Shown here: positions 1 through 64,000 of the stretch, piece after piece | How the letters are laid out: each line of letters begins with the position of its first letter | Position numbering within the stretch: position 1 is the stretch's first letter | NCBI RefSeq assembly: GCF_000016185.1 | Contig: NC_011420.2 | Location: 1,756,501-1,820,500 of the forward strand | Reading direction: 5' to 3' | Source of the DNA: Rhodospirillum centenum SW | GTDB lineage: Bacteria > Pseudomonadota > Alphaproteobacteria > Azospirillales > Azospirillaceae | Length of the DNA: 64,000 nucleotides | Notes under the pieces: generated by a model | The model's input: the letters and a program-made list of their open reading frames with translations, nothing else | Told to the model about the DNA's origin: nothing | Database searches by the model: none | Made by a program: the position numbers and the translations under genes

Positions 1-499
1 AGACGGAGACGGGCACCGGGTTGACCAGCGCCCCGTCCACCAGCCACTGTCCGTCATGCTCCACCGCCGGGAACAGGCCGGGCATGGCGGCCGACGCGCG
101 CACCACGTCCAGCAGGTGACCCTCGCGCAGCCAGATCTCGCGGCCGGTGGCGATGTCCGTCGCCACGGTGGCGAAGGGGATCGGCAGCGTCTCGATGGCG
201 ATGTCGGTCTTCTCGTTGCGGAAGCGTTCGAACGCCTTCTCCACGGCCACCAGGCCGCCGCGGGAGAAGGTGATGTCGATCAGCTTCAGCAGCTCGATCA
301 TCCCCATGCCCTCGGCCCATTGCTGCAGGTCGTCGAGCTGGTCGGTCAGCCAGGCCCCCCCGACCAGCGCGCCGACGGAGGTGCCGCAGATCAGGTCGGG
401 CCGCAGCCCCTGCTCCTCCAGCGCACGCAGAATGCCGATATGGGCCCACCCTCGGGCAGCCCCGCTGCCGAGGGCGAGACCGATGCGCAGCTTGTTCAT
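1..499 (-). CDS. Patatin-like phospholipase (RssA/YchK type), C-terminus beyond left edge
   Basis: This is a serine acyl hydrolase of the patatin family, probably acting on membrane phospholipid or another acyl ester. Reading from the ATG at 499, the first 166 residues show the glycine-rich oxyanion motif GSGAARG at residues 9-15 and the nucleophile elbow GTSVG at 39-43, with Ser41 as nucleophile. A DGA segment near residue 158 fits the Asp of the Ser-Asp dyad. There is no signal peptide, so a cytoplasmic or inner-membrane location is likely. The frame is still open at base 1, so about half the protein is missing. The family is secure; the substrate is unknown. Confidence 0.85.
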   Translation of the reverse strand, partial: MNKLRIGLALGSGAARGWAHIGILRALEEQGLRPDLICGTSVGALVGGAWLTDQLDDLQQWAEGMGMIELLKLIDITFSRGGLVAVEKAFERFRNEKTDIAIETLPIPFATVATDIATGREIWLREGHLLDVVRASAAMPGLFPAVEHDGQWLVDGALVNPVPVSV

Positions 500-597
500 G
501 ATCGACGCCTATTCTCCGGACGGTCAGCCCCCCGGCGCTTGCGCGAAGGTGGGGGCACGGGCGATAACCTAACGCGATTTAAGCGAAGGGATGTTCC

Positions 598-1491
598 ATG
601 CGCCATCTTCTCGCTGCGCTGCTGTGGCCGGTGCTGCTGACAGCCTGCATCGTCGGCTACGGCATCGGCTGGGCCGCGGGCCGGCCCGTCCTGGCCTTCA
701 ACCTGACCTATTTCGGGCTGGCCGCGGTGCTGCTGGTGCTGGAGCGGCTGATGCCCTTCGAGCGCGGCTGGGCCCGGTCGGACGGGCAGATCTTCAACGA
801 CATCGGCCACACCGCCCTGAACAAGGGGATCGGTCAGGCCATCGCCGCGTCGGCCGCGCTGGCCGGGGTGGCGGAGGCCGGGCCGGTCGAGGCCGGCGGC
901 TTCTGGCCGGGCGGCTGGCCGCTGGCGGCGCAGGTGGCGCTGGGCCTGCTGGTGGCGGAGTTCGGGCTCTACTGGGCGCACCGGCTGGCGCATGAGTGGC
1001 CGGCGGCGTGGCGCTGGCATGCCGTCCACCACAGCGTTACCCGGCTCTGGGTCGTCAACACCGGGCGCTTCCACTTCCTGGACTCCCTCTGGAAGACCTC
1101 CTTCGCCCTGGTGCTGGCGCTGGCCGTGGGCGCGCCGAAGGACGTGATCCTCTGGGTGCTGGCGATCACCACCTATGTCGGCTTCATGACCCACTGCAAT
1201 GTGGACATGCGCTGCGGCCCGCTGAACTGGGTGTTCAGCACGCCGGAGCTGCACCGCTGGCACCACAGCCGCGACCCGGCGGAGGGCAACCGGAACTATG
1301 GCGAGAACCTGATCCTCTGGGACGTGGTGTTCGGCACCCGCTACCTGCCCGACCGCCGGCCGCCGGCCGGGATCGGTTGCGACGACCCGGTGCCGGCGGG
1401 GTTCCTGGGCCAGCTCGCCTATCCGTTCCGGGCGTGGGCAGGCCGGACAGGGGCGGGCCGGACGGAAGCCGCGCGCGACGGGGCGGACTGA
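598..1491 (+). CDS. Sterol desaturase / fatty acid hydroxylase family membrane protein
   Basis: This is a 297-residue integral membrane di-iron protein of the fatty acid hydroxylase superfamily. It has the three histidine clusters that bind the iron pair: HRLAH near residues 128-132, HAVHH near 141-145 and HRWHH near 219-223. Hydrophobic segments lie at residues 1-30, 38-55 and around 110-128 and 165-200. The ATG at 598 follows a purine-rich stretch, AAGGGA, and is the only sensible start. It is transcribed divergently from the patatin gene with about 100 bp between them. The true substrate (fatty acid, sterol-like lipid or carotenoid) cannot be told from sequence. Confidence 0.85.
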   Translation: MRHLLAALLWPVLLTACIVGYGIGWAAGRPVLAFNLTYFGLAAVLLVLERLMPFERGWARSDGQIFNDIGHTALNKGIGQAIAASAALAGVAEAGPVEAGGFWPGGWPLAAQVALGLLVAEFGLYWAHRLAHEWPAAWRWHAVHHSVTRLWVVNTGRFHFLDSLWKTSFALVLALAVGAPKDVILWVLAITTYVGFMTHCNVDMRCGPLNWVFSTPELHRWHHSRDPAEGNRNYGENLILWDVVFGTRYLPDRRPPAGIGCDDPVPAGFLGQLAYPFRAWAGRTGAGRTEAARDGAD

Positions 1492-1537
1492 CCGCCCCCC
1501 TTTACGCCGCCACGCCTACGCCCCGCCCCCGCCCCGC

Positions 1538-2752
1538 CTACGCCGCCATGCCGCAGGCGTGGCCGCTGCTCCAGGCCCACTGGAAATTGTAGCCGCCCAG
1601 CCAGCCGGTGACGTCCACCGCCTCCCCGATGGCGAAGAGGCCGGGAACCGCCTTCGCCTCCAGGGTGCGGGAGGAGAGCGCCGCCGTGTCGATCCCGCCC
1701 ACCGTCACCTCCGCCGTGCGGTAGCCCTCCGTCCCCGCCGGCCGCACCGTCCAGGCATGCAGGAAGCCGGCCAGGGCCGCCAGCTCGCGGTCGGGCATCT
1801 GCGCCATCGGGCGCCCCGTGACGCCCTGGGCGGGCAGCTCCGCCTCCAGCAGCCGTTCGGCGAAGCGGCGGGGCAGCAGCTCCGCCAGCACGGTCTTCAG
1901 CTCGGCCCGGGGGCGGCCGCGCTTCAGATCCTTCAGATGGGCCAGCAGGTCGCGGTCCGGCGACAGGTCGATCACCACCGGATCGCCCTCCCGCCAGTAG
2001 CTGGAGACCTGGAGGATGGAGGGACCGGAGAGGCCGCGGTGGGTCAGCAGCAGCGCCTCGCGGAAGCGCGCACCGTTGCAGGAGACGGCGCCGTCCAGCG
2101 CGATGCCGGACAGATCCTGCGTCCGGGCCAGATCGTCGGGTGCGAAGGTGAAGGGCACCAGCCCCGGCCGCGGCGCCACCAGCGGCAGTCCGAACTGGCG
2201 GGCGACGCGGTGGGCGAAGTCGGTCGCCCCCATCTTCGGGATGGAGAGGCCGCCGGTGGCGAGCACCAGGCTGTCCGCCGTGAAGCGCCCCTGCCCCGTC
2301 TCCACCAGAAAGCCGCGGCTGCTTGCGCCGTCGCTGCCGTCCGGCCGGGACACCGCATCCACCCGGCAGCCCAGCCGGATCGTCACGTCCGCGTCCGCCG
2401 CCTCGGCCAGCAGCATGGTCACGATATCCGCGGCCGAGCGGTCGCAGAAGAGCTGGCCCAGCTTCTTCTCGTGCCAGGGGATGCCGTGCCGTTCCACCAG
2501 CGCCAGGAAGTCGTGCGGCGTGTGCCGCTTCAGCGCCGAGATGGCGAAGTGCGGGTTGGCGGAGAGGAAGCGGCGCGGCTCCGCCTCCAGGTTCGTGAAG
2601 TTGCAGCGCCCGCCGCCGGAGATGAGGATCTTCTTCCCCGCCGCGTCGGCATGGTCGAGCACCAGCACCCGCCGGCCACGGCGGCCGGCGAAGATGGCGG
2701 CATAGAGCCCGGCGGCGCCGGCCCCGATGATGAGGACGTCGGAATGGGTCAC
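1538..2752 (-). CDS. HI0933/YhiN-family flavoprotein (NAD(P)/FAD-dependent oxidoreductase)
   Basis: This 404-residue flavoprotein belongs to the HI0933/YhiN (BaiN-like) family. The FAD-binding Rossmann motif GAGAAG is at residues 10-15, followed by the family signature ISGGGRCNFTN. A second conserved segment, ATGGLSIPKMG, lies mid-protein, and the C-terminal GGYNFQWAW block is typical. I chose the GTG at 2752 because it puts the dinucleotide fold at the extreme N-terminus; the same frame stays open to 3073 but that extension has no family character and overlaps two genes. The physiological reaction of most members is unknown. The antitoxin gene lies 14 bp upstream on the same strand, so read-through from the brnT promoter is possible. 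Confidence 0.85.
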   Translation of the reverse strand: MTHSDVLIIGAGAAGLYAAIFAGRRGRRVLVLDHADAAGKKILISGGGRCNFTNLEAEPRRFLSANPHFAISALKRHTPHDFLALVERHGIPWHEKKLGQLFCDRSAADIVTMLLAEAADADVTIRLGCRVDAVSRPDGSDGASSRGFLVETGQGRFTADSLVLATGGLSIPKMGATDFAHRVARQFGLPLVAPRPGLVPFTFAPDDLARTQDLSGIALDGAVSCNGARFREALLLTHRGLSGPSILQVSSYWREGDPVVIDLSPDRDLLAHLKDLKRGRPRAELKTVLAELLPRRFAERLLEAELPAQGVTGRPMAQMPDRELAALAGFLHAWTVRPAGTEGYRTAEVTVGGIDTAALSSRTLEAKAVPGLFAIGEAVDVTGWLGGYNFQWAWSSGHACGMAA

Positions 2753-2766
2753 GGGAGAAGAAGGCC

Positions 2767-3141
2767 CTATTCGGCCGCGGAGGCGAGGAGCCGGCGGAGG
2801 GTTTCGGGATCGCGCTCGATGGCGAGCAGGAGGGCGCGGGCCGGCGCATCGGGGCGGCTGCGGTGCTGCTCCCAGTCGCGCAGGGTGGTGATCGGCAGTC
2901 GGAAAGCCTGGGCGAATTCCGCCTGCGTCATGCCGAGGCGCTGGCGGATCACCTTGACCCGCGAGACACGACGCATCTCCGCCAGTTGCCCGGCGGTCAA
3001 GGGCCGGGCGTCCGGATCGGAGCGGGCCGCCGCCACCACCTCCTCCTCGGAGAGGGTGGAAAGCCGGTCCCAATCGGTCCGCCCCGCGGGGGGACGGTCA
3101 CCAGGAGTCCGGGTCGCCGGCACGGTATCGCTCCTTCTCAT
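2767..3141 (-). CDS. BrnT-partner antitoxin: BrnA-like N-terminus joined to an HTH (XRE-type) domain
   Basis: This 124-residue protein begins inside the 3' end of the upstream BrnT-type toxin gene, overlapping it by 44 bp. Its first half has the acidic DWDRLSTLSEEEVVAAA pattern and a PDARPLT segment that resemble the N-terminus of BrnA antitoxins. Residues about 66-115 form a helix-turn-helix (GMTQAEFAQAFRLPITTLRD) of the XRE/NadS type, not the ribbon-helix-helix of classical BrnA. It probably neutralises the toxin through its N-terminal half and represses the operon through the HTH. The architecture is inferred by eye. Confidence 0.75.
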   Translation of the reverse strand: MRRSDTVPATRTPGDRPPAGRTDWDRLSTLSEEEVVAAARSDPDARPLTAGQLAEMRRVSRVKVIRQRLGMTQAEFAQAFRLPITTLRDWEQHRSRPDAPARALLLAIERDPETLRRLLASAAE

Positions 3142-3385
3142 CGCGGGTCGCCCGGCGGGCCGACAGGATGCGGCAGGTCTCTTCCTCGTTCACCGTGGTG
3201 ACAACGAAAAGGATGCCGCCTGCCGCAGCCCCGATCGTCTGGACCCGCTCCTCGCCATAGGCGAAGCGATCGTCGATCCGCTCCAGGCGGTCAGGGTCTT
3301 CCAGGGCCGGGATCGCATCCCCGAAGCAGACACCGTGCTTTCGCCGGTTCGCTTCAGCCTTCTGCCGATCCCAGACGTACTGCAT
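3098..3385 (-). CDS. brnT: BrnT family (DUF497) ribonuclease toxin
   Basis: This 95-residue protein matches the BrnT/DUF497 family, RelE-fold ribonuclease toxins. Recognisable elements are the WDxxKAEANRRKHG N-terminus, the F-x-DA-x-A-LEDP block, the R-D-x-R-F-A-Y-GE segment, the VTTVNEEETCRILSARRAT core and the terminal E-x-x-Y. Length is typical. It is the first gene of a two-gene unit and overlaps the antitoxin. A 15-bp dyad sits in the spacer of its putative promoter, close enough to the ATG at 3385 that the mRNA could be leaderless. Confidence 0.85.
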   Translation of the reverse strand: MQYVWDRQKAEANRRKHGVCFGDAIPALEDPDRLERIDDRFAYGEERVQTIGAAAGGILFVVTTVNEEETCRILSARRATRDEKERYRAGDPDSW

Positions 3386-3391
3386 CGCCCG

Positions 3392-3420
3392 ATACTACCG
3401 GATACCGGTACTTCCTGCAA
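3392..3420 (-). promoter_or_regulatory. Promoter and operator of the brnT unit
   Basis: On the minus strand TTGCAG (3420-3415) and TAGTAT (3397-3392) are separated by exactly 17 bases. Most of the spacer is an inverted repeat, TACCGG-ATA-CCGGTA at 3396-3410, which overlaps the -10 by two bases. The -10 ends six bases before the brnT ATG, so transcription would begin at or within a base or two of the start codon. The layout suits autorepression by the HTH antitoxin. This is a pattern match only. Confidence 0.55.
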
Positions 3421-3441
3421 GGAGGGTTGGCCCGGCGCCCG

Positions 3442-3861
3442 TCAGTCGGGATCGACCCGGCCGCGCAGCTTCTTGACCTGGCCGCGGACGGACTTCTTCT
3501 GCATCCGCTCCCTCTGGCTGGAGCGGGTGGGACGGGTCGGGCGGCGGATGGGCTGGCGCTCGGTCGCCTTGGCGATCAGTTCCACCAGCCGGGCGCGGGC
3601 ATCCTCGCGGTTGCGCTCCTGGCTGCGGTACTTCTGCGCCGTGATGATGAGCACGCCCTCGTCCGTCATGCGCCGGCCCGCGAGCGTGCGCAGCTTCGCC
3701 TTCACCCAGTCCGGCAGCGAGGGCGAGGCGGCCACGTCGAAGCGGAGCTGCACCGCCGTCTCCACCTTGTTGACGTTCTGGCCGCCGGGACCGCCGGCGC
3801 GCAGGAAGCTCTCCTGCAGCTCGGCCTCGTCAAGGGCGATGAAGGGGGTGATCTGGAGCAT
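3442..3861 (-). CDS. arfB: Alternative ribosome-rescue factor ArfB (peptidyl-tRNA hydrolase, YaeJ)
   Basis: ArfB enters stalled ribosomes that lack a stop codon and hydrolyses the peptidyl-tRNA. The 139-residue protein carries the catalytic GGQ at residues 26-28 in the context GGPGGQNVNK. It ends in the basic tail needed to occupy the empty mRNA channel (RRPTRPTRSSQRERMQKKS and following Lys/Arg residues). There is no codon-recognition domain, which separates it from RF1 and RF2. Length is normal for the family. It is a single gene, divergent from the small membrane protein at 3987. Confidence 0.93.
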   Translation of the reverse strand: MLQITPFIALDEAELQESFLRAGGPGGQNVNKVETAVQLRFDVAASPSLPDWVKAKLRTLAGRRMTDEGVLIITAQKYRSQERNREDARARLVELIAKATERQPIRRPTRPTRSSQRERMQKKSVRGQVKKLRGRVDPD

Positions 3862-3927
3862 CGGGGCGCTTCCCTGGGCGACGCGGCACCGGCGCCCGGC
3901 CGGGCGTTGGCGCGTTACCTATACAGG

Positions 3928-3961
3928 GCCGGGACCGCGGCCGCCAAGCCGCGGTCCCGGC
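3928..3961. other. Perfect 13-bp inverted repeat (hairpin) ahead of a small ORF
   Basis: The arms 3928-3940 (GCCGGGACCGCGG) and 3949-3961 are exact complements with an 8-base loop. No T-run follows on the plus strand, so it is not a classical intrinsic terminator. It lies 26 bases before the start codon at 3987, inside the presumed 5' UTR of that gene. Confidence 0.6.
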
Positions 3962-3986
3962 ACGCCGCGGGACAGGGAGAACCGAC

Positions 3987-4121
3987 ATGACGGAGAACGG
4001 ACAGGGCCGGAACCGCCGGCCGCGGGAGGACAGGCTGGACCGCGGGGTGAAGATCTTCTACCTGGCGACACTGGCGCTGATGCTCTACGGCGCCGTGTCG
4101 GCCCTGCTGCGGCTGGCCTGA
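3987..4121 (+). CDS. Small single-span membrane protein (44 aa), unknown function
   Basis: This short frame encodes 44 residues: about 20 charged, mostly basic N-terminal residues (MTENGQGRNRRPREDR), then one hydrophobic helix from about residue 22 to the end (VKIFYLATLALMLYGAVSAL). An AGGGAGAA Shine-Dalgarno stands about 6 bases before the ATG. The positive-inside rule predicts a cytoplasmic N-terminus. I do not recognise a family. The clear ribosome-binding site and the helix favour a real gene over chance. Confidence 0.55.
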   Translation: MTENGQGRNRRPREDRLDRGVKIFYLATLALMLYGAVSALLRLA

Positions 4122-4131
4122 GGGCGGACCG

Positions 4132-5127
4132 TCACTGCCCGCCATACTCCGTCACTGCGGCCTTGACCGCCGTCGCCACATCCCCGAAGCCGTAGAGATC
4201 GGGCTCCCCCGGACAGGGGCTGGCGTTGGAGAAGACCGGTTCACCGAAGATTTCGGAAAGTTCCTGCGCCCCCTCAGCCGCGGTCTGATAGTCGGTGAGG
4301 CCGGTGCAGGACGCCGCATAGTCGATCCGGCCCTTGAACTCCGGCGTGGTTGAGGTCTGGACGAGATCGACGCAGCGGGCCTTGCGGTCGATCGTCGTAT
4401 AGGTCGGGGGCGCGGTGCCGACCCCCTTGGTCACGGCGATCAGGCGCGTGTAGATGTTGGCCTGCACGTCCTCCATCATCTCCTGCGAACAGCTCAGAGT
4501 CAGGCCGTTGTAGAAGCTGATCGCCGCCTTGTGCGCGAGGATGCTCAAGGTGAAGTTCGGCGTCTCGCTGTTCGGATCGACGTTCTTCCCGATCGCATCG
4601 TTGATCATCGCCAGCCCGTAGCCCTGGCCCTGGTAGGCCGGGACGGTACAGAGGAAATCCAGTTCCACCGTGCTGCCGCTGCGGGAATAGGCGTAGTAGC
4701 CGACCGTGTTCCCGTTGTCGGCGCACTGGTAGCGCCTGGGCTGCGTCTGCGTCCGGACCGCGGCGGCCTGCTGCGCGCCCTTGTAGGTATATTTGAGCGG
4801 ATTGTTCTTGTAGAGGAAATTATCCTCCCCATAGAGCCAGTTATCCGTGGGGTTCGTCCAGTCACCCGAACAGTTCGACTGGATGCTGGCGTCGATGGCC
4901 GTGCTGAACACCTTATACGTCTTACCGTTCTTGTCCTTCAGCACCCCCTGGTTCTGGAAATTGAAGTCGCCATCGACGGACTGCTGCACGGCCGTGCAGG
5001 TCAGCGCCGCCCGCACCGGGTCCGGCAGAAGCAGGCAGGCACCGGCCAGCAGCGCGGCCGGAAGACTGCGGATGCCAGGGCCACGCGCGGTACGCGGCGC
5101 GGGCATGGGGGTGGGTGAGGACGGCAT
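4132..5127 (-). CDS. Exported cysteine-rich protein with a GNAT acetyltransferase-like core
   Basis: This 331-residue protein has an N-terminal signal peptide (hydrophobic SLPAALLAGACLLLP, cleavage likely after VRA near residue 42). The mature part contains eight cysteines, suggesting disulphides. Around residues 155-180 the segment VELDFLCTVPAYQGQGYGLA closely resembles the acetyl-CoA-binding motif A of GNAT enzymes (Q-x-x-G-x-G). The ATG at 5127 is preferred to one 16 codons upstream because AGGAGG stands 6 bases before it. A GNAT fold outside the cytoplasm has no obvious acetyl-CoA supply, so the domain may be repurposed. Transcription appears to start about 100 bp upstream from a promoter carrying a LacI-type operator. 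Confidence 0.6.
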   Translation of the reverse strand: MPSSPTPMPAPRTARGPGIRSLPAALLAGACLLLPDPVRAALTCTAVQQSVDGDFNFQNQGVLKDKNGKTYKVFSTAIDASIQSNCSGDWTNPTDNWLYGEDNFLYKNNPLKYTYKGAQQAAAVRTQTQPRRYQCADNGNTVGYYAYSRSGSTVELDFLCTVPAYQGQGYGLAMINDAIGKNVDPNSETPNFTLSILAHKAAISFYNGLTLSCSQEMMEDVQANIYTRLIAVTKGVGTAPPTYTTIDRKARCVDLVQTSTTPEFKGRIDYAASCTGLTDYQTAAEGAQELSEIFGEPVFSNASPCPGEPDLYGFGDVATAVKAAVTEYGGQ

Positions 5128-5236
5128 GGGGACCTCCTGTCGCAAGGATTCCGGGCTGGGAACGTCCGGGCGCACGGCCGCGGCGGCGCCAGGGGAGCCC
5201 CGGCGCGCAAAGTGAGTACAAGTATTCGATTAGGCA

Positions 5237-5266
5237 ATTATAGTAATGAGAGCGCTCTCATTGCAA
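5237..5266 (-). promoter_or_regulatory. Promoter with LacI-family-type operator in the spacer
   Basis: On the minus strand TTGCAA (5266-5261) and a consensus TATAAT (5242-5237) are 18 bases apart. The spacer carries TGAGAGCGCTCTCA, the core of a perfect 18-bp palindrome at 5245-5262. This core matches the CG-centred dyad recognised by LacI-family sugar repressors in proteobacteria (AglR/MalR/BglR types, from memory). A repressor there would block RNA polymerase directly. A short direct repeat, CAAGTATT, flanks the palindrome at 5219 and 5264. No LacI-family gene is in the window. Confidence 0.65.
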
Positions 5267-5351
5267 GTATTTTTCTCCGGCGGATAAACCTGTAGGCGGT
5301 ATCCGCCGGCGTGCCGTTGCCCAGGCCCGGACCGCGCGCCATCTGAGGGGA

Positions 5352-5816
5352 ATGAAGCCCGCCCCTTCCCTCATCGCCGTCCTGGCGGCCCTGATGGCCC
5401 TGACCGCTGCCCTGCCGGCCGCGGCGCAGAACCCGCTGCTGGACCCGCCGGGCACCAGCACCGGCCGGCGGCCGGCGGCGCCGTCCGTTCTGGAGCAGGA
5501 GCGGGCACGGAGCTACCGCAACCAGGTCGGCCCGGACCTGCGCGAGCGGGAGCGGCTGGATGCGCTGGGCCGGCTGGACCCGATCGAGCGGCGGGAGACG
5601 GACGAACTGCGCCGCAGCCTGTACCGCCAGGACCAGGCGGTGCGGCCACCGCCGCCCCTGGCCCCCACGGACAGGCAACTGGACTCCACCCTGCGGCCGG
5701 AGCCGCTGCCCGGCACCGGCTATCCGCCGCCGCGGCTGGGCCGGGGCGGGGCGACGCTGGAGCGCTCACTGAGCCGGACACCGCCGCGCAAACCGTCTCC
5801 GCCGCCGGAACGGTGA
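5352..5816 (+). CDS. Predicted exported proline/arginine-rich protein, unknown function
   Basis: A 154-residue protein with a clear Sec signal peptide (residues 1-25, SLIAVLAALMALTAALPAAA, cut before QNP). The mature part is low-complexity and rich in Pro, Arg and Leu, with an ERARSYRNQVGPDLRERERL stretch likely to be helical. I recognise no domain. It is probably periplasmic. It is transcribed away from the exported GNAT-like gene, sharing a roughly 220-bp divergent region with it. Confidence 0.55.
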   Translation: MKPAPSLIAVLAALMALTAALPAAAQNPLLDPPGTSTGRRPAAPSVLEQERARSYRNQVGPDLRERERLDALGRLDPIERRETDELRRSLYRQDQAVRPPPPLAPTDRQLDSTLRPEPLPGTGYPPPRLGRGGATLERSLSRTPPRKPSPPPER

Positions 5817-5909
5817 CGGCCGGAGAACGGCGGGCACCCGGAACGAACGGCTGCCGGAAGGGTTAAAGGCATCAGGCCGCGTCACCGGAAACAAAGACAG
5901 AGGGGAGAC

Positions 5910-6071
5910 ATGGACGTCCTGCGCATCGTGCTTGCCATCCTGCTGCCACCGCTGGGGGTCTTCCTCCAGGTCGGCATCGGGCTGCATGTCTGGATCAACA
6001 TCCTGCTCACGATCCTGGGCTATATTCCCGGCATCATCCATGCGATCTGGGTGATCGTCTCCGTCCGCTGA
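5910..6071 (+). CDS. YqaE/Pmp3 family small membrane protein (UPF0057)
   Basis: This 53-residue protein is almost entirely two hydrophobic helices joined by a short turn, with the family signature LLPPLGVFLQVG at residues 11-22 and the conserved NILLTILGYIPGIIHAIWV block at 30-48. Members are proteolipids of the inner membrane linked to ion and stress tolerance in plants, yeast and bacteria. GAGGGGAGA precedes the ATG at the right distance. It lies 19 bp upstream of the DUF4112 gene and is likely cotranscribed with it. Confidence 0.9.
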   Translation: MDVLRIVLAILLPPLGVFLQVGIGLHVWINILLTILGYIPGIIHAIWVIVSVR

Positions 6072-6090
6072 CCGGCCTGCCCGAACCGCC

Positions 6091-6486
6091 ATGGCCCACC
6101 ACCGTCCGCACCGCGTCGATCCTGCGGCCATCGCACACCTGCGCGACCTGTCCCACCTGCTCGATTCGCGCTGGACCATCCCGGGCACGGGCATCCGCTT
6201 CGGCCTGGACGGCGTCGCCAGCATCGTGCCCGTCGTGGGCGATTCGCTGACGGGCGTCGTCTCCGCCTACATCGTCTGGCAGGCGCGGCGGATGGGCGTA
6301 CCGGGATCGACCCTGGCGCGCATGGTCTGGAATGTCGGGGTGGACTGGGCCGTGGGCTCCATCCCGGTGGTCGGCACGGTGTTCGACGTGGCCTTCAAGG
6401 CCAACCGGAAGAACATGGCGCTGCTGAACCGCCATCTGGACACGTTCGAGGATCTGGCGGCCGAGCGGCAGCGGATCGGACCGTAG
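6091..6486 (+). CDS. DUF4112 domain-containing membrane protein
   Basis: This 131-residue protein fits the DUF4112 family: an N-terminal helix (LRDLSHLLDSRWTIPGTGIRFGLD), a hydrophobic IVPVVGDSLTGVVSAYIV segment at about residues 45-62, and a second glycine/hydrophobic helix around WAVGSIPVVGTVFDVAFKAN that ends in the conserved F-K-A-N-x-x-N. The family has no assigned function. It follows the YqaE gene closely, and both encode small inner-membrane proteins. Confidence 0.85.
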   Translation: MAHHRPHRVDPAAIAHLRDLSHLLDSRWTIPGTGIRFGLDGVASIVPVVGDSLTGVVSAYIVWQARRMGVPGSTLARMVWNVGVDWAVGSIPVVGTVFDVAFKANRKNMALLNRHLDTFEDLAAERQRIGP

Positions 6487-6543
6487 CCGGCCGGGCGGCG
6501 GAACCCGCTGGCGCGCGGCCGGTCGCTGCGCTACATCGGCGGC

Positions 6544-7575
6544 ATGCAGACGTCCGCCTGGTTGTACCCTGCCGCTCTCCTGCTGCCCTGGCTCGCGGCC
6601 CGCTTCCTGACCGGGCGGGTCACGGCGGAGCTGCGCCGACGGCAGGTGCTGGACCGGCCCAACCACCGCTCCAGCCACACCCTGCCGACGCCGCGGGGCG
6701 GCGGCTGGGGCGTGCTGCCCGTGATCTGGACCGCCTGGGTCCTGCTGGGCTGGCAGGCCGGGGCGCTGGCCGGAACCGGGCCGGTGCTGGCCGCGAGCGC
6801 GCTGCTGGCCCTGGTCTCCTGGGCCGACGACATGCGCCCGGTGCCGCCCCTGCCCCGGCTGGCGGCGCAGGCCCTGGCCGTGACCGCGGGGTTGCTGGCG
6901 CTGCCCGGCGACGCGCTGCTGTTCCAGGGCCTGCTGCCGCTGCCGGCGGACCGGCTTCTGGCGGCGCTGGGCTGGCTCTGGTTCGTCAACCTCTACAACT
7001 TCATGGACGGGATCGACGGCATCACCGGCAGCCAGACGCTGTTCCTGGGCGCGGGCGTGGCGCTGCTGCTGCTGCTGGCCGGGCAGCCGGGACCGGAGGC
7101 CGCCTACGGGCTGGCCCTGGCCGGGGCCGCGGCCGGGTTCCTGGCCTGGAACTGGCGGCCGGCGCGGGTCTTCCTGGGCGATGTGGGCAGCGTGCCGCTG
7201 GGCTATCTGACCGGCTGGCTGCTGCTGACGGCGGCGGCCGAGGGGCTGTGGCTGCCGGCCGCGATCCTGCCGCTCTACTATCTGGCCGATGCGACGGTGA
7301 CCCTGCTGCGCCGGCTGCTGCGCGGCGAGCGCGTCTGGCAGCCGCACCGGGAGCATTTCTACCAGCGCGCCGTGGACCGGCTGTGCCGGCACGACCGGGT
7401 GGTCCTGGCGATCCTGGCGGCGGACGCCGTGCTGCTGGCCGTGGCGGCCGCGACCTTGAGCCGCCCCTGGGCAGCGCTGGCGGCCCCGGTGGCCGTGCTG
7501 GCCCTGCTGGCCTGGATGGCGCGCGGTCCCCTGCATGCCCGTGTCGCGGAGAATTCACGCGGCCTGCCGCGATAA
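6544..7575 (+). CDS. Glycosyl-1-phosphate transferase, WecA/MraY family
   Basis: This 343-residue polytopic protein transfers a sugar-1-phosphate from a UDP-sugar to undecaprenyl phosphate, the first step of surface polysaccharide synthesis. Hallmarks are the cytoplasmic loop NHRSSHTLPTPRGGG near residue 40, the WADDMRPV Asp-Asp pair near 95, NFMDGIDGI near 152-160, FLGDVGSVPLGY near 210, and the PHREHFYQRAV histidine loop near 265. About ten hydrophobic spans are visible. MraY is unlikely because the neighbourhood has no cell-wall genes. O-antigen or exopolysaccharide initiation is the better guess; the sugar is unknown. Confidence 0.88.
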   Translation: MQTSAWLYPAALLLPWLAARFLTGRVTAELRRRQVLDRPNHRSSHTLPTPRGGGWGVLPVIWTAWVLLGWQAGALAGTGPVLAASALLALVSWADDMRPVPPLPRLAAQALAVTAGLLALPGDALLFQGLLPLPADRLLAALGWLWFVNLYNFMDGIDGITGSQTLFLGAGVALLLLLAGQPGPEAAYGLALAGAAAGFLAWNWRPARVFLGDVGSVPLGYLTGWLLLTAAAEGLWLPAAILPLYYLADATVTLLRRLLRGERVWQPHREHFYQRAVDRLCRHDRVVLAILAADAVLLAVAAATLSRPWAALAAPVAVLALLAWMARGPLHARVAENSRGLPR

Positions 7576-8028
7576 GCCCTTGCGTCCCGGGGCGGATTGC
7601 ATAATTTAACGTCACGACGCACCCGCACGTGCCCCTGGCCCGAGCGGGGCCTGCTCCCGGGAGGTTCCCCTCCCCACCGGCGCGCCCCGCTCCCTCGTGG
7701 TTATGCAACGACGTTAGGCGTCCTTTTTGGCAGACCCGGTCAACCGTGGGCCGGTTCCCGAGAGGGAGGCAGTAATGATCGCTTTGCAGGCCCGAGCCAT
7801 GAGTATCTGATCCCGCCGGGTCATCGAATCTCGTCTGTTGACGCCTTGCGGCCCCCGCGTTCGCGCTCCCGGCCCGGCAATCACGACGCGAGACCGGCTC
7901 CCCCACTCTGATCGCCGCTTCCGGAAGGCCCCTGCCCTCCGGACTCCAGCTTTCACCGTATCCCGACCGTGCCCGTGGGGCCGGACGGGACAGGGCCTCG
8001 CCCCGGCGCGAGGATCGAGGGTCGCTCC
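7576..8028 (+). promoter_or_regulatory. Long leader ahead of ornithine decarboxylase (candidate speF-type RNA element)
   Basis: This 450-bp non-coding stretch precedes the decarboxylase. Its first AT-rich patch (GCATAATTTAACGTC near 7599-7613) could hold the promoter. TGCATAA and TAACGTC at 7598-7613 have exact complements TTATGCA (7701-7707) and GACGTTA (7710-7716), but in an order that cannot nest in one hairpin, so alternative or pseudoknotted pairings are implied. A short ORF with a strong ribosome-binding site is at 7775-7810. Alphaproteobacteria often carry the speF RNA motif upstream of ornithine decarboxylase; I infer this leader belongs to that class but could not align it. Confidence 0.45.
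7775..7810 (+). CDS. Putative leader peptide (11 aa) upstream of odc
   Basis: An ATG with GAGGGAGG placed about 6 bases upstream opens an 11-codon frame, MIALQARAMSI, ending in TGA. It lies in the middle of the decarboxylase leader. No other short frame there has a comparable ribosome-binding site. A translated upstream ORF could couple ribosome movement to leader folding, as happens at other polyamine genes. Function is inference only. Confidence 0.4.
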   Translation: MIALQARAMSI

Positions 8029-9276
8029 ATGGGTCAGATCCGCTACCGTTCCGCCGTCTCCCCCGTCCGCCGCAGCTTCGCCCGCCCGGTCGAGCTGCCG
8101 GACGTGGACGCCACCGTCGCCGCGCTGCGCCCGGCGGAGCCGCTGCACTGCCTGCGCCCCGCCGTGCTGAAGGCGACGGCCCGGCGCTTCGTCGCCGCCT
8201 TCACCGAGGCGGTCGGCGGCGATGTGCTGTACGCCGTGAAGTGCAACCCGGACCCGGCCGTGCTGCGCGCGCTCTGGAAGGGCGGCGTGCGCCATTTCGA
8301 CTGCGCCTCCCCGGCGGAGGTGCGGGTCGTGCGCAGCATGTTCCCCGAGGCGGTCATCCACTACATGCACCCGGTCAAGAACCGGGCCGCCATCCGGGTG
8401 GCCTACCGGGAGCTGGGCGTGCGCGACTTCGCGCTGGACAGCGTGGAGGAGCTGGCGAAGCTGCGCGAGGAGACGGGCGATGCCCGCGACCTGGGGCTGA
8501 TCGTCCGGCTGGCGCTGCCCAAGGGCAACGCCACCTATGACCTGTCCGGCAAGTTCGGCGCGGCCCCCGATGCGGCGGCCGGCCTGCTGCGCCGCGCCCG
8601 CGCCCTCTCCCCGCGCATCGGCGTCTGCTTCCATGTCGGCTCGCAGTGCCTGACGCCGGACTCCTACGGCGACGCCCTGCGGCTGGCCGGCGGGGTGATC
8701 CGCGCCAGCGGTGTTCCGGTGGACGTGGTGGATGTGGGCGGCGGCTTCCCCGTCAGCTATCCCGACATGACCCCGCCGCCGCTGGACGCCTACATGGAGG
8801 CCATCCGCGCCGGCATCGCCGGCCTGGGCCTGCCGGCCGGCACCCGGGTCTGGTGCGAGCCCGGCCGCGCCCTGGTGGCCGCCGGGTCCAGCGTCGTCGT
8901 CCAGGTGGAGAAGCGCCGCGGCGACGAGCTGTTCGTCAATGACGGCGTCTACGGCAGCCTGTCCGACGCCGGCGTCCCCGCCTTCCGCTTCCCCTGCCGG
9001 CTGGTCCGGCCGGCGGGGACGGACACCGCCCCCCTGATGCCGTTCAGCTTCTGGGGGCCGACCTGCGACAGCGCCGACCGCATGAAGGGTCCCTTCCTGC
9101 TGCCGGCGGACGTGCGCGAGGGCGACTGGATCGAGATCGGCCAGCTCGGCGCCTATGGCGCCACCCTGCGCACGGAGTTCAACGGCTTCGACCAGGCCCG
9201 CCTTGTCGAGGTCGCGGACGGTCCGCTGCTGGAAACCCCGGGACACGGGGTCCCGGCACGGTTGCCAGCGAAGTAA
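8029..9276 (+). CDS. Ornithine decarboxylase, fold type III (eukaryotic-like)
   Basis: This PLP enzyme decarboxylates ornithine, possibly also lysine, to give putrescine. The 415-residue protein has the PLP lysine in YAVKCNPDP (Lys71), the HVGSQ and GGGFPVSYPD segments, the phosphate-binding EPGRALVA motif, and the catalytic cysteine in WGPTCDSAD near residue 346. I chose the ATG at 8029 because AGGATCGAGGG precedes it; an in-frame ATG at 7969 would add 20 residues unlike the family. The next gene makes homospermidine from putrescine, which supports ornithine as substrate. Confidence 0.88.
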   Translation: MGQIRYRSAVSPVRRSFARPVELPDVDATVAALRPAEPLHCLRPAVLKATARRFVAAFTEAVGGDVLYAVKCNPDPAVLRALWKGGVRHFDCASPAEVRVVRSMFPEAVIHYMHPVKNRAAIRVAYRELGVRDFALDSVEELAKLREETGDARDLGLIVRLALPKGNATYDLSGKFGAAPDAAAGLLRRARALSPRIGVCFHVGSQCLTPDSYGDALRLAGGVIRASGVPVDVVDVGGGFPVSYPDMTPPPLDAYMEAIRAGIAGLGLPAGTRVWCEPGRALVAAGSSVVVQVEKRRGDELFVNDGVYGSLSDAGVPAFRFPCRLVRPAGTDTAPLMPFSFWGPTCDSADRMKGPFLLPADVREGDWIEIGQLGAYGATLRTEFNGFDQARLVEVADGPLLETPGHGVPARLPAK

Positions 9277-9313
9277 CCTTACGTCACTGTGAAGTCTGGC
9301 GGACCGCGCCGTC

Positions 9314-9336
9314 GAAAGACGTCGCGGCCGTCTTTC
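9314..9336 (+). other. Hairpin between odc and hss
   Basis: GAAAGACG at 9314-9321 and CGTCTTTC at 9329-9336 form a perfect 8-bp stem with a 7-base loop. A short T-containing tail follows. It could partially terminate odc transcription or set the odc:hss ratio. No expression evidence exists in the sequence. Confidence 0.45.
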
Positions 9337-9423
9337 TGTTGTCAAACGTCAGTAGTTTCCCTTCACCCAACGAGCTTCTGGAGGCACCGAGCCTTCGAGC
9401 GTTCCAGCCCGGAGCAGTCGATT

Positions 9424-10842
9424 ATGGAAGAGTACGCAAAGCACTGCGCGCTAGACGGCCGACTTGTCATGGTCGGTTTCGGCAGCATCGGTCAGGGCGT
9501 CCTGCCCCTGATCCTGCGCCACATCGAGATCGCACCCGAGCGCATCACGATCGTGACCGCCGATGAGCGGGGGCGTGCGGAGGCTGAGCATTACGGCATC
9601 CGCTTCATCAAGGAACCGCTGACCCGGGAGAACCATCGCGCCGTGCTGGACCCGCTGCTGGGCCGCGGCGACTTCCTGCTGAACCTGTCGGTGGACGTCT
9701 CCTCCGTCGCGCTGGTCGAGCTGGCGGCGGAGAAGGGGGCGATGTACCTGGACACCTGCATCGAGCCCTGGCCCGGCGGCTACACGGATACCAGCGTGTC
9801 GCCCTCGCTGCGCTCCAACTACGCGCTGCGCGAGAGCGCCCTGGCCGTGCGCCAGCGCCATCCCGACGCGCCGACCGCCGTCATCACCCATGGCGCCAAT
9901 CCGGGTCTGGTCTCCCATTTCGTGAAGCAGGCGCTGCTGAACATCGCCGAGGATACCGGCCGCGACATCACCCCGCCGACGACGCGGGAAGGCTGGGCCG
10001 CGCTGGCGAAGGACCTGGCCGTCAAGGTCATCCACATCGCCGAGCGCGATACCCAGATCTCGTCCGTGCCGAAGCGGCGCGGCGAGTTCGTCAACACCTG
10101 GTCGATCGACGGCTTCGTCTCCGAGGGCTCGCAGCCGGCGGAGCTGGGCTGGGGCAGCCATGAGAAGACCTTCCCGGCCGACGGCTCCCGCCACGACTTC
10201 GGCAGCGGTGCCGCCATCTTCCTGAACCGGCCGGGCGTGACGCAGCGGGTGCGGACCTGGACCCCGATGGAGGGGCCGTTCCACGGCTTCCTCATTACCC
10301 ACAGCGAGGCCATCTCCATCCCCGACTACCTGACGGTGCGCGAGGGCGGCGAGGTCGTCTACCGGCCGACGGTCCACTACGCCTATCATCCCTGCGACGA
10401 CGCGGTGAAGTCGATCCACGAGTTCGCCGGCAAGAACTACGTCCAGCAGGAGACCCAGCGCCTGATCATGGACGAGATCATCGACGGCGTGGACGAGCTG
10501 GGCGTGCTGCTGGCAGGCCACGAGAAGGGGGCCTACTGGTACGGCTCGCAGCTCTCCATCGAGGAGGCGCGGCAGCTCGTCCCCTTCAACAGCGCCACCT
10601 CGCTCCAGGTCTGCGTGGCGGTGCTGTCCGGCATGGTCTGGGCCATCGAGAATCCCGGCCGCGGCGTGGTGGAGCCCGACGAGATGGACTACCGCCGCTG
10701 CCTGGACATCTGCATGCCCTATCTGGGCCCGGTGGTCGGCGCCTACACCGACTGGACCCCGCTGGAGGGCCGCAACAAGCTGTTCCCGGAGGACGTGGAC
10801 AGCAGCGACCCCTGGCAGTTCAAGAACATCCGCGTGATCTGA
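9424..10842 (+). CDS. hss: Homospermidine synthase
   Basis: Homospermidine synthase joins two putrescine molecules (or spermidine plus putrescine) into sym-homospermidine, using NAD+ as a prosthetic group; homospermidine is a major polyamine of many alphaproteobacteria. The 472-residue protein opens with a Rossmann fold (VMVGFGSIGQG at residues 15-25) and belongs to the saccharopine-dehydrogenase-like family. The EPWPGGYTDTS and THGANPGLVSHFVKQALL segments are characteristic. The ATG at 9424 places the dinucleotide motif near the N-terminus; the frame is open further upstream but without family character. It follows odc, its substrate supplier. Confidence 0.92.
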   Translation: MEEYAKHCALDGRLVMVGFGSIGQGVLPLILRHIEIAPERITIVTADERGRAEAEHYGIRFIKEPLTRENHRAVLDPLLGRGDFLLNLSVDVSSVALVELAAEKGAMYLDTCIEPWPGGYTDTSVSPSLRSNYALRESALAVRQRHPDAPTAVITHGANPGLVSHFVKQALLNIAEDTGRDITPPTTREGWAALAKDLAVKVIHIAERDTQISSVPKRRGEFVNTWSIDGFVSEGSQPAELGWGSHEKTFPADGSRHDFGSGAAIFLNRPGVTQRVRTWTPMEGPFHGFLITHSEAISIPDYLTVREGGEVVYRPTVHYAYHPCDDAVKSIHEFAGKNYVQQETQRLIMDEIIDGVDELGVLLAGHEKGAYWYGSQLSIEEARQLVPFNSATSLQVCVAVLSGMVWAIENPGRGVVEPDEMDYRRCLDICMPYLGPVVGAYTDWTPLEGRNKLFPEDVDSSDPWQFKNIRVI

Positions 10843-11105
10843 CGGGGCCTCCCGTCACCTCGCCGCAGGGATGCGCAGGGCCGGGGCGGGGGGCGACTCC
10901 CGCCCCTCTCCCTGTCTGCCGTCCCGGGCCCCGGTCGCCCCACGGACGGACCGACCGGGGCATCCCTGCCCTGCTGCCCCGCCGCCACCCTTTCCATTGC
11001 ATGGCCGGCGGGGAGGGTTTACGAAACGGCACTCGGTGCGTGGTGCTGGGACCGTCTCCCGCGCCCGTTCCGTCCGCGCCGCAGACCGACCGCGCCGAGC
11101 CGACG

Positions 11106-12266
11106 ATGACCGACGATCCCATCTCCCCTTCCATGGCCCTGCTGCCGGCGGGCCTGCGTGACCTGCTGCCGCCGGATGCCGAGCACGAGGCCCGCGTCGT
11201 CGGCCGGCTGATGAAGGAATTCACCCGCCACGGCTACGAGCGGGTGAAGCCGCCGCTGATCGAGTTCGAGGAGGGGCTGCTGTCCGGCCCCGGCCGCGCC
11301 CTGGCGAAGCAGACCTTCCGGCTGATGGACCCGATCAGCCAGCAGATGATGGGCGTGCGCTCGGACATGACGTTGCAGGTGGCGCGCATCGCCGCGACCC
11401 GCATGCCGAAATCGCCGCGACCCCTGCGCCTGTCCTATGCCGGGCAGGTGCTGCGGGTGAAGGGCACCCAGCTCCGCCCCGAACGGCAGTTCGGACAGGT
11501 CGGCGTCGAGCTGATCGGCGGCATGCAGGTGGAGGCCGACGCCGAGGTGGTGCTGCTGGCCGCCTCCGCCCTGGCGGCCGTGGGCGCCGACGGCGTCACC
11601 ATCGACCTGACGGTGCCGACCCTGGTGCCCACCGTCTGCCGCGCCCTGAATCTGTCGGAGGCCGAGACGCGCTGCGTGCGCGACGCCCTGGACCGGCGCG
11701 ACACGGCGGCCGTGGCCGCCATCGGCGGGCCGGCGGGGGACCTGCTGGTGCGGATCATGGCAGCCGGCGGCCCGGCGGCCGCGGCCGTGGCCGCCCTCTC
11801 CGCCGTGGACCTGCCCACCGTGGCCGAGCCCGACCGCTGGCGCCTGACCGAGGTGGTCAAGCTGCTGACGGCGGCGGCGCCGCACCTGAACCTGACCATC
11901 GACCCGGTTGAGCAGCGCGGCTTCGAGTACCAGACGGGGCTGAGCTTCACCATCTTCGCCCGCGGCGTCACCGGCGAGCTGGGCCGCGGCGGCCGCTACC
12001 GCAGCGGCGGCGACGGGGAGCCGGCCACCGGCTTCACGCTCTACACGGACACGGTGCTGCGCGCCATTCCCGGCCCGCCGCCGCCGCGCCGCATCCTGCT
12101 GCCGCACGGCACGCCCTATGCCGAAGGGGCACGGCTGCGCGACGAGGGCTGGCAGACGGTGGCGGTGCTGGAGCCCGGCGCCGACCTGTCCGCCGAGGCG
12201 CGCCGGCAGGGCTGCGGCCATCTCTGGGCCGGCGGCCGGATTCAGGAAATCCAGGACCGCCCGTAG
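11106..12266 (+). CDS. hisZ: ATP phosphoribosyltransferase regulatory subunit HisZ
   Basis: HisZ is a catalytically dead histidyl-tRNA synthetase paralogue that forms a complex with short-form HisG and makes it sensitive to histidine, controlling the first step of histidine synthesis. The 386-residue protein shows the synthetase-like core: LLPAGLRDLLPPDA at the start, the motif-2 region (VRSDMTLQVARIA), the LSYAGQVLRVK strand, and the degenerate FEYQTGLSFTIFARG and GRGGRYRSGGDGEPATGF segments. The ATG at 11106 is used; an in-frame ATG 35 codons upstream adds unrelated residues. hisZ followed by purA is a common alphaproteobacterial arrangement. Confidence 0.9.
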   Translation: MTDDPISPSMALLPAGLRDLLPPDAEHEARVVGRLMKEFTRHGYERVKPPLIEFEEGLLSGPGRALAKQTFRLMDPISQQMMGVRSDMTLQVARIAATRMPKSPRPLRLSYAGQVLRVKGTQLRPERQFGQVGVELIGGMQVEADAEVVLLAASALAAVGADGVTIDLTVPTLVPTVCRALNLSEAETRCVRDALDRRDTAAVAAIGGPAGDLLVRIMAAGGPAAAAVAALSAVDLPTVAEPDRWRLTEVVKLLTAAAPHLNLTIDPVEQRGFEYQTGLSFTIFARGVTGELGRGGRYRSGGDGEPATGFTLYTDTVLRAIPGPPPPRRILLPHGTPYAEGARLRDEGWQTVAVLEPGADLSAEARRQGCGHLWAGGRIQEIQDRP

Positions 12267-12341
12267 GCGGTTCCCCATGGTTCAATCCGTCGGACCCGCG
12301 GCACCGCCCGGTCCGACCAAGAGCGGTCGAGGAGTTTCAGC

Positions 12342-13634
12342 ATGGCCAACGTGGCGGTCGTCGGGTCCCAGTGGGGCGATGAGGGCAAGGGCAAGATCGT
12401 CGACTGGCTGTCCTCGCGGGCCGATGTCGTGGTCCGCTTCCAGGGCGGCCACAATGCCGGCCACACGCTGGTGATCGGCGATGTCGAGTACAAGCTGTCT
12501 CTGCTGCCCTCGGGCGTGGTGCGTCCGGGCAAGCTGTCGGTGATCGGCAACGGCGTCGTCGTCGATCCCTGGGCTCTGCTGCGGGAGATCGACACGATCC
12601 GCGCCAAGGGCGTGACGGTGACGCCGGAGACCCTGCTGGTGGCGGAGAACTGCGCCCTGATCCTGCCCCTGCACGGGGCGGTGGACCGGGCGCGGGAGGA
12701 GGCGCGCGGCGCCTCGAAGATCGGCACCACCGGCCGCGGCATCGGCCCGGCCTACGAGGACAAGGTGGCCCGCCGCGCCATCCGCCTGTGCGATCTGGCC
12801 GACGACCGGGTGCTGGAGGACAAGGTTGACCATCTGCTGTTCCACCACAACGCGCTGCTGCGCGGGCTGGGGGCGGCAGAGATCGACAAGGCCGAGCTGA
12901 TGGCCCAGATCGCGGAGGTGGCGCCGCGCATCCTGCCCTACGCCGCGGTCGTCTGGCAGCGCCTGGACGAGGCGAAGCGGGCGCGCAAGCGCATCCTGTT
13001 CGAGGGCGCCCAGGGCGCCATGCTGGACGTGGACCACGGCACCTATCCGTTCGTCACCAGCTCCAACACCGTGGCCGGCAACGCCGCCGCCGGCAGCGGC
13101 ATGGGGCCGGGGGTGGTCGGCTATGTGCTGGGCATCACCAAGGCCTACACCACCCGCGTCGGCTCCGGCCCGTTCCCGACCGAGCTGACGGACGCCACCG
13201 GCGAGCAGCTCGGCCTGCGCGGCCGCGAGTTCGGCACCGTCACCGGGCGCAAGCGCCGCTGCGGCTGGTTCGACGCCGTCATGGTGCGTCAGGCGATCAA
13301 GACCGGCGGCATCACCGGCATCGCGCTCACCAAGCTGGACGTGCTGGACGGCTTCTCCGAGCTGAAGGTCTGCACCGGCTACCGCTATCAGGGGGAGATC
13401 ATCCACCACCTGCCGGCCGGACAGACCGCACAGGCGGCCGTGGAGCCGGTCTACGAGACCTTCCAGGGCTGGAGCGAGAGCACCCGCGGCGCGCGGTCCT
13501 GGGCCGACCTGCCGGCGACGGCGGTGAAGTATGTCCGCCGCATCGAGGAGCTGGTGGAGGCGCCGGTCACCCTGCTGTCCACCAGCCCGGAGCGCGACGA
13601 CACGATCCTGATGCGCGATCCGTTCGAGGACTGA
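12342..13634 (+). CDS. purA: Adenylosuccinate synthetase
   Basis: PurA catalyses the GTP-dependent condensation of IMP and aspartate to adenylosuccinate, the committed step of AMP synthesis. All 430 residues align with the family: the phosphate loop [11 protein letters not shown] at residues 8-18, the HNAGHT and IGNGVVVDP segments, [14 protein letters not shown], the [21 protein letters not shown] block, and the C-terminal [10 protein letters not shown] and TKLDVLDG. Length is standard. A GAGGAG-like site precedes the ATG. It is separated from hisZ by 75 bp. Confidence 0.97.
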
Positions 13635-13734
13635 CGCGCTCACGGGCGGCGCACGCGGGCGGCGCACGCGGGCCGGGTCGGCGAAGAACGGGGCGCGGTA
13701 TTAAAGAAGGGTTAGAATTCTGCGGCGGGTGCGG

Positions 13735-13763
13735 TTGAGAAACCGTAAAGTGTCTGTGATAAT
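13735..13763 (+). promoter_or_regulatory. Sigma-70-type promoter for the pseudokinase operon
   Basis: TTGAGA at 13735-13740 and GATAAT at 13758-13763 are 17 bases apart inside an AT-rich island that stands out from its surroundings. Transcription would start near 13770, about 45 bases before the ATG at 13815. Further upstream (13643-13670) is a short duplicated GC-rich block, GGGCGGCGCACGC twice in tandem, of unknown meaning. Confidence 0.55.
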
Positions 13764-13814
13764 TACCGAAATACTCTATTAGACAGACCCGCCGCCCCAA
13801 CCACCGGCCGGACG

Positions 13815-15854
13815 ATGGCGACCGCCGCACAGAAAGCCGTTCCCGATCTCGCCTACGAGCCCGTCGATCTCGGCGGGCGCTGCGAGATCCTGCCCGGGTC
13901 GCGGCTGCCCGACCTCGACTCCCCGGCCGGACCGTCCTTCGTCGCGCGCAGCAAGCGCGAACGCAGGACGGAGCTGTTCGCCACCATCGTCGAGACGCCG
14001 GTGCCGGCGCGGATCGAGATGCTGGCCACCCTGCGCGGCCTGGAGCATCCCCACATCCTGCGGGTGGTGGACTGGGGCACGGTGACCTGGCCGCTGGAGT
14101 CGCGCCGCCGCTTCGCCATCGTGTTCGAGCGGCCGGCCGGGCGCCGGCTGATGGACACCCTGTCGGACGTGCGCGACCCGATGGGCGAGGACGTGATCGT
14201 GCGGCAGATCATGCCGGCGATGCTGTCCTGCCTGAAGGATCTGGGCAGCCGCGGCATGACCTGCGGTGCCCTCCGGCCGACCAACCTGTTCTTCCGCGAT
14301 CCCGCGGCCGGCGGAATCCTGCTGGGCGACTGCGTCAGCGTGCCGCCCGGCTATGCCCAGCCGCTGCTGTTCGAGCCGGCGGAACGGGCCATGGCCCAGC
14401 CCGCGGGACGCGGCCCCGGCACCATCGGGGATGATCTCTACGCCCTGGGCGTCACGCTGCTGATCCTGGCGGTCGGTCGCAACCCGGTCCGCGCGCTGGA
14501 TGATGAATCGCTGCTCCAGTCGAAGATCGACCGCGGCACCTACATCACGCTGGCCAGCGGCGTCCGCCTGCCGCAGACGCTGATCGAGCCCCTGCGCGGC
14601 CTGACCATCGACGATCCGCGCCAGCGCTGGACGGTGCAGGACCTGGACCTCTGGCTCCAGGGCCGGCGGCTGACGCCGAAGCAGGCCAGCACGATCAAGC
14701 GCGCCGGCCGCCCGTTCGAACTGAACGGGCAGGAGATCTACCATTGCCGGCCGCTGGCCCGTGCCCTGGCGGCACAGCCGGCGGTGGCGGCCCAGATCAT
14801 CGAGCGCGGCGATCTGGACAAGTGGCTGCGGCGCAGCCTGTCCGACGACGCGCGGGCCGAGGCGGTGCAGGCAGCCATCGAATCCGCCGGAGCCGGCAGC
14901 CGTCCGGCCAGCCTGGAGGACCGGGTCGTGGCCCGGACCTGCATCGCGCTCGATCCCGCCGCCCCCATCCGGTACAAGGGCCGCATCGTCATGCCCGACG
15001 GCATCGGCACGGCGCTCGCGGAGGCCGTCGCCACCGGCGGCGGCGGGCAGCAGGCCATCGCCGAGATCCTGCTGGCGCAGCTTCCCATGTTCTGGGTCAG
15101 CAGCCAGGTGGATTTCCGGCCCGAGCATGTGCCGATGGTGCAGTCCTTCGACTACATGCGGACCCTGCTGGAACAGACCGGCCCCGGCTTCGGGCTGGAG
15201 CGCGTGCTCTACGAGATGAACCCGGCGCTGCACTGCCTGAGCCCGCAGATCGCCGACCAGCACGCGCTGACGCTGTCCGACCTGCTGCTGGCGCTGGACA
15301 CGGCGGCGGCCAGCCCGGTGCACGGCCGCGACCCGATGGACCGGCACGTCGCCGCCTTCATCGCCACCCACCACAAGCGCCTGAACGACCGGCTGCTGAA
15401 CCCGCTGGCGGCGGTGGGGGACAACACCCGGCGGCTGATCGCCACCCTGAGCATCCTGGCCGACGTGCAGTCCCGCTACGGACCGGCCAGCCTGCCGAAC
15501 CTGTGCCAGTGGCTGGTGTCGCTGCTGGACCCGGCGCTGAAGCGGTTCAAGAACCGCCGGACCCGGGACCGGATCAAGCAGGAGGCGCAGCGGCTGGCCC
15601 GCGACGGCTCGCTGGAGGCCTTGCTGAAGCTGCTGGACGATCCGCAGACCCTGAAGGCCGACGAGCGCGGCTTCATGCAGGCGATGCAGAAGCATGAGAG
15701 CCTGACCCGCCAGATCGACAAGCTCAAGCGCGGCATCGACAACCGCGGCGTCATCGCCGAAGGTACCGGCCGACAGATCGCCGCCGTGGCCTCCAGCGTC
15801 ATCGCCATGGCGATGCTGATCGTGATCGTCCTGCTGATGGCGGGGACCCCATGA
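13815..15854 (+). CDS. Kinase-like (pseudokinase) protein with C-terminal membrane anchor
   Basis: A 679-residue protein. Residues about 40-285 follow the Ser/Thr kinase fold, but the catalytic loop reads CGALRPTNLFF near residue 152 where active kinases have H-R-D-L-K-P-x-N, so the catalytic Asp is replaced by Ala. The metal-binding position survives as LLGDCVS near 170, and the F-helix region DDLYALGVTLLILAVG is normal. Residues 290-640 are an uncharacterised helical region. A single hydrophobic helix (VIAMAMLIVIVLLMAG) ends the protein. The stop overlaps the next start as ATGA, so the two are translationally coupled. It may be a scaffold or sensor rather than an enzyme. Confidence 0.75.
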   Translation: MATAAQKAVPDLAYEPVDLGGRCEILPGSRLPDLDSPAGPSFVARSKRERRTELFATIVETPVPARIEMLATLRGLEHPHILRVVDWGTVTWPLESRRRFAIVFERPAGRRLMDTLSDVRDPMGEDVIVRQIMPAMLSCLKDLGSRGMTCGALRPTNLFFRDPAAGGILLGDCVSVPPGYAQPLLFEPAERAMAQPAGRGPGTIGDDLYALGVTLLILAVGRNPVRALDDESLLQSKIDRGTYITLASGVRLPQTLIEPLRGLTIDDPRQRWTVQDLDLWLQGRRLTPKQASTIKRAGRPFELNGQEIYHCRPLARALAAQPAVAAQIIERGDLDKWLRRSLSDDARAEAVQAAIESAGAGSRPASLEDRVVARTCIALDPAAPIRYKGRIVMPDGIGTALAEAVATGGGGQQAIAEILLAQLPMFWVSSQVDFRPEHVPMVQSFDYMRTLLEQTGPGFGLERVLYEMNPALHCLSPQIADQHALTLSDLLLALDTAAASPVHGRDPMDRHVAAFIATHHKRLNDRLLNPLAAVGDNTRRLIATLSILADVQSRYGPASLPNLCQWLVSLLDPALKRFKNRRTRDRIKQEAQRLARDGSLEALLKLLDDPQTLKADERGFMQAMQKHESLTRQIDKLKRGIDNRGVIAEGTGRQIAAVASSVIAMAMLIVIVLLMAGTP

Positions 15855-16393
15855 GGCGCGACACCGACCGGTACGGCGGCGAACGGCGCGGCGGCGGCGG
15901 GCTGCTGCTGCTGCTGGCCCTGATCCTGCCCTTCGGGCTGGTCGTCATGCCGACGACGATCCTGATGCTGGCCGCCCTGGTCCCCACCCTGGTCGCCTAT
16001 GTCGTGGACCGCGATCCGGAGAAGTCGGCGCCGCTGACCGTGGGGGCGATGAATCTCTGCGGCGTCATGCCCTTCGCCATCCGGCTCTGGCAGGACGGGC
16101 ACACGATCGAGCTGACCATGCGGATGCTGGCCGACCCCTATACCTGGCTGGTCATGTATGGCGGGGCGGCGATCGGCTGGCTGCTCTATTTCGGCATCCC
16201 GCCGCTGGTCGCCGGTGCCGTCGTCATGCGCGACGGAACCCGCATCCGCGAGATGGAGGAACAGCGGCGCCTGCTGGTCGAGGAGTGGGGTCCCGAGGTC
16301 GCCGGCCGCACGCCGGAGACCGAGCCCGCCGACCTGCCGGCCGAGGCAGAGCGCGTCCGCGGCCTGCTGCCCGCCCCGGCCCGGGGCACCTGA
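15851..16393 (+). CDS. Polytopic membrane protein coupled to the pseudokinase
   Basis: This 180-residue protein has a charged N-terminus (MRRDTDRYGGERRGGGG), a long hydrophobic hairpin at residues 18-50 (LLLLLALILPFGLVVMPTTI), further spans near 62-75 and 95-125, and a charged C-terminal tail with a helical REMEEQRRLLVEEWG segment. It starts within the stop codon of the pseudokinase gene, so the two products are probably made in fixed ratio and may form a complex in the inner membrane. I recognise no named domain. Confidence 0.7.
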   Translation: MRRDTDRYGGERRGGGGLLLLLALILPFGLVVMPTTILMLAALVPTLVAYVVDRDPEKSAPLTVGAMNLCGVMPFAIRLWQDGHTIELTMRMLADPYTWLVMYGGAAIGWLLYFGIPPLVAGAVVMRDGTRIREMEEQRRLLVEEWGPEVAGRTPETEPADLPAEAERVRGLLPAPARGT

Positions 16394-16442
16394 ACCGGCG
16401 GACGCCCGACCGCGACCGCCACGCCCGCGACGGAGGAGAACG

Positions 16443-17312
16443 ATGGCGCACGCTGATCGGGTCTGGTTCATCACGGGGGCGTCGTCGGGCTTCGGCCACG
16501 CCCTGGCGCAGGCGGTGCTGGCCCGTGGGGAGCGCGCGGTGCTGACGGCGCGCCGGGCCGGGCTGCTGGAGCCGCTGGCCTCGGCGCACGAGGGCCGCGC
16601 CCTGGCGCTGCCGCTGGACATCACGGACGCGATCGCCCGGGAACGGGCCGTGGAGGCCACGCTGATCCGCTTCGGCCGGATCGACGTGCTGGCCAACATC
16701 GCGGGCCGCGGCTCGCTGGGCGCCGTCGAGGAGTTCTCCCCCGACCAGTTGCGCGGGCAGATGGAGCTGAACTTCTTCGCCGCGGCCGAACTGACCCGGG
16801 CCGTGCTCCCCGTCCTGCGGGCGCAGCGGTCGGGCCACATCCTGAACCTGACCAGCATCGGCGGGCTGGTCTCCATGGGCGGCTTCGGCGTCTACTGCGC
16901 CTCCAAGTTCGCCCTGGAAGCCTGGAGCGAGGCGCTGCGCGACGAGGTCGCCCCCTTGGGCATCCGCGTCACCATCGTCGAGCCGGGCGCCTTCCGCACC
17001 GACTTCGCGGGCGATGCCAACCTGCGGCCGGCCCACCGCATCGACGCCTACCGGCCGGTGATCGGCCCCGTCGAGACGTTCCTCTACGGTCAGGCAGGCC
17101 GGCAGGCAGGCGACCCGGCCCGCGCCGCCGAGGTGATGATCGCAGCGGTGGACAGCGACGTCCCGCCGCTGCGCCTGATGCTGGGAAGCGATGCCTACGA
17201 GCTGTGGGAGCGTACCGTTGCGGCCCGCACCGCGGACCTGGCGGCCTGGCGGGAACGCGGCGAGGCAACCGCGTTCCCGGATGCCGGAACGGTCCGGATC
17301 GGCCCGGGCTGA
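16443..17312 (+). CDS. SDR family NAD(P)-dependent oxidoreductase
   Basis: A 289-residue classical short-chain dehydrogenase/reductase. The cofactor motif TGASSGFG is at residues 11-18, the NIAG segment follows strand 4, the catalytic Ser lies in LTSIGGLVSMGGFG, and YCASK (Tyr near 151, Lys near 155) completes the active site. The ARRAGLL segment after strand 2 suggests NADP(H). Substrate is unknown. The ATG at 16443 follows GGAGGAGAACG. The gene is 49 bp downstream of the membrane-protein gene and may share its transcript. Confidence 0.88.
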   Translation: MAHADRVWFITGASSGFGHALAQAVLARGERAVLTARRAGLLEPLASAHEGRALALPLDITDAIARERAVEATLIRFGRIDVLANIAGRGSLGAVEEFSPDQLRGQMELNFFAAAELTRAVLPVLRAQRSGHILNLTSIGGLVSMGGFGVYCASKFALEAWSEALRDEVAPLGIRVTIVEPGAFRTDFAGDANLRPAHRIDAYRPVIGPVETFLYGQAGRQAGDPARAAEVMIAAVDSDVPPLRLMLGSDAYELWERTVAARTADLAAWRERGEATAFPDAGTVRIGPG

Positions 17313-17360
17313 CCGGCCCGGTACGGGCTGACTGCCAGCGGGCCGGGAACGGCGGCCGGA

Positions 17361-18245
17361 TCAGACCAGCCGCTGTTCCTCCGCGGCGCTGCGGATGGCC
17401 TTCTGCAACTTCTCGAAGGCCCGCACCTCGATCTGGCGGACGCGCTCGCGGCTGATGCCGTACTGCTGCGACAGGTCCTCCAGCGTGGTCGGGTTGTCGC
17501 GCAGGCGGCGCTCCACCAGGATGTGGCGCTCGCGGTCGTTCAGGGTCTTCATCGCCTCGGCCAGCAGGGCCTTGCGCTTGCCCAGCTCCTCCCGCTCGCC
17601 CAGGCGGATTTCCTGGCTCTCGGACTCGTCCACCAGCCAGTCCTGCCACTCCCCCTCGCCGTCCACGCGCAGGGGCGCGTTCAGGCTGTGGTCGGGGCTG
17701 GCGAGACGCCGGTTCATGTTGACGACGTCGCTCTCCGGCACGTCCAGCGTCTCGGCGATCTTGCGCACCGTCTCCGGGTGCAGGTCGCCTTCGTCGATCG
17801 CCTGCATCTGGCCCTTCAGCTTGCGCAGATTGAAGAACAGCTTCTTCTGCGCGGCCGTCGTGCCCATCTTCACCAGCGACCAGGAATGCAGGATGTATTC
17901 CTGGATCGCGGCCCGGATCCACCACATGGCATAGGTGGCAAGACGGAAGCCGCGGTCCGGATCGAACCGCTTGACCGCCTGCATCATGCCGACATTGCCC
18001 TCGGAGATCAGTTCGGAGAGCGGCAGGCCATACCCCCGGTAGCCCATGGCGATCTTGGCCACGAGGCGGAGATGGCTGGTGACGAGCCGGTGCGCGGCAT
18101 CGGTGTCCCCGTGCTCGCGCCAGCTCTTGGCCAGCATGTACTCCTCCTCCGCCTCAAGCATGGGGAACTTGCGGATCTCCTGGAGATAGCGCGCAAGGTT
18201 GCTCTCGGAGTTGATGACAGGAACGGCGGGCAAGGTGCTGCTCAT
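17361..18245 (-). CDS. rpoH: RNA polymerase sigma-32 factor (heat shock)
   Basis: RpoH directs RNA polymerase to heat-shock promoters. The 294-residue protein has region 1.2 at the N-terminus, region 2 (AHRLVTSHLRLVAKIAMGYRGYGLP and DPDRGFRLATYAMWWIRAAIQEYIL), the RpoH-box signature QKKLFFNLRKLK near residues 129-140, and a region 4 helix-turn-helix with TTLEDLSQQYGISRERVRQIE. Length is typical for the alphaproteobacterial form. The 5' UTR on the minus strand contains a strong hairpin and a G-rich site close to the start codon that could be sequestered. It is downstream of rluD on the same strand, 114 bp away. Confidence 0.96.
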   Translation of the reverse strand: MSSTLPAVPVINSESNLARYLQEIRKFPMLEAEEEYMLAKSWREHGDTDAAHRLVTSHLRLVAKIAMGYRGYGLPLSELISEGNVGMMQAVKRFDPDRGFRLATYAMWWIRAAIQEYILHSWSLVKMGTTAAQKKLFFNLRKLKGQMQAIDEGDLHPETVRKIAETLDVPESDVVNMNRRLASPDHSLNAPLRVDGEGEWQDWLVDESESQEIRLGEREELGKRKALLAEAMKTLNDRERHILVERRLRDNPTTLEDLSQQYGISRERVRQIEVRAFEKLQKAIRSAAEEQRLV

Positions 18246-18282
18246 GGCTTCACCCCCTCGGGGCCTCCCTCAGCCTGGATTG

Positions 18283-18310
18283 CCCGCGGAACGGCGTTCC
18301 GGTCCGCGGG
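18283..18310 (-). other. Hairpin in the rpoH 5' region
   Basis: CCCGCGGA (18283-18290) and TCCGCGGG (18303-18310) are exact complements around a 12-base loop that can itself pair AACG with CGTT. It lies 38-65 bases upstream of the rpoH start codon. Nearer the start, GGCCCC is followed by GAGGGGG, so the ribosome-binding site could also be partly paired. Heat-labile structure is a known control of rpoH in some bacteria; here it is only a possibility. Confidence 0.45.
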
Positions 18311-18359
18311 GACTGGGCGGGCATGTCAGAATAACCGACTTCTCCACTCAGCAATAGCA

Positions 18360-19454
18360 TCATAGCGTTTCAAGACCTTGAATCAGTCCCGCGAGGTCTT
18401 CCGGCAGGGCTGCCGTGAAACCCAGCTTCAGATCGGAAGCCGGGTGCCGGAATTCCAGGGCCGCCGCGTGCAGCGCCTGACGGGGAAAGCCCGCCAGCGC
18501 GCGCAGCACCGGCTCCGGTGCGGTTCCCTTGCGCGGCGGCCGCAGCCGCCCGTAGAGCGGGTCGCCCACCAGCGGGTGGCCGACATGGGCCATGTGGACC
18601 CGGATCTGATGCGTGCGCCCCGTCAGCAGCTTGCATTCCACGAGGCTGGCGAGCAGCCCGAAGGAGCGCACCACCCGGTAGCGGGTGACCGCCGGCTTGC
18701 CGCCGCGCGACAGCACCGCCATCCGCTTGCGGTCGCCGGGATGGCGTCCGATGTTGCCCTCGATCACGCCCTCGCGCGCCGCGGGCACGCCCCAGACGAC
18801 GGCCAGGTAGGTGCGCGACAGGCTGCGGTCGGCGAACTGCGCCGTCAGCCCCTGGTGCGCCCGGTCCGTCTTGGCCGCGACCAGCAGCCCGCTGGTGCCC
18901 TTGTCCAGCCGGTGGACGATGCCGGGCCGGCGCACGCCGCCGATGCCCGACAGCCGGTCGCCGCAATGGGCCAGCAGCGCGTTGACCAGCGTGCCGTCCG
19001 GGTTCCCGGCGGCGGGATGCACCACCATCTCGGCCGCCTTGTCGATCACCAGCAGATCCTCGTCCTCATGGACGATGGCGAGCGGGATCGCCTGGGGCAG
19101 CGGCACCGCCGGCTCCGCCGCGGGCACCAGCACCTCGACGATCTGGCCGGGTTTGACCCGCCGGGAGGCGTCGTCTATGGTCTCGCCGCCTGAGGAGACG
19201 CAGCCCTGGTCGATCAGCGACCGCAGCCGCGAGCGCGACAGGCCGGCCCCGCCCAGGGCGTCCGACAGCACCTTGTCCAGCCGGTCCCCCGCCCGTCCGG
19301 CGGCGACCTCGACCTGGTGGCGGACCGCCTCCGACGGACGCTCGCCGGAAAGGTCGTCGCCCGTGGCTCCGTCCTCCAGGTCGTCCTCGCCGGCAAGGTC
19401 GTCCGGCAGGGCGTCGTCCGGATCGACCCAGTCCTGCCCGGCCGCCTGGATCAT
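18360..19454 (-). CDS. rluD: Ribosomal large subunit pseudouridine synthase, RluD family
   Basis: This enzyme isomerises uridines in the helix-69 region of 23S rRNA. The 364-residue protein has an acidic N-terminal extension of about 45 residues, an S4 RNA-binding domain (DRLDKVLSDALGG ... SRSRLRSLIDQGCV), then the RluA-type catalytic domain with HRLDKGTSGLLV, whose Asp is the catalytic residue, and the LLTGRTHQIRVHMAHVGHPLVGD block. I chose the ATG at 19454 because a divergent gene begins at 19497; the frame is open further upstream but would overlap it. The family is certain; RluD rather than RluC is likely from length and S4 domain. Confidence 0.92.
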   Translation of the reverse strand: MIQAAGQDWVDPDDALPDDLAGEDDLEDGATGDDLSGERPSEAVRHQVEVAAGRAGDRLDKVLSDALGGAGLSRSRLRSLIDQGCVSSGGETIDDASRRVKPGQIVEVLVPAAEPAVPLPQAIPLAIVHEDEDLLVIDKAAEMVVHPAAGNPDGTLVNALLAHCGDRLSGIGGVRRPGIVHRLDKGTSGLLVAAKTDRAHQGLTAQFADRSLSRTYLAVVWGVPAAREGVIEGNIGRHPGDRKRMAVLSRGGKPAVTRYRVVRSFGLLASLVECKLLTGRTHQIRVHMAHVGHPLVGDPLYGRLRPPRKGTAPEPVLRALAGFPRQALHAAALEFRHPASDLKLGFTAALPEDLAGLIQGLETL

Positions 19455-19496
19455 CGCCGCCGGGCCCGCTTCGGAGGCATCGGCGCCGTGCAGGCC

Positions 19497-19847
19497 ATGA
19501 AAACTCTTCTCGCCGTCATGGGCGTCCTGATCGTCCTGGGCTTCGCGTTCGTGGGATTCGAAATCTACCAACGCGCCACGGACCCCGATCATCCGCGCGC
19601 CTTCGGCCGGGCCGCCCCGACGGCGGCCGGCACTCCCGCGGCGGTCGTGGACGCGGGCACCGGCACCCTGCTGCCCGCCGGCAGCAGGATCGGCCAGATG
19701 CTCGTTCTCAACAACCGCGTGCTCTACCATGTGACGCTTCCGGACGGCAGTGAACAGATCCAGCTCCTCGACCCTGCCAACGGTCGGGTGCGCATCGCTG
19801 TGACGGCACCGCCCAGCATGGCGGCTGGCCCGGCCGCGACGCCGTGA
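19497..19847 (+). CDS. Membrane-anchored small protein (DUF6476-like)
   Basis: This 116-residue protein has one N-terminal hydrophobic helix (TLLAVMGVLIVLGFAFVGFEIY, residues 3-24) and a periplasmic domain. The domain ends in a beta-rich LPAGSRIGQMLVLNNRVLYH and LPDGSEQIQLLDPANGRV segment resembling DUF6476 family members. It is divergent from rluD, with only 42 bp between the two start codons, an arrangement I recall from other alphaproteobacteria. Function is unknown. Confidence 0.7.
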   Translation: MKTLLAVMGVLIVLGFAFVGFEIYQRATDPDHPRAFGRAAPTAAGTPAAVVDAGTGTLLPAGSRIGQMLVLNNRVLYHVTLPDGSEQIQLLDPANGRVRIAVTAPPSMAAGPAATP

Positions 19848-19902
19848 CGCCCGTCACAGGATTTCCTTATACACCGACCACCGTTCCGCCGGGGCCTCTC
19901 CG

Positions 19903-20964
19903 ATGAACTTCATGAGCGATAATGTCAGCGGTGCGGCGCCGGAGATTCTGGCGGCGCTGGGCGAGGCCTCCGCCGCCGGGCCGATGCCCTCCTACGGGGC
20001 CGATCCCGTGACGGCGCGGCTGCACGACCGGATGACCGCCCTGTTCGGCACGCCGGTGACCGTGTTCCCCGTCGCCACCGGGACGGCGGCGAACGCGCTG
20101 GCCCTGTCCGCCCTGACGCCGCCCTACGGTGCGGTCTACTGCCATGCCGAGGCGCACATCAACGTGGACGAATGCGGCGCGCCGGAGATGTTCACCGACG
20201 GCGCCAAGCTGATCCCGCTGCCCGGCGCGCAGGGCAAGCTGACCCCGCAGGGGCTGGCCGACGCGCTGGCGCGGGCGCCTGTCGGATTCGTCCACGCGGT
20301 CCAGCCGGCGGCCCTGTCGCTCACCCAGGCGACGGAAGCGGGCACCGTCTACACCCCCGACGAGGTCGCCGCCCTGTGTGCCGTGGCGAAGCGGCACGGG
20401 CTGAAGGTCCACATGGACGGCGCCCGCTTCGCCAACGCCGTGGCCTCCCTGGGCTGCGACCCGGCCGAGGTGACCTGGCGCGCCGGGGTGGACGTGCTGT
20501 CCTTCGGCGCCACGAAGAACGGCGCCCTGGCGGCGGAGGCGGTGGTGTTCTTCGACCGCGCGCTGGCGGAGAGCTTCGGCTACCGGCGCAAGCGGGCCGG
20601 GCATCTGTTCTCCAAGATGCGGTTCCTGTCGGCGCAGCTCGACGCCTGTCTGGCGGACGGGCTGTGGCTGCGGCTGGCCGGGCATGCCAACGCCATGGCG
20701 CAGATGCTGGGCGCCGGGCTCGCCGCCCTGCCGGGGGCCGCGCTGCGCGCGCCGGTGGAGGCGAACGAGGTGTTCGTGGAACTGCCCGAGACGGTGACGG
20801 AGGGGCTGCTGGAGCGCGGTTTCCAGTTCTACCGCTGGGACGGGGCCGTGGTGCGGCTGGTGACGGCCTGGAACACCCGCGCCGAGGACGTGGCCGCCCT
20901 GGTCGCCGCCGCCCGGGAGCTGGCCTCCGGCACCCCCGCCGGCGGGAGCGAAAAAAAGGCTTGA
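19903..20964 (+). CDS. ltaE: Low-specificity L-threonine aldolase family PLP enzyme
   Basis: This 353-residue fold-type-I PLP enzyme cleaves L-threonine or allo-threonine (or related beta-hydroxy amino acids) to glycine and an aldehyde. The N-terminal FMSDNVSGAAPEIL block, the CHAEAHINVDECGAPE substrate loop, the GLKVHMDGARFANA strand with its cofactor Asp, and the PLP lysine in SFGATKNGA near residue 204 are all present. Length is normal. The stop codon sits inside the -35 box of the tRNA-Glu promoter, so read-through into the tRNA is possible. Confidence 0.88.
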   Translation: MNFMSDNVSGAAPEILAALGEASAAGPMPSYGADPVTARLHDRMTALFGTPVTVFPVATGTAANALALSALTPPYGAVYCHAEAHINVDECGAPEMFTDGAKLIPLPGAQGKLTPQGLADALARAPVGFVHAVQPAALSLTQATEAGTVYTPDEVAALCAVAKRHGLKVHMDGARFANAVASLGCDPAEVTWRAGVDVLSFGATKNGALAAEAVVFFDRALAESFGYRRKRAGHLFSKMRFLSAQLDACLADGLWLRLAGHANAMAQMLGAGLAALPGAALRAPVEANEVFVELPETVTEGLLERGFQFYRWDGAVVRLVTAWNTRAEDVAALVAAARELASGTPAGGSEKKA

Positions 20965-20989
20965 TCGCCCCGGAGGGTTCCCCTATAAG
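20961..20989 (+). promoter_or_regulatory. Promoter of the tRNA-Glu gene
   Basis: TTGATC at 20961-20966 and TATAAG at 20984-20989 are 17 bases apart, and a start near 20996 would leave a 13-base leader before the tRNA. The -35 contains the ltaE stop codon TGA. Good spacing and position support the call. Confidence 0.55.
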
Positions 20990-21008
20990 CCCCCTCCACG
21001 ACGGCCTC

Positions 21009-21088
21009 GTCCCCTTCGTCTAGAGGCCTAGGACACCGCCCTCTCACGGGCGGTAACAGGGGGTTCGAATCCCCCTAGGGGGACGCCA
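21009..21088 (+). tRNA. tRNA-Glu (CUC anticodon), with four extra bases versus canonical length
   Basis: The 80-base gene with encoded CCA reads as tRNA-Glu: acceptor GTCCCCT paired with GGGGGAC, D arm GTC/GAC, anticodon loop CTCTCAC (anticodon CTC), T loop TTCGAAT, then G and CCA. Against the 76-base E. coli tRNA-Glu (recalled from memory) it has one extra G in the 3' anticodon stem (GGGCGG), one extra pair in the T stem (five G, five C) and one extra G in the 3' acceptor strand. All four additions fall in G or C runs. It is either an unusual or degenerate tRNA, or the base calls are off. Confidence 0.85.
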
Positions 21089-21220
21089 ATCTTTACGCGG
21101 CTGACACCCGCTGGCACCGCCCGGTGCCCCGTCGGCTTTCATCAGTTTCTACGCTCTTCACCCTGATTGCCGCGCCCACAGGATCGTGGCGCAGGTCCGG
21201 CCGCTGCCCGGCCGGCTGGC

Positions 21221-21487
21221 TCAGGCGGCCTTGGCCCGGCGCTCTGCCATCGTGAACCTGACGCGCCCATGCCGCTCGTCGTCGCGTTCGTTCAGGCCCT
21301 CCAGCACCCGGCCGGCAAAGTCGGGCTGTAGACGCCGAACGGCCACGAAGAGCCGCAGGGCATGATCCACCGTGGGCGTGATGGCCTCAAGTGGCGCACC
21401 GTCGAAGCGGGCGATCTGCGAACGGGACAGGCCGACGACCTGCCCCAGACTCTCCTGGGACAGATCCGGCAAGTCATACCGCCGCGC
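21221..21487 (-). pseudogene. C-terminal fragment of an XRE-type HTH protein, cut at the IS element boundary
   Basis: On the minus strand, immediately after the transposase stop at 21488, the same frame continues as YDLPDLSQESLGQVVGLSRS and ends in ...MAERRAKAA. The first half is a plausible helix-turn-helix (LSQESLGQVVGLSRSQIARF). It has no ATG start; the first possible start is a TTG at 21472 without a ribosome-binding site. I read it as the 3' remnant of a regulator gene, perhaps an antitoxin, into which the IS630-type element inserted. No matching N-terminal part is recognisable on the other side of the element. Confidence 0.5.
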
Positions 21488-22554
21488 CTAAGCATTGACA
21501 CATGGGAGCCACGGATAGCTGGTGAGGGAGCGTAGACGTTCTGGTGTGGCGGTGAGGGCGTTCCAGGCGTCGCAGCAGGCTTGGACGACGGCGTCGTAGT
21601 CGTCCAGGATCTGGTGGGACAGAAAGCGCTCGCGCAGGTACAGCCAGACGCGCTCAACTGGGTTGAGTTCGGGGCTGTAGGGCGGGAGCGGGACCAGCGT
21701 GATGTTGTCCGGGACGACCAGCGCCCGCGCTCCGTGCCAGCCGGCCTGATCGAGCACGAGCACCGCCTGGACGTCCGGTTCCAGGCTCCGGGAGAAGCCG
21801 TCCAGGAACAGGCTCATGGCGGTGGTGGAGACGGTCGGCATCACCAGCGCGAAGTCGGCGCCGCTGGCCGGGCAGACGGCGGCGTAGAGCCAGGCCGAGG
21901 TGAAGCGCTTGTCGCACAGCCCAAGCGGACGCTGCCCGCGCTCCCACCAGCGATGCGCGGTGCGGCCCTTCTGGCCGATGCGGGCCTCATCCTGGAACCA
22001 GAGCTGGAGGCGGCGCTCCGGATGCGCGGCACCTGCGGCCTTCAGGGCTTCGCGCAGCCCCTTTTTTGGAAGGCGGCCTGGGCCTTGGCGTCGGACTGCG
22101 GATGGCGGGGCCGCGTCTTCTGCTTCGACAGGTTGAGCCGGCGCACGATGCGCGACAGGCTGGCCGGATGCAGCGTCTTGGCGAAGCGTTCGGCGATCAC
22201 CTCGCACAGGATCGGCAGGGTCCATTCCACGCAGCCATGCCGCTTGGGATCGGGGCCAGCGAGGATGATGGCCTTGAGCGTCGCCTGCTCGCCTTCGCTC
22301 AGCCACTCCGGCCGGCCGGGCAGCGGGCGGTCGTAGAGCCCGGCTACGCCTTCCGCGTTGTAGCGCACAACCGCGTCGCGCAGGGCCTGGCGGTCCATGC
22401 CGGCCAGCCGCGCCGCTTCCGCCCGGCTCACCCCATCGAGCGCATGGGCGATGGCGAACATCCGCGCCGCCACCCGCCCTTTGCTCTCCCGCCGCGCCAG
22501 GGCACGCAATTCGCTGGCGCTCAGGTCTTCCCGGATCGGCAACGCCGCTGGCAT
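21488..22554 (-). CDS. IS630-family transposase, two frames joined by a -1 shift
   Basis: A DDE transposase split over two frames. The first (from the ATG at 22554, with GGGGAGGAG before it) gives the N-terminal HTH half (ESKGRVAARMFAIAHALDGV, AARLAGMDRQALRDAVVRY) and would stop at 22042. The second, down to 21488, carries the catalytic half: LWFQDEARIG, VLVLDQAGWHG and PYSPELNPVERVW provide D, D and E. A run of six A on the minus strand (22067-22062) followed by G lies in the overlap; a -1 slip there joins them into one product of about 355 residues, the usual IS630 length. The stop codon overlaps a TA dinucleotide at the element edge, as known for this family. Confidence 0.88.
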
Positions 22555-22625
22555 TCGCTCCTCCCCATCGCGATGGGGAATCGAATCACGGATTGCCAGC
22601 CTTGGGAATCCCTCTCAGTGTGTCA
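21491..22625 (-). mobile_element. IS630-family insertion sequence, about 1.1 kb
   Basis: The transposase gene nearly fills the element. Matching tips TGACACA at 21496-21502 and its complement TGTGTCA at 22619-22625 mark imperfect terminal inverted repeats. A TA, the IS630 target, flanks the left side at 21489-21490. I see no TA directly outside the right tip, so that end may be decayed or slightly misplaced. The insertion separates an HTH fragment from the helicase gene, close to tRNA-Glu. Confidence 0.75.
22563..22578. promoter_or_regulatory. 16-bp palindrome upstream of the transposase start
   Basis: CCCCATCG followed directly by CGATGGGG is a perfect palindrome 9 bases upstream of the transposase ATG (minus strand). 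It could bind the transposase or form a hairpin that limits translation from outside transcripts. Role is inferred only from position. Confidence 0.4.
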
Positions 22626-22928
22626 GCGGCTCCGCTCGCCGGTATCACGCAGAAAGCGCACTTCCTGCCCGCGGATCGGCGCGGTACTCGGTGGTGCCGT
22701 GCAGTCCGCCGTGCATGAGACCTTCGCGCTTGCCTGACCGCCCACCGTCAATCGGCTTACGTGAGTTGGCGTTGCGCTGGCGGCGTCCAGAGTTGTATTC
22801 CCGAAAACCATAGTGCAGTCTGCCAGACGCGGTGAATAACCCGAACACGCAGCGATGTCCTGCATCGCCAAGCGTCCACGCCGTAAGCGGTTCACCGACT
22901 GTCATAGGGTCATCCTGGGTTCAGTTCT
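22626..22928. other. Non-coding or degraded stretch between IS630 and the helicase
   Basis: About 300 bp between the right tip of the element and the helicase start. Two short frames on the minus strand (ending near 22623 and 22645) lack any recognisable domain and have poor codon composition. I see no tRNA, clear terminator or strong promoter. It may hold the helicase promoter and remnants of the disrupted locus. Confidence 0.5.
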
Positions 22929-25900
22929 ATGCCGTCCACGCCCGATCCGGTTGCTCTGCTGAATGCCTGGCTGGCACTGGAGGCGTTGCAGCCACAGACA
23001 TTCCCGGAGCAGGATGCCCTGATCAGCGACGAGCCGCCGCGCCGGAAGCGTGGGGAACCCCGCAGGGTGCCACCTCGGCTGCTGCTGCCGTTTGATGTCA
23101 GATCCGGCCAGATGCCCTGGACCAGCCCTGCGGGTGACCGGGTGGGGTTGAAGCTCTCCGACGAAGAGACTATCCGCTGGTACTTGCCAGTCGCCTTTGC
23201 CAAGGTCAAACCGGCCGTCGAACTGCTGGTCAGGAATGTCGAGCCGGATGGCCCGGAGCGGGAGCAGGCGTCTGGGGTCGCCGTGCTGGCGTTGGCATCC
23301 TTCGATGAACGGGGTTTCCCATCGTCCAAGGTGCTGCTGTCCAGTTTCGGCTGGGCCTGCGGAGAGGTTCTGGCTGACCGGATATCCGGCTTGCACCGGT
23401 ATGAGGACGTCCAGGACGACCTGTGCCGGGAGATCGGTGACGCGCTGATCGAACGCGACGAGGACGGCTGCCAGATTCCGACGACCAGGCGCGGATTCAT
23501 CCTCGGCATGAGCGCGCTGGAGCGGTGCCTGAACCTGCCGAAGGAAGTGCTCGAGCGACCGCGGGTCGCCATCCGCGTCATCGGGGACGGCGAGAAGGAA
23601 CCGGCCGACATCATCAACAGTTTCTTCCTCCGCGATCTGCACCGCATCCGCACCGTCGTTCAGGCCGGTGGAGGCGGGCCGATGCTGAAAACCTATCTCG
23701 GGAGCCGGCCGCCGTCGCACCGCCGCGACGTGCTGGCCGACAAGGCGCTGCTGGAGGATCTGCTGGCACCGCGACGGCTGCCCCTGGCCCGCTGGCCGGC
23801 TCCGAAGCCCGCCAAGCTGGTGACGTTGCAGCAGGCGGCGGTGAACGCCGCCATGCGCGATCTGGCGGATGGCGGGATACTCTCCATCAACGGGCCGCCC
23901 GGCACAGGCAAGACGACGCTGCTGCGCGACGTAGTCGCTGCCGTGATCCTCGACCGGGCCGACGCGCTGCTCGGGTTCGAAGACCCGGCATCCGCCTTTT
24001 CGTCTGCGGACCTCGTCGCCGAAGGTGGCCGCCGGCAGACGCTCTACAGCCTGGACGCCCGGCTGCGGGGGCGCGGCATTGTAGTCGCCTCCTCGAATAA
24101 CGCCGCCGTGCGGAACGTCAGCGCCGAACTGCCTCTCGCCGGAACGGTGGATTCGGATTTCGCCGTGCGCCATTTTCCCGGCACCGCCGATACTGTTCAC
24201 GGCAAGGCGGAGAGTTGCTGGGGGCTCATCGCCGCGGTGCTCGGCAACATGACCAACCGCACAGAATTCGTCGAGGACGCCTGGTGGCATCCGGATTGGG
24301 GGTTGGAGAAGTACCTTGCCGCCGTGACCGGACGGGTGAAGCGCGACCGTGCGGGCGATCCGCCCCCGACAATCGTCGAGGTCGAGACGCCGCCACGGAG
24401 CAAGGCGGCGGCCATGGAACGCTGGCGCCAGGCTTGCCTTGACTACCGGGAGAAGCGGGCATCGGCCGCGAGCATGCAGGCGTTGCGCGAGCAGATCCGC
24501 ACGGCGCTGTGGACGGCGGCCTCGGTCCAGCAGGCCATGGACGATGCCCATGCGGCGCACCGTGCCGCGGCCGAGGATGCGGACAAGGCACGGGAAACCC
24601 GCCGCGCTGCGGAACTGGCGCTGGCGCGGCTCGACGCCGCGGTCGCCGATGCACGCCGTCTGCTCGACGGCAATACCGCGCTTCAACCGGTTCCTGTTTT
24701 CCGCTGGCTGGGCCTGGATGCCCGCTGGCGGCAACGGCAGGAGGAGGCGATGAACCTCCTGCGGCGCATGCTGGCCGACCAGGAAGCTGCCCGAACCGAA
24801 CTGTCTGCCGCTGGGATCCGGATGGAGACGGCGGACGCACGGGCAAGAACGGCCGAGGCCGCACTGACAGCCAGCCAGGAGCGATGGGCCCAGTTGCGTG
24901 ACCTGGAGGACCGGTGTCCTGAGATCTGCGCCGGCACCCAGCTAGGGCCGTCATTCTGGAGCGGCTCCCACAAAGCCATTCACACTGCCAGCGCCTGGGC
25001 GGACCCTGATTTCACCGCAGCGCGGGATGAGATGTTTGCCGCCGCGATGCGGCTGCACCGCGCGTTCATCGACGCCGCCGCCGGGCCGATGAAGTCGAAC
25101 CTCGGGCTGATGATGGATCACCTCAAGGGCAAGCGCATTCCGTCCGGCGCCGATGCCCATCTTGGCGATCTGTGGGACAGCTTTTTCCTGATGGTCCCGC
25201 TCGTATCGACGACCTTCGCCTCGTTCGACCGGCTGATGGACGGGATGGGCGAGGGAGCGATTGGCTGGCTCATCGTCGATGAAGCCGGTCAGGCGACACC
25301 GCAGGCGGCGGCTGGCGCCGTGTGGCGGTCGCAACGAGCGCTCATCATCGGTGATCCGCTTCAGATCGAACCGGTGTCGAAGGTTCCCACGGGTCTCGTC
25401 CGGGCAATCTGCACCAGCTACGGGGTACACCCCGACCTCTGGGCGGCGCCGCGTGCATCGGCGCAGACCCTCGCCGACGCGGTCAGTCCGCTCATGGCCC
25501 GTATGGGCGCGGGCACCGATGCCCGGGAGATCGGCCTTCCGCTTCTCGTGCATCGTCGCTGCCAGGACCCGATGTTCTCGATCTCGAACGAGATCGCCTA
25601 TGGCGGATTGATGGTGCATGCGGCAGGAGATCCGGCATCCCCCATCGCCGACGCCCTGTCGCCGTGGCTTGCCGGCAGCGCCTGGATCGACGTCCGCTCC
25701 AACGCCGAGAAATGGAGCAAGACGGAAGGCGAAGCGGTCGTCGATCTCCTGCGGAAGCTGAGCCTCCGGGGCATCCGGAAGCCCAGCCTGTATATCATCT
25801 CACCCTTCCGGGTCGTGGCGGACAAGCTCAGGAGTTCTGTACTCAAGAGCGGCGTCCTCGATGAACTGGGCATTGAGGGAAAGAAGCCGAAGGAGGATTG

Positions 25901-26249
25901 GGGGAGGACGCACATCGGAACCGTCCATACCTTCCAGGGCAAGGAGGCGGAGGCCGTGCTGCTGGTCCTGGGGGCCTCGGCGGATACCAGTCGCGGATCG
26001 CGGAACTGGGCGGGCGGGACGCCGAATATCCTGAATGTCGCCGCCACGCGGGCGAAAAAGGTGATGTACATCGTCGGCTCTCACGCAGCCTGGGTCAACA
26101 CCGGGGTGTTCGCCGTCGCGGCCACAGCACTCCCCGTCGTGTCTTGGCCGTTCGATCTGCGTGAAACTCCCGATGAAGGCAATGAACTGCCCTTCGAATT
26201 GGAAGACAGTGCCGACGAGGAGGAAGCCGCCTTGTCATTGGCGGAGTGA
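22929..26249 (+). CDS. Large superfamily 1 (UPF1/DNA2-like) DNA/RNA helicase with coiled-coil insert
   Basis: A 1106-residue protein. The N-terminal ~290 residues match no family I know. The helicase core follows: Walker A GPPGTGKTTLL near residue 322, Walker B VDEAGQATPQAA near 783, GDPLQIEPV near 808, a VHTFQGKEAEAVLLV motif near 1000, and NVAATRAKKVMYIVGS near 1036, as in the AAA_11/AAA_12 pair of UPF1, DNA2 and IGHMBP2. About 450 residues separate motifs I and II; residues roughly 480-640 are Ala/Arg/Glu-rich and likely coiled coil. It stands alone between an IS630 element and a gene-poor stretch. Helicases of this class occur in phage-defence loci, but no nuclease or partner is visible. 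No strong Shine-Dalgarno precedes the ATG. Confidence 0.8.
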   Translation: MPSTPDPVALLNAWLALEALQPQTFPEQDALISDEPPRRKRGEPRRVPPRLLLPFDVRSGQMPWTSPAGDRVGLKLSDEETIRWYLPVAFAKVKPAVELLVRNVEPDGPEREQASGVAVLALASFDERGFPSSKVLLSSFGWACGEVLADRISGLHRYEDVQDDLCREIGDALIERDEDGCQIPTTRRGFILGMSALERCLNLPKEVLERPRVAIRVIGDGEKEPADIINSFFLRDLHRIRTVVQAGGGGPMLKTYLGSRPPSHRRDVLADKALLEDLLAPRRLPLARWPAPKPAKLVTLQQAAVNAAMRDLADGGILSINGPPGTGKTTLLRDVVAAVILDRADALLGFEDPASAFSSADLVAEGGRRQTLYSLDARLRGRGIVVASSNNAAVRNVSAELPLAGTVDSDFAVRHFPGTADTVHGKAESCWGLIAAVLGNMTNRTEFVEDAWWHPDWGLEKYLAAVTGRVKRDRAGDPPPTIVEVETPPRSKAAAMERWRQACLDYREKRASAASMQALREQIRTALWTAASVQQAMDDAHAAHRAAAEDADKARETRRAAELALARLDAAVADARRLLDGNTALQPVPVFRWLGLDARWRQRQEEAMNLLRRMLADQEAARTELSAAGIRMETADARARTAEAALTASQERWAQLRDLEDRCPEICAGTQLGPSFWSGSHKAIHTASAWADPDFTAARDEMFAAAMRLHRAFIDAAAGPMKSNLGLMMDHLKGKRIPSGADAHLGDLWDSFFLMVPLVSTTFASFDRLMDGMGEGAIGWLIVDEAGQATPQAAAGAVWRSQRALIIGDPLQIEPVSKVPTGLVRAICTSYGVHPDLWAAPRASAQTLADAVSPLMARMGAGTDAREIGLPLLVHRRCQDPMFSISNEIAYGGLMVHAAGDPASPIADALSPWLAGSAWIDVRSNAEKWSKTEGEAVVDLLRKLSLRGIRKPSLYIISPFRVVADKLRSSVLKSGVLDELGIEGKKPKEDWGRTHIGTVHTFQGKEAEAVLLVLGASADTSRGSRNWAGGTPNILNVAATRAKKVMYIVGSHAAWVNTGVFAVAATALPVVSWPFDLRETPDEGNELPFELEDSADEEEAALSLAE

Positions 26250-26745
26250 TGTGTTTGCCCGGTCTCTGACACAGAGGTTTGCCGGCGGGGGGAACGCGGC
26301 ATGGTGGCCGCAACCTGCTGTCGGGAGGTGGACATCACCCTTGCAGGGTCAGGACGCAGGATGCCGTGCGCCTTCTAGCGCTCCTTCTCCGGATGGCCGA
26401 TGACGATCACCTTGGCTGAATCCGCCGCGCGCTGATGAATCAATCGCTTGGCATGCATCAGCATGCAGGTTGGCCCGGTTGATCTGCCGTAGGACGGGAG
26501 GGGAACCAGAAACAACTTAGCGTTGTTGCTGTATTTTCGGCCAGCTTCAAACGGTACGGGAAACGGCGTTACACAGAACGATGGTGTCGATTCACCTCGG
26601 CCCTGGCCGGTGAGCATCCGGGACCTGTAGCAGGAACATCCCTTTCCGCCCGGCCTATCTCCTGTCGTTCAGGCTCGGAAGCCGGGTAGAGATACTGAGC
26701 CGACGCGGTTCACCCCCCTCTCCCGATCCCAACCCCGGAGCCTCC
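26250..26745. other. Gene-poor stretch with small dyads, end of the accessory island
   Basis: Nearly 500 bp with visibly lower GC than the flanks around 26400-26600. It contains two perfect dyads, GCATGC-ATCA-GCATGC at 26451-26466 and AACAAC-TTAGC-GTTGTT at 26511-26527. A minus-strand frame at 26375-26617 (80 codons) ends in KVIVIGHPEKER but has no ribosome-binding site or recognisable family; it could be the tail of a decayed gene. I make no gene call here. Confidence 0.5.
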
Positions 26746-28085
26746 ATGCCCCTCTCCTTTCTCTCCCGCCGCCGGCTGCTGCTGGCGGCCCTGGCCGGCG
26801 GGCCGCTGCTGCTGGCGGGGGGTGCCGCGCGAGGCGGCGGGCCGGCGGACGGGCCGGGGACGGACGAGGCCGCGGCCGTGGCGGGGTTGCATGCGGCGCT
26901 GGCGGCGCGGGTGGATGCGGTGCCGGGACAGGGGGCCGTGTTCCTGGCGAGCTACGAACCCGATCCGGCCACCGGGCCGCTGGAGCCGGCGCTGCGCGGC
27001 GCGGCCTTCACCTATGACAACGCGCTGGCAGCCATGGCGCTGCTGGCGCGCGGGGACCGGGCACGGGCGCGGCGGCTGGGGGGCGGCCCTGGCCGCGGCG
27101 GCCGCAGGCGACCGGCACTATGCCGACGGGCCGGGTGCGCAACGCCTACCGCGCCGGCCCTGCGGCCACCCCGCCCCTGCCGCCGGGCTGGTGGGACGCG
27201 GGCAGCGGCATCTGGGCCGAGGACGCGACCATGGTCGGCACCGCCACCGGCAATGTCTGCTGGGCGGCGCTGGCCCTGCTGGCGCTGCACGACGACGCCA
27301 GGCATGCCGGGGATGCCGGGAGCGGCGCCGGAGCCGGAGCGCCCGTCGGAGAAGACTGGCTTGGGGCGGCGCGGCGGCTGCTGGGCTGGGTCGCGGCCAC
27401 AGTGCGCAATCCCGCCGCGGCGGGCGGCTTCGCCGGCGGGTTCCACGGCCACGAGCCGGCGCCGGTGCGGCTGGGCTGGGTCTCCACCGAGCACAACATC
27501 GACGCCTTCGCCGCCTTCTCCTGGCTGGCGCGGGCCACGGGCGAGAGCCGGTGGGAGGCGGAGGCGGCGGAAGCCGGCCGCTTAGTCGCCGCCATGTGGG
27601 ACGCGCAGGCGGCCCGCTTCCTGACCGGCACGCTGCCCGACGGGGTGACGCCCTCGCGCGCCGGCAGCTATCTGGACGCCCAGCTCTGGCCGCTGCTGGC
27701 CTTCCCGGACGGACCGGCGCGCTGGGGCCGGGTGCTGGAGACGGTCGCCGCCACCCACGCGGCGGAGGGCGGGCTGGACTTCAACGGCGACCGCGACGGT
27801 CTCTGGGTCGAGGGCACGGCGCAGGGGGCGCTGGCCTGGCGCCGGGCGGCCCTGGACGGCCGGGTCGAGGCACGGCGGCTGCTGGCGGTCGCCCTGGCCG
27901 AGCGGGCGCCCGGCGGCCTGCTCCAGGCCACGCGGGCGCCGTCCATCAGCACGGGCCTTGCGCTGGGGCCGGACTCCACCGAGCCCGACTTCCGCTACTA
28001 CCGCCGCCCGCACCTGGGCGCCACCGCCTGGGCCGTGCTGGCGGCGGAGGGCTGGAACCCCTTCACCGGGCGCCGGCTGGACTGA
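26746..28085 (+). pseudogene. Six-hairpin glycosidase-like exported protein, interrupted by two frameshifts
   Basis: The start encodes a Tat-like signal (FLSRRRLLLAALAGGPLLL) and an AAFTYDNALAAMALLARGD segment. The coding sense then moves frame at 27078-27083 (six G), continues as AALAAAAAGDRHYADG, moves again at 27128-27130 (three G), and runs on as RVRNAYRAG ... WWDAGSGIWAEDATMVGTAT ... WVSTEHNIDAFAAFSWLARA ... to a stop at 28085. Removing one G at each place restores about 445 codons with an alpha/alpha-toroid pattern seen in glycoside hydrolases and epimerases. It is either a pseudogene or carries two base-calling errors. Substrate unknown. Confidence 0.65.
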
Positions 28086-28145
28086 CGGCGGCGAAGCCGG
28101 CCGGCCCGAGACAGACCGTCAGGGCCGTCAGGGCCAGCGGGGCCG

Positions 28146-29384
28146 TCAGGGCCGGCGGGTCTGCACCGGCACCCGGTCGGGCTCCAGCTCCGCGAAGACG
28201 GAATCGAACAGCATCTCGCGGGCACGGTCCACGATGTCGTCCAGGCTGGGGGTGCGGGCGAACATCTTCTGCGCCCGCTGCCGGATCTCCTCCCGGCCGG
28301 GCAGGTGCGGCAGGTGCAGGTCGGGCATCTGCAACCCGGCCAGCGCCTCCCCCGCCGCGCGGCGGGCCTGGGCGAGGCGGTCCTCCATCCCGCTGCGGCC
28401 GGGCGCGGCGGCCATCGCCTCGCGCAGGCGGGCGGCGATGCGGCCGGTGTCGAAGCTGGCGGCGAGCTGGGCCGCCGCCTTCTCGATCACCTTGCGGCCC
28501 AGCCGCTGCTCGTTCCGCACCACGGACTTCGGCGGCTGGTGCAGGTCCCAGACGATGCCGGCCCAGGAGAGAACCTTGAGGATGTAGTAGGTCGGGTCGT
28601 ACTCCCACCAGCGGAAGCCCTGCCGCGCCGCCGACTGGTAGGCGTGGTGGTTGTTGTGCCAGCCCTCCCCCATCGTCAGGATCGCCAGGAACCAGTTGTT
28701 CCGGCTGTCGTCGCCGGTGACGTAGCGGCGGCGGCCGTGGACATGGGCCAGACTGTTGATGCAGAAGGTCGCGTGGTAGAGCAGCACGGTGCTCCAGAAG
28801 AAGCCGACCACCAGCCCGGACCAGCCGCCCAGCAGGAAGCAGAGCACCGCCAGCGCCACGGCCGGCGCGTTGGCCCAGCGGTTCAGCCAGACCAGTTCCG
28901 GATAGCGGGCGAGGTCGGCCACGACGGACAGGTCCGTATCCTCATGCCGGGGCGTGAAGATCCAGCCGACATGCGCCCGCCAGAACCCGACCTGCCGGGG
29001 CGAATGCACGTCGAATTCGGTATCCGACCAGCGGTGGTGATGGCGGTGCTTCGCCGCCCACCAGAGCACGCCCTTCTGGGTCGTGGACTGCGCCAGCAGG
29101 GCCAGCACGAACTGGAACCAGCGGCTGGTCTTGAAGGCCCGGTGCGAGAAGTAGCGGTGATAGCCGGCGCCGATGGCGAAGATCCGGACGATGTAGAGCA
29201 CGGCGCAGATCGCCAGCGCCTGCCACGTCACGCCGGTCCAGATCGCCGCGATACAGGCGATGTGGACCAGGACGAAGGGGATCGTGGAGGGATAGACGAT
29301 GTCGTCCGGCCCGTATCCGGAGGAGGACGGGTCGGGGCGGCCGGGGTCGGAACGGGGGATGCCGGCAGGGGTGGGAACGGTCAC
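28146..29384 (-). CDS. Acyl-CoA/fatty acid desaturase (delta-9 type)
   Basis: This membrane di-iron enzyme introduces a double bond into saturated acyl chains. The three histidine boxes are present: GYHRYFSHRAF, KHRHHHRWSDTEFDVHSP and GEGWHNNHHAYQSAARQG, with four hydrophobic spans and the C-terminal WWEYDPTYYILK. The GTG at 29384 is chosen because AGGAG stands about ten bases upstream; the frame stays open to 29516 but that part is low-complexity. The protein would be 412 residues, about 100 longer than the catalytic core because of a helical, charged C-terminal tail (residues about 310-412) of unknown role. Confidence 0.9.
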   Translation of the reverse strand: MTVPTPAGIPRSDPGRPDPSSSGYGPDDIVYPSTIPFVLVHIACIAAIWTGVTWQALAICAVLYIVRIFAIGAGYHRYFSHRAFKTSRWFQFVLALLAQSTTQKGVLWWAAKHRHHHRWSDTEFDVHSPRQVGFWRAHVGWIFTPRHEDTDLSVVADLARYPELVWLNRWANAPAVALAVLCFLLGGWSGLVVGFFWSTVLLYHATFCINSLAHVHGRRRYVTGDDSRNNWFLAILTMGEGWHNNHHAYQSAARQGFRWWEYDPTYYILKVLSWAGIVWDLHQPPKSVVRNEQRLGRKVIEKAAAQLAASFDTGRIAARLREAMAAAPGRSGMEDRLAQARRAAGEALAGLQMPDLHLPHLPGREEIRQRAQKMFARTPSLDDIVDRAREMLFDSVFAELEPDRVPVQTRRP

Positions 29385-29549
29385 GGGCGCGGGCTCCTGC
29401 AGAAAGGGGTCCGGGCGTGCCGGCGGGGCACGCGGAAGGGGTGACGCGAGGGGAACCGGCCGCACGGCGGAACAGCATCCGGCACGCAGGCAACTCCCAT
29501 GGGACGGGGAGACCACAGCAACGTCAACACCGGGTATGCGGGGCTATCC

Positions 29550-29694
29550 TTTCGCCCGGCCCCAGGGCCGGGGGCCTTTCGCCCGGCCCCAGGCCGGAGC
29601 CCTTTCGCCCGGCCCCAGGCCGGAGCCCTTTCGCCCGGCCCCAGGCCGGAGGCCTTTCGCCCGGCCCCAGGCCGGGGGGCCTTTCGCCCGGCCC
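29550..29694. repeat. 26-bp tandem repeat, about 5.5 copies, each with an internal dyad
   Basis: Consecutive units begin TTTCGCCCGGCCCCAGGCCG and continue for six or seven more bases; two central units are identical and the others differ by one to three bases or a 1-base length change. Each unit contains the inverted repeat CCGGCC-CCA-GGCCGG, so the array is a row of potential hairpins. It lies 165 bp upstream of the desaturase start codon. Copy number is likely variable. Confidence 0.85.
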
Positions 29695-29955
29695 TCCATG
29701 TCGCCGGCAGCGCCCCCCGGACAGGTGAAACCGCCGCAAGGGCCGGACAAGGGGTCGCGGGGGGCCGAGGTAGTGATATTTCGCACAGCCCGGTAGTGGG
29801 ACTTCTGCCCATCCTCCCGCCGTCGCTGCTGGAACGGAACGGGTCCCCGCCCGTTGTCGCGTTCCACCATCGACGCATGATGCCGGTCCCCAGGGCACTC
29901 GCCCGGGCGGGCCACACGCCACCGATGGCCAGAGGCCACTCAAGGAGAGTCACCG
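29695..29955. other. Intergenic stretch after the 26-bp array
   Basis: About 260 bp with no supported gene. A TGATATTTC AT-rich patch near 29773-29781 could belong to a promoter for the following small gene. I see no other structure. The 165 bp between the array and the desaturase start likewise hold nothing recognisable apart from the desaturase ribosome-binding site. Confidence 0.4.
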
Positions 29956-30288
29956 ATGACGTGCTCCGACACCGCCGATCCGGCGCGCCGACATTTCGTC
30001 GGCGCTGCCGTCCCCCCGACAGAGGAGTCCGGGCCGGCGGTCTATTTCTTCGCGCTGGACAGCACCGGCCGCACCGCCTGGCCCTTCCGCTTCGTGCCGC
30101 TGCCGGGCGGGGACCGGCTGGCGCAGCGCTGGCGCTTCGGGCGCTGGATCGACAGCAGCGAGGCCGCGGCCTTCGCCGACGGCACCGACGACCTCTGGAT
30201 CGAGGCGACGGAGGAGGAGGTGCTGGCCTGGATCGGCCGGCAGTACCGCACCTGCGGCCTGACCAACCGGGAACGGGCGACCGGCTGA
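29956..30288 (+). CDS. Conserved-looking small cytoplasmic protein, unknown function
   Basis: A 110-residue protein with no signal peptide or membrane span. It has a PAVYFFALDSTGRTAWPFRF beta-rich start, a W-x-x-G-R-W-I-D segment and an acidic C-terminal helix (DDLWIEATEEEVLAWIGRQY). The ATG follows AAGGAGAGTCACCG, a good ribosome-binding site. Composition and codon use look like a real gene. I do not recognise the family. Confidence 0.55.
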   Translation: MTCSDTADPARRHFVGAAVPPTEESGPAVYFFALDSTGRTAWPFRFVPLPGGDRLAQRWRFGRWIDSSEAAAFADGTDDLWIEATEEEVLAWIGRQYRTCGLTNRERATG

Positions 30289-30432
30289 CCCGGACCCGCC
30301 GGGAGCGCCGCCGTCTGACGAAGGCCCCGGGAGCACGGCCGGCCCGCCGGTGAACCCGGACCGGGCCGGCGGCGTTTCACCCTCCGGACCGGCCCGCCCA
30401 TGACGGGGCCGGCGTGGAACGGAGGAACGGCG

Positions 30433-30726
30433 ATGGATGATACCGGCGGCACCGGCCCGGCCTCGCCCGGAGCCCCCCCGGGGGAAGACAGCCGGGCCCG
30501 CGATCTGGGTGAACGGGCGGGCGAGGAGGCGCAGGGTCTGCTGCCCGTCATCGGCGATGCGCTGGACGGGTTCTGGGACGGGGTGCGCCTCGTCCCGCCC
30601 GAGACCGGACCCGACGGCGGAACAGAGGCCTACCGCATCGCCTACGAAGTCGGCTCCTTCATCCCCGAGGCGCTGGCCGCGCTCTGGGACTTCCTGGTCG
30701 GCTTCTTCTCTGCCCTGTCCGGTTGA
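30433..30726 (+). CDS. Small acidic protein, unknown function
   Basis: A 97-residue protein: a Gly/Pro/acidic N-terminal half likely disordered, then an amphipathic helical C-terminus (YEVGSFIPEALAALWDFLVG). The ATG at 30433 is chosen because GGAGG stands about eight bases before it; an earlier in-frame ATG at 30400 has none. No domain recognised. It sits between the 110-residue protein and the TRAP operon. Confidence 0.5.
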   Translation: MDDTGGTGPASPGAPPGEDSRARDLGERAGEEAQGLLPVIGDALDGFWDGVRLVPPETGPDGGTEAYRIAYEVGSFIPEALAALWDFLVGFFSALSG

Positions 30727-30890
30727 GCGGAGGCGCCGCGGGTCCGGTAGCTTCTGGAAAATTGGAAAGCACTGAAAAGCAAGTTACGATCCTTCCGGCG
30801 TCGTGAACCGGCCGCAAGGGCCGGACGCTTTCCGGGGGCTGCCTGGACGTCCCCCGGGATGCTGGAACAACGAACGGGAGGACGCATCGC

Positions 30891-32060
30891 ATGTCTGAGG
30901 AACAGCCGAACAAGGGCACGGCAGGCATCACGGCGGGCAGCAGGGCGGGCACCAAGACCGGCCGCAGCAGCCGGCGCCGCTTCCTGGGCGCCGCGGCGGG
31001 GGCCGTGGCGGGCACGGCCGTCGGCGCCGTCGCCATGCCCAACGTCTCGCGGGCACAGAGCACCACCCTGCGCTTCCAGAGCACCTGGCCGGCGCGGGAC
31101 ATCTTCCACGAATTCGCGCAGGACTACGCCGCCAAGGTCAACGCCCTGTCCGGCGGCCGGTTGAAGCTGGACCTGCTGCCGGCCGGCGCCGTGGTGGGGG
31201 CCCTGCAGTTGCAGGACGCCATCATCGCCGGGGCGCTGGACGGCGGCCACAGCGTCACCGCCTACTGGTACGGCAAACACCCCGCCTTCTCCCTGTTCGG
31301 GACGCCGCCGGCCTGGGGCTGGCGGGCCAACCAGATGCTGGGCTGGGTGAAGTACGGCGGCGGTCAGGAGCTGTACACCGAGCTGCTCCAGGACGTGCTG
31401 AAGCTCGATCTCGTCGGCTTCCTCTACGGCCCGATGCCGACCCAGCCGCTGGGCTGGTTCAAGAAGGAGATCACCTCCATCGAGGACATGAAGGGCCTGA
31501 AGTACCGCACGGTGGGGCTGGCGGCCGACCTCTACAAGGAGCTGGGCGTGGCCGTCACCATCATGGGCGGCGGCGACATCGTGCCGGCCATGGACCGCGG
31601 CCTGCTGGACGGGGCGGAGTTCAACAACCCCTCCTCCGACCGGGCGCTGGGCTTCCCCGACGTGTCCAAGGTCTACATGCTGGGCAGCTATCATCAGGCG
31701 GCGGAGAGCTTCGAGGTCATCTTCAACCGGACCAAGTTCCAGGCCCTGCCGAAGGAGCTTCAGACGGTGCTCCAGGCCGCGTCCGAAGCCGCTTCGGCCG
31801 ACATGTCCTGGAAGGCGATGGACCGCTATTCCCGCGACCTGGAGGCCATGAAGGCGGCCGGCGTGAAGGTCTACAAGACCCCGGAGAGCGTGCTGAAGGC
31901 GCAGCTCGCCGCCTGGGACAAGGTGATCGAGGAGAAGTCCAAGGACGCCTTCTTCAAGAAGGTGCTGGACAGCCAGCGCGATTTCGCCAGGCGCGTCGTG
32001 GCGTTCGAACAGGAGTACGAGGTCCGTCAGGATCTCGCCTTCCAGCACTTCTTCGGCTGA
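30891..32060 (+). CDS. dctP: TRAP transporter solute-binding protein (DctP family)
   Basis: The periplasmic receptor of a TRAP transporter. The 389-residue protein begins with a twin-arginine signal (SSRRRFLGAAAGAVAG, residues 26-41) ending near VSRAQS. The mature part shows the family core: TTLRFQSTWPARDIFHEFA, the GLKYRTVGLAADLYKELGV hinge with the Arg that usually salt-bridges a ligand carboxylate, and AMDRGLLDGAEFNNPSSDRALGF. The last segment resembles the TakP/2-oxo-acid binding branch, but the ligand cannot be fixed from sequence. It heads a three-gene operon with the two membrane subunits. Confidence 0.9.
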   Translation: MSEEQPNKGTAGITAGSRAGTKTGRSSRRRFLGAAAGAVAGTAVGAVAMPNVSRAQSTTLRFQSTWPARDIFHEFAQDYAAKVNALSGGRLKLDLLPAGAVVGALQLQDAIIAGALDGGHSVTAYWYGKHPAFSLFGTPPAWGWRANQMLGWVKYGGGQELYTELLQDVLKLDLVGFLYGPMPTQPLGWFKKEITSIEDMKGLKYRTVGLAADLYKELGVAVTIMGGGDIVPAMDRGLLDGAEFNNPSSDRALGFPDVSKVYMLGSYHQAAESFEVIFNRTKFQALPKELQTVLQAASEAASADMSWKAMDRYSRDLEAMKAAGVKVYKTPESVLKAQLAAWDKVIEEKSKDAFFKKVLDSQRDFARRVVAFEQEYEVRQDLAFQHFFG

Positions 32061-32196
32061 GGCCGCAGCGGGTCCGGGGCAGTGCCGGGGCGGTGCCGGC
32101 CGTCGGCGCCGCCCTCCCCCGGCCCCCGCACCGTTCTTCCCTTTCCCGAGTTTCCCGGACACCTTCCGACAAGCCGGCCACAGGCGCGGGGACCCG

Positions 32197-32817
32197 ATGG
32201 GACGTCTTCTCTTCACGATCGACCGGATCAGCACCCTGGTCGGCAAGGCCTTCTCCTGGTGCGTGCTGGGCCTGACGCTGGTCGTCAGCTACGAGGTGCT
32301 GATGCGCTATGTGCTGGGCGCCCCGACAAGCTGGGCCTACGACACCAGCTACATGCTGTACGGCGCCCTGTTCGTGATGTGCGGGGCCTATCTGCTGTCC
32401 CGCAACGGCCATGTGCGGGGGGACTTCCTCTACCGGATGTGGCCGCCGCGGGTGCAGGCGGGCGTCGATCTGGCGCTCTATCTGCTGTTCTTCTTCCCGG
32501 CGGCCGTGACCCTGATCTATTCGGGCTGGAACTTCTTCGAACTGTCCTGGCGGATGAACGAGCACAGCTCCTTCACCCCGGACGGGCCGCCGATCTATCC
32601 CTTCAAGGGGCTGATCCCGGCGGCGGGCGTGCTGCTGCTGCTGCAAGGGCTGGTGGAGGCGGCGCGCTGCATCGTCTGCCTGCGCACGGGCTCCTGGCCG
32701 CCGCGGCTGCACGACGTGGTGGAGCTGGAGGAGGAGATGCTGCGCCGCCACGCCATCGCCGACGACAGCGACCGGCTGGCGCATGAACACACCGAAACCT
32801 CGGGAGGCCTGCGATGA
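32197..32817 (+). CDS. dctQ: TRAP transporter small permease subunit (DctQ family)
   Basis: This 206-residue protein has the four transmembrane helices of DctQ, including the conserved first-span segment FSWCVLGLTLVVSYEVLMRYVLG with its Glu-x-x-x-Arg. The YDTSYMLYGALFVMCGAYLL span and the NGHVRGDFLY loop are also typical. It stops in an ATGA overlap with the large subunit, showing translational coupling. DctQ stabilises the large subunit in the Na+-driven complex. Confidence 0.9.
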   Translation: MGRLLFTIDRISTLVGKAFSWCVLGLTLVVSYEVLMRYVLGAPTSWAYDTSYMLYGALFVMCGAYLLSRNGHVRGDFLYRMWPPRVQAGVDLALYLLFFFPAAVTLIYSGWNFFELSWRMNEHSSFTPDGPPIYPFKGLIPAAGVLLLLQGLVEAARCIVCLRTGSWPPRLHDVVELEEEMLRRHAIADDSDRLAHEHTETSGGLR

Positions 32818-34139
32818 GCGACCCTGCCGTCGGCATCCTGATGCTGGTGGTGTTCATCTTCACCATCCTGCTGGGCTTCCCGATCGCCTTCACCCTGATC
32901 GCGCTCTCGGTGATGTTCGGCTTCTACGCCGTGGGCGACGCCATTTTCCCGCTGCTGGTGCAGCGGGCCTACAACGTGATGGCGAACGACGTGCTGATCT
33001 CCGTGCCCCTGTTCCTGTTCATGGGGTACATGATCGAACGGTCGAACATCCTGGACAGACTGTTCTACTCGATCCAGATCGCGCTCCGCCGCATCCCCGG
33101 CTCGCTGGCCGTGGCGACGCTGGCGACCTGCGCGCTGTTCGCCACGGCGACCGGCATCGTCGGCGCCGTCGTCACCCTGATGGGCGTGCTGGCCCTGCCC
33201 GCGATGCTGAAGGCGGGTTACGAGAAGCGGCTGGCGACGGGCGTGATCGCCGCCGGCGGCTGCCTGGGCATCCTGATCCCGCCGTCGATCATGCTGATCC
33301 TCTACGGCGCCATGGCGGCGGAATCGGTGGTGCGCCTGTACGCGGCGGCGCTGATCCCCGGCCTGATGCTGGCGGGGCTCTACATCGTCTACGTGATCGG
33401 CATGGCGATGCTGAAGCCGGAGCGGGCGCCGCCCCTGCCGCCGGAGGAGGGGCGGCTGCCGGTGGGCCGGGTCGTCTGGATGCTGCTGACCAGCTTCGTG
33501 CCGCTGACGGTGCTGATCCTGGCGGTGCTGGGGGCCATCCTGTTCGGGCTGGCCACCCCGCACGAGGCGGCGGGCATCGGCGCGCTGGGCGCCATCGTGC
33601 TGGCCGTCGCCTACCGCGCCTTCACCTGGACCAAGCTGAAGGAGGCCGTGTTCCTGACCGGCCGGGCGACGGCCATGGTCTGCTGGCTGTTCGTCGGCAG
33701 CTACATCTTCGCCTCGGTCTTCTCGCTCCTGGGCGGGCACCATGTGGTGGAAGGCTGGTTCACGGCGCTGGACCTGGAACCCTGGCAGTTCCTGGTGCTG
33801 ACCCAGCTCCTGATCTTCCTGCTGGGCTGGCCGCTGGAATGGACGGAGATCATCGTGATCTTCGTGCCGATCTTTCTGCCGTTGCTGGACAATTACGGCA
33901 TCGACCCGGTCTTCTTCGGGGTTCTGGTGGCGCTGAACATCCAGACCAGCTTTCTGACCCCGCCGATGGCCATGTCCGCGTTCTACCTGAAGGGGGTCGC
34001 CCCGGCGGGGATCGAGCTGTCGCACATCTTCCGCGGCATGCTGCCCTTCATGACGATCGTGCTGCTGAGCCTGTTCATCCTGTACCAGTTCCCCGCCCTG
34101 GCCCTCTGGCTGCCGGGCGAGTTGTACGGCGTCCGCTGA
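32814..34139 (+). CDS. dctM: TRAP transporter large permease subunit (DctM family)
   Basis: The 441-residue transport subunit, with about twelve transmembrane segments arranged as two inverted repeats. Signatures include LLGFPIAFTLIALSVMFGF near the start, SVPLFLFMGYMIERSNI, the ATGIVGAVVTLMGVLALPAML re-entrant loop, GGCLGILIPPSIMLILYG, and LTPPMAMSAFYLKGVAP near the C-terminus. It couples Na+ entry to uptake of the solute delivered by DctP. Its start overlaps the dctQ stop by four bases. Confidence 0.93.
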   Translation: MSDPAVGILMLVVFIFTILLGFPIAFTLIALSVMFGFYAVGDAIFPLLVQRAYNVMANDVLISVPLFLFMGYMIERSNILDRLFYSIQIALRRIPGSLAVATLATCALFATATGIVGAVVTLMGVLALPAMLKAGYEKRLATGVIAAGGCLGILIPPSIMLILYGAMAAESVVRLYAAALIPGLMLAGLYIVYVIGMAMLKPERAPPLPPEEGRLPVGRVVWMLLTSFVPLTVLILAVLGAILFGLATPHEAAGIGALGAIVLAVAYRAFTWTKLKEAVFLTGRATAMVCWLFVGSYIFASVFSLLGGHHVVEGWFTALDLEPWQFLVLTQLLIFLLGWPLEWTEIIVIFVPIFLPLLDNYGIDPVFFGVLVALNIQTSFLTPPMAMSAFYLKGVAPAGIELSHIFRGMLPFMTIVLLSLFILYQFPALALWLPGELYGVR

Positions 34140-34140
34140 G

Positions 34141-34210
34141 CCGGCTCACGCCGGTTGGTTCAGACCCCCGGCTTACGCCGGTTGGCTCTGACCCCCGGCT
34201 CACGCCGGGC
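34141..34210. repeat. 27-bp tandem repeat, about 2.6 copies, at the dctM/DUF2243 junction
   Basis: Two full units starting CCGGCTCACGCCGGTTGG and CCGGCTTACGCCGGTTGG (34141-34167 and 34168-34194) and a third partial unit at 34195-34210. Each unit contains a CCGGC/GCCGG dyad. The array lies between convergent genes, and the last unit includes the stop codon of the DUF2243 gene (minus strand, 34202-34200). It may work as a bidirectional terminator or simply be a small satellite. Confidence 0.75.
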
Positions 34211-35042
34211 GGGCGAAGCTGAAGCACCCGGCCGGCAGCCCGATCCCGGCGACGATCCAGCCGCCGCGGGCATAGACCCGGTGGACCCGCGACGGGTCGG
34301 GCAGGTCCAGCATCCAGACCTGCCCGTCCGCGCTGCTCCAGACCACCCGCGCATCGAGATCGGCCGCGACCAGGAAACCGTCGCGCGGCGACAGTCCGGA
34401 CGGGAACAGCACCGTGACGAAGCCCGTGCCGTCGTCCGGCGCACGGGCGGCGACGGGACCGCCGACCAGCACCGCTGCCGCCAGCAGCAGCGGGAAGACG
34501 GTGCCGCGGCGCAGGCGGCCGGAACCGGGGCCACTGGAACCGCCGCCCCGTCCCGCCCCACGCCCCAGCAGCAGCCCCAGAACCACGGGGCCGAGGCCGA
34601 AGACGACGAACCAGAGCAGGTCCCAGGCCAGCGGGCTGGCCGTATCCATGCGGATGCGGTGGAAGCCCAGCGTCCAGTGGAACAGCACGGCATCCGTCAG
34701 ATGCCAGACACCGAAGCCGACCAGGGCGGCACCGGCCAGCACCCGGTCGGCACCGGGCCGGGAGAAGCGGGCGCGCTGGCGCCAGAGCAGCCACAGCCCC
34801 ACCCCGGCGATGACGTACATGGCGGCATGGAACAGCCCGTCCGCCAGCACCTGCACGCGCAGATCGGCGAAGGCAGCCCCCTCCAGCGCGCTCAGCAGAT
34901 GGTGCCATTGCAGGATCTGGTGCAGCAGGATGCCGTCGAAGAATCCGCCCAGGGCGAAGCCCAGCAGCCCGCCGGCCCGGATCAGGCCGGGGGAGCCGCG
35001 GCCGAGGGGGTCGGCGACGGCGGCATCGGCGATGGCGGTCAT
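34200..35042 (-). CDS. DUF2243 domain-containing membrane protein
   Basis: A 280-residue protein whose first 160 residues fit DUF2243: the GLLGFALGGFFDGILLHQIL first span with GFFDGI, the QWHH motif, FHAAMYVIAGVGLWLLW, the GFGVWHLTDAVLFHW span and HRIRMD. The remaining 120 residues contain one more hydrophobic segment and then a beta-rich, probably periplasmic domain (FVTVLFPSGLSPRDGFLVAADLD) not usual for the family. Conserved histidines hint at metal or haem binding. Function is unknown. It is convergent with dctM. Confidence 0.8.
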   Translation of the reverse strand: MTAIADAAVADPLGRGSPGLIRAGGLLGFALGGFFDGILLHQILQWHHLLSALEGAAFADLRVQVLADGLFHAAMYVIAGVGLWLLWRQRARFSRPGADRVLAGAALVGFGVWHLTDAVLFHWTLGFHRIRMDTASPLAWDLLWFVVFGLGPVVLGLLLGRGAGRGGGSSGPGSGRLRRGTVFPLLLAAAVLVGGPVAARAPDDGTGFVTVLFPSGLSPRDGFLVAADLDARVVWSSADGQVWMLDLPDPSRVHRVYARGGWIVAGIGLPAGCFSFARPA

Positions 35043-35222
35043 GGGCGTCTCCCTCGGGGATGTCTCCGGTGCGGGGCGTCTCCGTTCCGACAGCCCCCGG
35101 ACGATCCGGCACCGGAACGAACAGGCCCTTCCCGCGGGCGTTCCCCAGGGCGGCGCCCGCCAAAGGAAAAGGGCCGGCCCCGCGGGGGGACCGGCCCTTG
35201 CCCCCTGGACGGTGGCGGCGCC

Positions 35223-37409
35223 CTACTCCGCCGCGACCCGGGCGGCGGACCCGCTGCCGTAGAAGCTGCGGCCTTCGGCGGCCATGTCGCGCAGCAGGGT
35301 CGGCGGGCTGAACCGCTCGCCGTACTTCTGGGCCAGCGCGTCGCACTCGGCCACGAAGCGGGCGACGCCGATCGTGTCGATCATGGAGAGCGGCCCGCCC
35401 GTGTAGGGCGCATAGCCCAGCCCGAGAATGGCACCGACATCGCCGTCCGCCGGGTCGGTCAGCACGCCTTCCTCCAGGCAGCGCACGGCGTCCAGGGCCT
35501 GGGCGTAGAGCAGGCGCTTCCTGACCTCATCCACGTCCGGCTGGTCGGCCTCCGGCCGCTGCGGCCAGACCTCGCCCAGCCCGGCCCAGAGCCGCTTCTT
35601 CCCGCCCTCGGGGTAATCGTAGAAGCCCTTCCGGCCCTTGCGGCCGATGCGGCCCAGCTTCTCGACCATGATGTCGCTGACGCCCTCGCCCGACGCCGGG
35701 CGGTACTGCTCACCCAGATCCTTCTTCCACTGGTTCCGGATCTTCCAGGAGAGATCGAGCGCGACCTCGTCGGCCAGCGCCAGCGGGCCGACCGGCATGC
35801 CGGCCTGCTTGCCGGCATTCTCGATCAGGGCCGGGACGACTCCCTCCTGCAACAGGGTCTGGCCCTCGTTGATGTAGGTGCCGCAGAAGCGCGAGGTGAA
35901 GAAGCCGCGGGCATCGTTGACGACGATCGGGGTCTTGCGGATCGCCTGCACGAAGTCCAGGGCGCGGGCCAGCGTCGCGTCGTCCGTGGCCTTGCCGCGG
36001 ATGATCTCCACCAGCGGCATCCGGTCCACGGGGGAGAAGAAATGGATGCCGATGAACTGCGCCGGGCGGGAGGAGTTCTCCGCCAGCCCGGTGATCGGCA
36101 GGGTGGAGGTGTTGGAGCCGAAGGTGGCCGTGGCCGGCATCACCGCCTCGGCACGTTTCGTCACGTCGGCCTTGATGGCGCGGTCCTCGAACACCGCCTC
36201 GATGACGATGTCCACGTCGGCAAGACCGTCATAGGAGGTGGTGGGCCGGATGCGCGCCAGGATGGCGTCCGCGGCCTCCTGCGTGAGCCGGCCCTTGGCG
36301 ACCTGATCCGCCAGCAGCTTGGCAGAATAGCCCTTACCCTTCTCCGCCGCCTCCTGGCTCTGGTCGATCAGTTCCACCTCGATCCCGGCCATGGCCGCGA
36401 CATGGGCGATGCCCGCCCCCATCATGCCGGCGCCGAGCATGCCCATCCGGCGGAACGTCGTCCGCGGCACGCCGGCCGGGCGCCGGTCCAGCTTGTCCGC
36501 CTTGCCCTTGTTGATGAACAGGGTGCGGATCATGTTGCGCGCGACCGGGTTGCGGAACAGCGTGGCGAAGTACTTCACCTCAACCCGCAGCGCCGTGTCG
36601 ATCGGAAGCTGGGTGCCCTCGTAGACGCAGGACATGATGGCGGCCGGGGCCGGGTAGTTGCCCTGGGTCTTCTCCCGCAGCATGGAATTGCCGGCCATGA
36701 AGACCGGAATCACCTTCGGGTCCATGCCGCCGGCGCCGCCCGGCACCCGGTAGCCCTTGGCGTCCCAGGGCTGAACGGCGTTCGGGCTCTTCGTCAGCCA
36801 TTCCTTCGCCGCGGTCAGGAGCTGGTCGGCCGGCACGACGGCATGGATCAGGCCCGTGGACAGCGCCTTCTTCGGCGCGAGCTGGCGCCCCTCCAGCAGC
36901 AGCGGCAGCGCCGCCGCGATGCCGATCAGGCGCGGCACGCGCTGGGTGCCGCCCGCCCCCGGCAGCAGGCCGACCTGCACCTCCGGCAGGCCGAGCTTGG
37001 CCGAGGGATCGTCCGCCGCGACGCGGTAGTGGCAGGCCAGCGCGATCTCGAACCCGCCGCCCAGGGCGGTGCCGTTGAGGGCGCAGGCGAAGGGCTTGCC
37101 GCTCGTCTCCATCCGCCGCAGGGCGGCGGAGAAGCTGAAGAACTGCCGGAAGAGCTGGTCCACCGGCAGGCTCGCCGCCTGCTCGAAGCGGGCTTCGAGC
37201 TGCATCAGGTCGGCCCCGGCCAGGAAGGCCTTCTTGCCGGACGTGACGATGACCCCCTTCACCGCGGCATCGGCCACGGCGCGGTCCACGGCAGCGGCGA
37301 ATTCGTCCGCGAAGGAGGCGTCGATCACGTTCATCGACCGGCCGGGCTGGTCGATGGTCAGGGTGCAGATGCCGTCGGCATCGACGGCGTAGGCGATGGC
37401 GTTCGTCAT
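35223..37409 (-). CDS. fadJ: Fatty acid oxidation multifunctional protein (enoyl-CoA hydratase / 3-hydroxyacyl-CoA dehydrogenase)
   Basis: This 728-residue alpha subunit of the beta-oxidation complex has an N-terminal crotonase domain (residues about 1-190) with the oxyanion segments KAFLAGADLMQLE and NGTALGGGFEIALACHYR. The NAD-binding domain starts near residue 315 (MGMLGAGMMGAGIAHVAAMAG), and the dehydrogenase C-terminal domains include FIGIHFFSPVDRMPLVEI and DARGFFTSRFCGTYINEG. It hydrates enoyl-CoA and oxidises the 3-hydroxyacyl-CoA. The thiolase lies 21 bp upstream on the same strand, so the two form an operon. FadB and FadJ are not separable with certainty; the symbol is by type. Confidence 0.92.
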   Translation of the reverse strand: MTNAIAYAVDADGICTLTIDQPGRSMNVIDASFADEFAAAVDRAVADAAVKGVIVTSGKKAFLAGADLMQLEARFEQAASLPVDQLFRQFFSFSAALRRMETSGKPFACALNGTALGGGFEIALACHYRVAADDPSAKLGLPEVQVGLLPGAGGTQRVPRLIGIAAALPLLLEGRQLAPKKALSTGLIHAVVPADQLLTAAKEWLTKSPNAVQPWDAKGYRVPGGAGGMDPKVIPVFMAGNSMLREKTQGNYPAPAAIMSCVYEGTQLPIDTALRVEVKYFATLFRNPVARNMIRTLFINKGKADKLDRRPAGVPRTTFRRMGMLGAGMMGAGIAHVAAMAGIEVELIDQSQEAAEKGKGYSAKLLADQVAKGRLTQEAADAILARIRPTTSYDGLADVDIVIEAVFEDRAIKADVTKRAEAVMPATATFGSNTSTLPITGLAENSSRPAQFIGIHFFSPVDRMPLVEIIRGKATDDATLARALDFVQAIRKTPIVVNDARGFFTSRFCGTYINEGQTLLQEGVVPALIENAGKQAGMPVGPLALADEVALDLSWKIRNQWKKDLGEQYRPASGEGVSDIMVEKLGRIGRKGRKGFYDYPEGGKKRLWAGLGEVWPQRPEADQPDVDEVRKRLLYAQALDAVRCLEEGVLTDPADGDVGAILGLGYAPYTGGPLSMIDTIGVARFVAECDALAQKYGERFSPPTLLRDMAAEGRSFYGSGSAARVAAE

Positions 37410-37430
37410 TGTTGCTTCCTCCCCGGACCG

Positions 37431-38639
<1,209 letters not shown>

Positions 38640-38916
38640 GGCCGTTCCTTCCCTGGATGCTGCAGTGAGCGTTCGTTCTTGGCCGCGCAGACGCTGCGGC
38701 GGTTCGGCGCGGAATTGTGAACGGTCGTGCGGGAACTGCAAGCGCCAGGGCGGCGACGTCCGGGCTGTGGGCGGGCGCAGCGCGCCCCCGTCCGCACAGT
38801 GGTCGGGCATGCCCGCGGTCGCGGCGGCAACCCGTGGCGCGGCGCGGGCAAAGGCCGTCACCGCCGCGGGGCTGGCGCAGCCCGGCGGTCGCCGCCGCCC
38901 TTCAGGGGGCGCGGGG

Positions 38917-39360
38917 TCAGGGAAGCGCCGGCTTCTTCTTCGGCGCCGGGCGGGTCAGGATGTAGGTGCCGGTGCCGACCAGGATGGTGCCGACGATGGC
39001 GGGTAGCAGCATTCCGTTCGAGCGCCAGAGCACGATCAGCCACGCCCCGAACATCAGGGTGATGGACATGATCTTGGCCCGGGTGGGGATCGCCCCCTCC
39101 TCATGCCAGGCCCGCAGCAGCGGCCCGAACCGGCTGTGGTTCAGCAGCTTGGCGGCGGCTTCCGGGTTGGAGCGCATGAAGGCCCAGACCGCGAGCAGCA
39201 GGAACGGCGTCGTCGGCAGCACCGGCAGCACCACGCCCACCGCCCCGATGGCGACGAAGGTATAGCCGAGCCCGACATAGACCAGATGCCAGCGACGCCT
39301 GATCCGGCGGGTTTCGGCATCCGGCCGGCTGTTCTCCGCTTCCATTCGCACTCGATCCAT
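38917..39360 (-). CDS. DUF454 (YbaN) family inner-membrane protein
   Basis: This 147-residue protein matches DUF454: a basic N-terminus, then [27 protein letters not shown] with the conserved G[15 protein letters not shown] block, [27 protein letters not shown], and two C-terminal spans. Three to four membrane helices are expected. The start is uncertain: ATG at 39360 or five codons later at 39345, neither with a strong ribosome-binding site. Function is unknown. About 280 bp without a recognised gene separates it from the thiolase gene. Confidence 0.83.
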
Positions 39361-39610
39361 GCCGCTGGAGGCCCTGTCCGCAGGCCTCCCCGTGCGGTGA
39401 AGCCTGACGGGTTTGCGACCGGATCGCAAGAGGGGTCTTTGCGGCGCAGCATCGGAGGGGACGCTCCGCCAGCGGCGCCCCCGCAGCGTCGGTAGCGGTA
39501 TTACCGGCGCCGTCAGTCCCGGGCCGACGCTTGCGACCTTTTGCCGGTCAGCGTGACCAAGGCGGCCGGTCAATATCGGAAAGAGACCAGGGCGTCCCGG
39601 CGCCCGCGCC

Positions 39611-39625
39611 TGTAGTTTTCCTACA
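39611..39625. promoter_or_regulatory. HexR-type operator
   Basis: TGTAGTTTTCCTACA is a near-perfect match to the HexR binding consensus as I recall it (TGTA-R-T-W3-A-Y-TACA), with TGTAG and CTACA as inverted arms. It lies 70 bp upstream of the RpiR/HexR-type gene, so autoregulation is likely. The rest of the 335-bp gap (39361-39695) holds nothing else I can support. Confidence 0.7.
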
Positions 39626-39695
39626 CGCCCCGTCCGCCATGGCGGACGCCCCTGGACACGACCGCCCCGGCAGGGGCCGACAGGGGACTGGAACC

Positions 39696-40538
39696 ATGCT
39701 TGACCGGATCCGCAGCATGCGGCCGGGGCTGCGACGCTCCGAACAGAAGATCGCCGACATCGTTCTGCGCCAGCCGCATGCGGTGGTGAACGCCTCGGTG
39801 GCGGAGCTGGCGCACGATGCCGATGTCAGCCAGCCCACGGTCGTCCGCTTCTGCCGCTCCATCGGCTGTTCGGGCTATCAGGACTTCAAGCTGCGGCTGG
39901 CGCAGGACCTCGCGGCCGGCCCCGCCCGGCCGGAGGACGCGGTGCGGCCCGACGACCCGGTGGCGGAGATCGCGGCCAAGCTGCTGAACCGCTCCATCGG
40001 TGCGCTGACACGGCTGCGCAACCAGCTCAATCCCGACGCGCTGGAGGCGGCGGTACAGGTGCTGACGGAGACCCGGCGGCTGGACTGCTACGGTTTCGGC
40101 GCCTCGGGCGTCGTCGCGCTGGATGCGCAGAACAAGTTCTTCCGCCTGGGCCTGCCGGTCGTCGCCCACACCGACTCCCATGTCCAGGCGATGGCGGCGG
40201 CGCTGCTGGGACCGCAGGGGGTGGCACTGGCGGTCTCCCGTTCCGGGCGGACGCGCGAGCTGCTGCGCAGCGTCGATCTGGCGCTGGCGGGGGGCGCCCG
40301 GGTCATCGCCATCACCGCCGGCGGCTCCCCGCTGGCCGGACGGGCGACGGTGCCGCTGCTGGTCGATGCGCCGGAAGACAGCAGCCCCTATACCCCGATG
40401 ACCTCGCGCATCGCCCACCTCGCCGTCGTCGATATCCTTCAGGTAGCGACAGCCCTTCGGCGCGGTGTACATACGGGCGATCCCCTGCGGCGCCCCGCCG
40501 CCGCCCTCCGCGACGATCGCCAGCTTGTCAGCGCTTGA
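39696..40538 (+). CDS. hexR: MurR/RpiR family transcriptional regulator, HexR-like
   Basis: A 280-residue regulator with an N-terminal RpiR helix-turn-helix (residues about 1-75, with [20 protein letters not shown] and the [16 protein letters not shown] signature) and a C-terminal SIS sugar-phosphate isomerase-like sensor domain ([20 protein letters not shown] and [15 protein letters not shown]). HexR senses 2-keto-3-deoxy-6-phosphogluconate and controls central sugar metabolism in proteobacteria. A matching operator lies upstream and glgB follows 16 bp downstream, so sugar flux probably controls glycogen genes here. The ATG at 39696 is chosen for the family N-terminus MLDRIRSM. Confidence 0.85.
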
Positions 40539-40554
40539 GCCCCAGGACGGACCC

Positions 40555-42774
<2,220 letters not shown>

Positions 42775-42940
42775 CGGCCAGGGGGGCGGCCGGTGCAACA
42801 GGGGCGACGCGACACGGCGGGCGTAACAAGGCGGGCGTAACAAAGGGGTTTGACCGGGAATCCCCGGCCCCTACTATCAGGGATCGGCCCGCCGCCGCCG
42901 GCGGCTTCCCCTCCCCTGCCAGAGACAGCCAGCCTTGACG

Positions 42941-44479
42941 ATGACCGACGCGCGCGCCAGCGGCCTGCTGCTGCATCCCACCTCGCTTCCCGGCGGACAC
43001 GGCATCGGCGATCTGGGGCCGGAGGCGCGGCGCTTCGTGGACTGGCTGGCGGCCGCCGGCCAGACCTTCTGGCAGATCCTCCCGCTGGCCCCGACCAGCG
43101 CCGGCAACTCCCCCTATTCCGCCCTCTCCACCTTCGCCGGCAATCCGCTGCTCGTCAGCCTGGAGGATCTGGTCGAGGAGGGGCTGGCCCCGCCGTCCGT
43201 GCTGGAAGACCTGCCCGGCAATGGCGAGCATGTCGATTACGGCGCCGTGATCGAGCGCAAGCTGGCCGCCCTGGATACGGTCTGCGCCGCCTTTCTGAAG
43301 CGGCCGTCGGACGACGAGCTGTGGGTTGACTACGACCTGTTCCGCGCCCGGCACGAGGCCGACTGGCTGGACGAGTACGCGCTCTACACGGCGCTGAAGG
43401 CCCGCCACAAGGGCCGGGCCTGGACCGAGTGGAACGCGCTCTATGTCACCCGCAACCCGATCGGGCTGGGCGAGGCGCGGCACACGCTCGGGTTCGAGGT
43501 GCGCAAGGTCAAGGTCCAGCAGTTCCTGTTCTTCCGCCAGTGGCAGCGGCTGCACGACCATGCCCGCGCCCGCGGCATCCGCATCATCGGCGACATGCCG
43601 ATCTTCGTCGCCGCCGACAGTGCGGACGTCTGGAGCCGGCCGGAACTGTTCGAACTGGACACGGCGGGCTGCCCGACCGTGGTGGCCGGGGTGCCGCCGG
43701 ACTATTTCAGCGCCACCGGACAGCTCTGGGGCAATCCGCTGTACCGCTGGGACGCCCACCGGGCCGAGAATTTCGGCTGGTGGCAGAAGCGGCTGGCGAA
43801 GACCATGGAGCAGGTGGACCTGATCCGCATCGACCATTTCCGCGGCTTCGACGCCTGCTGGCAGGTGAAGGCCGGGGAGGAGACGGCGATCCATGGACAA
43901 TGGGTGCCCGTTCCCGGCTACGAACTGTTCCAGTCCCTGACGGAGCGGTTCGGAGACATGCCGGTGATCGCGGAGGATCTGGGCATCATCACGCCGGAGG
44001 TGGAGCGGCTGCGGGACCATTTCGGCTTCCCCGGCATGCGCGTGCTGCCCTTCGAGTGGGGTGAGGACTTCCATCCCGAAGCCTACGATCCCGACCGCTT
44101 CCCCCGGAACCGGGTGTTCTATACGGGGACGCACGACAACGACACGATTCTGGGCTGGTTCCGCTCCATCGGCGGGGAGCATTCCCGCCCCGGCCGTGCC
44201 ATGCTGGACTACATGGGCAGCGACGGGCGCGAACCGCACTGGGACTTCCTGCGTTTCGCCCTCGGGACGAACGCCCGCATCGCCATGGCCCCCGTGCAGG
44301 ACGTGCTGGGGCTGGGAACGGAGGCGCGGATGAACCTTCCCGGACAGGCGGACGGCAACTGGACCTGGCGCCTGCGCCCCGGACAGTTGACGGACGGGCT
44401 CGCCGAACGCCTGCGCGGGCTGACCGAGGCGAGCGGGCGGCTCGCCGACCCCGAGGCTGCGGGGGTCATGCCGGCCTGA
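42941..44479 (+). CDS. malQ: 4-alpha-glucanotransferase (amylomaltase)
   Basis: MalQ transfers alpha-1,4-glucan segments between maltodextrins (GH77), here probably recycling chains from glycogen. The 512-residue protein begins SGLLLHPTSLPGGHGIGDLG and contains FWQILPLAPTSAGNSPYSALSTFAGNPLL (the 250s-loop region comes later). Its catalytic residues are Asp in LIRIDHFRGFDACW near 297, Glu in PVIAEDLGIITPEVE near 344 and Asp in YTGTHDNDTILGWF near 397. Length is typical of the short bacterial type. It follows glgB in the same direction. Confidence 0.95.
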   Translation: MTDARASGLLLHPTSLPGGHGIGDLGPEARRFVDWLAAAGQTFWQILPLAPTSAGNSPYSALSTFAGNPLLVSLEDLVEEGLAPPSVLEDLPGNGEHVDYGAVIERKLAALDTVCAAFLKRPSDDELWVDYDLFRARHEADWLDEYALYTALKARHKGRAWTEWNALYVTRNPIGLGEARHTLGFEVRKVKVQQFLFFRQWQRLHDHARARGIRIIGDMPIFVAADSADVWSRPELFELDTAGCPTVVAGVPPDYFSATGQLWGNPLYRWDAHRAENFGWWQKRLAKTMEQVDLIRIDHFRGFDACWQVKAGEETAIHGQWVPVPGYELFQSLTERFGDMPVIAEDLGIITPEVERLRDHFGFPGMRVLPFEWGEDFHPEAYDPDRFPRNRVFYTGTHDNDTILGWFRSIGGEHSRPGRAMLDYMGSDGREPHWDFLRFALGTNARIAMAPVQDVLGLGTEARMNLPGQADGNWTWRLRPGQLTDGLAERLRGLTEASGRLADPEAAGVMPA

Positions 44480-44501
44480 ACGGCCGGGGCGGAGGCGGAC
44501 C

Positions 44502-45746
44502 GTGCGCATCAAGCTCGCCTCCGCGGACAGCTTCGGCTTCGGTGTCGGCCTGCCCTGGGAGCGGCCGCTGGCGGACTGGCCGGCCGACCGGCTGGTGGAG
44601 ATGCCGCGCGGCATCAGCCGCAACGTCGTCCGCTTCGTCCGCGGCGCGGGCGGGTCCGTCTTCGCCCTGAAGGAACTGCCCGAGCGGGTGGCGCTGCACG
44701 AATACGGACTGTTGCGGCAACTGCACGAGCGCGGCCTGCCGGTGGTGGAGGCGGCGGGCGTCGTCACCGACCGGACGGACCGCGACGGGCAGCCCCTGAA
44801 GACGGTGCTGGTCACCCGCTACCTGGACCGCGCCCTTCCCTACCGCGTGCTGTTCGGCAGCGGCGACCCGCTGGCCCGCGGCGACCGGCTGCTGGACGCG
44901 CTGGTGGACCTGCTGATCCGGCTGCATCTGGCGGGCTTGCACTGGGGCGACTGCTCGCTGTCCAACACGCTGTTCCGGCGCGATGCCGGCCGGCTGGCCG
45001 CCTATCTGGTGGATGCCGAGACTGGGGAGCTGCGGCCGGAGCTGTCCGACGGGATGCGCCGCTACGACGTGGAACTGGCCCGCGACAATGTCGCCGGCGA
45101 GCTGATGGATCTGGCCGCGGGTCCCGGCCTGCCCGCGGACCTGGACCCGGTCGCCGTGGCCGAGGAGCTGGAGGCGCGCTACCACCGGCTCTGGCACGAG
45201 CTGACCCGGGACGAGGTTTTCGCGCCGGGGGAGCAGCACCGGGTGCAGGGCCGCATCAACGCGCTGAACGCCCTGGGCTTCGACGTCGAGGAACTGGAAC
45301 TGGTCACGGCCGGCGATGGCGAGGGGCTGCGGCTGGTGATGCGCCCGCGGGTGGTCGAGGCCGGACACCACCGGCGGCGGCTGCACCAGCTTACCGGGCT
45401 GGAAGCGGAGGAGAACCAGAGCCGCCAGCTCCTGAACGACATCAGCCGCTACCGGGCGCAACTGGAGTTCCTGGGCGGACGGCCGCTCAGCGACGCGGCG
45501 GTGGCGCACCGCTGGCTGCACGAGGTCTATGCGGCCGCCCTGGACGCCGTGCCGGACGACCTGCGCGGCCGGCTGGACGATCCGGAACTGTACTTCCAGA
45601 TCCTGGAGCACCGCTGGTATCTGTCGGAGGCGGCGGGCCGCGACGTCGGCACGGCGGCGGCGCTGGGCGACTACATCGACACGGTGCTGCGCCACCTGCC
45701 CGACCGGCCCCTGGCGGCGGCGACGGAGCCCTGGCCGGAACCCTGA
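44502..45746 (+). CDS. DUF4032 protein with an intact small-molecule-kinase-like core
   Basis: A 414-residue protein. The N-terminal 200 residues form a kinase-like fold of the lipopolysaccharide-kinase/aminoglycoside-kinase type: VFALKELPER (Lys) near residue 57, LHWGDCSLSNTLF (Asp and Asn) near 150, and AYLVDAETGEL (metal Asp) near 170. The rest fits DUF4032. Start is a GTG at 44502 preceded by GGGGCGGAGGCGG. It is 22 bp after malQ and points the same way, so it likely belongs to the glycogen operon and may phosphorylate a sugar or metabolite there. Activity is inference. Confidence 0.78.
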   Translation: MRIKLASADSFGFGVGLPWERPLADWPADRLVEMPRGISRNVVRFVRGAGGSVFALKELPERVALHEYGLLRQLHERGLPVVEAAGVVTDRTDRDGQPLKTVLVTRYLDRALPYRVLFGSGDPLARGDRLLDALVDLLIRLHLAGLHWGDCSLSNTLFRRDAGRLAAYLVDAETGELRPELSDGMRRYDVELARDNVAGELMDLAAGPGLPADLDPVAVAEELEARYHRLWHELTRDEVFAPGEQHRVQGRINALNALGFDVEELELVTAGDGEGLRLVMRPRVVEAGHHRRRLHQLTGLEAEENQSRQLLNDISRYRAQLEFLGGRPLSDAAVAHRWLHEVYAAALDAVPDDLRGRLDDPELYFQILEHRWYLSEAAGRDVGTAAALGDYIDTVLRHLPDRPLAAATEPWPEP

Positions 45747-45784
45747 CCCCGGCCGGCCGGGCCGTCACAGGAGGTCCGGCTCCG

Positions 45785-46213
45785 TCAGGACGTGCCGTCC
45801 CGGTTGGCCCGCTGGAAGCGGATGGAGGCGATCTCGTCCAGCCGCTGCGTGTCGGCCCGGCGCAGCGCCTCCTGGCGCTGGCGCTGGCGCTCCTCCTGCG
45901 CCAGCTCGTAACGTTTCAGCTCCTGGAACGCCTCGGCCACCGACTCCTCGGCCCGCGCCACCTCGGCCCGGGCGCGGGCGATGGCGTCGTCCAGCCGCTC
46001 CCGGCGATGGATGACATGGCGGGCGAAGTCGCCGTAGGTCGCCGCCGCCTGCAGGGAGCCGGCGGCCACCTTCTGCTCGTGCGCCAGTTCCTGCTCCAGC
46101 CGGGCGCGCTCGCCGCACAGCCGCTCCTCCACGGCCTGGCGTTCGGCCAGCGCCCGGCGGCGCTCGTCCACCTCCAGCTTGTGCAGCCGGATCAGGGTGC
46201 TCAGGTCCTTCAT
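45785..46213 (-). CDS. fliJ: Flagellar export protein FliJ
   Basis: This 142-residue protein is a near-continuous coiled coil rich in Glu, Arg and Gln (for example RLHKLEVDERRRALAERQAV and RARAEVARAEESVAEAF). FliJ is a soluble stalk that inserts into the FliI hexamer of the flagellar export ATPase. Length, helical character and position 28 bp after fliI on the same strand identify it; the sequence itself is poorly conserved in this family. It is convergent with the glycogen operon. Confidence 0.85.
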   Translation of the reverse strand: MKDLSTLIRLHKLEVDERRRALAERQAVEERLCGERARLEQELAHEQKVAAGSLQAAATYGDFARHVIHRRERLDDAIARARAEVARAEESVAEAFQELKRYELAQEERQRQRQEALRRADTQRLDEIASIRFQRANRDGTS

Positions 46214-46241
46214 TCAGCCCCGTTCCTCCGCCTTCCGCCGC

Positions 46242-47585
46242 TCAGCCGGCGCTGCCGACGGCCGGCATGCCCAGGATGGCCGCCAGTTCGCTGTAGCCGG
46301 TGCCGAGGTCGCTGCGCTCGTCCTTGCCTTGGCGCAGGAAGTTCTCCAGCGCCGGCTGGAAGTGGATCGCCTCGTCCACCATGCTGTCGGAACCGCGGCG
46401 GTAGGCGCCCAGGCGGATCATCTCCTCCATGTCGGCATAGGCGGCCATCAGCCGCCGCGCCCTTGTGACCAGGAGGTTCTGCTCCTCCGTGTTGCAGCCG
46501 GGCATGGTGCGGCTGACGGAGCGCAGGATGTTGATGGCCGGGTAGCGCCCGCGCTCGCCGATGCGGCGTTCCATGACGATGTGGCCGTCCAGGATGCCGC
46601 GCACGGCATCGGCGATGGGCTCCTCCATGTCGCCGCCCTCCACCAGCACGGTGAAGAGGCCGCTGATCGTCCCCTCCCCCGTGCCCGGCCCCGCCCGTTC
46701 CAGCAGGCGCGGCAGTTCGGCGAAGACGGTGGGGGGATAGCCCTTGGTCGTCGGCGGTTCGCCCGCGGACAGACCGATCTCGCGCTGGGCCATGGCGAAG
46801 CGGGTGACGCTGTCCATCAGGCAGAGCACGTCCTGCCCCTCGTCGCGGAAGAACTCCGCCACCGCCATCGTCATGTAGGCCGCCTGCCGGCGCATCAGCG
46901 GCGGTTCGTCGGAGGTGGCGACGACGACGACGGAGCGGGCCAGACCCTCCGGCCCCAGGTCGGCCTCCAGGAACTCCTGCACCTCGCGGCCGCGCTCGCC
47001 GATCAGGCCGATGACGCTGACCTGGGCCGCCGTGTACTTCGCCAGCATGGACATCAGCACGGACTTGCCGACGCCGGAACCGGCGAAGATGCCCATGCGC
47101 TGGCCTTTGCAGCAGGTCAGGAAGGTGTTGATGGCGCGCACGCCCAGGTCGATCTTGCCGCCCACCCGGCGGCGGGCGTGCGCCGGCGGCGGGCTGGCGC
47201 GGATCGGCGTCGGGCGCGGCCCCTGCGGCAGCGGCCCCTTGCCGTCGATCGGCTCCCCCAGCGCGTTCACGACCCGGCCCAGCCAGCCCGTCGTGGGGGT
47301 GATGGCCGGCTGGCCCTCCGCCACCTCGGCACGGCAGCCCAGGCCGATGTCGTCCAGCGTGCCGAAGGGCATCAGCAGCGCCTTGCCGGCGCGGAAGCCC
47401 ACGACCTCGCACGGGACGACACGGCCGCCGCGGGTGATGACCCGGCAGCGCCCGCCGACGGACAGGCGCTTCTCGACCCCGCCGACTTCCACCAGCATGC
47501 CCAGGACGGAACTGACCCGCCCGTAGATGCTGTGGTCCGGCAGCGCGTCGATCTCCGCGATCACCTGGTCCGTATCCGGCTGCAC
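46242..47585 (-). CDS. fliI: Flagellum-specific ATP synthase FliI
   Basis: FliI is the ATPase of the flagellar type III export apparatus. The 447-residue protein is an F1-beta-like enzyme: an N-terminal beta-barrel, the Walker A loop [17 protein letters not shown] near residue 168, the [13 protein letters not shown] segment, Walker [28 protein letters not shown], and the type III signature [19 protein letters not shown]. Length is typical. It is divergent from ctrA across 261 bp that contain several TTAA cores. Confidence 0.95.
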
Positions 47586-47687
47586 GCCCCGTCCTCCTTC
47601 CGGCCCCCGGCCTTTCCCCGCCCGGCCACCGCCGCTTTGACGGCGGCCGCCCCTTGGTCGCCGCCGGCGCAGGATGCCATGGCCGGG

Positions 47688-47773
47688 TTAAAGGGCACAG
47701 CGGCTTTCCAGGGCCACAAAAGTTAACGACCTGACCCGTTGCACACATGGCATGAACGGCAATCCTCTGTTAA
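47688..47773. promoter_or_regulatory. TTAA cores between fliI and ctrA (candidate CtrA sites)
   Basis: Three TTAA tetramers lie at 47688-47691, 47723-47726 and 47770-47773, the last two as GTTAAC. CtrA binds TTAA-N7-TTAA and half sites such as TTAACCAT. None of these has the full spaced pair, but the last one reads TTAACC, close to the half site. Their place between a flagellar gene and ctrA itself fits regulation of both. Confidence 0.4.
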
Positions 47774-47846
47774 CCTCGTTGGAAAAAGACCCGATGCCGG
47801 AAGGCCCAGAAAACGGTCTGCCACCATTCTTCGGAAGGGAGATGCC

Positions 47847-48551
47847 ATGAGAGTCTTGCTGGTGGAAGACGATCCTTCGATGGCGAAGAGCATCGAGCTG
47901 ATGCTCAACTCGGAAGGCTATATCGTCGACTCTACGGAGTTGGGCGAGGACGGGTTGGAGATCGGCAAGCTCTACGACTACGACATCATCATCCTGGACC
48001 TGATGCTGCCGGACATCGACGGCTACGAGGTGCTGCGCCGCCTGCGTTCCGCGCGTGTCACCACGCCCATTCTCATCCTTTCCGGTCTTTCGGAACTGGA
48101 CCATAAAATCAAAGGGTTGGGCGTCGGGGCCGACGACTACCTGACGAAGCCGTTCGACAAGCGCGAACTGGTCGCGCGCCTCCAGGCCATCGTCCGGCGG
48201 AGCAAGGGGCATTCCGACAGCATCATCCGCACCGGCAAGCTGACCGTGAACCTGGATGCCCGCACCGTGGAGGTGGACGGCCAGCCGCTGCACCTGACCG
48301 GCAAGGAATACGGCATCCTGGAACTGCTGAGCCTGCGCAAGGGCACGACGCTGACCAAGGAGATGTTCCTCAACCATCTCTATGGCGGCATGGACGAGCC
48401 CGAGCTGAAGATCATCGACGTGTTCGTCTGCAAGCTGCGCAAGAAGCTGACCACCGCGACGAAGGGCGAGAACTACATCGAGACGGTGTGGGGCCGCGGC
48501 TATGTGCTGCGCGACCCGACGGAGGTGCAGAAGCCCCAGGTGGCGAGCTGA
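47847..48551 (+). CDS. ctrA: Cell-cycle response regulator CtrA
   Basis: CtrA is the OmpR-type master regulator of cell cycle and motility in alphaproteobacteria. The 234-residue protein opens [20 protein letters not shown], with phosphoacceptor Asp51 in [18 protein letters not shown]. The receiver ends in [19 protein letters not shown], and a winged-helix effector follows with [18 protein letters not shown] and a [14 protein letters not shown] recognition region, nearly identical to other CtrA proteins. The ATG at 47847 has GGAAGGGAGA before it. ChpT, its phosphodonor, is encoded 7 kb downstream. Confidence 0.96.
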
Positions 48552-48566
48552 CGCCGAGGCGTCCGA

Positions 48567-48634
48567 CCATGACCGGGCGCGGGCCATGACCGGACGCAAG
48601 CCATGACCGGGCGCGGGCCATGACCGGGCGGCGC
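48567..48634. repeat. 17-bp tandem repeat, four copies, overlapping a start codon
   Basis: Four consecutive units beginning CCATGACCGG start at 48567, 48584, 48601 and 48618; units 1 and 3 are identical (CCATGACCGGGCGCGGG). Each has an ATG, and the ATG of unit 4 (48620) is the apparent start of the following oxidoreductase. Since 17 is not a multiple of three, successive ATGs lie in different frames; the one at 48569 is in frame with the gene but meets a stop after six codons. Confidence 0.85.
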
Positions 48635-49747
48635 ATCGTCCTGGTCGGGGCCGGGCACGCCCATCTGTTCTCCCTGAAGCGGGCCGCCGCCTTCGCAGGC
48701 GCCGGCCATGACCTGACCGTCGTGGCGCCGGGACCGTTCTGGTACTCCGGGCTGGCGACGGGCGTGCTGGGCGGCGCCTATCCGCCGGAGCTGGACCAGG
48801 TGGACGTGGCGACACTGGTCGCCCGGGGCGGCGGGCGCTTCGTCTGCGACCGCGCGACCGGCATCGACCGGCAGGCCGGTCTGCTGCATCTGGCCGATGG
48901 CGCCCCCCTTCCCTTCGACCTGCTGTCCCTCACCCTGGGCAGCGAACCGCCGTCTATCCCCGGTGCTGCGGACACGCCCGGCTGCTTCGCCGTGAAGCCG
49001 GTGCCGCAGCTTCTGGCCCTGCGCCGGGAGATCGAGCGGCGGGTCGCCGCCGCGCCGTCAGGGCCGCTGCGGATCGTGCTGGCCGGGGGGGGCGTCACGG
49101 CACTGGAGCTGGCGGCCAATGCCGAGGCGCTGGTGCGCCGTCGCGGCGGCCGGGCCGAGGTGACGGTGCTGGCCGCGGGCGAGCGTCTGCTCCGCCAGCT
49201 CTCCCCCGCCGCCGCCGAGCGGGTGGAGAGGGGGCTGGCTGCCCGCGGCGTGACCTGCCGTCGGCAGGCGCGGGTCGCGCGGGTTGCCCCCGGGACGGCC
49301 GAGCTGGAGAACGGCACCGCCGTACCCTTCGACCTGTTCGTGAACGCCACCGGCCTGAAGCCCGCGCCGCTGCTGCGCGCCTTCGGCGTGCCCTTGGACC
49401 GGGAGGGGGCGATGATTGTGGACGGGTATCTGCGCTCGCCCGCGGATCCGCGCCTGTTCGGCGCCGGGGACTGCATCGAGCTGGACGGGCACGACCTGCC
49501 GAGGGTCGGCGTCCATGCCATCCGGCAGGCGCCCGTGCTGTTCCACAACCTGCTGGCCGCAGCCGGGGACGCTGCCCTGCGGCCCTACCGGCCGCAGCGG
49601 CGCCATCTCTGGATCATGAACCTGGGCGACGGCACGGGGCTGGCCGCCCGCGGGCGGCTGTGGTGGCACGGCCGGTCGGCCTGGTGGCTGAAGGACCGGA
49701 TCGACCGCCGCTTCCTGGCGGCGTACCAGCGCGCGGCCAGGGACTGA
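48620..49747 (+). CDS. FAD/NAD(P)-binding pyridine nucleotide-disulphide oxidoreductase family protein
   Basis: A 375-residue flavoprotein with an N-terminal FAD fold (IVLVGAGHAHLFSLKR; the GAGHAH variant is typical of the SelD-associated/NDH-2-like branch), a PGPFWYSGLATGVLGGAY segment, a second dinucleotide fold (IVLAGGGVTALELAANAEAL) and the late FAD motif RLFGAGDCIEL. It resembles type 2 NADH dehydrogenase-like enzymes; no C-terminal membrane anchor is obvious. The start codon sits within the fourth unit of a 17-bp repeat and no ribosome-binding site is seen. Electron acceptor unknown. Confidence 0.83.
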   Translation: MTGRRIVLVGAGHAHLFSLKRAAAFAGAGHDLTVVAPGPFWYSGLATGVLGGAYPPELDQVDVATLVARGGGRFVCDRATGIDRQAGLLHLADGAPLPFDLLSLTLGSEPPSIPGAADTPGCFAVKPVPQLLALRREIERRVAAAPSGPLRIVLAGGGVTALELAANAEALVRRRGGRAEVTVLAAGERLLRQLSPAAAERVERGLAARGVTCRRQARVARVAPGTAELENGTAVPFDLFVNATGLKPAPLLRAFGVPLDREGAMIVDGYLRSPADPRLFGAGDCIELDGHDLPRVGVHAIRQAPVLFHNLLAAAGDAALRPYRPQRRHLWIMNLGDGTGLAARGRLWWHGRSAWWLKDRIDRRFLAAYQRAARD

Positions 49748-49766
49748 CCCGCCGCCGGCTTCTGGA

Positions 49767-50600
49767 TCAGCCGATCTTCGGCGCCGGCGCGGAGGCGAGC
49801 TGGTAGAGGCCGCGCTGGCCTTCCATCGGCTTGAACTTGTCGGTGATGCCCAGCACCGTCTCGGCACCGCCGAGATAGAGCACGCCGTCGGGCGGCAGCA
49901 TCCGGGCCATCGCCTCCAGCACCTTCGTCTTCGTCGGCTGGTCGAAATAGATCAGCACGTTGCGGCAGAAGATGACGTCGAACTGACCCAGCGGGCTGAG
50001 GTCGGACAGCAGGTTGTACTCACGGAACTGAACCCGCGAGCGCAGATCGTCGCTGATCTGCCACTTGTCCCCGACCTGCTTGAAGTACTTGACCAGATGG
50101 GTGATAGGCAGGCCGCGCTGCACTTCGAACTGGGTGTAGAGTCCGGCCTTGGCCTTGGCCACCATCTCGGCGGAGATGTCGGTGCCGACGATGTCGAACT
50201 TCCAGCCGGCCACCTTGTGGCCTTCGTCGTTCAGCGTCATCAGCAGCGAATACGCCTCCTGCCCCGAGGAGCAGGCGGCCGACCAGATCCGGATGGACTT
50301 CTTCGCCTGCCGCGACGGCATCTGCAACGGCAGCACGACGGATTTGAACAGGTCGAACGGCTTCTGGTCGCGGAAGAAGGACGACTCGTTGGTCGTCATC
50401 GCCTCCGTGATGTCGCGCAGCAGGGCCTCGTCCTTGCGCGTGCGGATCATGGCCGCCAGTTCGTCCAGACCCTTGACGCTCCACTTGCGCGCGATCGGCA
50501 TCAGCCGGGATTCGAGCAGGTAGGCCTTGTCCTTGGTCAGCACCAGCCCCGACCGCTGCTTCAGCAGCGTGCAGAACATATCGAAATCTTCGACCTTCAT
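49767..50600 (-). CDS. cheR: Chemotaxis protein methyltransferase CheR
   Basis: CheR methylates glutamates on chemoreceptors using S-adenosylmethionine. The 277-residue protein has the N-terminal helical domain (TEAMTTNESSFFRDQKPFDLF) and the SAM-binding domain with IRIWSAACSSGQEAYSLLM, the VGTDISAEMVAKAKAGLY acidic loop and FDVIFCRNVLIYFD. Its start overlaps the cheB stop by four bases. It is last in the cheA-cheW-cheY-cheB-cheR operon. No TPR or C-terminal pentapeptide-binding extension is present. Confidence 0.96.
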   Translation of the reverse strand: MKVEDFDMFCTLLKQRSGLVLTKDKAYLLESRLMPIARKWSVKGLDELAAMIRTRKDEALLRDITEAMTTNESSFFRDQKPFDLFKSVVLPLQMPSRQAKKSIRIWSAACSSGQEAYSLLMTLNDEGHKVAGWKFDIVGTDISAEMVAKAKAGLYTQFEVQRGLPITHLVKYFKQVGDKWQISDDLRSRVQFREYNLLSDLSPLGQFDVIFCRNVLIYFDQPTKTKVLEAMARMLPPDGVLYLGGAETVLGITDKFKPMEGQRGLYQLASAPAPKIG

Positions 50601-51781
50601 GCTGCCCGCCTCGCTGCGATCTTCTGGATGAAGGGACCGATTTCCTTCAGCGGCAGGATGGCGCTGCACAGGCCTGCCGTCGCCACCGCGCCCGGCATGC
50701 CCCAGACCACGCTCGTCGCCTCGTCCTGGCCGATGACCACGCCACCGGCCTGAACCACGCTTTCACAGCCCTTCTGGCCGTCATGGCCCATGCCCGTGAG
50801 GATCACGGACAGCACCCGGCGGCCCCACTGGCGCACGATGCTGCGCAGCATCGGGTCCACGGCGGGGCGGCAGAAATTCTCCGGCGCATCCTTGGTGAGC
50901 TGGACCGTCGGCACGCCGTTGCGGTTCACCACCAGGAAATGGAAGTCGCCGGGTGCGACATAGGCACGGCCGCCGACGATCGGCTCCCCGTCCTTGGCCT
51001 CGGCGCACTGGATGCCGCACTGGCGCGTGATGTGGTCGGCCAGGATGGTGGTGAAGGTGGCCGGCATGTGCTGCGTGATCAGGATCGGCTGGGTCGCCCC
51101 GCGCAGATGCCCCAGCACCTCGAACAGCGCCTGCGGCCCGCCGGTCGAACTGCCGATGGCGATGACATCAGGCCGGCCATCGGGAGGCAGCGGCCGAACC
51201 GTCAGGGGCCCCGTCTCCGGCTTGGCGCGGACGGGCGAGGGCAGCGTGTAGCCGGAGGTCGGCTGTGCCGCGGCACCCGGCGGCCGGGCGGCAGCCGTTC
51301 CTTCGCGCCGCGGGCCGGAGCGGCGGGCAGCCGCCCCCAGGGCCTTCACCTTCTCCGTCAGCTCGCGCTTGAAGGTGTCGGCCCCGGTCAGCTCCCGCGT
51401 CGAGGAGGGCTTCGGGATGTAGTCCGCCGCCCCCGCGCGCAGGGCGCGCAGGCTGATGTCCGCCCCCTTCGCCGTGAGGGTGGAGGCCATGACGATCTTG
51501 ACGTTGGGGTCCGCCTGCAACAGGTGCGGCAGCGCCGACAGCCCGTCGAGCACCGGCATCTCGATGTCCAGGACGATGACGTCGATGGGCTGTCGCGAGA
51601 GGGTGTTGATCGCCATCTGCCCGTTGGCGACGGACGCGACGACCTTGATCTCGGGGTCGGACTCCAGCGCGCGGGTGATCAGGCCGCGGATGACGGCAGA
51701 GTCGTCCACCACCATGACACGGAAGGGATCGGAGCCTCCCGACGGTCCGGAAACCGTGGTTCTTCCGGGGGAATCGTTCAT
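50597..51781 (-). CDS. cheB: Protein-glutamate methylesterase CheB
   Basis: CheB removes methyl groups from receptors when phosphorylated. Residues about 20-140 form a receiver domain with the phosphoacceptor Asp in VIVLDIEMPVLDG. A linker of about 65 residues follows, and the methylesterase domain has Ser in IAIGSSTGGPQALFE, His in ITQHMPATFT and Asp in GMGHDGQKGCE as the catalytic triad. Length, 394 residues, is slightly above average because of the linker. It lies 22 bp after cheY and is translationally coupled to cheR. Confidence 0.96.
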   Translation of the reverse strand: MNDSPGRTTVSGPSGGSDPFRVMVVDDSAVIRGLITRALESDPEIKVVASVANGQMAINTLSRQPIDVIVLDIEMPVLDGLSALPHLLQADPNVKIVMASTLTAKGADISLRALRAGAADYIPKPSSTRELTGADTFKRELTEKVKALGAAARRSGPRREGTAAARPPGAAAQPTSGYTLPSPVRAKPETGPLTVRPLPPDGRPDVIAIGSSTGGPQALFEVLGHLRGATQPILITQHMPATFTTILADHITRQCGIQCAEAKDGEPIVGGRAYVAPGDFHFLVVNRNGVPTVQLTKDAPENFCRPAVDPMLRSIVRQWGRRVLSVILTGMGHDGQKGCESVVQAGGVVIGQDEATSVVWGMPGAVATAGLCSAILPLKEIGPFIQKIAARRAA

Positions 51782-51803
51782 TGCGATCAGTTTCCGGGGG
51801 CTC

Positions 51804-52169
51804 TCAGAGGAGCCCGACCTGCTGGAACTTCGTCTGGATGATATCGCTGTCGAACGGCTTCATGATGTACTCGTTCGCACCGGCGGACAGGGCTTCCTGG
51901 ATGTGCGCCAGATCGTTCTCGGTGGTGCAGAACACCACCTTCGGCGCCTGACCGCCCGTCATCTTGCGCAGGCGGCGCAGGAACTCGATCCCGGTCATCA
52001 CCGGCATGTTCCAGTCCAGCAGGACCGCGTCCGGCATGGCCTCGGCACACTTCTCCATCGCCTGCTTGCCATCCTCGGCTTCGGTGCAGGTGAAGCCGAG
52101 TTCTTCCAGGATCTTGCGGGCGACCTTGCGGACGACGCGGCTGTCGTCGACGACCAAGCAGGACTTCAT
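51804..52169 (-). CDS. cheY: Chemotaxis response regulator CheY
   Basis: A single-domain receiver of 121 residues: acidic pair VVDDS near residue 8, phosphoacceptor Asp in AVLLDWNMPVMTG near 52, Thr in VFCTTEND and Lys in YIMKPFDSD. It is the diffusible output of CheA that binds the flagellar switch. The ATG at 52169 is preferred over an in-frame ATG 11 codons upstream because it gives the family N-terminus MKSCLVVDDS. It is the second receiver of the operon, the first being fused to CheA. Confidence 0.93.
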   Translation of the reverse strand: MKSCLVVDDSRVVRKVARKILEELGFTCTEAEDGKQAMEKCAEAMPDAVLLDWNMPVMTGIEFLRRLRKMTGGQAPKVVFCTTENDLAHIQEALSAGANEYIMKPFDSDIIQTKFQQVGLL

Positions 52170-52198
52170 GGAGCGGACCCCGATCGCAGCAGCCGATA

Positions 52199-52696
52199 TC
52201 AAGCGGCTTCAATACTAGCGAAATTGAGAAGGCGCGACACGTCCAGAACGACGAGCAGCGTCTCCTTCAGGCGGTAGATGCCGGTGGAGATGTCCCGCCA
52301 GCGCTGGTCCATCGTGGCCGGATGGCGCTCGAAGTCCGTGCTGGAGAGGCTCAGCACCTCCCCCACATGATCGACCATCAGCGAGTACAGCTCGCCGCGG
52401 TGATCGACCACGATGCTCATGCCCGGATGCTCCTTGCCGCGCGGCGGCAGCCCCAGCCGCAGCCGCACGTCCACGGCGGTGACGATGCGGCCGCGCAGGT
52501 TCAGCGAGCCGGCCACCTCCGGCGGGGCCAGCGGGATGCGGGTGATCCGCTGCGGTCCGAGAACGTCCTGCACCTGCAACACGGGGATGCCGAAGAGCTG
52601 GTCGGCGATGGTCGCCGTCACGAAATCCTCGTGGGTGGCGACGGCCGCCTCCGCGAGCTGGCCTTTCTTGGCGGGAACGGGCAGGCGGGCGCTCAT
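52199..52696 (-). CDS. cheW: Chemotaxis coupling protein CheW
   Basis: CheW links receptors to CheA. The 165-residue protein is a single SH3-like CheW domain: FVTATIADQLFGIPVLQVQDVLG, the ITRIPLAPPEVAGSLNLRGR signature, VTAVDVRLRLGLPP, and the VDHVGEVLSLSSTDFE loop. Its start overlaps the cheA stop by four bases, so it is translationally coupled. Length is normal. Confidence 0.95.
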   Translation of the reverse strand: MSARLPVPAKKGQLAEAAVATHEDFVTATIADQLFGIPVLQVQDVLGPQRITRIPLAPPEVAGSLNLRGRIVTAVDVRLRLGLPPRGKEHPGMSIVVDHRGELYSLMVDHVGEVLSLSSTDFERHPATMDQRWRDISTGIYRLKETLLVVLDVSRLLNFASIEAA

Positions 52697-55398
52697 GCTG
52701 CACCTTTCGTCTCGGAGATGGTCTGTTGCAGGGTGAAGATCAGCGCATCGCGGTCGAACTTGGCGACATAGTCGTTGAACCCGGCCTGCCGGCCGCGGTC
52801 AAGATCGCGCGGGCTGGCGTGGCTGGACAGAGCCACCATCGGCACCTGCGCCCAGCGCCCGCTGGCGCGGACCGCCTGGGCGAAGTCCAGGCCGTTCATG
52901 CCGGGCATCTCGATGTCGCTGACGATGACATCGAACTCCTCTCCCGCCTCGCACAGGGCCAGCGCATCGTCCGCACTCTCCACCGACACCACGTCATAGC
53001 CGTGGACGGTCAGGGTGGGGGTGATGAGGTTGCGGAAGAACGGGCTGTCATCCACCAGCAGGACGCGGTGCGCCCGCACATCCTCGAAGTTCTCCGACCG
53101 GCTGGAGCCGAACCAGTCCTTGAAGGCCTGGGTCAGGTAGAAGCCGGCGTCGATCACGTCGGTCGCCTTGCCGGCGATGATGGCGCTGCCCAGGAAGCCC
53201 GGCCGCTCGGTGCCCAGCTCCACGTTCAGGCGGTCTTCGACGATGTCCACGATCTCGTCCACGACGAGGCCCATGGAGCGTTCGCCGTCGGCGAAGACGA
53301 CCACCGGCTGGCGCTTGTCGCGGACGATCTGCCAGGCCGGGTCGATCGGCACCAGCGGCATCAGCTTGCCGCGGTACTGCACGACCGGCGAGCCGTTGGA
53401 CAGCTCCACCTGGTTGAGGTCGATGTCCTCCAGGCGGGCGACCAGCGAGAGCGGCACCGCCTTCGGACCGCCGCTGCCGGCGGTGAACAGGAGCATGGCC
53501 AGCTTGTCGTCCTCCCGGCGGGACTGCTTGCTGGTGATGTCGGTCGCGGCCGCGCTGTCCTGCACGGCCATCTCCCCCGTGACGGCGGCGATGCCGTTCG
53601 GATCGAGGATCATGATGACCGAGCCGTCGCCCAGGATGGTGTTGCCCGAGAACAGCTCGATGTGGCGCAGGATCGGGGCCACCGGCTTCACCACGATCTC
53701 TTCGGTGTCGAACACCTTGTCGACGATGATGCCGAAGACGTAGTTGCCGACCTGGGTGACGACGATGAAGGTCTCGCGCTTGTCCTCGTCGTCCGCGCCC
53801 AGCTTCAGCAGGCGCTGGAGGCTGACCAGCGGCAGCAGGCGGTTGCGCAGGCGCAGCACCGGGGTGCCGTGGATGCGCTCGATCTTGTGCTCGCTGTCCG
53901 TGGCGGCGCGGACCAGCTCGATCACGCTGATCTGCGGGATGGCGAAGCGCTCGGTGGCGCACTCCACGATCAGGGCGGAAACGATGGCGAGGGTCAGCGG
54001 GATCTTGATGGTGAAGGTGGTGCCCTTGCCCTCCACCGACTTCATCTCGATGGTGCCGCCGATCCGCTCGATGTTCGTCTTCACCACGTCCATGCCGACG
54101 CCGCGGCCGGAGACGCTGGTCACCGCGGCGGCGGTGGAGAAGCCGGGCTTCATGATGAAGGACTGGATCTGCTGGTCCGACATGGCGGCCAGCTCGGCCT
54201 CCGTCGCCAGACCGTTCTGGATCGCCTTCGCCTTGATCTTCTCGATCGCCAGGCCGCGCCCGTCGTCGGAGATCTCGATGATGATGTGCCCGCCCTCATG
54301 GAAGGCGTTCAGCGTGATCCGGCCGGTTTCGGACTTGCCCTTGGCGGCGCGCTCCGCCGGCAGCTCCAGCCCGTGGTCGCCGGAGTTGCGGACCATGTGG
54401 GTCAGCGGGTCCTTGATCAGCTCCAGCACCTGCCGGTCCAGCTCGGTCTCGGCGCCGAGCATCTGAAGCTCGATCTTCTTGTGCAGTTCGTGGGAGAGGT
54501 CGCGCACCAGCCGGGGCAGCTTGGCCCAGGCATTGCCGATCGGCTGCATGCGCGTCTTCATCACGCCCTCCTGAAGTTCGGAGGTGACGTGGTTGAGGCG
54601 CTGCAGCGGCGCGGCGAACTCGCTCTCCTTCTGGGAGCGCAGGATCTGGAGAAGCTGGTTGCGGGTCAGCACCAGCTCCGAAACCATGGTCATCAGGTTT
54701 TCCAGCAGATCCACATGGACGCGGATCGACTGCTGCGCGACGGCGGATTCCTTCGGCTCGCCGCGGGTGTCGTCCACCGCCTCGACCCGGGCGGCGGGCG
54801 GTGCGGGCTCGGCAGGCGGCGGCGGCTCGGCAGCAGTGGCCACGGCACGCGCACCGGCCGGCGCCGGAACGGCGGCCGTGGCGGCAGCGAGCACCTCCTT
54901 GCTGGCCGGGACCGGGACGAAGCCATGCTCGTCCGGCTGTTCCGCCGGGGCGGCAGGGGTGGCGGCAGGGGCAGCGGCTGGCGCTTCGGCGGCAGGGGCG
55001 GCGCCGGCCTTCGGCAGCTCGCGCCCTTCGGCCATGGCGTTGAGGCGGTTGATCAGATCCTCGTCCGAGCCGGCGGGCTCTGCCTCGGTCTGCTCAAGGA
55101 CGGAAAGAATGCCCTTGATCGTGTCCAGGGACTCGAGGATCAGCGACACCGCGTAGGGCGTTACGCTCAGCTCCCCGTCGCGGAACCGGCCGAGCACGTT
55201 CTCCGCGGCGTGGGCCACCGACTCCAGCCGGGGCAGGCCCAGGAAGCCGCAGGTGCCCTTGATCGTGTGAACGAGCCGGAAGATGTTGCTGAGAAGGCCC
55301 GGATCGTTGGGATTGCGTTCGAGCCGCACCAGCTCGACGTCGAGAACAGCAAGGTTCTCGTTGGTTTCCGTAAGGAACTCGCTCAGCAGATCGTCCAT
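52693..55398 (-). CDS. cheA: Chemotaxis histidine kinase CheA fused to a CheY receiver
   Basis: A 901-residue hybrid kinase. The HPt domain has His44 in RLVHTIKGTCGFLGLPRLE. An Ala/Pro-rich linker (about 165-250) is followed by the P3 dimerisation helices, the HATPase domain (VRNSGDHGLELPAER, ISDDGRGLAIEKI, GRGVGMDVVK), two successive CheW-like domains (about 490-630 and 640-775), and a C-terminal receiver with the Asp in VIVSDIEMPGMNG. The start is the ATG at 55398, giving MDDLLSEFLTETNENLAVLD; the frame is open upstream without family character. It heads the che operon, an arrangement I recall as cheAY in Rhodospirillum centenum. Confidence 0.95.
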   Translation of the reverse strand: MDDLLSEFLTETNENLAVLDVELVRLERNPNDPGLLSNIFRLVHTIKGTCGFLGLPRLESVAHAAENVLGRFRDGELSVTPYAVSLILESLDTIKGILSVLEQTEAEPAGSDEDLINRLNAMAEGRELPKAGAAPAAEAPAAAPAATPAAPAEQPDEHGFVPVPASKEVLAAATAAVPAPAGARAVATAAEPPPPAEPAPPAARVEAVDDTRGEPKESAVAQQSIRVHVDLLENLMTMVSELVLTRNQLLQILRSQKESEFAAPLQRLNHVTSELQEGVMKTRMQPIGNAWAKLPRLVRDLSHELHKKIELQMLGAETELDRQVLELIKDPLTHMVRNSGDHGLELPAERAAKGKSETGRITLNAFHEGGHIIIEISDDGRGLAIEKIKAKAIQNGLATEAELAAMSDQQIQSFIMKPGFSTAAAVTSVSGRGVGMDVVKTNIERIGGTIEMKSVEGKGTTFTIKIPLTLAIVSALIVECATERFAIPQISVIELVRAATDSEHKIERIHGTPVLRLRNRLLPLVSLQRLLKLGADDEDKRETFIVVTQVGNYVFGIIVDKVFDTEEIVVKPVAPILRHIELFSGNTILGDGSVIMILDPNGIAAVTGEMAVQDSAAATDITSKQSRREDDKLAMLLFTAGSGGPKAVPLSLVARLEDIDLNQVELSNGSPVVQYRGKLMPLVPIDPAWQIVRDKRQPVVVFADGERSMGLVVDEIVDIVEDRLNVELGTERPGFLGSAIIAGKATDVIDAGFYLTQAFKDWFGSSRSENFEDVRAHRVLLVDDSPFFRNLITPTLTVHGYDVVSVESADDALALCEAGEEFDVIVSDIEMPGMNGLDFAQAVRASGRWAQVPMVALSSHASPRDLDRGRQAGFNDYVAKFDRDALIFTLQQTISETKGAA

Positions 55399-55514
55399 GT
55401 CCAAACCCCATTTCGGGTTATCGGCAGTGCGGCATTCGGATGTGCGGCCCCAGCGTGGGTTGCACATCCCACCAGCCCGGACCCGCACCGACAAGCCCTG
55501 ACCGATCAACATCT

Positions 55515-55537
55515 GACAGATTGTTGTTAAATCTGTC
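55515..55537. promoter_or_regulatory. Dyad upstream of the che operon
   Basis: GACAGATT (55515-55522) and AATCTGTC (55530-55537) are exact inverted repeats with a 7-base spacer, GTTGTTA. The site is AT-rich in an otherwise GC-rich gap and lies about 120 bp upstream of the cheA start codon, between chpT and cheA. Low stem GC and lack of a T-run argue against a terminator; a protein-binding site is more likely. Confidence 0.5.
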
Positions 55538-55604
55538 TTACCCTTTCGATTGATGCAGCCGGGGCCGCAGTTCCGCAAGAGGGACTATCCGACTGTATGG
55601 TGCG

Positions 55605-56243
55605 TCAGACATCCGCGGGAACAAGTGAAATCCGGATATCGTCCGCATTTTCCGCCATGACCACTATCCTGATGGCGTGCAGGCGTCCGAACCGCAGGGC
55701 CGCATACCCCAGGATAGAGCGTGGCGACAGATCTGCGGGGGCGATCTCCCCCGCCAGGGCGGCGCGAGTCTCCTCCCGCAGCCCGGCGTTGCGGCCTGTG
55801 CCCTGGAGCGACACCCCTGCCCCCTCGCGGACGACCCGCACCGTGCCGCCGGCGGGCAGCGCTTCGTCCGCCAGCAGGGCGGCGATGAGCAGCAGCTTCA
55901 GCAGGCCGCGGGGCGGTCGGGCCGGCAGATCGGCCTGCCAGTCGATGCGGACGCGGCCGCCGCGGAACCAGCCTTCGAGGGTGAGCCGCGCCTGGGCCGG
56001 GTCCAGCCCGTCCTGGCCGCCGGCGGCACCGAAGGCGAAGCGGAACAGGCGCAACCGGCGGGCCGCCGCCTCGGCGCTGTCCGCGATCAGGGTCAGCGCC
56101 TCCGCCCCCGCGCCGAGGCCCATCTCGTCGATCAGCTCGACACCGTTGTTGATGGCCCCGACCGGGCTCACCAGATCGTGGCAGATGCGGGAGACCAGCA
56201 GCTCCACCGCGCGCGGCTCGAAATCCGGTGACTCCGGTGACAT
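55605..56243 (-). CDS. chpT: Histidine phosphotransferase ChpT
   Basis: ChpT passes phosphate from the hybrid kinase CckA to CtrA. The 212-residue protein has the phosphorylated His22 in SRICHDLVSPVGAINNGVELI, two-helix dimerisation hairpin, and a degenerate GHKL-like C-terminal domain (LLIAALLADEALPAGGTVRVV; SILGYAALRFGRLHAIRI) without ATP-binding motifs, as in the Caulobacter protein. It lies directly upstream of the che operon and 8 kb from ctrA, which suggests the phosphorelay and its motility targets are clustered. Confidence 0.92.
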   Translation of the reverse strand: MSPESPDFEPRAVELLVSRICHDLVSPVGAINNGVELIDEMGLGAGAEALTLIADSAEAAARRLRLFRFAFGAAGGQDGLDPAQARLTLEGWFRGGRVRIDWQADLPARPPRGLLKLLLIAALLADEALPAGGTVRVVREGAGVSLQGTGRNAGLREETRAALAGEIAPADLSPRSILGYAALRFGRLHAIRIVVMAENADDIRISLVPADV

Positions 56244-56383
56244 GGCCCCCTCCCGCTCTCCCCCGCCCGCTCTCCCTTGCCCGCGCTCCCCTGCGCGTCC
56301 CCCGGGCCGGTCCGCCTCCCCTGGCGTACCGGATGGGCGGGGTCTAGGATAGGCCGGGACGGCGGCGACGGAAACCTGATCCG

Positions 56384-56572
56384 ATGGACGACATGCTCGT
56401 ACCCGGCGCCCATGTGCGCCATCCCGGCCAGCCGGACTGGGGCCTGGGCCAGATCCAGTCGGTCATCGGCACCCGCGTGACGGTGAATTTCGAGCACGCG
56501 GGCAAGGTCCTGATCAACACGGCGGCGGTGGGGCTGACGGTGGTCGATCCCGATGCCCCGGGGGACGGCTGA
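56384..56572 (+). CDS. DUF3553 domain-containing small protein
   Basis: This 62-residue protein is a full-length DUF3553 domain: LVPGAHVRHPGQPDWGLGQI followed by a strand-rich VTVNFEHAGKVLINTA segment. The fold resembles the small domain at the C-terminus of some UvrD-type helicases, so nucleic-acid or protein binding is plausible. It is divergent from chpT. Function unknown. Confidence 0.85.
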   Translation: MDDMLVPGAHVRHPGQPDWGLGQIQSVIGTRVTVNFEHAGKVLINTAAVGLTVVDPDAPGDG

Positions 56573-56608
56573 CCCCCTCCCCTGCCGCCGGCCCGGCACC
56601 CCGGCGGG

Positions 56609-58655
56609 CTACTGGCCCTGGGGTGGCTTGGCCTGCGGCGCCTGTTCCGGCTTGCGGCCGCCCAGCAGCCCTTCCAACGCACCGCGCACCGCATCCTCCG
56701 GCTTCACCCCCTCCTTGGCCCCCTTCAGGGTGCCCTTCAGATCCTTCAGCGCCTCCTTCGCGGCCTTGGGGTCGCGCAGGGTCTCGCGCGCGATGCCGGC
56801 GATGTCCGGGGTGAAGGAAAGGGCGGTGAAGCTGCCGCGCACGAGGATCGGTACGGACAGGCCGGACTGGTCGGTCCGCCCCGCCCCCTGCCCTTCGATG
56901 CTGGCGACCAGCCGCGGCACGATGCGCAGGTCCACCTGCCGGTCCTGAAGCGCCACCGTACCGCCGCCCTGCACCCGCAAGAGCGGGGCCAGCAGGCGCA
57001 GATCGTCGGTCCGCGCAATACCCTGCGCGACGGCGAAGCTGGCGCCCAGCTCCGCGAAGTCCGTCTGCTGCGGCCCTTCGGCGGTGCCGCCGGTGACGGC
57101 GCGGACCATGTTGGCGATGTTGATGCCCTTGACGGCACCGTCGCGGAAGACCATCGACGCCCGGCCGTCCAGACTGCCCATGATGTCATGGGGGCTGGCA
57201 CCCGCAGCCTTCAGCGCCAGCTCCACGTCGCTGGCCCCGGTCAGGCGCTTGAACCCGGCGAAGCGGGTCAGCACCGGTTCGGCCTGCATGCCGGCCACGG
57301 TGGCATCCACCTGCCAGCCGGGGGTCGCGGCGCGGCCGTCGATGCGGGCCATACCCTGCACAGTGCCGCCGAACAGGGCCGTCTTCCCCAGCGTGGCGGC
57401 AAGGCGGCCGTCGTCCAGCGTCAGGCCGAGCCGGGTCGGCCCCGCCTCCACCCCGGAGACGAGCACGCCGGCGAGCTGCACCGTCAGGTCGGCATCGGCC
57501 AGCCGCAGCGCCGAGAGATCGACCGGCTCCCGGCTCCAGCCCGGATCGGGGGCCGTGCCGGCGGCCGGGGGCTGCCCGGTCGGCGGGGTCGCGGGCACGG
57601 GCGTCGGTTCCGCCGCCGACGGGGGCGGCAGCAGCCGGTCCAGATCGAGCCGGCCGACGGCGACGGTGCCGCGCACCGCCGGACGGGCGCCGCCCAGGGC
57701 CACGGCAATGTCGCCCTTGGCGGCGATGTCGTCGGCCGCGAGGTCGAAGCCGCCCAGGGCGACGCGCTGCGGCGTGGCCTGGAGCGTCCCGGCCAGACGC
57801 AGGCTCTGCACCCGGCAGCGCCGGCGGCGCCCCGCCGGCGAGCCAGGCCAGCAGGTCCGGCAGGGAGTCCACCGTCGCCTGCACCGGCCCCTCCAGCCGG
57901 AGCGTGCCGCCGTCCGCCGGCCGCGCCAGCGTGCCGCCCAGCGTCACGGCCGTGCCCGCGGCCTCCACCGAGGCCTGGATGTCGGCGCTGCCGCCCGCCA
58001 CCACGGCGCGGGCGGGCGCGGCGCTGGCGGTCAGCCGCAACGGCCGGCCGTCGAGGCTGAGCGTCGCCTCCAGAGCCAGCGGCTCGTCCAGGGCCGCCAG
58101 CGCGATGCTGGCGTCCAGGTCCTGCACCACGCGCTCCGTGCCGGCGCCGCCGTCGCGGTAGATCAGGGTCCCGTCCACGATCTCCACGTCGCCCAACGCC
58201 AGCTCCTGCAGCGTGGCGCCGGACCGGGAGGTGCCGGCATCCCCGGCCGCCTGCGGTGCCGGGGCGCCCTGCGGGACGGCGAGATCCCAGTTGGCCCGGC
58301 CGCGGGCATCCGTCTCCAGCACGATGCGGGGTTCGACCAGGATGAAGCGGTCCACCTGGACATCCCCGGACAGCAGCGGCCAGAGGCGCAGGCGCAGGTC
58401 CAGCCGGCCCAGCCGCAGCAGGTCGTCCCCGCCCTGCAATCCGGCGAAGCGGACATCCTCCGCCGTCACCGCCAGCACGGGCAGGACGGAGACGGAGACC
58501 GGGCCCGCCACCGTGAAGTCGCGGCCGGTCCGCTGTTCCACCGCCTGCTCCAGGCGGGCGACCAGCGGCCCCGTCGGGATCAGGAAGGGAAGCGCCACCG
58601 CCGCCGCCCCCAGCAGCACGAGCAGCACGACGATGCCGATCAGAAGTCTGCGCAT
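56609..58655 (-). pseudogene. AsmA family protein, interrupted by one frameshift
   Basis: From the ATG at 58655 (GGGGG eight bases upstream) the protein has an N-terminal membrane anchor ([21 protein letters not shown]), then the AsmA beta-rich repeats ([23 protein letters not shown]). Near 57811 the sense changes frame: before it the text reads [11 protein letters not shown], after it [20 protein letters not shown] and on to the AsmA C-terminal domain ([28 protein letters not shown]), with a Lys/Pro-rich tail to 56609. Dropping one base of the CCC at 57811-57813 restores an unbroken reading frame of about 680 codons. AsmA proteins act in outer-membrane lipid homeostasis. True pseudogene or base-calling error is open. 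Confidence 0.75.
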
Positions 58656-58877
58656 GGTCTTTTCCCCCGCCATTGCCCTGCACCGATACCCATGTCCGGA
58701 AAAGCCGGTCACGGTCGGATGGTTCCGGCGGAGTGTAGCCCAGGCCGGCGCGGCCCGGCCATGCCGCGGCCGCTTGGTCTTGAGGTAAGGTGTCGCTATA
58801 TGTCCGCCTCAGGCCGCTTCGGTGGCCGGCAAGGGCGCCGCGAAGGCGCCGACAACGGGGAAGGGAACGCACGACGG

Positions 58878-59924
58878 ATGGCGAGCGCGGACGGCATGGT
58901 TCCGGCGGAGCGTCCGCCGCTGGTCGATCCCTTCGGCCGCGCCATCACCTATGTCCGCGTCTCCGTCACGGACCGTTGCGATTTCCGCTGCGTCTACTGC
59001 ATGTCGGAGGACATGCACTTCCTGCCCAAGGCGGAGGTGCTGTCGCTGGAGGAACTGGACCGGCTGTGCTCCGCCTTCGTGCGGCTGGGCACCCGGAAGC
59101 TGCGCCTGACGGGCGGGGAACCGCTGGTGCGGCGGGACATCCTGGAACTGATCCGCAGCCTGGGCCGGCATCTGCGCACCGGCCGGCTGGACGAACTGAC
59201 CCTGACCACCAACGGCAGCCAGCTTGCCCGCCATGCGGACGCGCTGGCCGAAGCCGGGGTGCGGCGGGTCAATGTCAGCCTGGACACGCTGGACCCCGCC
59301 CGGTTCGAGCGCATCACCCGCTGGGGCCGGCTGTCCCGGGTGATGGAGGGGCTGGCGGCGGCGAAAGCCGCGGGGCTGGCGGTGAAGATCAACTGCGTGG
59401 CGCTGAAGGGCGTGAACGAGGACGAGACGGAAACGCTGGTCGCCTGGTGCGCCGGGCAGGGCTTCGACCTCTCCTTCATCGAGGTCATGCCGCTGGGCGA
59501 CATCGACGGCGCCGGTGGCGGCGAGACGCGGCTGGCCCAGTATCTGCCGCTGTCCCTGCTGCGTGCCCGGCTGGCACGGCGCTGGACCCTGACCGACATC
59601 CCCTGGCGCACGGGCGGCCCCGCCCGGTATGTACGGGTGGAGGAGACCGGGCAGCGGATCGGCTTCATCACCCCCCTGACCCACAATTTCTGTGAAAGCT
59701 GCAACCGGGTGCGGGTGACCTGCACGGGCCGCCTGTTCATGTGCCTGGGCCAGGAGGACAGCGCGGACCTGCGCACGCCGCTGCGCGCCGCCCCCGACGA
59801 CGCGGCCCTGACGGAAGCCATCCGCGAGGCCATCGGGCGCAAGCCGAAGGGCCACGACTTCATCATCGACCGCCGACAGAAGGGTCCCGCCGTCGGCCGG
59901 CACATGAGCGTCACGGGGGGCTGA
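58878..59924 (+). CDS. moaA: GTP 3',8-cyclase MoaA (molybdenum cofactor synthesis)
   Basis: MoaA is the radical-SAM enzyme that begins molybdopterin synthesis from GTP. The 348-residue protein has the N-terminal cluster cysteines Cys34, Cys38 and Cys41 (CDFRCVYC), the [15 protein letters not shown]-binding segment, and the second cluster motif C-x2-C-x13-C in [21 protein letters not shown]. It ends in the conserved Gly-Gly. The ATG at 58878 follows GGGAAGGGA. Two small GC hairpins lie just upstream (58812-58850). It is divergent from the AsmA-like gene. Confidence 0.96.
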
Positions 59925-59967
59925 GCATGCTGGCCGCGGCCTCCGGCTTGGACTAGAGTGCGCGGCC

Positions 59968-60789
59968 ATGCCCGACCAGACGCCCCCGCTCCAGGACGCT
60001 TCGGACGCCGCGCTGTCCCCCCTGCCGCGGGCGCCGGCGCTGGCCTTCGTCGCGGCCGAGACGGACGACGCCCGCAGCGCCCGCGACCGCCTGCACGCCC
60101 GTTACCGCGGCGTCCCGCCGGAGGAGGCGGACATCGTGGTGGCCCTGGGCGGCGACGGCTTCCTGCTGGAGACGCTGCACGACACCCTGTCCCTGCGGGT
60201 GCCGGTCTACGGCATGAACCGCGGGTCGGTCGGGTTCCTGCTGAACGACTTCGGGGAGGACGGGCTGTCCGACCGGGTCTGCCGGGCCCAGCGGGTGGCG
60301 CTGCATCCGCTGCGGATGCGGGCGACGACGGCCGCGGGCGAGCGGTCCGGGCTGGCCTTCAACGAGGTGTCGCTGCTGCGCGAGACGCGGCAGGCGGCGA
60401 AGCTGCGGATCAGCGTGGACGGGGTGGTCCGGCTGCCGGAGCTGACCTGCGACGGGGCGCTGGTCAGCACGCCCGCGGGCAGCACCGCCTACAACCTCTC
60501 GGCCCACGGGCCGATCCTGCCGCTGGGGGCCGGCATCCTGGCCCTGACGCCGATCAGCGCCTTCCGTCCGCGCCGCTGGCGCGGCGCGCTGCTGCCGCAC
60601 GACGCCCGCATCACCTTCGAGGTGATGGAGGGCGACAAGCGCCCGGTCAGCGCCGTGGCCGACTTCACGGAGGTGCGCGACGTGCTGCGGGTGGAGGTGT
60701 ACGAGGACCGCTCCATCGCCTCGACGCTGCTGTTCGATCCGGAGATGAATCTGGAGGAACGCATCCTGAAGGAGCAGTTCCAGCCCTGA
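59968..60789 (+). CDS. nadK: NAD kinase
   Basis: NadK phosphorylates NAD+ to NADP+. The 273-residue protein has the GGDG motif at residues 61-64 ([16 protein letters not shown]), the [12 protein letters not shown] segment, the [11 protein letters not shown] substrate site with N-E, and [19 protein letters not shown]. It lies 43 bp after moaA and in the same direction. Length is slightly short but normal for alphaproteobacteria. Confidence 0.94.
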
Positions 60790-60812
60790 TGCCGGACGGC
60801 GCGGGGGAGGAC

Positions 60813-61679
60813 CTACTCCGCCGCCAGCGACCGCGTCCGCTCGCCGGCATGGTCGCAGATGACCCCGACCAGACGCTCCAGGTCGCGCTTCAGCCGCTCG
60901 AACCCGTCATGCCGCTCCAGCGTCTCCTCGTTCATGTAGAGCTGGCGGTCGATCTCAAGCTGAAGGCTGTGCAGGCCGCGCTGCGGGCTGGAATAGCGGC
61001 GGACCAGCTCGACCCCCTTGTAGGGATCGTTCAGCCGCACCCGGTAGCCCATGCCGCGCAGGGTGTCGGCCACCATGCGGGTGAAGGCGGGATCGCAGGT
61101 GGTGCCGTCGCGGTCGCCCAGCACGAAGTCCACCGGCTCTTCATAACCGTCGGCCCCGCCGCCGAGGGAGGGCATCGAATGGCAGTTGACGTGCCAGACC
61201 GCACCGAAGCGGCGGTGCAGCAGGTCCATCGCCTGGGCAAGCTGCTCATGATAGGGGCGCCAGTAGCGCTCGATCCGCTCCAGCACCTGGGCCGGCGACA
61301 GCCGCCCGTCATAGAGCGGCATGCCCGGCCGGCAGAGCGTGCGCACCAGCCCCATGCCCAGGGCGCTCTTCTCCGACGGGTTCAGGGGGCCGGGCCAGGA
61401 GCCGGAGAGGATGCCGGGGTCGATGTCGTCGAAGGCGCGGTTCACGTCGATGTAACTGCGCGGGAACAGGGCACAGAGCAGGGTCGCCCCCATCTCCGGC
61501 ACGCCGGCGAACAGCTCGTCCACATAGGTGTCCTCCGCCTGACGCAGCAGGCCGAGGGGACAGACGAACTGGAAATCCACGGGGTAGCTGGTCCCGCTGT
61601 GGGGACTGTCGAAGACGACGGGCACCCGTTTGCCGACGGGGTCCTGGCGCACCAGGACATCGTGGATCACCAGACTCAT
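60813..61679 (-). CDS. N-formylglutamate amidohydrolase family protein
   Basis: A 288-residue zinc-type amidohydrolase of the HutG/FGase family. Signatures are VVFDSPHSGTSYP near residue 22, the SYIDVNRAFDDIDPGIL block near 75-90, WHVNCHSMPS near 165, the LGDRDGTTCD loop and LQLEIDRQLYMNE near 250. It would hydrolyse N-formylglutamate or a related N-acyl amino acid. The ATG at 61679 gives the family N-terminus; an in-frame extension upstream is low-complexity. No hut genes are nearby. It is divergent from an aspartoacylase-like gene, suggesting joint control. Confidence 0.88.
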   Translation of the reverse strand: MSLVIHDVLVRQDPVGKRVPVVFDSPHSGTSYPVDFQFVCPLGLLRQAEDTYVDELFAGVPEMGATLLCALFPRSYIDVNRAFDDIDPGILSGSWPGPLNPSEKSALGMGLVRTLCRPGMPLYDGRLSPAQVLERIERYWRPYHEQLAQAMDLLHRRFGAVWHVNCHSMPSLGGGADGYEEPVDFVLGDRDGTTCDPAFTRMVADTLRGMGYRVRLNDPYKGVELVRRYSSPQRGLHSLQLEIDRQLYMNEETLERHDGFERLKRDLERLVGVICDHAGERTRSLAAE

Positions 61680-61847
61680 GCTTGCGCTCCCCTGCCCCCC
61701 GCGTCCACCCCGGACACGCCGCCGGCCGCCACGCGCCCGCCCCCGGCCAGCGGCCGGGACGCGCCCGGGTCCCGCTCCCCGCCAGCGGACCTGGACATCT
61801 GCACGGACTCGGAGCCCGTGAGCGGACATACGGCCGTCACCGACCGT

Positions 61848-61876
61848 TTATTCAACCATCATAATTCCGTATACAA
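61848..61876 (-). promoter_or_regulatory. AT-rich divergent promoter region
   Basis: The only AT-rich island in the 303-bp gap between the two divergent hydrolase genes. On the minus strand TTGTAT (61876-61871) and GAATAA (61853-61848) are 17 bases apart. The sequence TTGTATACGG at 61876-61867 resembles a GntR-type operator half (TTGTATACAA). The remaining gap has no supported gene. Confidence 0.35.
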
Positions 61877-61982
61877 GGGCCCAATCCGGCCGTCGACAAG
61901 AACCATGGCGGACATCGCCCTTCGAACAGGGTTGTCACGGTCGGGCACCCGCGGCCAACGGCGGGACGACAGGGAGGAGAGC

Positions 61983-62936
61983 GTGGTCAGGGTGATCGAC
62001 CCGATCGAACTGGTGGCGCCGGACATCGAGCCCTACCGGCACGGCAACACGGGCATCGAGCATGTCGGCAGCATCACGGCGGACGAACCGGGACCGCATG
62101 TGCTGGTCAACGCGCTGATGCATGGCAACGAACTGTGCGGGGCGGTGGCGCTGGACTTCCTGGTCCGGCACGGCATCCGCCCCCGCCGCGGCCGGCTGAC
62201 CCTGTCCTTCTGCAATGTCGCGGCCTATGCCACGTTCGATCCCCGCTCGCCCGCCGCCTCGCGCTACGTGGACGAGGACATGAACCGCGTCTGGTCGCCC
62301 GCCGTGCTGGACAGCCCGCGGGACAGCGCCGAGCTGCGGCGGGCCCGCCAGCTCCGCCCGCTGTTCGAGAGTGCGGACTTCCTGCTGGATCTGCATTCCA
62401 TGCAGAATCCGACGGCACCGCTGATGCTCTGCGGCCGCACCTCCCGGGGCGAGCGACTGGCGCGGGCGGTCGGCTTTCCCGCCTGGATCGTGGCGGACGG
62501 GGGCCATGCCTCCGGCCGTCGCCTGATCGACCATGGCCGCTTCGCCGACCCGGACGGCGACGCCATCGCCCTGCTGGCGGAATGCGGCCAGCACTGGCGC
62601 AGGGACACCGGCCCGGTGGCGGTGGAGACGACCCTGCGCTTCCTGCTGGCGACCGGCTGCATCGACGCGGCCGACGCCGCCCCCTGGCTGCCCGGCGGGG
62701 AGCGGCCCGATCCCTGCCTTGTGGAGGTCACGGACACCGTGACCGTCGGGTCCGACGCCTTCACCTTCAGCGAACCCTATCTGGGCATGGAGATCATTCC
62801 GGCGGCCGGCACCGTCATCGCCAGCGACGGCGGCCGGCCGGTCCGCACGCCCTATGACGACTGCATCCTGATCATGCCGTCCCGCCGCCTCTCCCGGGGA
62901 CAGACGGCCGTCCGGCTGGGGCGGCTGCGTCCGTGA
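61983..62936 (+). CDS. Succinylglutamate desuccinylase/aspartoacylase family zinc hydrolase
   Basis: A 317-residue zinc carboxypeptidase-fold enzyme. Zinc ligands appear in NALMHGNELCGAVALDFLV (His and Glu) and FLLDLHSMQNPTAPLML (His), with the RYVDEDMNRVWS substrate-Arg segment between them. The GTG at 61983 is chosen because GGGAGGAG is five bases upstream; an ATG at 61905 is in frame but has a poor site. It probably removes an acyl group from an N-acyl amino acid. The stop overlaps the next start as GTGA. Confidence 0.85.
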   Translation: MVRVIDPIELVAPDIEPYRHGNTGIEHVGSITADEPGPHVLVNALMHGNELCGAVALDFLVRHGIRPRRGRLTLSFCNVAAYATFDPRSPAASRYVDEDMNRVWSPAVLDSPRDSAELRRARQLRPLFESADFLLDLHSMQNPTAPLMLCGRTSRGERLARAVGFPAWIVADGGHASGRRLIDHGRFADPDGDAIALLAECGQHWRRDTGPVAVETTLRFLLATGCIDAADAAPWLPGGERPDPCLVEVTDTVTVGSDAFTFSEPYLGMEIIPAAGTVIASDGGRPVRTPYDDCILIMPSRRLSRGQTAVRLGRLRP

Positions 62937-64000
62937 CGGCGGCGGAGGAAACGGAGCGGCAGGCGCCGGAGGCTGCCGGGGTGCCGGCGGGCACGGACTG
63001 GCGCGGCCTGGCCGCCACGCTGGGGCTGGGGGCAGCGGGCGGCAGCCTGTTCTTCCTGCTGCATGTGCCGCTGGCCTTCATGATCGGCGCCCTGGTGTCC
63101 GTCACGGCGGCGGCGATGGCGGGCGTGCGGGTGTCGGTGCCGCGGCGGCTGCGCACCGCGATGGTGGTCGTGCTGGGCATCATGCTGGGCAGCGCCTTCC
63201 GCCCGGCCATGCTGGAGCATCTGTCCGAGTGGGCGGTCAGCCTGGGCGGGCTGGTGCTCTATACCGTCGCCGCAGCACTGGCGGGTCTGCTCTATCTGCG
63301 CCGGGTCGCCCGGTATGACGGGGTGACCGCCTACTTCACGGCGATGCCCGGCGGCTTCCAGGAGATGGTGCTGATGGGGGCGGCGATGGGCGGCGACGAC
63401 CGCACCATCGCGCTGGCCCACAGCATGCGGATCATGCTGACCGTGCTGACGGTGCCCTTCGCGTTCCAGCTCCTGCCCGGCTTCGCCCCGGCGGCGCGCG
63501 ACTGGTCGCTGGGCGGGCTGGGGCCGGGGCTGATCGACCTGCCGCTGCGCGACGTGGCGCTGCTGGCGGCCTGCGCCCTGGGCGCACCGGTCGCCCAGCG
63601 GCTGCGCATCCCCGCCGGCATGCTGGTGGGGCCGATGCTGCTGAGTGCCGCCGTCCACCTGAGCGGGCTGACCGTGGGCAAGCCCCCCGGCCTGCTGGTC
63701 GCGGCGGCGCAGGTGGTTGTCGGCGCCGGCATCGGCTGCCGCTTCGTGGGCGTGCCGCTGCGCACGATCGTCGCCGTTGCCGCCGCTGCCCTGGGGCTGA
63801 CGGTGGCACTGCTGGCGGTGACGGTGCTGATGGCGCTGTCTGTCCACCTGCTGACGGGCCTGGATCTCGCGGCACTGATCCTGGCCTACGCCCCCGGCGG
63901 GCTGGCGGAGATGAGTCTGGTGGCCCTGTCGCTGCATGTGGACGCGGCCTTCGTGGCGACGCACCACATCGCCCGCATCGTGCTGATCGTCATCTTCGCG
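62933..64000 (+). CDS. AbrB family (duplicated-domain) membrane protein, C-terminus beyond right edge
   Basis: At least 356 residues of a polytopic membrane protein of the AbrB/ammonia-monooxygenase-associated family (not the DNA-binding AbrB). Two similar halves each carry a long hydrophobic pattern: VPLAFMIGALVSVTAAAMAG with VVLGIMLGSAFRP in the first and IPAGMLVGPMLLSAAVHLSG with VVVGAGIGCRFVG in the second. PGGFQEMVLMGAAMGGD and PGGLAEMSLVALSL are the repeated signature loops. Start is a GTG overlapping the previous stop, so the two are coupled and may handle one substrate. The frame is open at the edge. Confidence 0.85.
   Translation, partial: MTAAEETERQAPEAAGVPAGTDWRGLAATLGLGAAGGSLFFLLHVPLAFMIGALVSVTAAAMAGVRVSVPRRLRTAMVVVLGIMLGSAFRPAMLEHLSEWAVSLGGLVLYTVAAALAGLLYLRRVARYDGVTAYFTAMPGGFQEMVLMGAAMGGDDRTIALAHSMRIMLTVLTVPFAFQLLPGFAPAARDWSLGGLGPGLIDLPLRDVALLAACALGAPVAQRLRIPAGMLVGPMLLSAAVHLSGLTVGKPPGLLVAAAQVVVGAGIGCRFVGVPLRTIVAVAAAALGLTVALLAVTVLMALSVHLLTGLDLAALILAYAPGGLAEMSLVALSLHVDAAFVATHHIARIVLIVIFA

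Follow-up and report, generated by a model that had tools for sequence, protein, structure and literature searches.

A candidate one-gene defence cassette encoding a Mokosh-like UPF1-type helicase in Rhodospirillum centenum

Which role does a very large UPF1-like helicase play when its gene stands alone in an accessory part of a bacterial genome? The question is raised by a locus of Rhodospirillum centenum SW, situated in a stretch of 64,000 nucleotides that was analysed as a whole (the window, to which all coordinates below refer). The initial annotation of this locus, made from the letters of the DNA, offered two answers, a one-gene defence system or the remnant of one.

The gene and the parts of its product, P0001, are arranged as follows:

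22929 to 26249, forward strand: gene of P0001, a 1106-aa UPF1-like SF1 helicase (open and complete ORF)
22929 to 23810, forward strand: N-terminal region, residues 1-294, conserved across the P0001 family
23892 to 23915, forward strand: motif I (Walker A), GPPGTGKT, residues 322-329
24081 to 24116, forward strand: conserved SSNN..AVxN block ('SSNNxAVxN'), residues 385-396
24402 to 24929, forward strand: predicted antiparallel coiled coil before motif II, helices 492-584 and 597-667 (AlphaFold2)
25278 to 25292, forward strand: motif II, DEAGQ, residues 784-788
25350 to 25364, forward strand: motif III, GDPLQ, residues 808-812
25923 to 25946, forward strand: motif V, VHTFQGKE, residues 999-1006
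26034 to 26057, forward strand: motif VI, NVAATRAK, residues 1036-1043

Pfam families AAA_11 and AAA_12 are matched in P0001, and SF1 motifs I, II, III, V and VI, present in this order, together with a UPF1-like fold place the protein among UPF1/DNA2-like SF1B helicases, in agreement with the initial annotation, which had described a UPF1/DNA2-type enzyme with all core motifs. Motifs I and II are separated by 462 residues. This gap is only partly an insertion, because the conserved SSNN block sits inside it; the earlier claim of an insertion of about 450 residues is therefore right as to the modelled coiled coil but too generous in length, and the variable coiled-coil part covers about residues 480-690. 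The C-terminus extends 63 residues past motif VI and lacks a PLD domain. A scan of 22640-26800 found neither promoter nor terminator. Existing annotations of such genes read 'DEAD/DEAH box helicase', 'AAA domain-containing protein' or 'ATP-binding protein'.

A structure of P0001 was modelled by AlphaFold2 with the window and fetched-locus proteins (mean pLDDT 80.1, pTM 0.75). As the initial annotation had expected, the region between motifs I and II contains two long antiparallel helices in the model, which we read as a coiled coil. Foldseek and VIA group P0001 with SETX, Sen1, UPF1, IGHMBP2, Dna2 and Aquarius; VIA Z values against UPF1, Sen1, SETX, IGHMBP2 and Dna2 are 17-20, with 8rd3 Upf1 as the top row (Z 20.1, rmsd 5.7, 485 aligned). 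Modelling, one of the checks proposed earlier, has thus returned a UPF1-like fold, and this shared fold shows the motor type of P0001, not its role.

The N-terminal part, previously described as some 290 unrecognised residues, found no structural match when taken alone, but it is conserved throughout the family: residues 1-290 can be followed into relatives as distant as about 30% identity. Residues W14, E18, P22, P63, W64, W142, S231, F232, W289 and P290 are invariant or nearly invariant, as are L20, D236, L237, L253, Y256, P281 and a few more in the N-terminal alignment. Modelled alone, the region reached pLDDT 82.3; Foldseek found no match to this model better than E 1.2, and VIA returned two rows, Z 2.9 and 2.1, which is no evidence of a new fold. 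For SmpB-like or RNase-toxin-like N-terminal domains, a feature of CnuH helicases in CoCoNuT systems, these comparisons of the region modelled alone gave no usable match. Pfam matched nothing above the cut-off in the additional N-terminal residues that three other members of the family possess. A nuclease hidden in residues 1-290 was considered and rejected, since the invariant residues, in our reading, resemble no known nuclease triad.

The surroundings of the gene consist of the following elements:

21010 to 21084, forward strand: tRNA gene, left edge of the variable interval (ARAGORN)
21089 to 28156, no strand assigned: interval missing from genome G012, by comparison with that genome
21221 to 21478, reverse strand: 3' part of a small HTH gene interrupted by IS630 (HTH models match only at E 0.02-0.05)
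about 21479 to 22642, reverse strand: IS630-family insertion sequence, with TA at 21477-21478 and 22643-22644
22661 to 26346, forward strand: unit common to the window and genome G764 (locus L160), 92.6% DNA identity

The distance between the tRNA gene and a desaturase gene is 7.07 kb in the window and about 300 bp in G012, the nearest relative seen, so that the helicase is carried by a 7.07-kb insertion beside the tRNA gene; the accessory island postulated earlier is supported. In a further genome (G011) the same distance is about 3.9 kb and other genes lie between. No duplicated tRNA end of >=10 bases, as expected of an attachment site, occurs between 21093 and 28400. The tRNA itself was confirmed, yet its identity as tRNA-Glu rests on our reading of the letters as Glu(CTC), as ARAGORN printed '???' with the anticodon 'ctca'. 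The adjoining IS630 element and cut HTH gene were also as first described: the element has four further copies in the genome (97-100%), and its removal leaves the HTH piece at 85 aa, with the 5' part still missing. The shared unit begins just to the right of IS630, which does not reach into the helicase gene. The immediate neighbours are an aldolase-like gene, the tRNA, the HTH piece, IS630 and a gene for a secreted protein that Pfam does not match. The initial view of a single gene with no visible nuclease, PLD or kinase partner was upheld, for no such partner gene and no defence gene was recognised beside it.

Several observations show that the gene was horizontally acquired, by recent transfer as a single gene. 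Three other genomes carry four copies of P0001, 89-94% identical (one of them matching from residue 51 only); their PurA is 76-80% and their flanking aldolase-like protein 64-68% identical to those of the window. G012, with PurA of 89%, has no match to P0001, and G812, with PurA of 87%, only a 39% relative. The unit shared with G764 consists of the gene with 268 bp upstream and 97 bp downstream; similarity to the A. rugosum copy L002 covers 22790-26251 (88% at the DNA level), and L002 and a second A. rugosum copy, L003, carry shorter forms of the unit. Beyond it, no more similarity to G764 or L002 was found in the fetched flanks, while about 170 bp upstream of the gene can be aligned in three loci. 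As the shared DNA ends near the gene, the mobile unit looks like one gene plus its upstream region. At third codon positions the helicase gene has a GC of 0.80, compared with 0.90-0.97 in 18 of 25 other ORFs, picked by script from 10 to 46 kb of the window. The gene is intact and under purifying selection, dN/dS between the window gene and L002 and L003 being 0.128 and 0.144.

The distribution of the family is patchy. At E<=1e-60, matches were found in 6 of 385 genomes of the class and in 17 of 82 genomes of the same family, the own genome included in both counts (the query alignment has G010, one of the class genomes searched, among its rows). With the MkoC model of PADLOC, discussed below, 20 of 398 phylum genomes are matched at E<=1e-40, a count that joins true MkoC with the P0001 family. 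Among 72,556 plasmid records, 712 match at E<=1e-5, all with less than 60% identity; 609 of these are predicted conjugative. Because 547 come from Klebsiella and only two align with 80% of the query at a single place, this number is inflated, and some of the records may lie outside the P0001 family. Phage records gave four matches; a scan of Viral_contigs gave no relative with P0001 alone and 16 loci with A1 as the query. Within 5426 E. coli genomes, relatives of the L022 gene are present in 15, always on plasmids, and relatives of the L021 gene in two, both times on the chromosome. Chromosome-size contigs carry copies in the window genome, G672 and G668, as does the chromosome of E. coli H6. 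A conserved housekeeping gene with stable synteny, named in the initial annotation as the contrary outcome, is rejected by this patchy distribution and by the evidence of transfer.

The suspected relation to Mokosh helicases proved correct. The top PADLOC model for P0001 is MkoC of Mokosh type II (E=1.7e-59), with residues 301-1051 matching positions 253-943 of the 1136 in the model, and profile-profile comparison with MkoC reaches 100% probability over the helicase and the helical insertion, leaving out the N-terminal and PLD parts. An excerpt of the Mokosh literature (PMC11672841) describes type II as a COG1112-type helicase and a C-terminal PLD nuclease in one gene. By its match to the MkoC model P0001 is a single-gene helicase of COG1112 type; neither a PLD motif nor a PLD family was found at its C-terminus. 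The PLD motif pattern is present in one of 39 proteins of the P0001 clade and in 8 of 11 of the MkoC clade, the exception being L059, the sole relative of P0001 with a (fused) PLD domain, which matches MkoC nearly to its end. A first tree of 52 rows, built by a quick method and with long branches flagged, separates the two clades. After removal of 13 long-branched, partial or nearly duplicate rows, a second tree of 39 rows divides 32 proteins from 7 (MkoC) on one branch with SH-aLRT 100, again by a quick method and unrooted; the presence of PLD on this tree requires three changes. Membership of P0001 in Mokosh type II is rejected because P0001 has no PLD domain and falls outside the MkoC group, though it may well work similarly to that system. 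Among the papers listed in the open PMC library, none is devoted, by title or abstract start, to MkoC-like proteins without a nuclease.

What accompanies the relatives of P0001 was followed in 17 annotated loci, taken from the best-scoring hits and not at random; ten of them (L014-L023) are in the tree, and the unannotated L148 and L152 were excluded. Defence genes supported by PADLOC lie near the helicase in seven of the 17, a minimum, because PADLOC covered chosen neighbours only: a type IV restriction enzyme in L014 (with a type IIG enzyme), L016 and L147, IetAS in L019, Shango ABC in L020, Septu PtuA in L021, and Shango ABC with Hachiman HamB in L154 of E. coli H6. Independent cases are fewer than seven, since the nucleases of L014 and L147 are 96.7% alike and the helicases of L021 and L154 are 93% alike in DNA. 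The other ten loci showed no PADLOC-supported defence gene among the selected neighbours scanned. In three loci a nuclease gene follows directly 3' of the helicase, after a 65-bp gap in L014 and a 75-bp gap in L016 and with a 1-bp overlap in L147, and Pfam places an Mrr catalytic domain at the C-terminus of this nuclease in L014 and L016. The pairing is not obligatory, because L156 has a relative of the Mrr-type gene with no annotated P0001-type helicase within 6 kb. In L122, a gene starting 6 bp downstream matches DUF4238 below threshold (26.2 bits, cut-off 27). G764 has matches to NERD and PDC-S57 models within 7 kb, and its largest neighbour, a 1109-aa ORF, matches no model; neither did the three neighbours scanned in L161. 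Other copies are found among genes of mobile elements: in the transfer region, among tra genes (L022 and L155), beside replication/ParA genes (L149 and L151), between rep genes (L015), and near an integrase (Pfam) and an ORF that we read as ParA-like (A. rugosum L002).

In a control comparison at PADLOC E<=1e-15, 132 neighbours from 15 loci matched 58 PADLOC families versus 27 for 132 proteins from random stretches of the same genome set; several of the neighbours are metabolic, and the control is weak, as it used script-picked ORFs, dropped 77 of 209 control proteins to equal 132 and counted families, not loci. Some members of the family thus lie beside defence genes, although enrichment over the control, whose absence the initial annotation had named as part of the contrary outcome, is only weak.

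We propose that P0001 is rather probably the product of a mobile one-gene cassette, a Mokosh-like UPF1-type SF1B helicase that would protect the cell from phages or other incoming elements. The defence reading is supported at the level of the family. Against it speak the copies in plasmid transfer or replication regions, the ten loci with no PADLOC-supported defence gene among the neighbours scanned, the weak control with its metabolic neighbours, the lack of a recognised defence gene beside P0001 and of a type IV enzyme match in the own genome, and the relative of that enzyme that occurs apart from the helicase in L156.

Three other explanations have to be weighed against it. The helicase could belong to plasmid biology, serving transfer or establishment of plasmids and integrative elements or competition between elements, with defence genes as neighbours through shared mobile islands. 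The many predicted conjugative plasmid records, the copies among tra, rep and par genes and the integrase and ParA-like ORF of A. rugosum all agree with such a role, which we nevertheless regard as unlikely, though a serious contender: the plasmid count is inflated, copies also reside on chromosome-size contigs and, in E. coli H6, on the chromosome, a restriction-type nuclease gene lies behind three copies, and, close relative pairs excepted, the neighbours vary among the 17 loci. A general helicase of RNA or DNA repair or surveillance, kept as an accessory gene but taking no part in immunity, would equally possess the UPF1/Sen1/Dna2-like fold, which by itself is no sign of defence, and would suit the weak neighbour control; its patchy occurrence in the class and among genomes of the same family, its mobility and its position beside defence systems in several species make this quite improbable.

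The remaining explanation, that of a decayed Mokosh type II gene which has lost its PLD domain, had already been raised as the remnant in the initial annotation. It draws on the alignment of helicase and helical insertion with MkoC and on the fused PLD domain of L059, absent from P0001. We hold it to be very improbable, since the frame is intact with dN/dS of 0.13-0.14, and the nuclease-less form itself was transferred horizontally, with copies 89-94% identical where PurA is only 76-80%; the PLD motif is missing in 38 of the 39 clade members, and the group is distinct from MkoC.

If P0001 is a defence helicase, its N-terminal region and coiled coil would recognise or hold foreign RNA, single-stranded DNA or a protein partner. 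UPF1-like enzymes translocate 5'-3'. Moving in this direction, the motor might strip or unwind phage nucleic acid directly, or it might deliver it to a nuclease encoded elsewhere, which in some relatives would be the neighbouring Mrr-type gene and in one the fused PLD domain. The helicase would then be the sensing and motor part, with cutting, where needed, left to another protein, as suggested by its CnuH-like layout and the nuclease gene downstream in three loci. With no partner recognised beside the gene and no match of the type IV enzyme model in the own genome at E<=0.001, the motor may suffice or a host nuclease may help.

More tentatively, and with the odds against us, we suggest that P0001 represents an unnamed family, widespread in Pseudomonadota and a sister of MkoC, whose members would be immune helicases encoded by single genes, use an N-terminal domain of unassigned fold as sensor and act either by motor and coiled-coil arm alone or as a targeting module for varied nucleases (Mrr-type in cis, PLD fused, others in trans). 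If true, a mobile and mostly nuclease-less sister family of MkoC, which in some species sits beside Shango, Hachiman, Septu or IetAS, would separate sensing and motor action from cutting, and its natural pairs with and without nuclease would offer a test of how UPF1-like helicases give immunity.

The closest known system is Mokosh type II. Its MkoC is, like P0001, a UPF1-like SF1 helicase encoded by a single gene, and the two proteins are built in a similar order, with the N-terminal region first, then motif I, the long helical insertion and motif II, but MkoC ends in a C-terminal PLD nuclease that P0001 does not have. Mokosh type I (MkoA and MkoB) has a related helicase core, with a weaker PADLOC match of P0001 to MkoA (6e-26), and a separate PLD/kinase partner gene, for which no counterpart is recognised beside P0001. 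UPF1, IGHMBP2, Sen1, SETX and Dna2 share the helicase fold of P0001; they are eukaryotic, whereas P0001 has a long helical arm inserted, and Dna2 is a nuclease-helicase (title of 5eaw). CoCoNuT systems contain McrB/McrC-type genes; none, including an operonic CnuB/McrB GTPase with CnuC, was recognised at the P0001 locus, and none of the annotated neighbours of L014-L023 is named CnuB/McrB or CnuC. In the parts of PMC11090510 that deal with them, CnuH helicases of CoCoNuT are UPF1-like and carry a coiled-coil insertion behind Walker A, their relatives are typically operonic with a downstream wHTH-nuclease gene, and a model is put forward in which the coiled coil of CnuH contacts the wHTH-nuclease protein. 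Compared by these descriptions, P0001 shares with CnuH of type II and III CoCoNuT the UPF1-like SF1 core and the large helical insertion, and the wHTH-nuclease downstream of CnuH recalls the Mrr-type gene (Mrr by Pfam) behind the helicases of L014, L147 and L016.

The variable interval between a tRNA gene (window positions 21010-21084) and a desaturase gene, which in the window holds the helicase gene, looks like an insertion hotspot. The matching interval of genome G011 contains a different gene of 376 amino acids (L055:6428-7558), for which searches of Pfam and PADLOC returned no match. ARAGORN reported the tRNA gene as '???', with an anticodon of four letters; from its sequence letters, it is read as a putative tRNA-Glu(CTC). 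Downstream of the helicase gene lies a secreted-protein gene (window 26746-28085, forward strand) that appears to be divided, in the manner of a frameshift, into two overlapping frames of 279 and 321 amino acids, neither of which had a match in Pfam.

The copy of the helicase in genome G774 (L161:10002-13171), 94% identical, matches from residue 51 only, the 5' portion of the gene having been lost or exchanged for other sequence. A viral contig encodes a distant relative (L080:4978-9516) with a C-terminal extension of 297 residues, in which the motif of PLD, the nuclease domain of MkoC, is absent.

In genome G672, a 709-amino-acid protein (L122:11319-13448), whose match to DUF4238 is sub-threshold, starts 6 bp downstream of a helicase of the family. 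A chromosomal island of E. coli H6 (L154:1-33630) combines a family helicase with a DUF4238 gene, integrase pieces and two known defence systems, Hachiman and Shango.
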